A stretch of 41,752 bases of DNA, from positions 1 to 41,752 of the forward strand of contig CANRNF010000019.1 of the NCBI GenBank assembly GCA_947631865.1, written 5' to 3'. Below, piece after piece: positions 1 to 41,752 of this stretch (the stretch's first letter is position 1; the number at the start of each line of letters is the position of its first letter). Position numbers and translations under genes: made by a program. The notes under the pieces are model-generated. The model searched no databases, had not been told where the DNA came from, and was given only the letters and a program-made list of their open reading frames with translations. The stretch comes from an uncultured Oscillospiraceae bacterium (GTDB lineage Bacteria; Bacillota; Clostridia; Oscillospirales; Oscillospiraceae).

Positions 1-327
1 TATTATTCCACAGTCCTTTTTCTCTTGAACAATATCTATAATTTCACCTTTTGAAGAAAAGTCAGCTTTCCACAACGTAGGGAAAAACAAAGTAAAAAGC
101 GTGGTCGCCAAGCACCAAACTAAACTAAATACAACAAGAAAGGATCCTCCAGCCTCAGGGTGCCTAATCCCTACAAGAATAGCACCAAACTCTTTATGGA
201 ACAACTGCCGCGCTAGTTCTATGATAAGGTGGAATCGATTTAAATACCTCAGAAATATTAAAACAAAAAGCGGACAAAACCCCTGAAGTGTCAGGGCAAA
301 TTTCAGCTTAGTAGAATCACTTAACAT
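1..327 (-). CDS. Membrane protein of unknown function, 3' part cut by window edge
   Basis: The minus strand is open from an ATG at 327 to the window edge (109 codons, no stop), so the C-terminal part lies outside. The ATG follows GAGAGGA at a usable distance. The translation has two hydrophobic stretches, about residues 9-28 (ending in FVLIFLRYL) and 68-88 (VVFSLVWCLATTLF). A polar stretch with KADFSSKGEIIDI follows, suggesting an N-terminal two-helix membrane anchor and then a soluble domain. I do not recognise the family. It is the first gene left of a decayed region and shares no obvious operon with wecB. Confidence 0.55.
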   Translation of the reverse strand, partial: MLSDSTKLKFALTLQGFCPLFVLIFLRYLNRFHLIIELARQLFHKEFGAILVGIRHPEAGGSFLVVFSLVWCLATTLFTLFFPTLWKADFSSKGEIIDIVQEKKDCGII

Positions 328-412
328 CTCCTGGTCCTCTCTCTATTCTCTCACTTCCAAGTTCAATCATCCGCTAAATATGCGTCGTTCAACTGTTATG
401 GCCTTACCGAGA

Positions 413-486
413 TTAGCCGTACAACTCCTTGAAACGGTCAAACAATTCCTGTGCTGTTTCCTTGGGTTATGTACCGTTGTCCTTAG
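413..486 (-). pseudogene. Decayed 3' tail of a paralogue of the small gene at 2395-2700
   Basis: The minus strand from about 486 to the TAA at 413-415 reads DNGT-stop-PKETAQELFDRFKELYG. This closely matches the C-terminus of the intact protein at 2395-2700 (GNTIPKETAQELFDRF...). An in-frame stop replaces the Ile codon, and nothing upstream resembles the rest of the gene. The surrounding 328-600 stretch contains no other gene that I can support. Confidence 0.6.
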
Positions 487-599
487 CAAGCCACCGAATA
501 GTAGGTCCGTCCCGCTTTGAAATAACTGTGTGGGCTGATGGTGTGCAACGGCATTTTCTATGTGAACAGCAACTCCGGTCGACCCTGCGGTAGGTTCTC

Positions 600-1076
<477 letters not shown>

Positions 1077-1188
1077 GATACTACGCCGCTGGGAATTTTC
1101 AACAGGACCGTTTTTTCGCCATACAGATAAACGGCGCACCAGGCATGAGAAGCATAGGTCATCTGCCAATTTTGCGCTCCGCCCTCAT

Positions 1189-2331
1189 TTATTGTCTTCC
1201 CTCAATATCCTCAGACTCGCTCTGCAGAATATCGGCGATCCGTTTGCACGCATGGCCATCGCCATAGGGATTGCTGGCCCGTGCCATTCCTTTATAGGAG
1301 TTCTTGTCCGTCAGCAGTCTTTCAAGTTCCCTGTAGATCGTCTCCTCAACCGTGCCGACCAGCTTAAGCGCCCCTGCTACAATACCCTCCGGGCGCTCCG
1401 TCGTATCCCGCATAACAAGCACTGGCTTACCCAGGCTCGGCGCCTCTTCCTGGATCCCCCCTGAGTCTGTGAGAATCAGGAAACTCCTCGCCATGAAATT
1501 GTGGAAGTCAACTACATCCAGCGGCTCGATGATGCGGATCCGGTCACCTGCACCCAACGCCTCGGCAGCGGAGGCTCTGACCGCAGGGTTCATATGGATA
1601 GGATAGATCGCCTTCACATCCGGATGCTCGTCCATCACCCGCCGGATCGCCCGGAACATATGCCGCATAGGTTCGCCCAAGTTCTCCCTTCGGTGAGCCG
1701 TGATCAGGATCAGCCGGCTGTCAGCGGCCCAGTCCAGTTCCAGGTGTGAATAATCTCCCCGAACCGTTGTCTTCAGCGCGTCAATGGCTGTGTTGCCTGT
1801 CACGAAAATGGTATCCGCCTTCTTCCCCTCCCGCAGCAGATTCTGCCGGGCCAGCTCCGTCGGCGCAAAATTGTACCGGCTGATGATGCTCACCGCCTGG
1901 CGGTTGAACTCCTCCGGGTACGGACTGTAGATGTCATATGTACGCAGTCCGGCCTCTATATGCCCCACCGGGATCTGTAGATAAAAGCACGCCAGCGCTG
2001 CCGCAAAGGTGGTGGATGTGTCTCCGTGGACCGGCACCACATCCGGCCGGATTTCCTCAATGACCGCCCGAATGCGCTCCAGGACATTCACTGTTATATC
2101 GAACTGCGTCTGATCGGCCGTCATAATGGACAGGTCATAGTCCGGCACCACATGGAACGCGTTGAGGACCTGGTCCAGCATCTCCCTATGCTGGCCAGTT
2201 ACACAGACGGCAGTCTCAATCCCTGTGCGCGTTTTCAGTTCATTCACCAGTGGACACATCTTGATCGCCTCGGGACGTGTGCCGAAAACAAGAAGGATGC
2301 GCATCTTTTTTATCGAGTTTTTTCGCGCCAT
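1189..2331 (-). CDS. wecB: UDP-N-acetylglucosamine 2-epimerase (non-hydrolysing)
   Basis: This enzyme interconverts UDP-GlcNAc and UDP-ManNAc in the cytoplasm, supplying ManNAc-type sugars for surface polymers. The 380-residue product has the expected length. It carries the family N-terminus VFGTRPEAIKM, then VTGQHREM, VHGDTSTTFAAALA, GHIEAGLRT, ITAHRRENLG and LTDSGGIQEEAPSLGKPVLV. An alternative ATG at 2304 would begin at MRILLVFGTRPEA, the more usual family start. Neither start has a convincing ribosome binding site. It stands alone between decayed genes, so it may be a survivor of an older polysaccharide locus. The frame is intact. Confidence 0.93.
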   Translation of the reverse strand: MARKNSIKKMRILLVFGTRPEAIKMCPLVNELKTRTGIETAVCVTGQHREMLDQVLNAFHVVPDYDLSIMTADQTQFDITVNVLERIRAVIEEIRPDVVPVHGDTSTTFAAALACFYLQIPVGHIEAGLRTYDIYSPYPEEFNRQAVSIISRYNFAPTELARQNLLREGKKADTIFVTGNTAIDALKTTVRGDYSHLELDWAADSRLILITAHRRENLGEPMRHMFRAIRRVMDEHPDVKAIYPIHMNPAVRASAAEALGAGDRIRIIEPLDVVDFHNFMARSFLILTDSGGIQEEAPSLGKPVLVMRDTTERPEGIVAGALKLVGTVEETIYRELERLLTDKNSYKGMARASNPYGDGHACKRIADILQSESEDIEGRQ

Positions 2332-2394
2332 GATAGAACACTCATAATAATGGCTGATGTCATAAGAGAATATAATTTAAATTCTCAATTTATA

Positions 2395-2700
2395 TCATTT
2401 ATACAGTGCTTTGAAGCGATCAAACAGCTCTTGGGCCGTTTCCTTAGGTATCGTGTTTCCATTTGCGTCAAAATACGGTGCACAGTCTCTCTTAAATTCA
2501 TTCACGTCATCAAATTCATTATACAGTCCTACTCTCTCACGCAGAAGCAAAAGCATAACCTCAACAAAACTGCCTTGCTCGATTGAATCCGCATCATAGA
2601 TTTTATTCACTGGCCTCATAATGTCGCCATAATGTCTGGATGCGATTCCCTCCAGCACAATGGCTATATCACCATGAAAATTCCAACCTTCCCTTAGCAT
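2395..2700 (-). CDS. Small protein of unknown function
   Basis: This 101-residue soluble protein begins MLREGWNFHGDIAIVLEG and ends AQELFDRFKALYK. The ATG at 2700 is preceded by a G5 run about nine bases away, consistent with a ribosome binding site. No signal peptide or membrane segment is visible. The decayed tail of a second copy lies at 413-486, so this is a small paralogous family in this genome. I do not recognise the fold. It lies between wecB and the VanZ-like gene on the same strand, with gaps of about 60 bases on each side. Confidence 0.55.
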   Translation of the reverse strand: MLREGWNFHGDIAIVLEGIASRHYGDIMRPVNKIYDADSIEQGSFVEVMLLLLRERVGLYNEFDDVNEFKRDCAPYFDANGNTIPKETAQELFDRFKALYK

Positions 2701-2769
2701 CGCTCATACCCCCGTTTTTGTTTATTTGATCCCTGCGACAGCATAAAAACAGTGTAGAAACTCTTGGTA

Positions 2770-3318
2770 TCACTTTCGCCGCTTTATGTGTGCCACTACC
2801 ACAAGCACAAGCATCGCGATCAGCACACCGAGAGTTGCTCCCGACAGGTCGATACACACATCTCTTAGCTGAGCACTGCGGCCATCTGAAAAAAGCTGTA
2901 TGCCCTCATCAATCAACGCAGCAGCGAGACACAGGCCTTCCGGTATAAAAAACAGGAGCCGATCAGCGAAACTCATACACAGCAACTCCACGAAAAGGCC
3001 CAGAAGCGCGTACTCCGAAAAGTGGGCAACCTTTCGTACCAAATAGGTAGGTCCCTGGATCAGCAGACCCTCCAGCGCTTCCTTTATCTTAGCAATACTT
3101 CCTCCCAGTGGTTCTGGCAGACGCGCCGCCAGCGCGTCCAGAGAGGCATGTAGCCGACCACTGTAGATGAAGTCCAGCGCTGGCCGCAGCAAACGCTGAA
3201 CCCACCCGCTTTCCTGGCTAGACAGTTCTGCTGGAAACATGGAGTTGACCCATATAAACAGCAATATCACAGCCACAAAAACTATGAGCAATCGCTGAGT
3301 GCGCTTTTTCATACTCAC
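2770..3318 (-). CDS. VanZ-like membrane protein
   Basis: The 182-residue product has an N-terminal membrane helix (residues about 9-25), then a luminal-type segment. The VanZ signature follows: RKVAHFSEYALLGLF, a hydrophobic helix, and DEGIQLFSDGRSAQLRDV with the acidic Asp-Glu pair, then a last helix before a basic tail (IKRRK). VanZ-family proteins are multi-pass membrane proteins; the founding member gives low-level teicoplanin resistance, and most members have no known function. The GTG at 3318 is preferred because AAAGGTGG lies nine or ten bases upstream; an ATG two codons later is possible. Confidence 0.8.
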   Translation of the reverse strand: MSMKKRTQRLLIVFVAVILLFIWVNSMFPAELSSQESGWVQRLLRPALDFIYSGRLHASLDALAARLPEPLGGSIAKIKEALEGLLIQGPTYLVRKVAHFSEYALLGLFVELLCMSFADRLLFFIPEGLCLAAALIDEGIQLFSDGRSAQLRDVCIDLSGATLGVLIAMLVLVVVAHIKRRK

Positions 3319-3449
3319 AAAAACAATCCACCTTTGGCACTGTTTCCTTCAGCCGCCGCGCAAAAACCTCTCACAGATCGCCTATATCAGGCACCTCTAA
3401 ACGGCCGGCCATCAACCGCTTACATCGGCAAACAGGTCACCAAATATAG

Positions 3450-4319
3450 TCAGCACTCCTCCGCTAGGGACAGCAGATACTGCCCGTACTCAGTCATTTT
3501 GAGTTTCTCCCCCACGCTACGGAGCTGTGCGGCATCAATGAACCCACGCCTCCAAGCAATCTCCTCAATGCAGGACACATAGAACCCCTGTCGCTCCTGG
3601 ATGGTCTCCACAAGTTCCGCAGCCTTTAGCAATCCAGCCGGCGTACCTGTTGTCCAACCAGGTCATCCCACGTCCAAACAGGATAACATACAGCTCATCC
3701 ATGTCCAGATACGCCTGATTCACCGCAGCAATCTTAATTTCGCCCCGCGCGGACGGTTTTACGCGTTTCGCAATCTCCACTACACGGTTATCATAGAAAT
3801 ACAAGCCCGGCACCGCATATCCCGACTCTGGCTTTTTCGGCTTCTCCTCCAGAGAGACCACCTTATTATTCTCGTCGAATTACACGACCCCAAAGGCGCA
3901 TGAATCCCTCACCGGATAGCCAAAACTCGTCGCGCCCCTATTGTTTTTCATCGCCCGATGGAGGAGCCGCGTCATATCTTGACCATAAAACACATTGTCT
4001 CCCAGAATCAGGCATACGCTGTCGCTGCCAATAAACTCCTCACCCAGGATGAACGCGTCAGCTAGACCCCGTGGCCTTTCCTGCACATGGTATGTAATAG
4101 CGATTCCTATCCGGCTCCCATCCCCCAAAGCTATTTATAGTCAGACATATTCTCCGGGGTAGATATGATCAGTATTTCCCGAATACCAGCCAGCATCAAA
4201 ACAGACAGTGGATAATAAATCAGTGGTTTATCATATACCAGAAGCAACTGCTTGGATACGACCTTCGTCATTGGGTAGAGCCGTGTCCCATGTCCTCCGG
4301 CCAGAATGATCCCTTTCAT
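3450..4319 (-). pseudogene. rmlA: Glucose-1-phosphate thymidylyltransferase (RmlA), multiply frameshifted
   Basis: Starting at the ATG at 4319 (good AGAGGAAG upstream), the minus strand encodes a clear RmlA start: [20 protein letters not shown], then [16 protein letters not shown]. It stops after MSDYK at 4131. Another frame continues with GDGSRIGIAITY and LADAFILGEEFIG, then SVCLILGDNVFYG, and stops at 3880. A further frame holds [20 protein letters not shown], and the last piece ([19 protein letters not shown]) is in yet another frame ending at 3450. At least three separate lesions make slippage or a single sequencing error unlikely. The active gene would have made dTDP-glucose, the first step of dTDP-rhamnose synthesis; no rmlB, rmlC or rmlD is in the window. 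Confidence 0.9.
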
Positions 4320-4661
4320 GATCTTCCTCTCTGTTTCACTATAAGTTCAGTTTTACACACAGCCACTGCTCAAGCCGTTCAAATCGTGCGCGGCGCCATC
4401 TATACCATTCGTTCAATGGTCTGAACACCAGCTCCCCTTATAAATAAAGTAAATCTAAACATGCCCTCTGCCAACTACCAATATCGCCATGATTTTCGTT
4501 CACTAGCCAGAGGCAGCGGATGCTGTTATTACCATGTTGCAAAATGAACTTGGGGCATGTAAGCGCGCCCTACTCCTACGGTGCGCAACACTGGCCCTTC
4601 TTTCCATAAAGCCACCTTTTCGTGGGTCTCAACCGCAGCATCAATAAACTACCTAGTAGAA
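4320..4661. other. Region without an intact gene
   Basis: I see no gene here. The minus strand holds one 33-codon open stretch (4339-4437) containing WYRWRRARFERLEQWL, which reads like the basic tail of a lost coding sequence. It has no start and no recognisable family. The region separates the decayed rmlA from the AT-rich FHA/kinase island and may include the left boundary of that island. Confidence 0.4.
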
Positions 4662-5201
4662 CTACACCACCGCAAAAGACAGATTAATGCCACCAGCTTT
4701 TATCACATCCCCATCATATATCTCACGCTCTCTTGAAACACGTTCCCCATCAATATAAGTGCCATTTGAGCTTCCAAGGTCAGTTATAAATGCCTGCTGA
4801 TTCTCAACCAATATTGAAAAATGGATGCGGGATACTGATGAATCTCGAATAGATACATCCATATCTTCATCCCTTCCGAATACAGTCAGCCCTTCCCTCA
4901 AACAAGCACATGGATGATCACCAATTATAACAACATACTCACCACTGATTACAGAGGGCTTTTCTTGACTGAACACAATAAAGCCCGACACCACGGACGT
5001 GCGATCATCGCCGGACCCTATTCTTATCTTCTGGTGTTGATCAAGCCTCTTGGTATTCACATATCCGTCAACACTATTATAGAAAAGCCTACGTTTCATT
5101 TCTTCAATACTACGCCGGGATATCTCCTTATGAATTTGGAGAATCATCACTACTGGAACAACGACGGAAAATATTATTAGTATTGCAAGAATGACATTCA
5201 T
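4662..5201 (-). CDS. Membrane-anchored FHA-domain protein
   Basis: The 179-residue protein has one N-terminal membrane helix (residues about 3-22), a basic linker, and a C-terminal FHA domain at about 100-175. The FHA signature residues are present: FGR at 108-110, SVSRIH at 122-127 and DLGSSNGTYIDG at 141-152. FHA domains bind phosphothreonine peptides, so the protein probably reads the output of the kinase encoded just upstream. The ATG at 5201 has GGAGG nine bases upstream, lying inside the end of the kinase gene. The two genes are two bases apart, so they are almost certainly co-translated. The partner and function are inferred only from domain and context. Confidence 0.88.
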   Translation of the reverse strand: MNVILAILIIFSVVVPVVMILQIHKEISRRSIEEMKRRLFYNSVDGYVNTKRLDQHQKIRIGSGDDRTSVVSGFIVFSQEKPSVISGEYVVIIGDHPCACLREGLTVFGRDEDMDVSIRDSSVSRIHFSILVENQQAFITDLGSSNGTYIDGERVSREREIYDGDVIKAGGINLSFAVV

Positions 5202-5203
5202 GA

Positions 5204-6748
5204 TTAATAATCCTCCAAATACTGGATAGCAGTCCCAAGGACAAAACTTGTTACACTTAAAATGATAGCTGCTAACAGCATTTTGGTGCTTCGCAGAGGC
5301 TCAACAAATAGTCTAAGTTCATTTGCTGTCATAACACAAAATAGCATCGCGGATAGAAAAAGATCAACAATAACAAGCCACAATGCTGGCAAGAAAACAA
5401 TTGACTGTTTCTTCTTGGAATCATAGCGGATAAGTTCCCTAAGAGAAACAATGGCCAAGGTTAACCCAAAATACAGCAGCTCCATCGCAAGTTTATCCTT
5501 GACAGGAACATCCACTGAAAATAACAATCGTATCAGGAGGAATATTATCAGGGGAATCATGGATAGCAAACATGTGAACAGAATCCAATCGATTATCCTG
5601 CGAATCCGTTTACTTGCACTGTCACTCATACGAATTCTATGAATACGACCAGCTCTGTGATCAGAATTACGCCCAATAGAATCCTCCCCGCCAGACCGGT
5701 CTACGGCATAGTTCGGTTTTCTTTCTCTTCTTCCCTTAAAAAGCGAACTGAATGTATGTACATCGGTCCCATCTTTCATCATATGTGAAACACGAGAAGC
5801 TTCTGTCCAAAGCGGTTCGTTTGAAACATAGCTGATTCCTACCAGCGCATGCTTCATATCAGCCGCGCTTGCAAACCTCTCACTGGGTGAATGCGCCACT
5901 GCTCTGAGAATAACCTTAGCAACGTCAGGACTAGCATTTCGAGGGGGCAGTATTGTTTCACCGCTCATCCTCTGAAGTATCGCACGCTCCCGCAGTGAAT
6001 ATGTGTATGGAACTTCATCATAAGAAAAAAATGGCGGTTTGTTGTCATTGAGGAATTGATACAGCACCATTCCAAGAGAATACAAATCTGCACTCAAATG
6101 TCGTTGGCTACTCCCACATTCAGTTTCAGGGGCCGCGATGGCATAGTCATCCAATATAACTGTTGTTTCAGTCCGCTCATTATTCATAACCATCGCAACG
6201 CCAAAATCACCAAGCATGTAATTGCCCAAAGCATTAATATAAATATTATTAGGCTTGACGTCAAGATGAGCAATGTTCTTACTCTCACAGGTTTCAAGAG
6301 CGGAACAAATATCAACCCCCAATTTTAGTATATCCTTTTCTGAAGGTGGGTGCTTCGCATAATGGTCCGTGATTGGAACCAGCAAATCCATACGTATTAG
6401 AATATCCCAGCCAATCCCATCCAAAGATTCATAAAAGTTGTACTCTTCTATTGGAACAATATTTGCGTTTCCTTTCAATGAATAGACAAGTTCAATTCGC
6501 TTCCGCGCTTCGTCAAATTCACTTTTATAATACTGGTAAGCATCGCTTATTGACAACAGTTTGTCACCAGCAAACTTTGGACCAATATGGATATGTTTTA
6601 GCGCTGAATACTCTCTTTTCCCGCTCTCCGTCTTGTATATCTTGTATACAGTTCCATATGATCCATGTCCGATCTCTTGGAGCACATACCACTTACCAAA
6701 TATTGGCTCATATCTCTTAATTCCAGTTTTCTTTTTCTTTTTTTCCAT
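5204..6748 (-). CDS. Transmembrane Ser/Thr protein kinase (non-RD)
   Basis: The 514-residue protein has an N-terminal Hanks-type kinase domain at about 20-305: glycine loop IGHGSYGTV (26-34), ATP-binding Lys in ALKH (51), catalytic loop HLDVKPNN (161-168), DFG (181-183) and APE (206-208). The catalytic loop has HLD where most kinases have HRD, so it is a non-RD kinase. A polar linker follows, then about four hydrophobic segments between 375 and 510. It lacks the extracellular PASTA repeats of the PknB/PrkC housekeeping kinase, which argues for a specialised role. Overlap-distance spacing with the FHA gene and 19 bases from the phosphoesterase-radical SAM gene indicate one operon. Likely substrates are its operon partners; this is inference. 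Confidence 0.9.
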   Translation of the reverse strand: MEKKKKKTGIKRYEPIFGKWYVLQEIGHGSYGTVYKIYKTESGKREYSALKHIHIGPKFAGDKLLSISDAYQYYKSEFDEARKRIELVYSLKGNANIVPIEEYNFYESLDGIGWDILIRMDLLVPITDHYAKHPPSEKDILKLGVDICSALETCESKNIAHLDVKPNNIYINALGNYMLGDFGVAMVMNNERTETTVILDDYAIAAPETECGSSQRHLSADLYSLGMVLYQFLNDNKPPFFSYDEVPYTYSLRERAILQRMSGETILPPRNASPDVAKVILRAVAHSPSERFASAADMKHALVGISYVSNEPLWTEASRVSHMMKDGTDVHTFSSLFKGRRERKPNYAVDRSGGEDSIGRNSDHRAGRIHRIRMSDSASKRIRRIIDWILFTCLLSMIPLIIFLLIRLLFSVDVPVKDKLAMELLYFGLTLAIVSLRELIRYDSKKKQSIVFLPALWLVIVDLFLSAMLFCVMTANELRLFVEPLRSTKMLLAAIILSVTSFVLGTAIQYLEDY

Positions 6749-6767
6749 TTATGTTTTTCCCAACGAT

Positions 6768-8837
6768 TCATCCTATTGCAGCAATCGCCTCGTTCAACAA
6801 TTCTACCGCCTTGTTGAATTGGGCTTTGGTTTTATTCCCTGGTGGGGTAATATTCTCTGTTGATGCCGAGAGCATACCACAGCCAGAATGCTCATTATCT
6901 CCAAATGAAGAAAACAGCTTTGCCTCAAACCCTTTACTTTTCACCAATTCGAGAAGTTCCGTAGCGCGTTCATTACTAAGCGCCCGCTGCTCTCCACATG
7001 ATGTGCGGTTAACATCACAAAGGTCAATTTTAAATACATCCCTGTTAAGCTCATTCATTAGTTTTTCCAATCGGGTTTTCGTAAGAGAAAATGTTTTTGT
7101 GCCATCAACCTTCTCCGCAAACCGATACTCATCAAACATCAATACCCCTACACCGATTTTTTCATGGGTCGTATCATAAAACTTCTCACACTCATCGATA
7201 AACCGCCGATAGTTGTATTCTCGGTTAATCGGCATAAGTATATTCCGTTCTTCGCCTACAGCATGAAGAGAAAAGTGGAGGGTAACTCTATTTTTAAATA
7301 GTTTTTTATTATAATCTTCAATTAATATAGGAACGAAATCTGGAATACCACATGTGGAAATAATATATCTATGAACTGACTGCCGAATACGCTCCATTGC
7401 AAAATCAGTCAGCTGAATAGCGCGCCGGACAGCAGGATAGCAAAAGCCTGGCTCCCCTTGGCCCATAAAGGCAAATTCCCGGGCATTACCGCGAACTTGT
7501 GGAAAACTTGGGCAATCAGAATCGTATTCCGCCATAAATATATTTTGTAGGGCAATGTCCTCTGCAGATACATTGCCGCGATAAGGAATCTGTCCTGTTT
7601 CACAAAACCGACACTGACGACCATTACATGATAACAAACAGCCATAACTAACAGAACAAGTATAAGCCGAAGTCCGATAAACACTAAAATCTTCCGAATC
7701 CTTCAACCTCTTATTAAATGCCAAACTCTCAACAGTGTTTCCTGCGCGTTCCCATATATACTTAATGCCATTCAGTCCACGACCGCCTAATAGAACATAG
7801 CCCGCAAGAGAGAACTCATGATCTTTCTGCACAATCGTTTTTTCTGTCTCTTCAACCGCCTTCTTTTCTTCAGCAGACTCCTCTTCTACAACAACATGAT
7901 ATAACTTCTTAAACAGTTGTTCTCTAGGCGGATGTGGGAACCAGTTCTGTTGTCCCATATCCCATTTATGTGCATGTATATATACAGATCCATCTGACAT
8001 CAATTCACCGACACAAAAGCCCGCCTCAACGTTTTGATCTGACTGCATCATGCAACCAACTGTTACTTCTTTCCCCTTCCCTCCAAGAGGTCTATCCCAC
8101 AGAGCATGATCATGACCGCATAGATACAAATTAATGCCTTCACTCTCCATAAATCGAGTGCATATATTGTACTCTTTCGTCTGCAAATGGCGAAGTCCGT
8201 GATGACCTACTGCTATAATTGGTTTCTCATTATTAATGCTATGCACTGCCGCTGAAAGGTGAGCACTGCCAAGAAGCAACTGTTGTTCATCTGAGCTATG
8301 ACCATTTTCGACGCACCCAGCCGTTAACGCTGTATTGAGCAACAATAAATTACAGTGTTCCAGTGGGACAATATAGTGGGGATTATCATCGGATTCAAAT
8401 ACCATTTCTTTATGATTTACATATAGACGTTTCCGCAGATCAGAAAGATAGCTAAAGTTTGACCGTAGACTCTTTAAGCGTTCTTGATCGAAAATACCTT
8501 CTTCTGGAGTGTACTCGCTCCGCAATCCTTTGATTACGTCGCTTCGAATACCTCCTCGATCAAGATCATGATTGCCTGGCACTATGAATACCTTATTTGC
8601 CTCCAAATCTAAGGCTTCATATAACTGTTTAATGTAATCACAAACACTTTGAGAATTATCTTCATTATCAGGCGCGAAGCGAAAATCGCCTGTAATAATC
8701 AATGCGTCAACAGGAAGAATATGAGTATGCAAATACTGAGGAAGCAGTTTCTTCAACTCTGTTGAATTGAAGCCGTCTTTGCTTGCTGCCCGAAAATGAA
8801 TATCCGATAGATGAACCCACTTAAACAACGTTGTCAT
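6768..8837 (-). CDS. Calcineurin-like phosphoesterase fused to RlmN-like radical SAM domain
   Basis: The 689-residue protein has two halves. Residues 1 to about 305 form a metallophosphoesterase with all metal-ligand blocks: SDIHF (11-15), ITGDF (48-52), VPGNHDLDRG (86-95), GHHG (211-214) and CGHDHA (240-245). After an acidic linker (318-340), residues about 341-660 form a radical SAM domain most like RlmN/Cfr. It contains MGQGEPG (458-464), RVTLHFSLHA (517-526), MPINREYNY (535-543) and a late Cys (653, SGCGML) at the place of RlmN's methyl-carrying Cys. The cluster motif is C-x8-C-x2-C (400, 409, 412) instead of C-x3-C-x2-C. The ATG at 8837 has AGAGGG upstream. The C-terminal half is a paralogue of the next upstream gene. 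RNA or DNA is the probable substrate; the reaction is unknown. Confidence 0.85.
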   Translation of the reverse strand: MTTLFKWVHLSDIHFRAASKDGFNSTELKKLLPQYLHTHILPVDALIITGDFRFAPDNEDNSQSVCDYIKQLYEALDLEANKVFIVPGNHDLDRGGIRSDVIKGLRSEYTPEEGIFDQERLKSLRSNFSYLSDLRKRLYVNHKEMVFESDDNPHYIVPLEHCNLLLLNTALTAGCVENGHSSDEQQLLLGSAHLSAAVHSINNEKPIIAVGHHGLRHLQTKEYNICTRFMESEGINLYLCGHDHALWDRPLGGKGKEVTVGCMMQSDQNVEAGFCVGELMSDGSVYIHAHKWDMGQQNWFPHPPREQLFKKLYHVVVEEESAEEKKAVEETEKTIVQKDHEFSLAGYVLLGGRGLNGIKYIWERAGNTVESLAFNKRLKDSEDFSVYRTSAYTCSVSYGCLLSCNGRQCRFCETGQIPYRGNVSAEDIALQNIFMAEYDSDCPSFPQVRGNAREFAFMGQGEPGFCYPAVRRAIQLTDFAMERIRQSVHRYIISTCGIPDFVPILIEDYNKKLFKNRVTLHFSLHAVGEERNILMPINREYNYRRFIDECEKFYDTTHEKIGVGVLMFDEYRFAEKVDGTKTFSLTKTRLEKLMNELNRDVFKIDLCDVNRTSCGEQRALSNERATELLELVKSKGFEAKLFSSFGDNEHSGCGMLSASTENITPPGNKTKAQFNKAVELLNEAIAAIG

Positions 8838-8867
8838 AGCTGTATCCCTCTCTATAATAATTAAAGC

Positions 8868-9911
8868 TTATATCCTATATTGCAAACGCTGAATAATATC
8901 TTCCGTCATCGTCTCAAGTTCAAACCACTTTGGGGACGGTAAATTATGTGGCATTTTTCCACCAAGAGTTCCACAAGCCGTTTGCTCCTTTCGTCCGAAT
9001 GAAGAGAACAGCTTTGCCTCAAACCCTATCGATTGCACGTAATCTAAAACTTTTTCTGCCTCTTCTTTGGGATAAGGTGACGAGCTGCTGATATCAGCGG
9101 TCGCGTTATATGTACAGAAACTCAGCCTATATCTTCTTGGGTCCAAATCTGAAACAATTTCTTTGATCCTATCCAGTTCATTTGAATACGAGAGATCTGT
9201 TCTACGAGGACAAAAGTCTTTGAATAGCATTATTCCAACACAGGGCTTTTCACCTGTAAAATCAACCATATCCCTCATAGCAAAAAGGGATTCCTTATAT
9301 GACCAGTGCTTTTCTATCGGCATAATCAATGCTCTCTCGCTGGCAGCATGTAGAGAAAAATGTAGAGTGACTCTCTGTGTATAGTAGTTATTTTTTATAT
9401 CATCCTTCAATGCTTCAATAGATTCTGGAACACCACTCGTTGCAAAAACGTGCCTATACACAGTTTGCCCCAGTTCTCTCATTGCCCTATTGGTCAATTC
9501 AATAGCAAGGCGAACTTGTGGATAGGATAAGCCTGGCTCTCCCTGTCCCATATATGCAAATTCTCTTGGTCTATTGTGCAATTCAGGATGATCGGAACAA
9601 TACATATCAGATAGGACCATAAAAATATTCTGTTTGGCAATGTCCCGATATGACAGCAACCCTCCAAAAGGTATTACATTTCCCGTCCTGCAGAACAGAC
9701 ATTGTGCTCCAAAAGTACGCAGAGCGCACCCAGCACTAACAGATGTCGTATATCCACAAACGTCATCTTTTTTAGAAACACTCCTTTGCGGAAAGGAAGC
9801 ACTCTCAACAAAGTATTTGCTTTCTTGGTTTCTCCAGGCATATCGCAGCCCCTCTCTCCCATCTGGCCCAAGCAAATCATAGCCTGTAATTGAGAGTTGA
9901 TGATTACACAT
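8868..9911 (-). CDS. RlmN-like radical SAM protein with C-x8-C-x2-C cluster motif
   Basis: The 347-residue protein is a stand-alone version of the radical SAM half of the downstream fusion. Shared blocks are ITGYDLLGPDG, SVSAGCAL, FAYMGQGEPG, RVTLHFSLHA, GFEAKLFSSFG and TACGTLG. Cluster cysteines are at about 62, 71 and 74, again C-x8-C-x2-C, as if five residues were inserted between RlmN's first and second cysteines. The conserved late Cys (about 313) is present. RlmN/Cfr enzymes methylate adenine in RNA using this chemistry, but these proteins are too divergent to assign the same substrate. The start at 9911 is chosen because AGGAAGG lies eight bases upstream; ATG at 9917 is also possible. 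The gene begins 14 bases after the stop of the glycosylase-like gene. Confidence 0.8.
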   Translation of the reverse strand: MCNHQLSITGYDLLGPDGREGLRYAWRNQESKYFVESASFPQRSVSKKDDVCGYTTSVSAGCALRTFGAQCLFCRTGNVIPFGGLLSYRDIAKQNIFMVLSDMYCSDHPELHNRPREFAYMGQGEPGLSYPQVRLAIELTNRAMRELGQTVYRHVFATSGVPESIEALKDDIKNNYYTQRVTLHFSLHAASERALIMPIEKHWSYKESLFAMRDMVDFTGEKPCVGIMLFKDFCPRRTDLSYSNELDRIKEIVSDLDPRRYRLSFCTYNATADISSSSPYPKEEAEKVLDYVQSIGFEAKLFSSFGRKEQTACGTLGGKMPHNLPSPKWFELETMTEDIIQRLQYRI

Positions 9912-9924
9912 AAGCATTTCCTTC

Positions 9925-10866
9925 CTAATAACTGGAGCCCAGATAATTTGGTTCGGCAATATGTAATAATTCAGGATTATAATTTACCGCGCAGCAAGTG
10001 GTGAAAAATGGGCATTTATTATATTTCTTCCGTGCCCATGCAGCATCTTCACCCTGCAGATAGCAATCGGGCTCACCTTCAACACAAATTGACCTGCCCA
10101 CAACCCATTCAATCTGATTGACTGATTTAATGCTCATATCAGTGTACTGACTAATCTCAATCACCACATCTGCACAGAGCTGCCTCAGCGCACCAACTGT
10201 GCTTTCGCGGCGATGAATGTCCGGCGATAGCACAAAGGTTAAACTTAGTTTTGTCTTTGGTGAGATTAGACCTCTACGCAGAAAGCATCGAATCAAATGG
10301 TAATCTATTGTAGGTTTGCAATATGCACCCAATGAAGCAAGCTGGCGATAGCTTGATAGCTTTTGGAAGAGCAGTTGTAACTTCTTTTCCTCCGGATCCT
10401 GTGAATAGGCCTGGCACTCACAGAGTTTTTTCCTGATCTCCTCTTCTGGCAAAACTTTTCCTGAAGAGCTTAAGAAAATATACTCATACCCGTTGCACTT
10501 CTTCGCAAGGAGTCCTATTTCTCGAAGCAATGATGCCCGCTCATTCGCTCTAATTCGTTCTGGCTTACTATAACCAATAAGCAAGCTGTTGATCTCATTA
10601 GCAGTTACGTTTGCCAAAGATTCTGGTTTCAACCACCCCGGCTGTTCCCTCGACTTTTGGTATACTGCTTGTCGCAGGAAGTCCCAGTTGATTTTATGGC
10701 ATATCGCTGAGCATATCATCTCGCAGGCAATTACACTGCTGATATCACACGAATCAAAGAAAACATTCTCTCTTGGAATGCTCCCCTCTAAATCGTGATA
10801 AACCGTCTCATAGTCGCAACCCAAAAAAGGAATACTAGAAACACTAAAGGCTTCGAGTAGTCGCAT
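9925..10866 (-). CDS. HhH-GPD / FeS DNA-glycosylase-like protein
   Basis: I read the 313-residue product as a divergent member of the EndoIII/MutY superfamily. Residues 40-125 are helical, with SLLIGYSKPERIRANERASL resembling the HhH-GPD fold. KPTIDYHLIRCFLRRGLI (184-201) resembles the family's P-x-V-D-T-H-V-x-R segment. The C-terminus has four cysteines at 261, 268, 285 and 291 (C-x6-C-x16-C-x5-C), matching the iron-sulphur loop of those enzymes (C-x6-C-x2-C-x5-C) with an insertion. No catalytic Lys/Asp could be assigned with confidence. The ATG at 10866 lacks a ribosome binding site. The same frame is open 32 codons further upstream, to 10962, with protein-like sequence (FEQLSLFSDEAE), but it has no standard start codon there. 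First gene of the five-gene island. Confidence 0.5.
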   Translation of the reverse strand: MRLLEAFSVSSIPFLGCDYETVYHDLEGSIPRENVFFDSCDISSVIACEMICSAICHKINWDFLRQAVYQKSREQPGWLKPESLANVTANEINSLLIGYSKPERIRANERASLLREIGLLAKKCNGYEYIFLSSSGKVLPEEEIRKKLCECQAYSQDPEEKKLQLLFQKLSSYRQLASLGAYCKPTIDYHLIRCFLRRGLISPKTKLSLTFVLSPDIHRRESTVGALRQLCADVVIEISQYTDMSIKSVNQIEWVVGRSICVEGEPDCYLQGEDAAWARKKYNKCPFFTTCCAVNYNPELLHIAEPNYLGSSY

Positions 10867-10975
10867 GGAGATGGTGCTGATATCTACTTTCTCTTCTGTT
10901 TTAGCTATATCAATATTTGTCTCTGCTTCATCGCTAAACAGAGATAATTGTTCAAAGCAGATTCAAATCACCCCC

Positions 10976-11077
10976 TATAACAACCTCCACACTTTGCTGG
11001 CCGAAATGGCTTACTTCTATTGTGATACATTTCAGAAACTAGACAAAGCCAATTCCACGACGATTGATATTACATAG
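10976..11077 (+). pseudogene. Possible IS1380-type transposase fragment
   Basis: The plus strand reads YNNLHTLLAEMAYFYCDTFQ followed by KLDKANSTTIDIT and a stop. This resembles the segment just before the catalytic Asp block of IS1380-family transposases (N-L-x-x-L-x-x-M-A-x-F, a D-x-F/Y pair, then an I-D-I-D-D-T type motif). Only about 34 codons remain and the Asp block itself is lost. The identification rests on pattern memory alone. If right, it marks an old insertion point at the right edge of the FHA/kinase island. Confidence 0.35.
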
Positions 11078-11194
11078 AAATCTAAATCTAGATATTTCCG
11101 CCGCATCATGGTAAACTATCTCATATCGATAGCTTATTCTTGGGAGGCCATACCATGACCGAAACAAATTACAAAATGAAAGGATGTCCCGCCA

Positions 11195-11197
11195 CCA
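11195..11197 (+). repeat. Target-site duplication CCA (left copy)
   Basis: CCA here is repeated at 12475-12477, directly outside the two terminal inverted repeats. Three bases is a usual duplication length for the IS3 family. Removing one copy together with the element restores the phosphoesterase reading frame, which supports the assignment strongly despite the short length. Confidence 0.85.
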
Positions 11198-11221
11198 TGA
11201 ACAGGACCCCATTTGTTAGAC
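11198..11221 (+). repeat. IS left terminal inverted repeat
   Basis: TGAACAGGACCCCATTTG followed by TTAGAC pairs with the complement of 12451-12474 at about 18 of 24 positions. The CCCCA and GTTAGAC blocks are identical. Confidence 0.8.
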
Positions 11222-11255
11222 AGTATGGTATACTGATAACGAATGGGGTGTTGTT

Positions 11256-11600
11256 ATGCCAAAAGGGAAGCCAAAATACAGCGGAGAATTCAAGCAAAGA
11301 GTCGTAGAGACAATGATGCGGGAGAAACTGAGCTACTGCGAAACGGCACGGGAATATGGAATAACCAATCACAAGTCAGTTGCCAGATGGGAGCGCATCT
11401 ATCTCGAAGAAGGGCCGGAAGGACTGTATATTGAGAGACGAGGGCGAGGAAGTAAAGGTCGTCCGCCAAAGGGACTGCGCCCGGAGGTAGAGGAAGATTT
11501 GCTGGCCGAGGTGCAGCGGTTACGGGCGGAGAATGCATATCTAAAAAAATTGAATGCCTTGGTTGCCGAGAGGGTACGGCAAGAGAGAAAGCGAAAGTGA
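11256..11600 (+). CDS. IS3-family transposase OrfA
   Basis: The 114-residue protein carries an N-terminal helix-turn-helix of the IS3 OrfA type (KPKYSGEFKQRVVETMM, then YCETAREYGITNHKSVARWE). A short basic region and a C-terminal leucine-zipper-like helix (LLAEVQRLRAENAYLKKL) follow. It binds the terminal repeats and, through the frameshift product, forms the DNA-binding part of the transposase. The frame ends at 11600, overlapping OrfB by four bases (GTGA). Confidence 0.9.
   Translation: MPKGKPKYSGEFKQRVVETMMREKLSYCETAREYGITNHKSVARWERIYLEEGPEGLYIERRGRGSKGRPPKGLRPEVEEDLLAEVQRLRAENAYLKKLNALVAERVRQERKRK
11543..11549 (+). other. Programmed -1 frameshift site (A AAA AAA)
   Basis: Seven A residues lie in the OrfA frame as A-AAA-AAA, the classic slippery heptamer of IS3 elements. 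The -1 frame is open from this point through to the OrfB start at 11597 and beyond, so slippage here would make the OrfAB fusion that acts as the transposase in this family. Slippage itself is inferred. Confidence 0.75.
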
Positions 11601-12439
11601 TATGGGAACTGAGGCATGAACACAAGGTGACGCTGTTGCTGGCCATTGCCGGTCTCCCTCGCAGCACATATTATTACTACACCAGAAAGCAGAAAGAGCC
11701 GGACAAATATGCTGGGTTGAAAGAGGAGATTTGCGCTATAGTGACAGAAAACAAAGGGCGATACGGCTACCGAAGAGTAACGCTTGAACTGCAAAACCGG
11801 GGATTCCACTATAACCACAAGCTTGTTATGAAGCTCATGAAGCAGCTTGGCGTGAGCAGCAAAGTAAGGATGAAGAAGTACTGTTCTTACAAGGGCGAGG
11901 TTGGGAAGGCAGCCCCGAACCTATTGGGAAGAGACTTCTCTGCCGAGAAGCCGAACCAGAAATGGGTCACCGATGTAACGGAATTCTCTTTGTTCGGAGA
12001 AAAGCTGTATCTGTCGCCTGTTCTTGATTTGTGCAGTGAGGATCTGGTCAGCTATACGATCTCCGAACGGCCAAGACTCGACATGGTCCTTTCCATGGTG
12101 GAAAAAGCGTTTACAACGATCCCGGATGATACGGGACTGATCCTGCACTCTGACCAGGGGTGGCAGTACCGGCACAAGCACTACCAGGAAATGTTGAAAG
12201 CAAAAGGTGTTAAGCAGAGTATGAGCCGGAAAGGAAACTGCTTGGACAACGCTGTAATGGAAAACTTCTTTGGGGTGCTCAAGTCAGAGCTGCTCTATCT
12301 GCAGCAGTTCGATTCCTTGGAACATTTCAAATCTGAACTTATTGACTATCTCGACTACTACAATAATCGCAGGATCAAGGCAAAATTAAAGGGCCTGACA
12401 CCTGCTCAGCACAGATACCAGACCCTTCGGGTCGCTTAG
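11597..12439 (+). CDS. IS3-family transposase OrfB (DDE integrase domain)
   Basis: The 280-residue frame begins at a GTG overlapping the OrfA stop and is also reachable by -1 frameshifting at 11543. After an HTH_21-type region (AGLPRSTYYYY, then GRYGYRRVTLELQNRG), the rve core shows the three catalytic acids: D in WVTDVTEFSLFG, D in ILHSDQGWQY, and E in DNAVMENFFGVLKSE. The ending YYNNRRIKAKLKGLTPAQ is typical. Length is normal, with no internal stop. Confidence 0.93.
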   Translation: MIWELRHEHKVTLLLAIAGLPRSTYYYYTRKQKEPDKYAGLKEEICAIVTENKGRYGYRRVTLELQNRGFHYNHKLVMKLMKQLGVSSKVRMKKYCSYKGEVGKAAPNLLGRDFSAEKPNQKWVTDVTEFSLFGEKLYLSPVLDLCSEDLVSYTISERPRLDMVLSMVEKAFTTIPDDTGLILHSDQGWQYRHKHYQEMLKAKGVKQSMSRKGNCLDNAVMENFFGVLKSELLYLQQFDSLEHFKSELIDYLDYYNNRRIKAKLKGLTPAQHRYQTLRVA

Positions 12440-12450
12440 TTCCTTTTTTC

Positions 12451-12474
12451 GTCTAACTTTTGGGGTTCACTTCA
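12451..12474 (-). repeat. IS right terminal inverted repeat
   Basis: Read on the minus strand this begins TGAAGTGAACCCCAAAAG and continues TTAGAC, mirroring 11198-11221. The bases just outside are CCA, the second copy of the duplication. Confidence 0.8.
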
Positions 12475-13253
12475 CCATCGCGTTCTTGGCGGATACTCAT
12501 GATACCGCGCCCGGACCGATCCTCACCTCTCTCCGTTCACGGCCGCCTGCGCTTATCGTTCATACCGGCGACTTCCTGCATGGCTGGAAGCAGCAGTCCG
12601 GCGTCCACATGGAGGAGTGCCGCAATGCAATGACCCTACTGCGGGGCTGCGCGGAGCTTGCGCCGACCTTCATTTCGATCGGCAACCACGAATCGTATCT
12701 CTCCGGGAACGATATAGAGCTCATCCACTCTACCGGCGTCACGCTTCTGGACAACAGCTATGCTGCGCTTGAGGTAAAGGGGAGAAGAGCAGTCATCGGC
12801 GGGCTTTCCTCCGGATACTATACCGCGTTCCGGCAGGGGAAAATATCCGCCTCGGAATCGTACTCCGAAATAAGGCGGCATCATAAAACGCCGGAGCCGG
12901 AGATTGGTTGGCTGCGGGATTTTGCCGGAGCGGACGGCTATCACATCCTCCTCATGCACCATCCCGAGTATATCTCCTGTGTCCCGGCGTCTGTTGAACT
13001 CACCTTGTCCGGGCACGCACACGGCGGACAGTGGAGATTCTACGACCTGCGCACAAAACAGTGGCGCGGTGTTTATGCGCCGGACCAGGGCCTGCTCCCG
13101 AAGCTCACCAGCGGCATCGTGGATGGACGGCTGATCATCAGCCGGGGGCTGAGCAACCCCGCGTTCGTTCCCAGGCTCCACAACGATACCGAGATCATCT
13201 ATATTGACAGCTGCTGACAGATCCTCTCGGCCGGAAAGCAAGGATAATATATA

Positions 13254-14174
13254 TCAGCGACCCAAATCAGTAAACAGATCCTCTGAATATGTACCATCCT
13301 CAACAAGACGTCGGACGGCCTCCGTCACCGCCGCTCTGTCCTCCTGGTAGGTCATGCCGAACCACTCATCCCGGGTAGGCAGGACCTGGACTCTCGCTTT
13401 TCCCTCCCGGATGTGACTGCCGATGATATCCGGCAGGAGATACTCGTCATGCAGCGGGTCCCGGATAGATGCCCGGAACGCCGCGAAGCCCGTCCGCAGG
13501 TCCTCCAGGAATGCCGGCGTCAGCATCCACATGTTCATAGATACCAGCTGATCTCCATCCAGCGCCACAAGGCCGCTGTCTGTCCGCACAGCAGCGCCTT
13601 GGGGCGTTTTTATAATGCCCCGCGTCTCCCTGATGCCGGCAAGATACCCGCTGTCATCCACGGCGCAAAGGCCCCGTGTCACGCCGCCGGCCTCAGAAAG
13701 CGTGTTTTTCAATGCGAACCCGATCATCCCATATACATTTTGTTCTTTGGGGCTGTATTCTCTCATAAAGCGCTGCGCCTGGATAAAGGCGTGCTTCCCA
13801 TAGTAGTCATCCGCGTTGATGACGGTGAAGGGTCCGTCCAGCAGGCCGAGACATGACAGGAGGGCGTGTCCCGTGCCCCAGGGCTTCTTCCGTCCGGCCG
13901 GCAGATCATCCGTCTCCTGGAACACATATTCCGGCCTGACGCCCAACGGCGCCAAGCGCCGCTCCAGCCTGTCACCGATGACCGCGCGGAAATCGCCGTA
14001 TGTGCTCCGACGGATGATGAAGGCTACCCGCCCAAAGCCCGCCTGCACGGCGTCGTGCACGGAATAGTCGATGATAAGCTCACCGTTCGGCCCCACGGGC
14101 TCCAGCTGTTTGATCCCTTTTCCGTATCGCGCGCCGACCCCGGCGGCCAATACGACAAGCGTCGTCTTGCTCAT
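13254..14174 (-). CDS. Sugar-1-phosphate-type nucleotidyltransferase
   Basis: The 306-residue protein is an NTP_transferase-fold enzyme. It has the signature VVLAAGVGARYGKGIKQLEP near the N-terminus (the Gly-rich loop with Arg, then Lys), an INADDYYG block with the metal-binding Asp near 115-120, and LHDEYLLPDI near the C-terminus. It would join a nucleotide to a phosphorylated sugar or alcohol; the substrate cannot be told. It starts six bases after the glf stop with AAAGGG upstream, so it is the last gene of the polysaccharide operon. It converges with the interrupted phosphoesterase across 36 bases. Confidence 0.82.
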   Translation of the reverse strand: MSKTTLVVLAAGVGARYGKGIKQLEPVGPNGELIIDYSVHDAVQAGFGRVAFIIRRSTYGDFRAVIGDRLERRLAPLGVRPEYVFQETDDLPAGRKKPWGTGHALLSCLGLLDGPFTVINADDYYGKHAFIQAQRFMREYSPKEQNVYGMIGFALKNTLSEAGGVTRGLCAVDDSGYLAGIRETRGIIKTPQGAAVRTDSGLVALDGDQLVSMNMWMLTPAFLEDLRTGFAAFRASIRDPLHDEYLLPDIIGSHIREGKARVQVLPTRDEWFGMTYQEDRAAVTEAVRRLVEDGTYSEDLFTDLGR

Positions 14175-14180
14175 ATCCCT

Positions 14181-15308
14181 TTAACCCTTTAATTCCCGTT
14201 CGCTCACGTCCAGCGCTGCGGCTATAACCTGGTCCATGTCGTAATACCTGTACTCCCCCAGCCGGCCGCCGAATATGATGTTCCTTTCCCTCTCCGCCAG
14301 CGCTTTGTACTGCCTGTACAGGGCGCTGTTTCTCTCGTCGTTCACCGGGTAATAAGGCTCGTCCCCTGGCTTCCACTCGCTGCTGTATTCCCGGCTGATC
14401 ACCGTTTTGGGCAGGTCGTTGCCCTCATCGTCCTTGCCGAACTGGAACCACTTGTGCTCGATGATCCGCGTCCAGGGCGTCTCCCGGTCCGTGTAATTCA
14501 CCGCCGCGTTCCCCTGGAAATTAGGTTTATCCAGCACTTCGGTCTCAAACCGCACACTTCGGTATTCCAACGCTCCCAATCCATAGCCGAAGTACGCGTC
14601 GATGGGTCCGGTATACACCACCCTCTCCGCCAGCGCGTCCAGCTCTGCCTTATGCTCCAGGTAATCCACGCCCAAGCGCACTTCGATGCCCTCCAGCATA
14701 TTGGCCACCATCTGGGTGTAACCGCCGACGGGGATGCCCTGGTACAGGGCGTTGAAGTAGTTGTTATCAAAGGTCAGCCGCACCGGCAGCCGCTTGATGA
14801 TGAACGCCGGCAGGGCCCTGCAGGGCCGGCCCCATTGCTTCTCCGTGTAGCCCTTCACAAGCTTTTCGTAGATGTCGGTCCCCACCAGGGAGATGGCCTG
14901 TTCCTCCAGGTTTTTCGGCTCTGTGATGCCGGCCGCTTTCCGCTGCTCCTCGATCTTCGCTGCGGCCTCCTCCGGCGTCGTCACGCCCCACATGCGATTG
15001 AAGGTGTACATGTTGAAGGGAAGAGAGTACAGCTCGCCGTGGTAGTTGGCCACCGGGGAATTGGTGAACCGATTGAACACAGCAAAGCTATTCACATAGT
15101 CCCAGACCCGTTTGTCGTTGGTATGGAAGATGTGGGCGCCATATGTATGCACGTGGATGCCCTCGATATCCTCGGTGTAGACGTTCCCCGCGATATGGGG
15201 CCGCTTGTCCACGACCAGCGCAGACTTGCCTGCATCTTTCATCTGTCGAGCGAATACCGCGCCATACAGGCCTGCGCCGACAATGAGATAGTTATATTTC
15301 CTTTCCAT
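14181..15308 (-). CDS. glf: UDP-galactopyranose mutase
   Basis: This flavoenzyme converts UDP-galactopyranose to UDP-galactofuranose. The 375-residue product has the family length and landmarks: FAD-binding YLIVGAGLYGAVFARQM at the N-terminus, HIAGNVYTEDIEGIHVHTYG, AHIFHTNDKRVWDYVN, GYTEKQWGRPCRALP, RLTFDNNYFNALYQGIP, and the C-terminal FGGRLGEYRYYDMDQVI with the diphosphate-binding Arg. The ATG at 15308 has AGAGGG five bases upstream. With galE in the same locus it indicates galactofuranose in the polymer. It lies eight bases after the glycyl radical activase. Confidence 0.97.
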   Translation of the reverse strand: MERKYNYLIVGAGLYGAVFARQMKDAGKSALVVDKRPHIAGNVYTEDIEGIHVHTYGAHIFHTNDKRVWDYVNSFAVFNRFTNSPVANYHGELYSLPFNMYTFNRMWGVTTPEEAAAKIEEQRKAAGITEPKNLEEQAISLVGTDIYEKLVKGYTEKQWGRPCRALPAFIIKRLPVRLTFDNNYFNALYQGIPVGGYTQMVANMLEGIEVRLGVDYLEHKAELDALAERVVYTGPIDAYFGYGLGALEYRSVRFETEVLDKPNFQGNAAVNYTDRETPWTRIIEHKWFQFGKDDEGNDLPKTVISREYSSEWKPGDEPYYPVNDERNSALYRQYKALAERERNIIFGGRLGEYRYYDMDQVIAAALDVSERELKG

Positions 15309-15316
15309 GGTTCCCT

Positions 15317-16117
15317 CTATATCCTGCAGACCTCCGCAGGCACGCCGGTATTCATCACTATCGCTTCCTTGTACCGCTCCAAAGACTCGTCCGTCACGGT
15401 GTGCAGGTCCAGGGGCGTCCTGCCAAGGGAGATGTACTTACTCTGGCCCAGATTGTGCTCCTTGATCAGCTCCACCTTCATGGGCGGATATTTCTTTATC
15501 AGATCAACGGCTGCCTGGCGGTTCGCCTCGCTGTCGGTAAAGCCACCTATGACCGGAACGCGAAGGACCGCCAGCTTTCCCGCAGCGAAGAGCGTCCTCA
15601 CATTTTCCAGATACTGCTCCAGTTCCCCATGCAGGACGGTCCTGCACCGCTCCCCATCCAGTATCTTGATGTCCACATAGAACAGGTCGATGTACTTTAT
15701 TGCCAGCTCCAGCTTTTCCGCCGGGACGAACAGACTCGTCTCCACACACTGGTGTACACCCGCTTTCTTCAACGCGCGAAACGCCAGCTCCAGTTTATCT
15801 GCCTGCAAGAGGGACTCCCCGCCGGACCAGGTCACGCCGCCCGGCAGCGCGTCCAGGCCCTCTCCACCGCCTCGCTGGCGATAGAACAGCTCGTCCTTCA
15901 TGACCTCCCGGACCAGCTCCTCGCAGGAAATATACCGGCCATACGTGCCCGGTACGCCGTCCTTCACATAGTCCTCCGGTCCTGGCTCCAAATTCTCAGG
16001 GTTGGCGCACCACGGGCAGCGCAGAGCGCAGCCCTTGCAGAACACGGTCGTGCGTATCCCCGGACCGTCATGGAGAGAAAACCGCTGAATATTCGTTATC
16101 AGAATGCGTTCGTCCAT
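15317..16117 (-). CDS. Glycyl-radical enzyme activase (radical SAM, PflA type)
   Basis: The 266-residue protein has the activase N-terminus FSLHDGPGIRTTVFCKGC with the cluster motif C-x3-C-x2-C (CALRC, then PWC), followed by NPENL, GGVTWSGGESLLQ and FYVDIKILDGERC. It would use S-adenosylmethionine to place a radical on the glycine of its partner enzyme. It lacks the extra ferredoxin-like cysteines found in the longer activases of glycerol or choline lyases, so it is of the compact PflA kind. The only visible partner is the glycyl radical enzyme at 18798-20834, two genes upstream in the same operon. The ATG at 16117 is set by homology; the upstream ribosome binding site is weak. The open frame extends further upstream, but that stretch is not protein-like. 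Confidence 0.92.
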   Translation of the reverse strand: MDERILITNIQRFSLHDGPGIRTTVFCKGCALRCPWCANPENLEPGPEDYVKDGVPGTYGRYISCEELVREVMKDELFYRQRGGGEGLDALPGGVTWSGGESLLQADKLELAFRALKKAGVHQCVETSLFVPAEKLELAIKYIDLFYVDIKILDGERCRTVLHGELEQYLENVRTLFAAGKLAVLRVPVIGGFTDSEANRQAAVDLIKKYPPMKVELIKEHNLGQSKYISLGRTPLDLHTVTDESLERYKEAIVMNTGVPAEVCRI

Positions 16118-16221
16118 ATCATCTTTTTGTCGATGCTTTGCCCTTCTGTCAAGCCCACACGCGAACACCACTCCATAGAGGCCAGCGCACGATAAGGTGA
16201 TCGAATCGCATGGGCTTTTTC

Positions 16222-17326
16222 CTAATACAAATATTTTAACTTCAAGTGTCGCATAATACGGCAGATAAACAAGCTGATTATGATCGTTCCGAATATCCGT
16301 ACGATATATAGACAGATCGACGGCAGCATATCTGTGAAGAGCCTGCTGCCGAGCCATGCGAACCCGATCGCCAAAATGGGATAATTCAGCGGATCGGCAT
16401 ACAAATATATGCCAAAAGAGCTTCGGAGAAGCAGCTGGCAAGCCCTCGTATGAGGGATGCTTGTCGAGCTCAGAAGCGCGGAAAACAGATACATGGTCCA
16501 GGAACCCTCCACCGCGAGGATTGGACCGAACACCAGCTTTTCGACCAATTCAAGGTCAAGAATATACTTCGATCCCACTGTAAGGACGAATGCTCCGCAG
16601 GCGACAAATAAGTGCTTCCAGTGTACCCCCCCCCGGGAGGATATTTGTTCTTCTCGGCTCAAACCAGAAGCCCAGATAAAACCAAAACGTCATTTCCATA
16701 ATGGACTGACTGCGCCACCCTATCAGCCGGTTGGCAGCATAGGCGCAGAACATCAGCCCCAGCTTCCAATACACATGTCCCGGCCAGAAGGTCTCCAAAA
16801 GATAAGCGACGATAAAAATGCAGAACAGTACCAGAAGGAACCATAGATGCGTATCATCCCGGATCAGCACCTGTCCCATTATGAGATCCCGGAAAAGATG
16901 CTCGCTGCCCGCATAGTATCCCGAAAAGTACTTCAGCGGAAACGAATACAGCACACCTACAATGAAATAAGGAATGAGCAGCCTCCTGCCTTTTTCAAGC
17001 ACCAGAGCTTTAAAGCTCATGTACTTCCCTTTCTCAAAAGAGCGATAAAATAGCGCTCCGCTCAGCGCCATAAACAGCGGCATGTGGAATAGGTAGATCA
17101 ATCCGGACAGGCTGGAAACGCACCGCTGGAACAGCGATGCCCCCGAAAAAAACACCGAATAATCGCATCCGCCGTATTTTGTCACATGGGATACATAGGT
17201 AGCATGCCCCAACACCACCAGCAGCGTCACGATCACCCGCAGGACGTCATACTCTGCCACATGGCTGGCACTTGATCCTGTTGCTCTGGGAGATACAGCT
17301 TTCTTATCTGTTACATTCGCCATCAT
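16222..17326 (-). pseudogene. Acyltransferase family 3 membrane protein, frame broken at G9 tract
   Basis: Two frames together make one acyltransferase-3 protein. The first (17326 to about 16635) begins MMANVTDKKAV and carries YDVLRVIVTLLVVLGHATYV, with the catalytic-type His, then FHMPLFMALSGALFY, KGRRLLIPYFIVG and THLWFLLVLFCIF. It is thrown off frame at the G9 run and ends at 16556. The second frame continues straight on with VHWKHLFVACGAFVLT, RSSFGIYLYADPLNYP and further helices to 16222. With eight G's the whole would be 367 residues, normal for the family, which O-acetylates or otherwise acylates surface glycans. No other lesion is visible. It may be a phase-variable gene caught in the off state, or a homopolymer sequencing error. 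Confidence 0.88.
16626..16634. repeat. Homopolymer C9 (G9 on coding strand) inside acyltransferase gene
   Basis: Nine C's on the plus strand lie exactly where the acyltransferase frame breaks. Counting codons, eight or eleven G's would join the upstream frame (ending NILPGG) to the downstream one (VHWKHLF). Nine gives premature termination. Confidence 0.9.
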
Positions 17327-17338
17327 GCTCTGTTGACC

Positions 17339-18784
17339 TCATCTGATAATGTGCAGTTTTCTCATAACGCTTTTGACATTTCCCAAAAAGAACGCATCCC
17401 TCTCCGCCAGCAGTGTCAAAAAATACACCGCCGCGCCCACGGCCACGATCACGGCTGTGTGAAAAATGGACGGCGACAGCCGGCGGCAGACAGGCCAAAG
17501 GACCAGGACCATGACCGCCCCGGCGATGTAGTAGTGCACGCCCTCGCTCAGAATCTTACCCGGCGACAGCTCTTTTCTCACGATCACCAGCTGCACCACC
17601 GCGATGACCGTCTCCGCCGCCACAGATGCTATCGCCGCGCCAATGGACTGTATCCTGTTTATCAGGATCATATTCAGCACAAAATTCGTGCACGCCCCTA
17701 TGATGACCGTATATGTGAAGAGATTTTGCCTTTTTGTTGGAATAAAATACTGTATCCCGGTCACATTGTTGATCCCTATCGCCAGAATCAGCAGCGACAG
17801 GATCTGCAAAAGCGGCACGACCTTGTCGTAGCCCGGTCCAAAGAACCAAGGGACGAAATTCCCGGCCGCCATGATCACGCCAAAGCACAGCGGAATGCCC
17901 AGGAACCAGACGAACCGATAGCTCCGGTACATCAGCCGGCGGACCTCAAACGCCTCTCCCTTTCCGAAAAGGTTTCCCACCCGCGGCACCATCACCGTAC
18001 CCAGCGCCGTCACAACCGCCAACAGCATCCTGGCTATCTTGATCGCCTGCTCGTAGTAGCCGTTCTCAAAGGAGCTGCCCGTGATGAGGCCGATCATCGT
18101 CTTGTCCAGGACGGTATATATCTGGATGGCGATCGTGGGGATGAACAGGGACCATACTACTTTTATGTCCCGAAACGGTCGCAGCGCGCGGATATCGATT
18201 CTATTTATATACCGCGGCAGGTATGCCCACAGGGACAGGTTCCCCAGCGCCGTGAACAGGCCCACTCCCAGCACGTAGAGGGGCAGGTCCTCTTTCGTTT
18301 TGACGAACAGGAAGATATAGGCAATCTGCAGAAGCTTGAAGAGCGCGTTGCGCGTTACGGTCTTGCCAAACTCCTCCAACCCCTGAAAGAACCAGGTGAT
18401 GTCAAAAAACACCGCCACAAGATTCAGCGTCAAGATAAGATACAGCGTGGACCGTTCCTTCTGCAGGAGCGCAAAAACCACATATACCGCCGTAGCAGCG
18501 GCGGACGTGCAGAAGCCCAGGACCTTTGTATTCCAAAAGACCTGGCTCCGCTTTTCCATGTCGTCCTGCACATAGGAGATCTCCCGCTGGCCGTAGGTGG
18601 TGATGCCCATGGTGGCAAAAAGTGTGAAATACGCCACGACGGATTCCACATAGCTGGCCGTCCCCACGCCGTCCGGCTCCAGCACCCGCGACAGATAGGG
18701 CGCCACGACCAGCGGCATGAGCAGCAGCAGGACCTGATAGGCCACGTTATATATGTAATTGAGCTTGACGTTTTTCCTCTGCAT
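17339..18784 (-). CDS. wzx: Wzx-type polysaccharide flippase
   Basis: The 481-residue protein is a multi-pass membrane protein of the MOP superfamily, with about twelve to fourteen hydrophobic segments. Its start is typical (NYIYNVAYQVLLLLMPLVVA, then YLSRVLEPDGVG). FFDITWFFQGLEEF near 130 and KIARMLLAVVTALGTVM in the middle are family blocks. It would move the lipid-linked repeat unit across the membrane for polymerisation by Wzy. The ATG at 18784 lies 13 bases after the glycyl radical enzyme stop, with GGCGGAG just upstream. The gene name follows function; no orthology is claimed. Confidence 0.93.
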   Translation of the reverse strand: MQRKNVKLNYIYNVAYQVLLLLMPLVVAPYLSRVLEPDGVGTASYVESVVAYFTLFATMGITTYGQREISYVQDDMEKRSQVFWNTKVLGFCTSAAATAVYVVFALLQKERSTLYLILTLNLVAVFFDITWFFQGLEEFGKTVTRNALFKLLQIAYIFLFVKTKEDLPLYVLGVGLFTALGNLSLWAYLPRYINRIDIRALRPFRDIKVVWSLFIPTIAIQIYTVLDKTMIGLITGSSFENGYYEQAIKIARMLLAVVTALGTVMVPRVGNLFGKGEAFEVRRLMYRSYRFVWFLGIPLCFGVIMAAGNFVPWFFGPGYDKVVPLLQILSLLILAIGINNVTGIQYFIPTKRQNLFTYTVIIGACTNFVLNMILINRIQSIGAAIASVAAETVIAVVQLVIVRKELSPGKILSEGVHYYIAGAVMVLVLWPVCRRLSPSIFHTAVIVAVGAAVYFLTLLAERDAFFLGNVKSVMRKLHIIR

Positions 18785-18797
18785 AGCTCCGCCTGTG

Positions 18798-20834
18798 TCA
18801 CGCCGCCTTCTCGCTCTCGATCGCCCGGGCGATCAGAACGTCCTTGTACTCCTCCGGCAGGTCGTTAAAGTACGCGCTGAAGCCCCAGACACGCACGACC
18901 AAATTGGGGAACAGCGTCGGATCCGCTTTTGCCGCGATCAGGGTCTTGCTGTCCACCACATTCATCTGCAGCTGGAAGATACCGCCGGCAAAGCCCGCCC
19001 GCAGCAGCACCGCGTATTTCTTGATATTCTGCGTCAGCATGCCCGGCGACGTGATGAAATCTATCACATTGCCGTTGAGCCGGTTGTCGTTATAGTCCAT
19101 CTGCATGGCGAAGGACAGAAGCTCCGTTGTCGGTATGGCCGAAGCGGAGGAGATGTGCACGCTGAACGGGTCGCCGCTGCGCCGTCCGTCAAATGTCGCC
19201 GAGACATCCTGTGCTCTGATGATATAATCAGGCGAGCTGAGGCCAAATTTGAACCTCCCGCCTTGACTGGTCTTGTATTTACCAAACTCACCGCTTGTAA
19301 AGGCAATGAGCCGCCTGGCCAGCGCCACCACCTCCGGATCGTCGCAGCCGAAGCAGGGCTTCAGGTCCTTCATCTCCTGCAGCAGCTCCTCCCGGCCGGT
19401 AAAGTCGTTCCTTCGGAGCGCGTTCAGCTGGTCCGCTTTATAACGTTTTTCGGCAAAGACGAGCTTTTTGATGTTGAGCAGGGAATTAACGACCGTGCCA
19501 AGTCCCACCGATGTGAGGCCCATGTTATTGTACCTTGCTCCGCCCCGGGTGATATCCTTCCTCCTCTTCACGCAAGACGGACTCAAAAGCGAAAGGAGCG
19601 GATCCTCCTCAAAAGCCTTGGTCGTCAGCGGGGTCAAAAGCTCACTGATGTACTCCCTAAGCTCGGCTTCATAGAGCGAAATGACCTCCTCCATTGACCC
19701 CGCCGCATCGAACGCGGGGGAATCCGCCATTTTCATGAAAGGCTCGGCAAAATTCAAAGATGCCACATTGTTCGGCTCAAAGCTCAGCCCCGGGATGAGC
19801 GGTTCCCAGCAGGCCGATACGCCGTAGCTATAAACATCCGCCTCATCATAGCCGCAGGAGAGCATGGCCGGGATGACCGTGTCGTCGTTGGACAGGAGCG
19901 GCGCGCCGATGCCAGTGGCGATGCACTTCACCGCCGCCTCCAAAAGATCCCCCGGCATATCCGCCGTGCAGCGCAGCAGCACCTTGGGGTCGGGCAGCTT
20001 GAGTTCTTCGGAGACCTCGATGAACAGATACGTCAGCTCGCTGCAATGATAGCTTCCATCCGATTCACGACCGCCTAAAATAGTGATCTGGCCCGTATCG
20101 CCCATGAGCACATTACTCTTGAACCAGTAATACTCATGCAGAGCCCGGAAGAAGCTTTTAAGAAGCTCCTTTGCGTCCTGACGCGACAGAACACCGGCGT
20201 CAACATCCCGCCGGTAGAGATCCTCCAATATCCAGTCCAGGTGGCCCAAACCATTGAGCGTGTGGCCCGTCTGCCAGAGAAACTGGTTATAGAACAAAAT
20301 CCGTTGCAGCGCCTCGAAAAAACTCTCCGCAGGGCGTTCAAAAAGCGACGCAGCCGCGTCCAGCTGGCGGCTGTACTTATCCCTCACGCCGGGCGTCCGC
20401 CGGCACCGCTCCAGGTAGGACCCCATGGCCCGCAAGAGCGTGTTCCTCTCCTTGCCGAAGCTGTCTGCCGGGGCCTCCTCCTCGCGAAGAGCGCCATGCA
20501 CGAGCATGTCGATATCCGCTGTGCAATTGTCATAGACTGTATTGCGGTTCTCCACCGTTTTATAACAGTCCAGCGAATAGAAAAAGCTGTCGTTATCCAC
20601 CGGCTGGATATCCACCTTTTGGAACAGTCTGGCGATCTGCGCCGCTTTGCTCTCCAGGGGACGCTCCAGCCGGAGACGACGGCCGTATTCCCGCAGAAAG
20701 GTGCCGAACCCACGTACCTGGCCAACCCGCCGATATCTGCGGTAGAGAATGACCCCGTAATACAGGTTTCTGGTAACCGGGGATGCATAAACTGCTCGCT
20801 TAAGTGCTTTTTTGATCATTTTCCTGATCTCCAT
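18798..20834 (-). CDS. Glycyl radical enzyme (PFL-like) in the polysaccharide operon
   Basis: The 678-residue protein has both hallmarks of a catalytically competent glycyl radical enzyme. An active-site cysteine followed by Glu lies in YGVSACWEPLIPG (Cys about 342). The C-terminal glycyl loop is VRVWGFSAYFNDL (Gly about 651), preceded by FQLQMNVVDSKTLIAAKADP and FPNLV. Family members place A or S before the Gly; here it is Trp. It is shorter than pyruvate formate-lyase or the diol-lyases (about 760-850). Substrate unknown: the Cys-x-Glu arrangement occurs in the eliminase group acting on diol-like compounds, so a dehydration or C-X cleavage is plausible. The ATG at 20834 has GAGGAAG upstream; a TTG at 20852 overlapping the wzy stop is possible. 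It lies between wzy and wzx, and its activase is two genes downstream. Confidence 0.92.
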   Translation of the reverse strand: MEIRKMIKKALKRAVYASPVTRNLYYGVILYRRYRRVGQVRGFGTFLREYGRRLRLERPLESKAAQIARLFQKVDIQPVDNDSFFYSLDCYKTVENRNTVYDNCTADIDMLVHGALREEEAPADSFGKERNTLLRAMGSYLERCRRTPGVRDKYSRQLDAAASLFERPAESFFEALQRILFYNQFLWQTGHTLNGLGHLDWILEDLYRRDVDAGVLSRQDAKELLKSFFRALHEYYWFKSNVLMGDTGQITILGGRESDGSYHCSELTYLFIEVSEELKLPDPKVLLRCTADMPGDLLEAAVKCIATGIGAPLLSNDDTVIPAMLSCGYDEADVYSYGVSACWEPLIPGLSFEPNNVASLNFAEPFMKMADSPAFDAAGSMEEVISLYEAELREYISELLTPLTTKAFEEDPLLSLLSPSCVKRRKDITRGGARYNNMGLTSVGLGTVVNSLLNIKKLVFAEKRYKADQLNALRRNDFTGREELLQEMKDLKPCFGCDDPEVVALARRLIAFTSGEFGKYKTSQGGRFKFGLSSPDYIIRAQDVSATFDGRRSGDPFSVHISSASAIPTTELLSFAMQMDYNDNRLNGNVIDFITSPGMLTQNIKKYAVLLRAGFAGGIFQLQMNVVDSKTLIAAKADPTLFPNLVVRVWGFSAYFNDLPEEYKDVLIARAIESEKAA

Positions 20835-20848
20835 ATCCTGCAGCTTCC

Positions 20849-22234
20849 TCAAGTCGTCATAGCATCTTCAAAAGTGACCGTCTGTCTCATTGCGGCTTTT
20901 CCCCTACCTCTGAAATGAACTTTCGTGAAAAAGACTTTCAACACCCAGCAGGCAAACATGATCTCAAGAAAGCTAATGTCGAGAAATGAGGAATAGAATA
21001 AACATCCAAAAAACGAAAGGGACAGTGTATATACCATGTAAGAATAAGCAATTATGCTAATATCGTTCGGATGAGGCGACCTATTGCATATAACTCTCTG
21101 ATATACTACCTGACTGATGAGTACCATCAGGGTGACAAAGCCAACCAATGCAACATAACCGCCATCCCTCATGAAAAAATAGAAGATCGCATATGCGTTT
21201 CCAAGCTGATGGCCATGAACTACATTGTACGGGAGATTCGGACGATACTGAAAAGCCTTAATATTAAACCTTTTGCCCAGAAAAACCAACAGAGTACACA
21301 TTGTAATATAGTGCATATTGGAGACGCCAAATTTCCCCTTAGAAATAAAAATATCTGAATTTTTAAGCGGTGCAGAAAGATACACCCCTAAATGCTCAAC
21401 AAAGCTATCATCACTTTTCCGCCCAAAAAGAATCAATGACAACTGAAAAGTAAAAACAACTACTAATCCCAATATGATTATCTTCAAAATACTTTTGAAT
21501 CTTAATCGCTTTTTCCAGCTATTTTTTTTGCCCCACAGAATATATGCTTCGGCAACTGTCGTCACGATAAAGGCCATAATGCCGATGCGACCCCCGAGGA
21601 CGCCGATAAATAGAAGGCTCGTCACCACATTCAGCAGCAGCAATACCCTATGCTGTTGATACTTCATGACGATACTATGCACCAAAAGGTATCCCATATA
21701 ATAACAGGAATAACCACAAAAGATCCTCGGCAAATCGATCAAATCCGGCAGCTCAACTAAAAGCTTCTCTTTATCCGTTCCGCGTTTACTGAGATTATCG
21801 TAATTTGCGATCTTTGCAAGTATGTTGTTCCCTGGGATATTCTCTATAAAGTACTTAATAACAAAGAACAGTATCCCTACCTGCAAAACCAGATATAAAA
21901 TCAGTTTCCAGCGCTCGATCTTGATCCTGTCATCGATTTTCCGGGGTGCCGTTCTTTTTGCTGTTCTGGCAGATGATATATGTATTTTTGAGAATAATCC
22001 CTCAAGTATTACTGATAATACAAAGAACAGTGCTGTCCCCCCAAAAAGGCATATCATCGTGCCGTTGCAAAAATCCAAATCCCACTCATCTACAAAAAGG
22101 GTCGCAAAGATCGCCTGCGGTATAAAGCATCCAATAAAGACAAACTGGGGGGTAAGCAGCCTGCGGGGTGACTGAATCACACAAAGGGCCAGCAAAACTG
22201 TAAGCCAAACGATCCATATCAGTAGTTTGAACAA
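20849..22234 (-). CDS. wzy: Wzy-like polysaccharide polymerase
   Basis: The 461-residue protein has about eleven or twelve hydrophobic segments and a longer polar loop in the second half (around 330-350, RPNLPYNVVHGHQLG), the usual layout of Wzy-type repeat-unit polymerases. Sequence identity in this family is low, so the call rests on topology plus its place next to wzx. It starts with TTG at 22234, supported by GGAGGGA seven bases upstream; no in-frame ATG fits better. Base composition is visibly more AT-rich than its neighbours, common for wzy genes acquired separately. Its stop is adjacent to the glycyl radical enzyme start. Confidence 0.8.
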   Translation of the reverse strand: MFKLLIWIVWLTVLLALCVIQSPRRLLTPQFVFIGCFIPQAIFATLFVDEWDLDFCNGTMICLFGGTALFFVLSVILEGLFSKIHISSARTAKRTAPRKIDDRIKIERWKLILYLVLQVGILFFVIKYFIENIPGNNILAKIANYDNLSKRGTDKEKLLVELPDLIDLPRIFCGYSCYYMGYLLVHSIVMKYQQHRVLLLLNVVTSLLFIGVLGGRIGIMAFIVTTVAEAYILWGKKNSWKKRLRFKSILKIIILGLVVVFTFQLSLILFGRKSDDSFVEHLGVYLSAPLKNSDIFISKGKFGVSNMHYITMCTLLVFLGKRFNIKAFQYRPNLPYNVVHGHQLGNAYAIFYFFMRDGGYVALVGFVTLMVLISQVVYQRVICNRSPHPNDISIIAYSYMVYTLSLSFFGCLFYSSFLDISFLEIMFACWVLKVFFTKVHFRGRGKAAMRQTVTFEDAMTT

Positions 22235-22402
22235 AAGCGATCCCTCCAGAATGTGCTACACGCGACATGATCTCAATTTCGGAACAATGTTTTATCGGGA
22301 ACCAATTTGAGCAGCCCGAAAGAGTCGGGAGCATCCCGCTCTTCCCCTGCTTCTCCGCTCTGGCATATATGGTGCTATGCTTAAGCACCGTCTGGAAACA
22401 CT

Positions 22403-23416
22403 TTAGAACCCGAATGGCCAGCCACCGGGTATAAGCTTCAGCAGCCAATATGCAAGATATTTCGTTTTGCGGCAGAGTTTGATAAAGATATCAGTTTTTG
22501 TAGAGACCTCATCAAGGCTGAAAATATCGTAGGAGATCGATCCAAGCTCCCGCTCATAGGCCCGAAAGCGGCACAAGGATTCCTTTGAAACCGGGGCCAA
22601 GAGAATCATCTTGATACCTAACGAATAGTCAGCCTGGATACACCTTTTCACAACAGTCATATGTTGAATTTTCTTCCCTTTTGCGCTTTCATAGAAATGG
22701 ATCAGGTCTTCGACATTTTGCTTTAATTCGTCGGCGTGGGACACCATTGACTGCCGGGTAGTACTTTGCCCCTCCCGCTCAAGACGCCAATTCTCTACAC
22801 AGAGATCAAAGAATCGTGCGCTCTCGCAAAAGGCTGGCGGGATATCGTTATAGAAAATATCTGTATACAGCCGATGTGCCGGAAGATCCAAGCCGGCCTT
22901 TCGCAGAGTCTCCGTCTTATAGAATGTGCCATGGATGCCGGGGAAGGTTTTTATATCCTCCAATTGGACGGCCTTACCATCTTTGGATGTCTCGCCCGGA
23001 ACACCGATCCCGTTCACATATCGAAAAGTGCCATCCGCATAGGCGTCCTGAAAAGAAGCATACACGACGTCGTCATCCAGTCCCCGCAGCGCCGTAACCA
23101 TCTTGACCAGTTCTTCCGTATCAAACCAATCGTCACCATCCAGCAGCTTGAAATACTTCCCCGTCGCATGGGCGATGCTGTAGTTGACGGTCGTGCCGTA
23201 ACCGCCGTTTTCCTTATGGACAGCAAATATGGAATCGGGATACTTGGACGCATACTCCTGCGCGATCTCCAGCGTCCGGTCCGTGCTTCCGTCATCCACA
23301 ACGAAAACTTCCAGATTATCGATTACTCGCTCATCGGTCAAGGAATCCAACGCTTGGTGCAAATACGCTTCCATATTGTAGGCAGCGATGGAAACAGTTA
23401 AAACCTTATCGGGCAT
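22403..23416 (-). CDS. GT2-family glycosyltransferase
   Basis: The 337-residue protein has a GT-A fold domain in its first 220 residues: VLTVSIAAYNMEAYLHQAL, FVVDDGSTDRTLEIAQEY, NGGYGTTVNYSIAHATG and the metal-binding KLLDGDDWFD. The C-terminal third is helical and variable, likely acceptor-binding. It would add one sugar (or a polyol/phosphoryl group) to the lipid-linked repeat unit at the cytoplasmic face. The ATG at 23416 is chosen because AAGGAGAAG lies upstream; the frame is open further but that part is not protein-like. It follows the nucleotidyltransferase by 53 bases. A gap of 168 bases to wzy holds no gene that I can see. Confidence 0.9.
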   Translation of the reverse strand: MPDKVLTVSIAAYNMEAYLHQALDSLTDERVIDNLEVFVVDDGSTDRTLEIAQEYASKYPDSIFAVHKENGGYGTTVNYSIAHATGKYFKLLDGDDWFDTEELVKMVTALRGLDDDVVYASFQDAYADGTFRYVNGIGVPGETSKDGKAVQLEDIKTFPGIHGTFYKTETLRKAGLDLPAHRLYTDIFYNDIPPAFCESARFFDLCVENWRLEREGQSTTRQSMVSHADELKQNVEDLIHFYESAKGKKIQHMTVVKRCIQADYSLGIKMILLAPVSKESLCRFRAYERELGSISYDIFSLDEVSTKTDIFIKLCRKTKYLAYWLLKLIPGGWPFGF

Positions 23417-23469
23417 CAGATAGCTTCTCCTTCCAAGCTTTGTGACATGGATAACCAACGTAGAATGCG

Positions 23470-24231
23470 TCAAACACTTCCATGAAACACACTTTTTGAT
23501 AAAGGCAGCGCCATAAACTCCTTCACTTCCTCCGGTGTACCCAGCACATGGACCTTTTTCGCATCCACAATGCCGATGCGAACGTCCATACTTTTTTCAA
23601 TCATCCAGTTATAGAGCGGGGCGATGTACCGTTCCCCGTTTTCCCTGGCTTCGGTCGACCCATAGTACTCGTCGTAAAGGCTTTGGTACAACTGCGCCGA
23701 CGAAAAGTAATACGCGCCCAAAGTGCAGTTGTCCGATATCCGCTTTTTCTCCCGGATCTCCACAACGCGCCCGTCCGCGTCTAAACGCACAAAACTCCAG
23801 TGCTCACCGGGGGCGTGGAAGCAGGGAATATAGCCGTCGCCACGGATATCCTCATACTTCAGCTCATAGGGTTCCACGTAGGTGTCGATATTGTAGACCA
23901 TGACAGGCTTCCCAAGATCACAGTAAGGCAACGCCAGTAGGCAGGTCGTTGCCTGGCCATTGGTCATGTGATCAAGCTCCAGGATCTGAATATTTGTAAT
24001 CCCGCATCCAGCACACTTTTCTTTGATAAACGTTGTTGCCAGATCCTCCACCCGAACAACAAAAATATATTTGGCTATATGGTTTTGGTACCCTTTCAAG
24101 CTGTCCATCGACCACTCAAAAAGCGTCCTTCCCTTTGCCTCGATCATATATTTGGGGCACGTATAGCCTACCGCACGGAATCGCGTCCCCAATCCAGCCA
24201 TCGTGATGATCGCAGTCATTTCCCCTGTCAT
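23470..24231 (-). CDS. Nucleotidyltransferase (NTP_transferase fold)
   Basis: The 253-residue protein has AIITMAGLGTRFRAVGYTCP (intact Gly-rich loop with Arg and downstream Lys), then LDHMTNGQATTCLLALPYC and the metal-binding MVYNIDTYV. It would form an NDP-linked product from a phosphorylated sugar or alcohol. The ATG at 24231 overlaps the HAD gene stop as ATGA, with GGGGGTGA seven bases upstream; an ATG four codons on is also possible. With the HAD gene and the kinase fusion directly upstream it forms a three-gene activation cassette (24231 to 26326). The cassette echoes 30786-33302. Confidence 0.85.
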   Translation of the reverse strand: MTGEMTAIITMAGLGTRFRAVGYTCPKYMIEAKGRTLFEWSMDSLKGYQNHIAKYIFVVRVEDLATTFIKEKCAGCGITNIQILELDHMTNGQATTCLLALPYCDLGKPVMVYNIDTYVEPYELKYEDIRGDGYIPCFHAPGEHWSFVRLDADGRVVEIREKKRISDNCTLGAYYFSSAQLYQSLYDEYYGSTEARENGERYIAPLYNWMIEKSMDVRIGIVDAKKVHVLGTPEEVKEFMALPLSKSVFHGSV

Positions 24232-24656
24232 TCCCTATCACCCCCGCTCTCCGCCTTGGAATCGCGGCAGATCTTGTCAAGCTCTTCCACCGTGTAGTTC
24301 AGGAATTCATTAGGGCGTACTGTGCGGTCATCCACATAAAAACCCTTGTGTCCCGGCCAAGGCTTGCCGTAGAGGATCTCATCGTACGGTATCCCCCATT
24401 TCTCCAGCCATGCCGCCAGGACCTTCGCCGTATTTTTGTTGATAAGCCCTATGTTGCCGCTATAGGTGTTCATGTTCCGGCTGGTGAAAAGTACGATCTT
24501 TGCTCCGCCAGCCTTATACTCGCGCAGCTTTTGCAGCATGTCGGCATATGGCACGATATCTTCATACCGTTCTTCCGCCTTCTTGACCGGGCATAGGGTC
24601 CCGTCAATGTCAAAGACGAAGGTATATCCGGCAAATGCATCAGGGATCATTTTCAT
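24228..24656 (-). CDS. HAD-superfamily phosphatase, capsule-locus type
   Basis: The 142-residue protein has HAD motif I FVFDIDGTLCPVK, motif II VLFTSRNMNTYSG, and YVDDRTVRPNEF as the C-terminal acid block. It has no cap domain, so it is a small C0-type phosphatase, of the kind often found beside nucleotidyltransferases in capsule loci. It probably removes phosphate from a biosynthetic intermediate. The ATG at 24656 overlaps the end of the kinase fusion by 17 bases. Its ribosome binding site is a G7AG run, itself part of that gene's last codons. The homologue at 30786-31202 sits beside the other kinase fusion. Confidence 0.85.
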   Translation of the reverse strand: MKMIPDAFAGYTFVFDIDGTLCPVKKAEERYEDIVPYADMLQKLREYKAGGAKIVLFTSRNMNTYSGNIGLINKNTAKVLAAWLEKWGIPYDEILYGKPWPGHKGFYVDDRTVRPNEFLNYTVEELDKICRDSKAESGGDRE

Positions 24657-24662
24657 TTTTCT

Positions 24663-24669
24663 CCCCCCC
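24663..24669 (-). promoter_or_regulatory. G7 run serving as ribosome binding site of the HAD gene
   Basis: The coding strand reads GAAGGGGGGGAGAAAA then ATG. The same bases encode Gly-Gly-Glu near the end of the kinase fusion. A length change here would alter both the spacing of this site and the last residues of the upstream protein. This is the only visible ribosome binding site for the HAD gene. Confidence 0.5.
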
Positions 24670-25953
24670 TTCTTCCTCAATGCCAATCACTCGGTCCAGA
24701 ATGTCCAGCCCAGTGGACAGCATGACAAGCTGCCGCTCGTAGCTTTCGGTGTGAAGGGGGATCATGCTCAAAAACAGAAGCGCTTCTATCAGCTCGATCT
24801 TTTCAAGGTCCTTGCCTATCTCCTCCCGGAAAACCGTTGAAAAAACTGTATATAAGTCATAGTCTCGCCTCCTGTCACTGATCGCATAGCGTATCTCCGC
24901 CTTAGACAGGTCATATTCGAGATCGAACAGGTCTTTGATAATAAAGTCATACTTGCCATCGACGCAGTGGAACAATTTGGCCAACTCATATCTCGGGTCA
25001 CCGTAGATATCATAAGCGCCGAATTTGCCACGCGGATCGATCAGCTTGATAAAGGAGAGGTCGTCGTCCACCATGATGTTGGTGAAGCACAAATCGCCAT
25101 GGATGAGCGTGAACCTTTCCACATCGTACAGCCTTTGCGGTATCCACTGCGTCAAGCCGACGCATATCTCGTCCAGACTCCTATACGTCTTGCCATTCAC
25201 TATGATCGGGTTTTCAAAAAACGGAAGGAATCTGCTTTCTGCGCGCAGCCTTTTCAGCCGCTGCAGTGTTTTTGTCAGGTACATCTCTGCAAGCGCCGCC
25301 TGCAAGCCGGTATCCGCCACGCTATACCGCCGAAAGTCATTGCAGACAAAGCGGATGCGCTCAAAAATATCCGCCCACTGCTGTTCGTTCAAATCTCCAT
25401 ACATAAACAGCTCATGCAATGTATGATAGGCGTAATATTCCATTTCCACATATGGCGCATCATAGGCTGTGGAATAGTCAAAGATCCTGGGCCGCACATA
25501 TTCCACATCTGTTGGCAGCTTTAAGTACCACTTGATCTCGCCGATGAATTTCTCTTTGTCATCGCTGGTCTTTTTTAAGATGCCCCTGCGCTTGTCGATG
25601 CTGATATGGTTAAACTCCCTCGCCTTGACCTCGAGGCCAAAATGATGGTACTTGTCCGCGTGACCGATGTCAAACCACTTGTCCGTTTTAACGGCGGTCA
25701 GCGGGTACCGCTCGCTGTATTCCCTCAGGGCGAAATAGAATGTGCTGACCTGATGGTCTCTGACCGCCTGTGCCTTTTCCAAGCACTGATAGAAGTACGG
25801 AGTATGCCGGATATAGAACACGCCGACAAAAAGCTTCTGTTTGCGTTTGTCCTGCTTCTGCGGCACGGCTTTGTCATAGATGGTGGTCAGGCGGCCGTTC
25901 TCTTCCTCAAAAAAGGTCCATGTATCCGATGAGATATCTTCAGTATAGTAGTA

Positions 25954-25962
25954 CCCCCCCCC
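25954..25962. repeat. Homopolymer C9 (G9 on coding strand) inside LicCA-like gene
   Basis: Nine C's on the plus strand sit exactly where the fusion gene changes frame. With nine G's the reading runs AENTWGGVLLY-stop. With eight or eleven it runs AENTWGGYYYTEDIS and on to the end. This is the same tract length and the same one-base offset as in the acyltransferase gene at 16626-16634. Confidence 0.9.
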
Positions 25963-26371
25963 AGGTATTTTCTGCTTGGGCCAGCGCCAGGTCATCCACC
26001 ACAGTATCCCCGAAATTGATGATGACCGGCTCTTGAATGTCACGGATGCCGTACTGTACGGTATATCCAAGGTCCTTTACAACCGGCAGGTCCTCTAAGA
26101 TCAGCCTGCCCTGCGCAGCATAGCGGGCAAGGCGGTCATGGATCTTCTCTCCGCCGTCTCCGCATATCACCCGAATGGACGCCGCGATATCTTTGTACTG
26201 CGCATACAGATAGTCAAACATCGTTCGCTGATTGACCGGGTAGATAACGGCCGGCAGCTTGCCAAGATACTGCAGTTCATCCCGCACCAGTGTTGCACTT
26301 GGTATGATGACGTGTATACCATCCACCTGCTTTGCTTCCTTTCGCTCTTTTTGGCCTTATGTTTAGACGTA

Positions 26372-27109
26372 TCAGCTTCTAAACACCCTTCGGGCCACAT
26401 CCATTTGGAGAAACCGTTCCAGGTCCTCCGGCGTACCCAGCCCATGCATCTTGGCTCCAACGTCCTTGTATACCAGCTTCTTTCCCGCCTCTATCATCTC
26501 GTTGTATACTGGGGCCACATAGAACTCTCCGTTCACGCGGATGTCCTTCGAGATCATCTGCTTCGCGTACTTCACAAAATCGCTGCCGTGCTTATAGTTA
26601 TAGATACCCACCGTGGCCTGGTCAGAGATGACCTCCTTCTCCCTCACCAACGTCACAAAGCCCTGCTCATCATAGCGGATATAGCTCCACTTGGGATCAT
26701 CGGCAGGCATCGTCATTATCAGTCCGTCGTTATTTCCCAGAGCCGACAGATACGCATCAATATCAGTGTCCACATATTGGTCGCTGTTGGCGATCATCAG
26801 CGGGTCATTTGTGTCTATGTATTTTTCTGCCAGCAGCACTGTGCACGCCGCTCCCTCAGTGATATGATCGATAGGGATGATGATGCAGCCAGGCGCGATT
26901 TGGTTCAGCAGTGGTTCCAAATCATACTGCCGCAGGTGTTCCTGCTGGCAGATGTAAATGAATCTGTGTTCCTGCTTTGGTGTGATATTGCGCGTCACCA
27001 CCTCGATCATGGGGTAGCCGCTGACCTCGATCAGCGGCTTGGGTCTTGCGTAGCCGGCCTTGGCGAAACGGCTCCCGCGCCCAGCCATAGGGATCACAAT
27101 ATTCAGCAT
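26372..27109 (-). CDS. Nucleotidyltransferase (NTP_transferase fold)
   Basis: The 245-residue protein has a full N-terminal signature NIVIPMAGRGSRFAKAGYAR then PKPLIEV. It continues with DHITEGAACTVLLAEKYI, the metal-binding IANSDQYVDTD and WSYIRYDEQGFV, and ends MHGLGTPEDLERFLQMD. It is closely similar in layout to the enzymes at 23470-24231 and 27437-28153. It should activate a phosphorylated sugar or alcohol with a nucleotide. The start at 27109 lies one base after the cupin stop, so the two are translationally coupled. A 45-base gap separates it from the frameshifted fusion downstream. Confidence 0.88.
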   Translation of the reverse strand: MLNIVIPMAGRGSRFAKAGYARPKPLIEVSGYPMIEVVTRNITPKQEHRFIYICQQEHLRQYDLEPLLNQIAPGCIIIPIDHITEGAACTVLLAEKYIDTNDPLMIANSDQYVDTDIDAYLSALGNNDGLIMTMPADDPKWSYIRYDEQGFVTLVREKEVISDQATVGIYNYKHGSDFVKYAKQMISKDIRVNGEFYVAPVYNEMIEAGKKLVYKDVGAKMHGLGTPEDLERFLQMDVARRVFRS

Positions 27110-27110
27110 C

Positions 27111-27440
27111 TCATTCTTCCTCTACTATATACTTATCATTGTTGGCACCGGGCAGCTTGACCACCGCATTGACCGCGTCGGTAAGCGCCTCAAACCCGGT
27201 CACGTCGCCTGGCTCGACGACCACGATGTCCCCTGCGCTGTATACGGTATCAAACATGCGCACGGATCCCTCGATGATCACGGTGATCTCCGTGGCGATC
27301 TTGTGGTAGTGCTTTGCTTCCCTGTCTCCCTTTTGATAGCTCTTCACGGCCACCTCGCAGGCATTCGTTTTGTACAGCGTCGGCACAAAGTTTCCTACAA
27401 ACCAGCCTTTTTTCATGTCATCCAAATGTGCCGTTTTCAT
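27111..27440 (-). CDS. Cupin-domain protein
   Basis: The 109-residue protein is a single cupin barrel. The first cupin motif is GDREAKHYHKIATEITVIIE, with H-x-H and Glu as likely metal ligands, and the second is FDTVYSAGDIVVVEPGDV. Small cupins in polysaccharide loci include sugar isomerases/epimerases and regulators; nothing here tells which. The start overlaps the upstream nucleotidyltransferase stop as ATGA, and the stop is one base before the next nucleotidyltransferase. A role on the same activated precursor is therefore likely. Confidence 0.8.
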   Translation of the reverse strand: MKTAHLDDMKKGWFVGNFVPTLYKTNACEVAVKSYQKGDREAKHYHKIATEITVIIEGSVRMFDTVYSAGDIVVVEPGDVTGFEALTDAVNAVVKLPGANNDKYIVEEE

Positions 27441-28153
27441 TGCAGTATTTCCTCATATTCCTTGATCTTGGCTGGTGAATAAAATGAGTGATAGGCATCT
27501 TTCTCGACATCATAATAGCCCACCCTTTTGTCCATCAGAATCAGTTCATTCATGGATGATGAAAGATAGTAGACTCCGTTCACTTCGTTGCGCTTCAGCA
27601 AAGCCTTTTTGGCAGACTCGACAAAATCACTGCCCTTCTTGTAGTAATAGAACCCCGCAATTGCTTTTTTAGACAGCGGTCGTTTTTCTGCTACTTCAAC
27701 CACTTCCTCCCCGTCTGTGCGCACATAGCTGAACCGCGGATGAATGTTCGGGAAGGTAATGACCCCGGCATCCGCCTGCATCGCGTCAAAATACTGCCGG
27801 ACCCTTTCATAATCCACATCAATGATCTGATCGGCATTGGCGATGATAAGTGTCTCGTCGTTATTTATGTAGTCGACCGCCATCAGACAGGTGCACAGCG
27901 CCCCTTTCGTCTGAGCCCGCAGTTTGATGACCGTACAGGACGGCTGCAACAATTTGGCCGACGCGTCAAGGTGGAACTGTGCGCAGTCGTGCTCAGGAAA
28001 GATGTAGATATAGTTTTTCTCCCTAATACTCTCGTAGTTGGCCGTCATCAACTCCAGCATGGTCTTGCCTTTGATCTCGGTCAGCGGTTTTGGGAAAAAA
28101 CTGTCTTTGAAAAACTCCGACGTTCCCATGGAGGGCAGCAAAATATTAGTCAT
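27437..28153 (-). CDS. Nucleotidyltransferase-like protein with altered nucleotide-binding loop
   Basis: The 238-residue protein aligns along its length with the enzyme at 26372-27109: AQTKGALCTCLMAVDYI, IIANADQIIDVDYERV, RFSYVRTDGEEVV. Its N-terminus reads NILLPSMGTSEFFKDSFFPK, so the Gly-x-Gly-x-Arg nucleotide loop is largely gone although the following Pro-Lys remains. It may use another nucleotide, be inactive, or act as a subunit or sensor. It overlaps the HAD gene by eight bases and the cupin by four. Confidence 0.78.
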   Translation of the reverse strand: MTNILLPSMGTSEFFKDSFFPKPLTEIKGKTMLELMTANYESIREKNYIYIFPEHDCAQFHLDASAKLLQPSCTVIKLRAQTKGALCTCLMAVDYINNDETLIIANADQIIDVDYERVRQYFDAMQADAGVITFPNIHPRFSYVRTDGEEVVEVAEKRPLSKKAIAGFYYYKKGSDFVESAKKALLKRNEVNGVYYLSSSMNELILMDKRVGYYDVEKDAYHSFYSPAKIKEYEEILQ

Positions 28154-28778
28154 TCTCGCATTCCTCTATCTTCCTGGCGATGTTCTCATAGTTGACGTCC
28201 ATGACTGTCACCACCTGCAACACCTGTGCGCCGCTTGCTATGCCGGCCTGGATGCCGTTGGGGTTGTCCTCGACTACGATGCACTCCTCCGGCCGCATTG
28301 ACAGCTTGCGCATCGCCGTCAGGTACATCTCCGGGTCCGGCTTTGCCTTGACTACATCCTCGTTGGATACGATCAAGTCAAGGTAGGGCATCAGCTCCGC
28401 ACGCTCCATCATGATCTCTATCGTCTTGCGAATGGAATTGGAGCACACCGCGATCTTGTATCCCTGGTCGTGCAGCCGTGACAACGCATATTCATGCTGG
28501 AACAGCGGATGGCACCGCTGGTATATGTAATCCGCCGTATACGACTGCTTGAGCTCGTTGATGAGTGGGTGCAGGCTTTCCGGCAGATAGTAGCGCGCAC
28601 TGAGCAGCTTTAGCTTTTCCCGCGTCGGCAGTCCATCAAAGGTCCGCAGATGGTCGTAGCGGCTGATCTCGATGCCGAACAGGCCCAGCGCCTTGTTCAG
28701 CGCCTCATAATGCCAGTCCTTCGCGTCGATCAGTACGCCGTCCATATCGAACAGAATGGCTTTGATCTTATTGCCCAT
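28146..28778 (-). CDS. HAD-superfamily phosphatase, beta-phosphoglucomutase-like
   Basis: The 210-residue protein has motif I AILFDMDGVLIDAKDWHYEA and a helical cap domain (residues about 15-85). Motif II is AVCSNSIRKTI, and the last acid block is ECIVVEDNPNGIQAG. It fits subfamily IA phosphatases or sugar phosphomutases and probably dephosphorylates a sugar phosphate. The start at 28778 has AAGGGAG seven bases upstream and lies inside the end of the GDPD-like gene (11-base overlap). The frame is open further upstream but not protein-like. Confidence 0.88.
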   Translation of the reverse strand: MGNKIKAILFDMDGVLIDAKDWHYEALNKALGLFGIEISRYDHLRTFDGLPTREKLKLLSARYYLPESLHPLINELKQSYTADYIYQRCHPLFQHEYALSRLHDQGYKIAVCSNSIRKTIEIMMERAELMPYLDLIVSNEDVVKAKPDPEMYLTAMRKLSMRPEECIVVEDNPNGIQAGIASGAQVLQVVTVMDVNYENIARKIEECEND

Positions 28779-29418
28779 AGAAGTACTCCCTTGCCTCAAG
28801 CGGTTTGTCCGTACAGAGCGCAACGCGGTCGCTCCGCTCAAAGCCGTTTTGCTTTATCATCTGCCAGAACACATGGTAGGGCCTGCCGTGCAGCTCTGGA
28901 GACACCAGACAGACCCGCTTGCCAGCTTCAAGGTGCTTTTGGATCGCCTCGGCGGTCAGCCACGTATCGCTGTAAAAGCTGTCCATCCAAACACCGGCGG
29001 CCTTGGCATACAGCACACACTCGTGCTCGATATCGCTGTGCCGGGTATAGTAGACAAGATCCTTCGCCTCATTGACGACCATTTCCGGCACCGACATATC
29101 GAACAGGAAATAATCTTCTATGGCATACCCTTTCAGCAGCGGCATCAGCAACGGCTGTATGCCGTCCGCCTTAACGTTCAGCGCCAAGGCAGCAGCGCAT
29201 CCGCTTGCCCTATACTCCGCGAAGAGCTCTTCCGCCATTGGGCTGCCTTCATCCGCGGCGTTGTGGGAAATGACCAGCGCCCCCTTATAGTCCCGAATAT
29301 CCGTCTCGATGCCAAAGCCCGCCTCCAGCGCCTGGCACAGGGCCGGTAATGTGTTCTTTTCTTCCTCTGCTGTCCACAGACCACGATGCGCCAAAATATT
29401 CAAAGCATTATCCCCCAA
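28768..29418 (-). CDS. GDPD-like phosphodiesterase of the polysaccharide locus
   Basis: The 216-residue protein has the catalytic His-Arg-Gly of the glycerophosphodiester phosphodiesterase family in NILAHRGLWTAEEEKNTLPA. A little later is FGIETDIRDYKGALVISHN, with the metal-binding E-x-D and the second His. The rest of the barrel is shorter than in classical GlpQ/UgpQ enzymes (about 240-350). It may hydrolyse or transfer a glycerophosphoryl-type group on the polymer or its precursor. There is no signal peptide, so it acts in the cytoplasm. The next gene, a HAD phosphatase, overlaps its end. Confidence 0.82.
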   Translation of the reverse strand: MGDNALNILAHRGLWTAEEEKNTLPALCQALEAGFGIETDIRDYKGALVISHNAADEGSPMAEELFAEYRASGCAAALALNVKADGIQPLLMPLLKGYAIEDYFLFDMSVPEMVVNEAKDLVYYTRHSDIEHECVLYAKAAGVWMDSFYSDTWLTAEAIQKHLEAGKRVCLVSPELHGRPYHVFWQMIKQNGFERSDRVALCTDKPLEAREYFYGQ

Positions 29419-29467
29419 AACAGTTTACACTAGCCGATATGATGCTGTTCCCGCGCCTCTACCTCGG

Positions 29468-30676
29468 TCAGCAGGCATCCCCACTATATTCTCCGGCTGT
29501 GTCTTTTGTCTTATCGGCTGATTTGCCCCAGTCCCGTTTCGGTTCATAGTGAAGATAAATGTCGAGCCATTTTTTGAAATCAAGTTTTGCTTGAAAAGTC
29601 AACTCATTGTCATATGCTGCAACAGTTGCCAAGTATTTAGGCCAATATACCATCACTTTTTCAGAATCAGCAACGATCGCATAATTCTTGAGATAGCTAT
29701 AATATGCATCCATTAAATCGTCGCCTTGATGAAGTGGGCATATGTTTTCAGAAAAATAGTGATATAGAATATAATTTTCAGGAAATATATATTTGTAATA
29801 CGCTTCTTCAAAATTCGGATATACTTCGCAAGGTGAGCCGTCACCCTTTACCTCCATATCGTCAACGAGCCAATTGATAAAATATATCCATTCTGCATAA
29901 TTATCTTTGAACGAATTGGTAGGACAGCTATCTCTCGGGATGCTGTACAATTTAACCATTTCATCTGTTGTGCCGAATACCAAAAAATCGCACAGATGGA
30001 ACGGCAAATATCTGTAAGACAGACCACAACTGATAAAAACTAGCCTCTTTGCGATAGCGCCTGGATCGTTCGAAGGAAACACTTCCTGCAAGTTTTTAAA
30101 GTATTTCAATACATCCTTGGCGTAGGCCCTTTGGTCTGTTCTGGTTTTCATTGTGTATTTGCAGCCAAGAGCCTTCGCCTTTTTCACTCCTGCCAGAGAA
30201 GAGACCAACTGCAAATTGACATTCCCTGAGCCTGAATTGTCCGGTTTTTGATTCTCCACCCAAATACCGCCCGAGCCTAGAACTTCTGACCGGGTTTTTT
30301 CGTCAGCCCCTGTCCATGTAGAGACGATCACCTTGGCACCGGGATAGCATCTTTTATAGTACCTGACCGTATCCAGAGTAAAACTATCCTCTGTGCGCAC
30401 AGGGCCTTGCAGGATAATGGCGCAATCAGCAAACCGTACATCGTCATCCGTCCATTCGCCCGGGATCGTTTCGACATTTTTCGGCAATGCAGTGTATTGG
30501 ATATAATGATTTCTTGAATGTTTAGAATAGCTTCTCATCATAGGCCGAAGGATGGCCTTTTCCAAATTTACAGACCGTCCGGCAATATAAGCAAGAGGAT
30601 AATTGAAAAAACCGATAATCGGCGCAACGACTTTTTCTGATATATTCTTCAACTTCCGTTTTGCCTCATGTTTCAT
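29468..30676 (-). CDS. WavE-family putative glycosyltransferase
   Basis: The 402-residue protein resembles the WavE LPS-synthesis family. After a basic N-terminal 80 residues comes CAIILQGPVRTEDSFTLDTV, then YYKRCYPGAKVIVSTWTG, MKTRTDQRAYAKDVLKYF, and SCGLSYRYLPFHLCDFLVFG followed by TTDEM. These blocks are characteristic of the family, thought to be GT-A-like transferases. The ATG at 30676 has AAGGG upstream. Base use is more AT-rich than in the surrounding nucleotide-sugar genes, suggesting separate acquisition. The acceptor and donor are unknown. An intergenic gap of about 110 bases precedes it. Confidence 0.8.
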   Translation of the reverse strand: MKHEAKRKLKNISEKVVAPIIGFFNYPLAYIAGRSVNLEKAILRPMMRSYSKHSRNHYIQYTALPKNVETIPGEWTDDDVRFADCAIILQGPVRTEDSFTLDTVRYYKRCYPGAKVIVSTWTGADEKTRSEVLGSGGIWVENQKPDNSGSGNVNLQLVSSLAGVKKAKALGCKYTMKTRTDQRAYAKDVLKYFKNLQEVFPSNDPGAIAKRLVFISCGLSYRYLPFHLCDFLVFGTTDEMVKLYSIPRDSCPTNSFKDNYAEWIYFINWLVDDMEVKGDGSPCEVYPNFEEAYYKYIFPENYILYHYFSENICPLHQGDDLMDAYYSYLKNYAIVADSEKVMVYWPKYLATVAAYDNELTFQAKLDFKKWLDIYLHYEPKRDWGKSADKTKDTAGEYSGDAC

Positions 30677-30785
30677 TTGCTTGCCCTTATCCCCTTATTA
30701 GCAATTTACCCGCCATGTATTGGATTTCGGTTTTTTCCATGCCGGTTTGTTCTGTGCCGGTTCGCGCTGAACCACTTGTCCACAT

Positions 30786-31202
30786 TTACCCGCCGTTTTT
30801 CACCCTTGCCCTCTCCTCATCTTCTATGACTTGGATCCACAGCCCGCTGTCCCGCTCCTTTTCCACCGCAACAGCCATCCGCAGTCCAGATGGCTTATCG
30901 TCATTGACCAGGATACGCTCTCCATAGGGCGCGTTATAAATGATCACGTCATAGCGGACGCCATGTTCCCGCAGAAAGAACTCGGTTTGTTCCCGCACAT
31001 CTTCCGTGCGTGAGGTCAGAATCACCACCATGTCCTTCGGCGGAATACTCGCCAAAAACGCTTCGGCGCCCTCCAGAAAGCTATCCTCGCCATCCAACTT
31101 GTAGCCGTTGTGTTTCACAAGCGTTCCATCCAGATCCAAAATCCAAGTATGGCCCAGAGGCGAAAGCGGAAGCTCCACAGGCTCTTTTCCCAAACGCATC
31201 AT
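30786..31202 (-). CDS. HAD-superfamily phosphatase, capsule-locus type
   Basis: The 138-residue protein has motif I TWILDLDGTLVKHNGYKLDG, motif II VVILTSRTEDVREQT, and RILVNDDKPSGLRM as the third acid block. It has no cap domain, like the HAD at 24228-24656. Its start overlaps the SIS gene stop (ATGA at 31202). A second ATG directly follows and is better spaced from AGAGGA. With SIS isomerase and the kinase fusion upstream it makes a cassette able to isomerise, phosphorylate/activate and dephosphorylate a sugar phosphate. Confidence 0.85.
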   Translation of the reverse strand: MMRLGKEPVELPLSPLGHTWILDLDGTLVKHNGYKLDGEDSFLEGAEAFLASIPPKDMVVILTSRTEDVREQTEFFLREHGVRYDVIIYNAPYGERILVNDDKPSGLRMAVAVEKERDSGLWIQVIEDEERARVKNGG

Positions 31203-31786
31203 TCCTCTTTCCGAAGCTTCTCTCCGATGGCGCCACCGGGGTGATTCATTTTGAACTGCTCCAGCGTTACCCCCATCCGTTCTGCCAGGTTCAGGGCCAG
31301 TCCCTGCAGCACAATGAGGTTTACCGTGGTGGAATTGTTCGGCACGATATTCCACATATCCCCTTCGTGGTCAAGATCAAGAATCAGGTGCTTGGGGATC
31401 TCACGGGTCAGGGTGCTGTCCCGATTGAAGGAGAGCAGCCACAGATCCGCCCCCCGCTGTTTCAGCAATTCTGTGAGATATACAGACTCCACTGTCTCAC
31501 CGCTCTTGGTCAGGATGATGACCAGATCTCCCGGCTTGACCATGCCAAGATCCCCGTGAACGGCAGTATTGGTATTCATAAAGCACGCCTCGAGCCCCAG
31601 TGAGTTCATCGTTCCTACGAACTTATCGCAAACTGGCACATTCTTGCCCAAACCACTTACCACGACCTTGTTGCCGCTTTTCAGCACTTGCTCGCACTCA
31701 CTCAAAAGCTGGGCAAATACTGTTATATCCATTGACTCCACAGAGCGCTGGATGGCGTCCGTCATGCTCTTAAAGTACCTCTTCAT
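31199..31786 (-). CDS. SIS-domain phosphosugar isomerase (KpsF/KdsD-like, no CBS domains)
   Basis: The 195-residue protein is a single SIS domain: KVVVSGLGKNVPVCDKF, then VHGDLGMVKPGDLVIILTKS, GETVESVYLTELLKQRGAD and the ending NHPGGAIGEKL, which is typical of arabinose-5-phosphate isomerases. Those enzymes usually carry two CBS domains, missing here. It probably interconverts an aldose- and a ketose-phosphate as an early step to an unusual sugar. The ATG at 31786 has GGAGG six bases upstream and overlaps the kinase-fusion gene by 17 bases. Confidence 0.88.
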   Translation of the reverse strand: MKRYFKSMTDAIQRSVESMDITVFAQLLSECEQVLKSGNKVVVSGLGKNVPVCDKFVGTMNSLGLEACFMNTNTAVHGDLGMVKPGDLVIILTKSGETVESVYLTELLKQRGADLWLLSFNRDSTLTREIPKHLILDLDHEGDMWNIVPNNSTTVNLIVLQGLALNLAERMGVTLEQFKMNHPGGAIGEKLRKEE

Positions 31787-33302
31787 CGAGAGCCTCCTCC
31801 AGGTAGTAAAGGCCGTTATAAAACGCTCCGCAAATGGAATCGTAGTCCTCCCATGCGTAGGTTGTTAGCGACAGCCATATAATTGCGTGGATCAAATGGA
31901 TCTGCGCAGGCGTTATCTCGTCTTTCAGCAGACGGAAAAATACCGGCTCCATCTCTTCCCAGCCGTTCGACGCAATATCCAAAGCCACGCCCGCGTCCCC
32001 GACATCCAGGCAGAAACGTTTGCGGTTGAACTGGTCATAGTTTCCCACGACAGAGTAGTACAGCTTGGCCCAGTCATAGGCCGGATCACCGTAGAGCTCT
32101 GTAGTCCCAAAATAGCCTCGCGGGTCGATGAGGACCGGGGTCCCATCCTCCCGCAGCATTATGTTGGAGAAGGTGCAATCCCCATGAACGAGCTTGAATC
32201 GGGCAGGGAAAAACCTTTCCATCCTGCGTTCCAATTCTTCGCGGCAAAAAAATACATTGCGGCATCTGCGGCCATTCACTGTGACATACCTGTCTTGGGC
32301 GAAAGGCACAAGTTCCCGAACCTTCTCCAAACGCTGAAAAGTTTTGCCGATGTATGCCTCGTCATAGCTGGCCCGGTCAGAGGGGACATTCTCCAGCCCC
32401 TGTACGGCTCGCAGGCAACTGATAATCTGCCCCAGAAGCTCTCGCTTCCGGTCAAGGGCAAGATCACCATATTCATAAATAGCCTTGCCAGCGATGCGCT
32501 CCATCTTCAGCGGCTCATACGCCACTATTTCCGGAATGTTGACAAAGTGCTGATCCCGGACCCGCCTGTACCATGCCGTTTCCCGTTTTGCCAGCGCCGC
32601 GCCCTGGGCGTCGATGGCTTCCTTCACGAAATACCCGTCCTCGATATAGGTTTTATTGAAGGGTCGGCAACGGGCGGACTCCAGCTTTTCATATTCCGAC
32701 AGCAGCCCGTATTCCCTCACTTTGCAGAGGGGCAAGCTCTGAAAGCGCATGCCTGTCCCAGCCAGCCATCTAACCAGTTCACCCTCTGCTGGGACCCCAT
32801 CCAAAACAGACTTATCATGAAAGGCAAACAGCCCAGCCACGCCAAAGGTGTCTGAACGTTCCTCAGCAAAGACGCCGTTCTCGTATTTCCAACGGCAGGG
32901 GAAGTCTTTGGCCACGCCTATGTAGTCCCCCGGCTCTTCCGGAAGAACAAAGTCCGCTGGAAGGATAAGATCAGACCAGATGAGCATAAAGGGCTCATGC
33001 ACTGGCAGCTTGTCCACCGCCTGACGCAGTCCGGCGCAGGTGCCGGTATATCCGGCGGCACATACCAACTGGTAATCCACCGGCGCAAACGCCGCCAGAT
33101 ACCGCTCCAGCACATCGAACTTGTAGTCCCCGATGATGATATATCTGCTGTCCGGATACTTTCGGAACAGGTGGAACAGCATGGGAAGATTGTCGATAGG
33201 CACGAGCGCCTTGGGCTTGTTGGCTGTCAGATGGCCAAGGCGGGTTCCCTTTCCCCCAGCCTGGACGATGATATGATTCGGGTCTTTTCCCCGTCCGCTC
33301 AT
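31770..33302 (-). CDS. LicCA-like nucleotidyltransferase-kinase fusion (intact)
   Basis: The 510-residue protein has an N-terminal nucleotidyltransferase (residues about 6-235): IIVQAGGKGTRLGHLTANKP then KALVPI, and LIWSDLILPADF. The C-terminal APH/choline-kinase-like domain (about 260-500) has LVHGDCTFSNIMLREDG and LIDPRGYFGTTELYGDPAYD, the catalytic HGD-x5-N and D of the fold. It could phosphorylate a small alcohol or sugar and then activate it with a nucleotide in one protein, as in the LicCA fusion of treponemes. The substrate is unknown and no licD is present. The start at 33302 lies two bases after the previous stop, with GGAAGGA upstream. The related gene at 24640-26326 is frameshifted. 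Confidence 0.88.
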   Translation of the reverse strand: MSGRGKDPNHIIVQAGGKGTRLGHLTANKPKALVPIDNLPMLFHLFRKYPDSRYIIIGDYKFDVLERYLAAFAPVDYQLVCAAGYTGTCAGLRQAVDKLPVHEPFMLIWSDLILPADFVLPEEPGDYIGVAKDFPCRWKYENGVFAEERSDTFGVAGLFAFHDKSVLDGVPAEGELVRWLAGTGMRFQSLPLCKVREYGLLSEYEKLESARCRPFNKTYIEDGYFVKEAIDAQGAALAKRETAWYRRVRDQHFVNIPEIVAYEPLKMERIAGKAIYEYGDLALDRKRELLGQIISCLRAVQGLENVPSDRASYDEAYIGKTFQRLEKVRELVPFAQDRYVTVNGRRCRNVFFCREELERRMERFFPARFKLVHGDCTFSNIMLREDGTPVLIDPRGYFGTTELYGDPAYDWAKLYYSVVGNYDQFNRKRFCLDVGDAGVALDIASNGWEEMEPVFFRLLKDEITPAQIHLIHAIIWLSLTTYAWEDYDSICGAFYNGLYYLEEALDEEVL

Positions 33303-33304
33303 GT

Positions 33305-34270
33305 TTAGTCCACCGCTTCCTTCCACATCAGGCAATCGGAAAGGATGTCGCTGATCAGCTCATCTTCCCGTCCTGGCTCCAAAATATACTCTCGGACATG
33401 GTCTTCCCCGTTGGGTATACCGTTGGGTATAGATAAAGAGAAAAAATACCGCATGTTATAAGAAGCCCCGTAAATTCCGACTATATCGCAGCCCGAGAAA
33501 CAAACAAAATCGAAGAAGCCACTCCTCGTTCCTATCACATAACCGCACCAGCGGGCCAAACACCAGGCCTCTGCCAATGATGTAACGATGCCCTGCGTTC
33601 CCGGAACCGGTTCTTGCTCTTCAGAGCCCAAAATTGTTACGACCACAAAACCTTTTGCCTTTAATTCGCCAGCCAGCTTTATATATAAGCTCGCATCGAT
33701 CTCTTCTACAGCCATTCCACTTGTATAAGGATTTAACAGTACTGTTTTGCCAAAGCACATATCATACTTTTCTACAATACCTTCAATGTCGGTTTGGGGA
33801 ACAGCCGGCCCCTTCCGTTGCTCATCATTGAATAAGTTGAGAATATTCTTTACCACGGTATCCACATGGATCGAAGGATTGTTGTAGTAGAGATTCCCTT
33901 TCAAGTGGATTCCATAAGAAACATTTTTAATTCTTTTCGCTTTTTGATGGATCGTCCGGCCAATCGGTATACCACCAAAGCAAACAAGCCCAAGATAAAG
34001 CGGACACTTTAACACCAGGAGAGAATCCCAGCAGGGATAGAAATGTGCAACTTCCACCCGGTTAGGCGGAACTATCAACGTAATGTGTTTAATACTATTC
34101 TTTTTCTTGAACGCTTCCAAATAACCAAGGGCTATACAATAGTCTCCTAATCCTATATGAGGAATGTAATACACCGTATAACGATCCCTCAGAAGCAGCC
34201 ATATCGTAACGGGAAGCCCAAATATAGCGGTATAGAACAGTCTTCTAATATTTATCAAGAGGCGCTTCAT
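33305..34270 (-). CDS. Putative GT-B glycosyltransferase (GT9/heptosyltransferase-like)
   Basis: The 321-residue protein has an N-terminal hydrophobic segment (about 12-27). It then has YYIPHIGLGDYCIALGYLEA, resembling the G-x-G-D motif at the start of heptosyltransferase-type GT-B enzymes. VLLNPYTSGMAVEEID and VIGTRSGFFDFVCFSGCDIV correspond to the C-terminal nucleotide-binding half. Similarity is weak, so the family is tentative. The ATG at 34270 has AAGGAG eight bases upstream. The gene is more AT-rich than its neighbours. It follows the wreck of an acyltransferase gene. Confidence 0.6.
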   Translation of the reverse strand: MKRLLINIRRLFYTAIFGLPVTIWLLLRDRYTVYYIPHIGLGDYCIALGYLEAFKKKNSIKHITLIVPPNRVEVAHFYPCWDSLLVLKCPLYLGLVCFGGIPIGRTIHQKAKRIKNVSYGIHLKGNLYYNNPSIHVDTVVKNILNLFNDEQRKGPAVPQTDIEGIVEKYDMCFGKTVLLNPYTSGMAVEEIDASLYIKLAGELKAKGFVVVTILGSEEQEPVPGTQGIVTSLAEAWCLARWCGYVIGTRSGFFDFVCFSGCDIVGIYGASYNMRYFFSLSIPNGIPNGEDHVREYILEPGREDELISDILSDCLMWKEAVD

Positions 34271-34433
34271 ACTTCCTGCTCCTTTTTCATATTAGGTTCC
34301 CCATCTCCATTCAAGTTTGGGTGTTGGTCATCAATATATGCTTACTTTTTTACTGATGGCATAGTATGCCATTTCGCTCGTCATTGGCCAGATAATACTG
34401 CTCGTTTTCGAACTTATTTGATCAGCATCTTTC

Positions 34434-35259
34434 TCACGATCGTTTCCGGCACAAAATCGCTGTTCCCGGCCATGCGCCCAATAGGGCCATCAAGAAAAAT
34501 GCCGCCTCGCCGATCCACGCCGGAAGCACATCAGGGAACAGATGAAGCCCTTTGTTCAAGAAGCTCAGAAACACTACGCGGAATAGGTATATCCCAAAGG
34601 AATACTGGGGGATATCTGCCGAATAATCGGGACCTGCGCCGCTTTGGCAACGCATTTTGCATCCTTGCAGAGCATGAACAGCCCCACAGAATAGCACGCT
34701 GTGCACACGTTGGACGGCCCGACCATCGACTCATAGCTGATCCCCACATATTTCCCATATATGCGTAACCCGACCAGACCTGCCGCACCAACCATCGCAA
34801 GCGATATCCGCGCCGTTCTTTTCCGCGGCATACGGGACAAATAATAGCCGGCCTGATAATAAAAAGGCACGGGTCATCCCAGCAGTGAAATCAAGTGATG
34901 TTTAGACCTGACAACGTATTCACCGTGGGTCTTGCAACTGTCAGCAGAAACAGGGCCAGCAGGGTGAACCACATAGTCCAGTCCTGTCATCTGTATTTCT
35001 GACAAAGCACCGCAGCGCGGGGGTAAAAGCGTACAGACCGATCAGCATATACACATACCACATATGTGCTCAACTCTTTCCCTCTATGAGGTTTCTGAGC
35101 GAGAGCAGGATCACGCCCCATACCGAGGCCGCTTCACCGCTTATGTATGTCTCGATCAGGCAGTAGAAGAACCCGACCGTTGCCAGAACTATCGCCATCG
35201 CGGCAAAAGCCCGTACAGAGACAATCCAGTCATATCGTTTTGCCGCTCCCGTACGACAT
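34434..35259 (-). pseudogene. Acyltransferase family 3, truncated and frameshifted
   Basis: On the minus strand from about 35259, one frame reads KRYDWIVSVRAFAAMAIVLA, the family N-terminus. It then jumps to VWGVILLSLRNLIEGKS-stop, then HMWYVYMLIGLYAFTPALRC, so about 60 residues are missing from the middle. After further frame changes the piece GLRIYGKYVGISYESM to VPIIRQISPSI (ending 34574) continues in another frame as YSFGIYLFRVVFLSFLNKGL to 34434. At least four lesions are present, so it cannot be rescued by slippage. It is a second acyltransferase, different from the one at 16222-17326, and its loss probably removed one acyl decoration. A short frame break lies at a C5 run near 34605. Confidence 0.85.
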
Positions 35260-35266
35260 GCCTCCC

Positions 35267-36730
35267 TTATGCTCTCTTAAACAGGTATCCCTTGATGCTT
35301 CCAAACGCCTTCAAGCTCCGCTTCAGGTCCTCCGGGCTTTGCAGTCCCCGCCAAATGCGGTGCATGATATAGCGCGGACGGAGATAATACCGCCTTCTGG
35401 CGTCGTCGCAGAACCGGACCAACTCCTCCGATGTTATATTCGGAAGCTCCAACACGCAGTTGATCGTTCCGTCCTCTTTCACGTAGTCGGCATAGCCGCC
35501 TTTGATATATCCGTTTCCCTTAGCCCAGGCATAGGCCTCCGTCCCCGGGAAGGGCAGCAGCGGATAGAACTGCGCTGTATCCGTGTTCAGCTTCAGGGCC
35601 AACTGGAATGTATCCTCCATCGTCTCATGGGTCTCGCCGTTGTTGCCCACCATATAGCAGGCGTGGACAAACAGCCCCGCCTTCTTGGCATTGGCGATGT
35701 AATCTTGGATCTGCCGGATCGTCGTTCCCTTCTTGATATTGTTCAAAATCTGCTGAGAGCCGCTCTCGATCCCCGGGATGATCAGGTGGCATCCCGCCTT
35801 CTTCATGATTTTCATCGTATCCAGATCCAGGTTGACCCGGGCGTTGCAAAGCCATTTCAGCCGCTTGTTCAGCCCTCTTTCAATAAGCAGTTCACAGATA
35901 CGCACGACCCTCTCCCGTCTGGCTGTAAAGGTGTCGTCCTCAATAATGACTTCTTTCACATCCGGGAAATTGTCCGCAATATACTGAAACTCAGCCACCA
36001 CGTTTTCCGGACTGCGCAGCCGGTACTGGTGGCCGTGCATCGTCTGCGGGTAAACACAGAAATTGCAGTGGGCCATGCAGCCCCGGCCGGTGAATATCTG
36101 AATGGCAGGATATCTTCCCGCCGCGAAGAAATAATCCAGATGGTTCAGGTGTTTTTTGATGAACTCCGCAGCAAAGGGCAGCTCGTCCAAGTCCGTGATA
36201 TGCTCCATATCCGGATTGGATATGATCTTCCCGTCCTTTCGGCAGGTAAGTCCCTTTACCATGCAGGGATCAGCGCCGTCCCGCAGGGACCGTGCCACAT
36301 CCCTGACGATATAGTCAAACTCTCTTCTGGCGACGGCGTCTATCTTTTCGCTGACCGCCAGTGTCTCCGTCGGCAGCGCGGACGGATGCGTGCCCACCAG
36401 CATGCAGAAGGCCTTGGGGTATTCCCTCTTCAGTTCCTCCGTGAACGCGATGTCGCTGTAGATCGATGGCGTGCTTGTATCCATGACGAAAAGGCGAGGA
36501 TCCTGCGCCTTTTGCCGGATGATCTCCAGTGTCTGCTCCTCATTGAGCGGCGCCGCCGGCGCGTCAACAAACACGATGTCAAACCCATCCTTTTCACATA
36601 CCGCCGCCGCGTAGATCAGCCACAACGGATAATACAAAGTACCGCTCCTCGTAAGAGCGGGGCTGCGATTCTCCCGTGAGAATTTCCCATACTCCGCCTT
36701 GAACGGCGGATTCACAAAAATGATCTGCAT
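35267..36730 (-). CDS. Cobalamin-binding-type radical SAM protein
   Basis: The 487-residue protein has a Rossmann-like B12-binding-type N-terminal domain (about 1-150: IIFVNPPF, YPLWLIYAAAVCEKDG, LVGTHPSAL) and a radical SAM domain (about 200-400). The cluster motif is C-x3-C-x2-C at 218, 222 and 225 (GRGCMAHCNFCVYPQT), followed by VKEVIIEDDTFTA and LIIPGIESGSQQIL. Members methylate unreactive carbons, close rings or cleave bonds. In a polysaccharide locus it may methylate or rearrange a sugar, but the substrate cannot be told. The ATG at 36730 has AGGGG eight bases upstream and lies three bases from the GT2 stop. Confidence 0.92.
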   Translation of the reverse strand: MQIIFVNPPFKAEYGKFSRENRSPALTRSGTLYYPLWLIYAAAVCEKDGFDIVFVDAPAAPLNEEQTLEIIRQKAQDPRLFVMDTSTPSIYSDIAFTEELKREYPKAFCMLVGTHPSALPTETLAVSEKIDAVARREFDYIVRDVARSLRDGADPCMVKGLTCRKDGKIISNPDMEHITDLDELPFAAEFIKKHLNHLDYFFAAGRYPAIQIFTGRGCMAHCNFCVYPQTMHGHQYRLRSPENVVAEFQYIADNFPDVKEVIIEDDTFTARRERVVRICELLIERGLNKRLKWLCNARVNLDLDTMKIMKKAGCHLIIPGIESGSQQILNNIKKGTTIRQIQDYIANAKKAGLFVHACYMVGNNGETHETMEDTFQLALKLNTDTAQFYPLLPFPGTEAYAWAKGNGYIKGGYADYVKEDGTINCVLELPNITSEELVRFCDDARRRYYLRPRYIMHRIWRGLQSPEDLKRSLKAFGSIKGYLFKRA

Positions 36731-36733
36731 AAT

Positions 36734-37612
36734 TCAATACCCCTGTGGCACTTCCTCTGGTCCAAGCTGTTTCTCTATTGATCTCCACAGCTTTCCGGCG
36801 CTGAAGCAATACTTATATTTTAAGAACACATGGATAAGTCCTTTTATATGCTCATAGTTATGTCTGCTGATAAGCTTTTTCCGGGACAGGCGCTGCCAAT
36901 GGTGTAGTATATCTGCATCATAGCAATAGGCTACTTTATACCCCGCTTTCCAGCACCGGATACAGTATTCCAAGTCCTCAGGGGCATAGAAGATCTTCTC
37001 ATCAAGCGGGCCGATCTCATCTATGACCGTCCTGCGCACCACCCAGCACGCAGACATCAAATACCCCACCGAACGGACACCCGTTCCCTGCGCGGGAATG
37101 ATCTTTTCCCGTCGCTCTCCGTATTCCTTCACCTGCTTAATCGGTATCACTTTGCAGAATTTCTCTGTGACCGTGGAAAAATTCCTTCCCGATACCTGAT
37201 ATACGCCCGTCGCATTGTGCATCCGCGGGCCGACGATGCCGACCAAGGTATCTTTGTCCAGCACATCCGTCAGCGTTTTCAGCGCATCCGCGCTGATTTC
37301 GGTATCCGAATCCAGTATGCAAACGTACTGCGTATCCGGCGATACCTCCAACAGCTTCTTCAGGCCTATGTTCCGGCTGCGCGTTGTGCCGTAATTCCTG
37401 TCAAGCGTGACGAATTCATATCTATGGGCCGACCGCGCGAAGCCCTTACATTCAGAACGTATACACTCGACCGTCCCGTCCTCAGAACCATTGTCAATAA
37501 CGATGACCGTGTTTTGAAATACCGTTTCATCTATGGAAAGGATCGACCGAAGGCAGTTCCGGATGTACCTCTCTGAATTCCACGTAAGGATGACAAAACC
37601 GACCTTCTTCAT
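36734..37612 (-). CDS. GT2-family glycosyltransferase
   Basis: The 292-residue protein has VGFVILTWNSERYIRNCL, VIVIDNGSEDGTVECI and RSRNIGLKKLLE, then the metal-binding CILDSDTEISADAL and the C-terminal APEDLEYCIRCWKAGYKVAY. This is the layout of rhamnosyltransferase-like GT2 enzymes. It would extend the lipid-linked repeat unit. The start at 37612 overlaps the galE stop as ATGA; ATG at 37621 is also possible because the frame is open upstream. Confidence 0.92.
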   Translation of the reverse strand: MKKVGFVILTWNSERYIRNCLRSILSIDETVFQNTVIVIDNGSEDGTVECIRSECKGFARSAHRYEFVTLDRNYGTTRSRNIGLKKLLEVSPDTQYVCILDSDTEISADALKTLTDVLDKDTLVGIVGPRMHNATGVYQVSGRNFSTVTEKFCKVIPIKQVKEYGERREKIIPAQGTGVRSVGYLMSACWVVRRTVIDEIGPLDEKIFYAPEDLEYCIRCWKAGYKVAYCYDADILHHWQRLSRKKLISRHNYEHIKGLIHVFLKYKYCFSAGKLWRSIEKQLGPEEVPQGY

Positions 37613-38586
37613 TTTTTCCATGGCTGTTCGTGCCACGCCCAGGCGTGCTTCACGATGGCGTCTATATCCCCATATATGGGCTCCCAGCCCAGAATACGCT
37701 TCGCCTTCTCGCTGCTGCCCACCAATATAGCCGGGTCGCCAGGACGCCTATCCGCAAGCACTACCGGGATATTTCTCCCCGTCACCCGCTTCGCTGACTC
37801 GATGAGCTCCAGTACGCTCGTCCCCTTCGTGTTCCCAAGGTTCAGGAATTGACTCTCCTTCCCCGCCTCCAGATGCCGCAGCGCCAGCAGGTGCGCCGTC
37901 GCCAAATCAGATACGTGGATGTAGTCCCTGACACAACTCCCGTCACGGGTCGGATAATCCGTGCCAAACACCTTCACGTTCGGACGCTTTCCAGACGCCG
38001 CATCCAATATCAGAGGTATGATATGAGTTTCCGGATCGTGGGCCTCCCCTATCTCTCCCTCCGGGTCCGCTCCCGCCGCGTTGAAGTACCGCAGCACCAC
38101 GTACTTCAGCCCATACGCCTTTTCATAGTCCTTGAATATCCGCTCCACCGTGTACTTCGTAAAGCCATAGGGGTTGATGGGGTTCTGGGGCATGTCCTCC
38201 GTGATGGGCATTTGCTTTGGCTCCCCGTAGGTGGCACAGCTGGAGGAGAAGATGATCTTGTCGGAGCCGTATTTGCGCATCACCTTCAAAAGGTTCAGCG
38301 TGCAGCCGATGTTGTTGTAGTAATACTTCTCCGGCTCCGTCACCGACTCCCCCACATAGGCATAGGCCGCGAAGTGGAACACTGCCTCTATGGGATACCT
38401 CTCAAACACCGCCTCTATCTCGCTGACGTTTTTCAGGTCCCCTTCTATCAGCGTTCCCCACTTCACCGCCTCTCGGTGGCCGTATATGAGGTTATCGAAC
38501 ACAACTGTCTCATAGCCCTCATGGGCCAGGAGCTTGTTCACATGGGAGCCGATATACCCGGCACCGCCTGTCACCAGGATTGCCAT
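37609..38586 (-). CDS. galE: UDP-glucose 4-epimerase
   Basis: The enzyme interconverts UDP-glucose and UDP-galactose using bound NAD. The 325-residue product has the NAD motif LVTGGAGYIGSHVNKLL, the catalytic Ser-Tyr-Lys set (SSSCATYGEPKQMPI and NPYGFTKYTVERIF), YFNAAGADPEGEIGE and GSCVRDYIHVSDLA. The start at 38586 is chosen because [11 protein letters not shown] is the family beginning and AAGGGAG lies upstream; it is four bases after the phosphoglycosyl transferase stop. It feeds glf with UDP-galactose. Confidence 0.97.
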   Translation of the reverse strand: MAILVTGGAGYIGSHVNKLLAHEGYETVVFDNLIYGHREAVKWGTLIEGDLKNVSEIEAVFERYPIEAVFHFAAYAYVGESVTEPEKYYYNNIGCTLNLLKVMRKYGSDKIIFSSSCATYGEPKQMPITEDMPQNPINPYGFTKYTVERIFKDYEKAYGLKYVVLRYFNAAGADPEGEIGEAHDPETHIIPLILDAASGKRPNVKVFGTDYPTRDGSCVRDYIHVSDLATAHLLALRHLEAGKESQFLNLGNTKGTSVLELIESAKRVTGRNIPVVLADRRPGDPAILVGSSEKAKRILGWEPIYGDIDAIVKHAWAWHEQPWKK

Positions 38587-38590
38587 GTCC

Positions 38591-39274
38591 TTACACCGCT
38601 CCCTTTCCGCCAAACACGACACCGACTGTTGCAAACAATATCTTCAGATCGAGCCAAGTGCTCCGGTTATCTATGTAATACTCGTTCAGCTCGATGCGCT
38701 CACTGAAATCCGTCTCGCTCCGGCCATGGACCTGCCAGTAGCCCGTGATACCAGGCCGAACAGACATCACCTTTGCCAGATGCTCTCCGTACGCTTTTTC
38801 TTCCACCAGCAGCGGCGGCCGCGGCCCCACGATACTCATGTCTCCCCGCAGTACATTCCACAGCTGTGGCAGTTCATCTATGCTGGTCTTGCGGATAAAG
38901 TGCCCGACCTTCGTTATCCGCGGGTCATTTTTCAGCTTAAAGTTTTTGGAGAACTCCTCTTTCTCCTCTGCAGACAGCTGCGCCAGAATCTGCTCCGCGT
39001 CCGGACGCATGCTCCGCAGCTTTACCATCCGGAACGGTTTGCAGTCCTTACCGATGCGCGGCTGGAAGAAAAATGGAGATGCTCCATCCTCAAACACGAT
39101 GGCGATGATCGTCACCAGAAGCACCGGAGAGGCAACCACCAGCCCCACAGCCGACGCAACAATATCGAACGCACGCTTTATAAATTTATATGTACGGCTG
39201 GTGCTGCCAGTCAGCTCCTCAACCTTCGTCGGCGCTTCCACCACTGCCGCCGTTGTCCTGTTCTCAGCGTCCAA
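38591..39274 (-). CDS. Priming phosphoglycosyl transferase (bacterial sugar transferase family)
   Basis: The 227-residue protein has an N-terminal polar stretch, one hydrophobic membrane segment (about 35-60), and the bacterial sugar-transferase core. Core blocks are FRMVKLRSM, DELPQLWNVLRGDMSIVGPR, and VRPGITGYWQVHGRSETDF. It transfers a sugar-1-phosphate from a UDP-sugar to undecaprenyl phosphate, the first membrane step of the pathway. Galactose or glucose is the likeliest sugar given the neighbouring galE, but GlcNAc-type cannot be excluded. It starts with TTG at 39274, with GGGAG about nine bases upstream. Confidence 0.93.
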   Translation of the reverse strand: MDAENRTTAAVVEAPTKVEELTGSTSRTYKFIKRAFDIVASAVGLVVASPVLLVTIIAIVFEDGASPFFFQPRIGKDCKPFRMVKLRSMRPDAEQILAQLSAEEKEEFSKNFKLKNDPRITKVGHFIRKTSIDELPQLWNVLRGDMSIVGPRPPLLVEEKAYGEHLAKVMSVRPGITGYWQVHGRSETDFSERIELNEYYIDNRSTWLDLKILFATVGVVFGGKGAV

Positions 39275-39291
39275 GCTCGTTCTCTCCCAAC

Positions 39292-40233
39292 TCAGGCCCT
39301 TTCCATGAGCCCTCTGTAGTACTCTATCGTGTTCGCCAGGCCCTCTCGCAGAGCCACCTTCGGCTCCCAGTCAAGCAATTGTTTGGCTTTGGTAATATCT
39401 GGCCGCCGCTGCTTCGGGTCGTCCTTCGGAAGCTCCTTGTGCACTAGCTTCGACCGGCTCCCCGTCTGCCGCAGCACTTCCTCCGCCAGCTCCAGCATCG
39501 TGAATTCCCCGGGGTTCCCCAGATTCACCGGACCCGTGACATCGTCGGAGCTGTTCATCATCCGGTATATCCCTTCGATCAGGTCGTCCACGTAACAGAA
39601 GCTCCGCGTCTGCTTCCCGTCGCCGTAGACAGTGAGGTCCTCGCCCCGCAGCGCCTGATTCACAAAGTTGCTGATCACCCGCCCGTCGTTGGGGTCCATC
39701 TTCGGGCCGTATGTATTGAAGATGCGGATCACCTTGATCTTCACGCCGTACTGCCGGTGATAGTCGAAACACAGCGTCTCCGCCGCACGTTTCCCCTCGT
39801 CGTAGCAGCTCCGTATCCCGTCCGGATTCACATTGCCCCAGTAGGCCTCCGGCTGGGGATGCACCTGCGCGTCGCCGTACACCTCCGACGTGGAGAACTG
39901 CAGCACCGTGGCGTTATGCTTCCTCGCCAGCTCCAGCATGTTCAGCATCCCGAACACGCTGGTCTTCATGGTGTGCACCGGGTCCGCCTGATACGCTGGA
40001 GGGCTCGCCGGGCACGCCGCGTTGTAGATCTGGTCCACCGTAAGCTCTATCGGCTCCACGATGTCGTGCTGGATGAACTCAAAATTGGGAAACTCCATCA
40101 GCTCCCGGATGTTCTCTATCCGCCCTGTCTGCAGGTTATCCAGGCAGTACACATAGTTTCCCGGGTCCTTCACAAGCCGCTCGCACAGGTTGGAACCCAG
40201 AAACCCTGCGCCGCCTGTCACCAATATCCGCAT
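39292..40233 (-). CDS. uxs: UDP-glucuronate decarboxylase (UDP-xylose synthase)
   Basis: This extended SDR enzyme turns UDP-glucuronate into UDP-xylose. The 313-residue product has [17 protein letters not shown], the family mark [20 protein letters not shown], then TSEVYGD and [12 protein letters not shown] (catalytic Tyr and Lys), [10 protein letters not shown], and [16 protein letters not shown]. The A-C-P-A-S-P stretch separates it from ordinary glucose 4,6-dehydratases. The ATG at 40233 has GAGGG upstream. The UDP-glucose dehydrogenase gene lies 12 bases before it, so the two make UDP-xylose from UDP-glucose. Confidence 0.94.
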
Positions 40234-40245
40234 CCTTCTCTACCC

Positions 40246-41460
40246 TCAATCCCGATGGAACTGATCTCTCGTATACAGCTTGTCCGCCGCCGGCGCAAGT
40301 TCCTCGTCATACCGGTTCGCGATAATCACATCGCTCTCGGCCATAAATCCAGCAAGGTCGTCGTTCACCGGATAACCGTTGAAGTCACCACCGCTCAGCG
40401 TGGGCTCATACACCATGATCTTTACGCCCTGCTCCGACAGATACCTCATCACGCCCTGGATCGCGCTCTCACGGAAGTTGTCAGAGTTGGACTTCATCGT
40501 CAGCCGGTACACACCCACCACGGGTTCGCTCTTTCCCGCCAGCCGCTTCATCACCTGGGAGGCGATATGCTCCTTGCGCACCTCGTTCGTCTCCACCACC
40601 GCACGGATCAGCCGCTGGGGCACATCCGCGCAGTTGGCCAGAAGCTGCTTCGTATCCTTCGGGAAGCAATAGCCGCCATAGCCGAAGGAGGGGTTGTTGT
40701 ATCCGTCACCGATCCGGTAATCCAGGCACACCCCGTCTATAATCTCCCGGGCGTTCAGCCCGTTCAGTTCCGCGTAGGTGTCCAGCTCGTTGAAAAAGCT
40801 CACACGCATGGCAAGATATGTATTGGCGAACAGCTTCACCGCCTCCGCTTCCGTAAAGCCCATTGTCAGCACGGGCACGTCCTCCCGCAGAGCGGCGCCC
40901 TTCAGAAGCTGACCGAATGCCTCGGCGGCCTTCACCAGCCGCTCGTCGGCCATGTCCGTCCCCACGATGATCCGGCGGGGATAGAGGTTATCGTACAGCG
41001 CCTTGCTCTCCCGCAGAAACTCCGGGCTAAACAGGATGTTTTTGCAGCCCGTCTTTTCGCGTAGGCTCTTGGTATATCCCACGGGGATAGTAGACTTGAT
41101 GACGATGATGGCCTCCGGGGAATACTCCATCACCTGGGCCACCACATCCTCCACAGCGGAGGTATCAAAGTAGTGCTTCTGCGGGTCATAGTTGGTGGGC
41201 GTCGCCACGATCACCAGGTCCGCCCCGGTGTAGGCCTCCTTCCCGTCCGTGGTCACCGTCAGGTGCAGGTCCTTCGTGGCCAGGAATTCCTCGATCTCCG
41301 GCTCACGGATAGGCGACTTCTTTTCCTTATTCAGCATGTCTGCCTTCGCCTGATGCTGACACACGGCGACCACCTCGCGCTCCTGGGACAGCAGCACCGC
41401 CAAGCTCAGACCCACATATCCGATTCCGGCTACCGCGATTTTATTTTCTGTTTCCGTCAT
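40246..41460 (-). CDS. ugd: UDP-glucose 6-dehydrogenase
   Basis: The enzyme oxidises UDP-glucose to UDP-glucuronate with two NAD+. The 404-residue product starts with the NAD motif KIAVAGIGYVGLSLAVLLSQ. It contains VIKSTIPVGYT, FSPEFLRESKALYDNLYPRR, and the catalytic-cysteine block FGYGGYCFPKDTKQLL. The start at 41460 is preferred to the longer open frame because MTETENKIAVAG is the family beginning and AGGG lies upstream. It is the first complete gene of the locus in this window. Confidence 0.96.
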   Translation of the reverse strand: MTETENKIAVAGIGYVGLSLAVLLSQEREVVAVCQHQAKADMLNKEKKSPIREPEIEEFLATKDLHLTVTTDGKEAYTGADLVIVATPTNYDPQKHYFDTSAVEDVVAQVMEYSPEAIIVIKSTIPVGYTKSLREKTGCKNILFSPEFLRESKALYDNLYPRRIIVGTDMADERLVKAAEAFGQLLKGAALREDVPVLTMGFTEAEAVKLFANTYLAMRVSFFNELDTYAELNGLNAREIIDGVCLDYRIGDGYNNPSFGYGGYCFPKDTKQLLANCADVPQRLIRAVVETNEVRKEHIASQVMKRLAGKSEPVVGVYRLTMKSNSDNFRESAIQGVMRYLSEQGVKIMVYEPTLSGGDFNGYPVNDDLAGFMAESDVIIANRYDEELAPAADKLYTRDQFHRD

Positions 41461-41530
41461 ACCATCAACCCTACTTTTTCTCGTTCTTGTAATAAATTGG
41501 AAAACCTGATAGCTTAGTGCCAACTTCTCT

Positions 41531-41752
41531 TCATTCCTCAACTGGAGCATAGAACAGGTCTGCAATGCTCTCTCTGAGGGCGTCATCGTCCAGGTAGAAG
41601 TACTCGTAATCCTCCACTACATTCTCACCCTTCAGCGTCACGATGCCCTCCAGCTCATAGTTAGAAAAGGCTTCGCTCAGCTCGTCCAGACCATTTATGT
41701 CATAATCAGTGACCAAATAATCCGCCACGGCGTCATAGACATCAAAAATAAA
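41531..41752 (-). CDS. C-terminal part of an unidentified acidic protein, cut by window edge
   Basis: The minus strand is open from the right window edge to a TGA ending at 41531 (73 codons), so the start lies outside. A GTG at 41728 could begin a 65-residue protein but has no clear ribosome binding site, so a longer gene is likelier. The sequence is very acidic and rich in Tyr (VADYLVTDYDINGLDELSEA, then EDYEYFYLDDDALRE). No family is recognised. It lies 70 bases upstream of ugd. Confidence 0.5.
   Translation of the reverse strand, partial: FIFDVYDAVADYLVTDYDINGLDELSEAFSNYELEGIVTLKGENVVEDYEYFYLDDDALRESIADLFYAPVEE

Follow-up and report, generated by a model that had tools for sequence, protein, structure and literature searches.

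The window, a stretch of 41,752 nucleotides from an uncultured Oscillospiraceae bacterium, contains a Wzx/Wzy-type polysaccharide cluster with a gene for a 678-residue protein that is almost certainly a genuine glycyl radical enzyme (GRE) and that, judging from its surroundings here and in related loci, very probably acts in polysaccharide synthesis. The model proposed here is that this GRE, which carries a tryptophan beside both its catalytic cysteine and its radical glycine (the "twin Trp"), modifies a sugar of the lipid-linked repeat unit by C–O chemistry at the membrane, before export of the unit by Wzx. The model is tentative and falls somewhat short of an even chance, being judged as a whole since its component claims hang together; taken separately, a sugar substrate undergoing C–O chemistry is probable, and a step at the membrane hangs evenly in the balance.

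The genes concerned (Table 1) are transcribed in the order HAD phosphatase, nucleotidyltransferase, GT2, Wzy, GRE, Wzx, split acyltransferase, activase, Glf and NTP transferase. The original prediction had placed the GRE gene between wzy and wzx and had assigned to it an activase in the same operon, and both placements hold: matches to TIGR04370 and PF01943 flank the GRE gene, with gaps (by ORF coordinates) of 14 bp between wzy and GRE and of 13 bp between GRE and wzx, and the activase lies above the cut-off of TIGR02494. The activase and GRE genes are not neighbours, wzx and the frame-split acyltransferase gene standing in between; the protein of one relative aligns to each frame of the latter in succession. 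The flippase, the polymerase and glycosyltransferases are all present, which marks the locus as a Wzx/Wzy polysaccharide cluster, although the Wzy-type protein had zero matches in the Pfam scan. Wzx, Wzy, GT2, Glf and the acyltransferase are shared with Wzx/Wzy-dependent clusters in the literature, for which a mainly open-access search found no GRE, whereas the window locus has one.

Table 1. Features of the polysaccharide locus in the window, listed in the order of transcription, with a further fusion gene in the last line.
Feature	Length	Position	Strand	Evidence and remarks
HAD phosphatase, EcbF/BcbF capsule type		24228..24686	-	TIGR01689 132.7 bits, below the cut-off of 162
Nucleotidyltransferase		23470..24231	-	weak, sub-cut-off NCBIfam matches: Arch_glmU, HddC-like
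Glycosyltransferase family 2 (GT2)		22403..23473	-	PF00535 101.5 bits
Wzy-type repeat-unit polymerase	461 aa	20849..22234	-	TIGR04370 92 bits vs 40; TTG start per ORF tool
Glycyl radical enzyme (GRE)	678 aa	18798..20834	-	Pfam PFL-like and Gly_radical; ATG at 20834
Wzx-type oligosaccharide flippase	481 aa	17339..18784	-	PF01943 85.7 bits vs cut-off 28.2
Acyltransferase-3 gene, two frames (16556-17326, 16222-16662)		16222..17326	-	PF01757 66.8 bits, first part
Radical-SAM activase	266 aa	15317..16117	-	TIGR02494 209.6 bits vs cut-off 174.35
UDP-galactopyranose mutase (Glf)		14181..15308	-	TIGR00031 407.4 bits vs 303.75
MobA-like NTP transferase		13254..14174	-	PF12804 20.8 bits, below the cut-off of 27; ends the same-strand run
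Nucleotidyltransferase–kinase fusion		31770..33335		NTP_transf_3 and APH

The protein matches the Pfam profiles PF02901 (PFL-like, 239.7 bits against a threshold of 24.3) and PF01228 (Gly_radical, 41.2 against 22.2), and the active-site and glycyl-loop motifs reported for this ORF are both present (GVSACWEP and VVRVWGFSAYF). Its key residues are the thiyl Cys342, Glu344 and the radical Gly651, together with the twin Trp343 and Trp650, and the Cys, Glu and Gly of the catalytic trio are kept in 13/13 aligned members of its clade. The barrel profile, the glycine-radical domain, the Cys and Gly and a cognate radical-SAM activase, by which the GRE superfamily is recognized, are all found. The activase itself has a CX3CX2C motif at residues 30/34/37 and is short, its residue 58 aligning to position 99 of the TIGR02494 profile, so that about 40 positions are absent, where many relatives have additional iron–sulfur clusters.

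None of the named GRE functions is matched at the level of the NCBIfam models. The window GRE scores 238.1 bits against TIGR01774 (formate acetyltransferase/glycerol dehydratase; cut-off 678.2, which the HypD control also misses with 660.9), 179.5 bits against the CutC (choline TMA-lyase) model with a cut-off of 1050, and 166.9, 177.8 and 153.3 bits against the HypD/sulfopropanediol dehydratase equivalogs with cut-offs of 1100, 1000 and 1000. Against PRK09983, which we take to be the PflD model, it reaches 182.8 bits, below the cut-off of 1109. All these models stayed below half of their cut-offs for the window GRE, for three other clade members and for three members of the sister clade described below, whereas a HypD sequence used as the positive control reached 1511.8 bits against 1100. 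It is not pyruvate formate-lyase proper, having C-W-E and no Cys-Cys and reaching only 25.8 bits against 994.2 for TIGR01255. A fermentative PFL was ruled out by this motif and by the host genome (3.0 Mb, 87% complete), in which the only two PFL-like GREs found, the window GRE and that of a second copy of the module, both belong to the polysaccharide clade.

The original prediction also suggested a separate subfamily, a suggestion now borne out by a tree, by the NCBIfam models below cut-off and by the twin Trp. The tree (78 sequences, quick search, SH-aLRT support only) unites the polysaccharide GREs in one clade of their own (12/12, SH-aLRT 100) and a sister group in another (48/48, SH-aLRT 100), the two being joined with a support of 97 and lying apart from the YbiW, PflD, HypD, CutC-like, propanediol-type and PflB sequences, so that the polysaccharide GREs do not cluster with a known fermentative enzyme; PflB and L081 are long branches of unsure placement. 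A second GRE of locus L007, cut at 455 aa, was left out of the tree and of the charge counts given below. C-W-E and R-V/I-W-G occur together in 13/13 members of the polysaccharide clade, in 48/48 of the sister clade and in 0/18 other GREs, in a sampling which, being made with the clade profile or protein, is biased toward similar, twin-Trp sequences. Among the 52 search hits outside the polysaccharide clade, 48 have the twin Trp; the four without it (L044, L066, L104, L105) fall outside the sister clade and are counted among the 18. The two twin-Trp clades also have in common the positions GD(T/N)GQ, DPK and NDD and a shortened N-terminal region. They differ in that the sister clade, with a mean identity of 26% to the polysaccharide clade, has Trp where the latter has Phe652. 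YbiW/PflD of E. coli, which are catabolic and form a separate branch, have C-I/V-E and RVAGY motifs where the window GRE has C-W-E and RVWGF.

The surroundings of the sister clade are of a different kind, with AraC regulators, glycosidases, sugar kinases and sugar transport. Among 103 neighbours in 17 loci, the best 25 of 158 matched families, some of them outside sugar metabolism, include AraC regulators (8), GH36-like raffinose synthase (3), sugar-binding proteins (3) and MocA oxidoreductases (3), followed at 2 each by GH109, FGGY kinases, sugar ABC parts, GH31 and melibiase; GH43, GH78 and LacI were also seen beside sister-clade GREs. The Wzx profile was unmatched among the ORFs scanned in these 17 loci (at least 90 aa, E up to 1e-5). 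Many of the sister loci look as if they serve plant-glycan utilisation, and since the sister clade stands in sugar-catabolism loci, the nearest kin of the polysaccharide GREs appear to handle sugars. The polysaccharide clade may be a biosynthetic offshoot of the sister clade, or the reverse, the tree leaving the direction unfixed. We know of no name for the twin-Trp sister GREs of sugar loci, and a published description of them was not found.

Comparison with the B12-independent glycerol dehydratase (iGD; PDB 1r8w/1r9d), which belongs to the same fold family and whose Cys-x-Glu and radical Gly align with those of the window GRE, gives an indication of how the active site may differ. By counting along the alignment with 1r8w, Cys342/Glu344 correspond to Cys433/Glu435 and Asn356 to Asp447, while the column of Asn103 is presumably that of His164. 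Both His164 and Asp447 are substrate-binding residues in the published dehydratase structures, and at both columns Asn is found in 12/12 clade members. In the Asn103 column, which lies in a gappy region of the MAFFT alignment, Asn is also present in 45/46 sister sequences and His in 12/16 reference or other GREs; in the Asn356 column, Asp is present in 6/16 other GREs and Asn is common to the polysaccharide and sister clades. Thus, as to the diol-lyase residues raised in the original prediction, Glu344 is kept, but the other two columns carry Asn, so that textbook diol dehydration is not assured; by alignment, the pocket retains the catalytic trio and lacks the full diol-dehydratase set. It is probably also more open, the distance from the column of residue 82 to that of residue 103 being 21 residues (median) in the clade, 37 in the sister clade and 94 in the others. 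In the window GRE 341 residues precede the Cys, against 432 in glycerol dehydratase, and, unlike the latter, it has Trp beside both Cys and Gly.

Fourteen clade loci were examined, namely the window, the second own copy (L015), L003-L011 and L072-L074 (L016/L017, duplicates of L003/L005, were left out of the count), and all 14 are tied to polysaccharide genes. The concern that homologues might lie mostly outside glycan loci therefore does not apply to the clade itself (14/14), although it does to the sister clade. A Wzx-type gene adjoins the GRE gene or is one gene away in 13/14 loci, and the activase is present in 13/14, the exception being L010, whose contig ends within wzx. The setting of L003, L004 and L074, whose contigs measure 4-5 kb, was judged by Wzx alone, plus Glf in L004, and the Wzx-type gene of L074 is distant (166 bits, against at least 750 in the other scored loci). 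The deep member L011 (38% identity) has an activase, glycosyltransferases and an epimerase, with no recognisable partner Wzx within the 22 kb examined, and L007 holds two GREs of the clade. A Pfam tally of 69 hand-chosen neighbours of clade GREs from ten of the 14 loci, covering the best 25 of 53 matched families, is led by GT2 (10) and Polysacc_synt (8), with GLF (4), acyltransferase 3 (4), Wzy_C (4) and LicD (2) further down. Glf or part of it is found in 8/14 loci with 75-90% identity, cut or fragmented in L004, L008 and L009. A protein of 312-344 aa is encoded near the clade GRE in four loci (L007, L009, L072, L073) and had no match in Pfam (L009 copy), in NCBIfam or, at E < 0.5, in the PDB (both L073 copy).

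The clade is rare. In the species genome collection, one scan found nine loci, all of them in MAGs titled as 'Lapin' samples, a name which suggests rabbit as the source, with labels of Oscillospiraceae, Lachnospiraceae (incl. Acetatifactor and Eisenbergiella) and Clostridia. Wider GRE searches in 400 family, 394 order, 391 class and 348 phylum genomes yielded clade members in three genomes of the family draw, the host's own included, and then in G679, G1003 and G770; no polysaccharide-clade GRE was found in the 348 phylum genomes, i.e. beyond class level. Carriage by phages or plasmids was considered and rejected: 24 pattern matches in viral contigs contained 0 relatives, and matches in 90 plasmid records were all below 60% identity (21-30% among the 40 matches listed).

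GRE, Wzx and activase diverge in parallel. Across the nine loci with all three genes, the distances correlate with r = 0.92 (GRE–Wzx), 0.91 (GRE–activase) and 0.94 (Wzx–activase), values reached by 4, 4 and 0 of 5000 permutations, respectively, although shared species history may explain part of the correlation. The nine GRE-linked Wzx copies share 54-88% mutual identity, and the spacing between GRE and Wzx is tight, 7-20 bp in 8/9 loci. In 380 family genomes the GRE-type Wzx (86-100% identity) occurs three times, twice in G000 and once in G358, each time adjoining a clade GRE, the next best Wzx being 42% identical. The polymerase behaves differently. A counterpart to the window Wzy could be identified in two loci, L006 and the second own copy, and is just 35-37% identical there, whereas the corresponding values are 64-68% for the GRE, 78-86% for Wzx and 67-79% for the activase, which indicates that it is the flippase, not the polymerase, that the GRE accompanies. 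At the sequence level, GRE, Wzx and activase are a conserved module, of which the second copy in the host genome, with a GRE about 68% identical to that of the window, sits in another polysaccharide locus.

Movement between species, or reassortment of the module, was also entertained. The window GRE shares 71-77% identity with the GREs of L003, L005 and L007 and about 67% with the second own copy, and L007 belongs by label to another family, yet its GRE is nearer to that of the window (71%) than is the own second copy (67%). For Wzx and activase, however, it is the own copies that form the nearer pair (86 and 79%, against 77 and 68% between window and L007), so that reassortment does not emerge from these comparisons.

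A further feature of the clade is a basic N-terminal tail. Residues 1-60 of the window GRE have a net charge of +14, and the mean charge of this segment is +11.7 in the clade (8 to 15, n=12), against +1.0 in the sister GREs (-5 to 9, n=46; 1/46 reaches 8) and +1.2 in other GREs (-9 to 7, n=16), while the remaining sequence averages an acidic charge in each of the three groups; the length and charge counts exclude L023 (cut) and L046 (overlong). Counting from an aligned anchor instead gives +12.2 (8 to 19), +1.9 (-2 to 11) and +1.9 (-7 to 6), respectively. Aromatic and aliphatic residues are also present in the basic tail of the clade, but its hydrophobic moment fails to separate the clade (0.58) from the sister group (0.56; others 0.42), so that the argument from the tail is one from charge. 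The simplest reading is that the tail contacts the anionic membrane surface; it could instead bind nucleic acid or a partner protein.

In the model that we favour, the activase would place the radical on Gly651, which would hand it on to Cys342, and the Cys342 radical would abstract hydrogen from a carbon of the sugar; Glu344 would serve as acid/base while the sugar loses or shifts an oxygen, by dehydration or other C–O cleavage. The basic tail would keep the GRE on the inner side of the membrane, and its target there would be the undecaprenyl-linked repeat unit, in which a residue shared by many serotypes is the likeliest site; the co-inherited Wzx would be a flippase adapted to the modified unit, which Wzy would polymerise afterwards. 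The lipid-linked unit is put forward as the most likely substrate because the GRE follows the flippase while the polymerase varies, and because of the tail. Sugar chemistry by the GRE fold has precedent in the sugar loci of the sister clade and in the E. coli GREs YbiW and PflD, which are reported to cleave anhydro-sugar phosphates (PMC12441222). A stricter version, in which the radical step precedes flipping and gives a sugar that pathways tolerant of oxygen may be unable to form, the structure of the polymer is fixed only under anoxia and a dedicated, co-evolved flippase exports it, is more doubtful.

The gene linkage fits a nucleotide-sugar substrate equally well, and the GRE might act at an earlier, cytosolic stage with a nucleotide-activated sugar as its substrate, for instance UDP-galactofuranose formed by the neighbouring Glf. 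The exocyclic C5–C6 diol of that sugar is similar to propane-1,2-diol, on which related GREs act, and dehydration at this diol would yield a 5-deoxy aldehyde sugar. This reading, which we regard as unlikely, draws on the presence of Glf in more than half of the loci, on the nucleotidyltransferases nearby in the window and on class III ribonucleotide reductase, a GRE able to act on nucleotides. However, eight glf genes of nearly full length were counted in the host genome, and 6/9 of the above-cut-off wzx-type genes (4/7 when the two GRE loci are taken away) have a glf on their contig, so that glf does not specifically mark the GRE; in L007 and L072, GRE, Wzx and activase occur with no Glf seen in the stretch examined, and the basic tail is left unexplained. 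Galactofuranose as the specific substrate, although conceivable, was set aside for the unspecific link to glf. A substrate other than a sugar, i.e. a choline, glycerol or ribitol phosphate substituent of the polymer handled in the manner of choline lyase or glycerol dehydratase, is quite unlikely: nucleotidyltransferase–kinase fusions do occur in the window and, with a Choline_kinase match, next to the second copy, as do an IspD-type cytidylyltransferase in L009, LicD in 2/69 neighbours and a Fe-ADH_2/NTP transferase/HAD trio in L006, but none of these genes was a constant neighbour of the GRE across the loci, the CutC model is missed by a wide margin, and the closest relatives stand in sugar loci.

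The catabolic setting of the sister clade could also mean that the GRE is a catabolic enzyme and a chance passenger in the locus, which is very unlikely given that 14/14 loci are polysaccharide clusters, with tight spacing, co-divergence with Wzx and a clade-specific tail. Least probable of all would be a non-catalytic protein or sensor of anaerobiosis regulating Wzx or Wzy; the linkage to a flippase gene and the cleavage of glycyl radical proteins by oxygen would suit such a role, but the Cys, Glu and Gly are retained throughout the clade and the activase co-diverges.

GREs are known to us from catabolism, fermentation and nucleotide reduction, and no GRE assigned to surface polysaccharide synthesis was found in the literature, which was searched mainly as open-access full text and hence offers no proof. 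The component parts of the locus are of known kinds, while their combination and the subfamily appear to be new, and together they suggest that anaerobic radical chemistry helps to build bacterial surface sugars. If the model is correct, radical chemistry would extend to glycan assembly, gut commensals would be expected to carry a sugar not yet described, and the surface structure that host and phage encounter would be linked to oxygen. The analysis also draws attention to the sister group, a larger set of twin-Trp GREs belonging to sugar catabolism in the gut.

As a minor observation, the third-position GC in the window is 0.73-0.79 for GRE, Wzx, activase and Glf, against 0.46 for wzy. The GRE likewise exceeds its upstream gene in L005, L006, L007, L010 and L015 but not in L009, L072 and L073, and since the excess is thus seen in some loci and missing in others, composition lends weak support to a cassette.

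The acyltransferase-3 gene of the window is split over two overlapping frames, which a relative in L006 (17118-18248), one of the polysaccharide loci that hold the clade GREs (glycyl radical enzymes), matches in turn in the alignment, first one and then the other, and the split may reflect either a real frameshift or an assembly error. In L015, the second GRE-Wzx-activase copy of the same genome, a broken remnant of the UDP-galactopyranose mutase gene glf with one in-frame TAG lies directly behind wzx (approximately 11799-12286; G000:C2:84795-85225), while a stop-free, 90% identical Glf sequence comes after the activase; this pairing is a trace of recombination. The clade GRE at L008:7451-9013, with Wzx 0.3 kb ahead, shows GRE similarity only from residue 157 and is possibly decayed or misassembled. 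It has to be noted that the 4-kb contig L004, whose GRE is 96% identical, was assigned to a Lachnospiraceae bin, whereas L003, with a 77% identical GRE, is labeled Oscillospiraceae and belongs to the genus of the window's genome, a mismatch that may stem from recent transfer or a binning error.

Features in the window and in other GRE loci
Feature	Position	Remarks
Acyltransferase-3 gene, two overlapping frames	window 16222-17326	between wzx and activase
312-344-aa family	L073:13130-14149
312-344-aa family	L009:12075-13037
312-344-aa family	L072:12220-13158
312-344-aa family	L007:1342-2376
B12-binding radical SAM protein	window 35267-36730	PF04055 78.6 bits, PF02310 45.1 bits
Another radical SAM protein	L011:16633-17883
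Short odd GRE, 668 aa	L081:12792-14798	SACCTF, VRMYGFSEYF; activase L081:11889-12782
Nucleotidyltransferase-kinase fusion	window 31770-33335	NTP_transf_3 plus APH

Near the clade GRE in four loci lies a family of 312-344-aa proteins with invariant AGYK and DEDIF motifs, perhaps glycosyltransferases, for which no match was found in Pfam (L009 copy) or NCBIfam (L073 copy), and no convincing one in the PDB (L073 copy). The window's B12-binding radical SAM gene belongs to the same polysaccharide cluster as the GRE, further up, and the make-up of the window's nucleotidyltransferase-kinase fusion resembles that of the choline-kinase-type fusion adjoining the second GRE copy.

The 668-aa GRE of L081 forms a long branch in the GRE tree and directly adjoins a sister-clade GRE, i.e. 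a twin-Trp enzyme from sugar-catabolism loci. The GREs of L076:15096-17294, which shares its stretch with a sister-clade GRE, and of L066 carry GCYEP and the loops QVRRCGWN and QVRVCGWN, respectively, and form their own branch with a support of 100.
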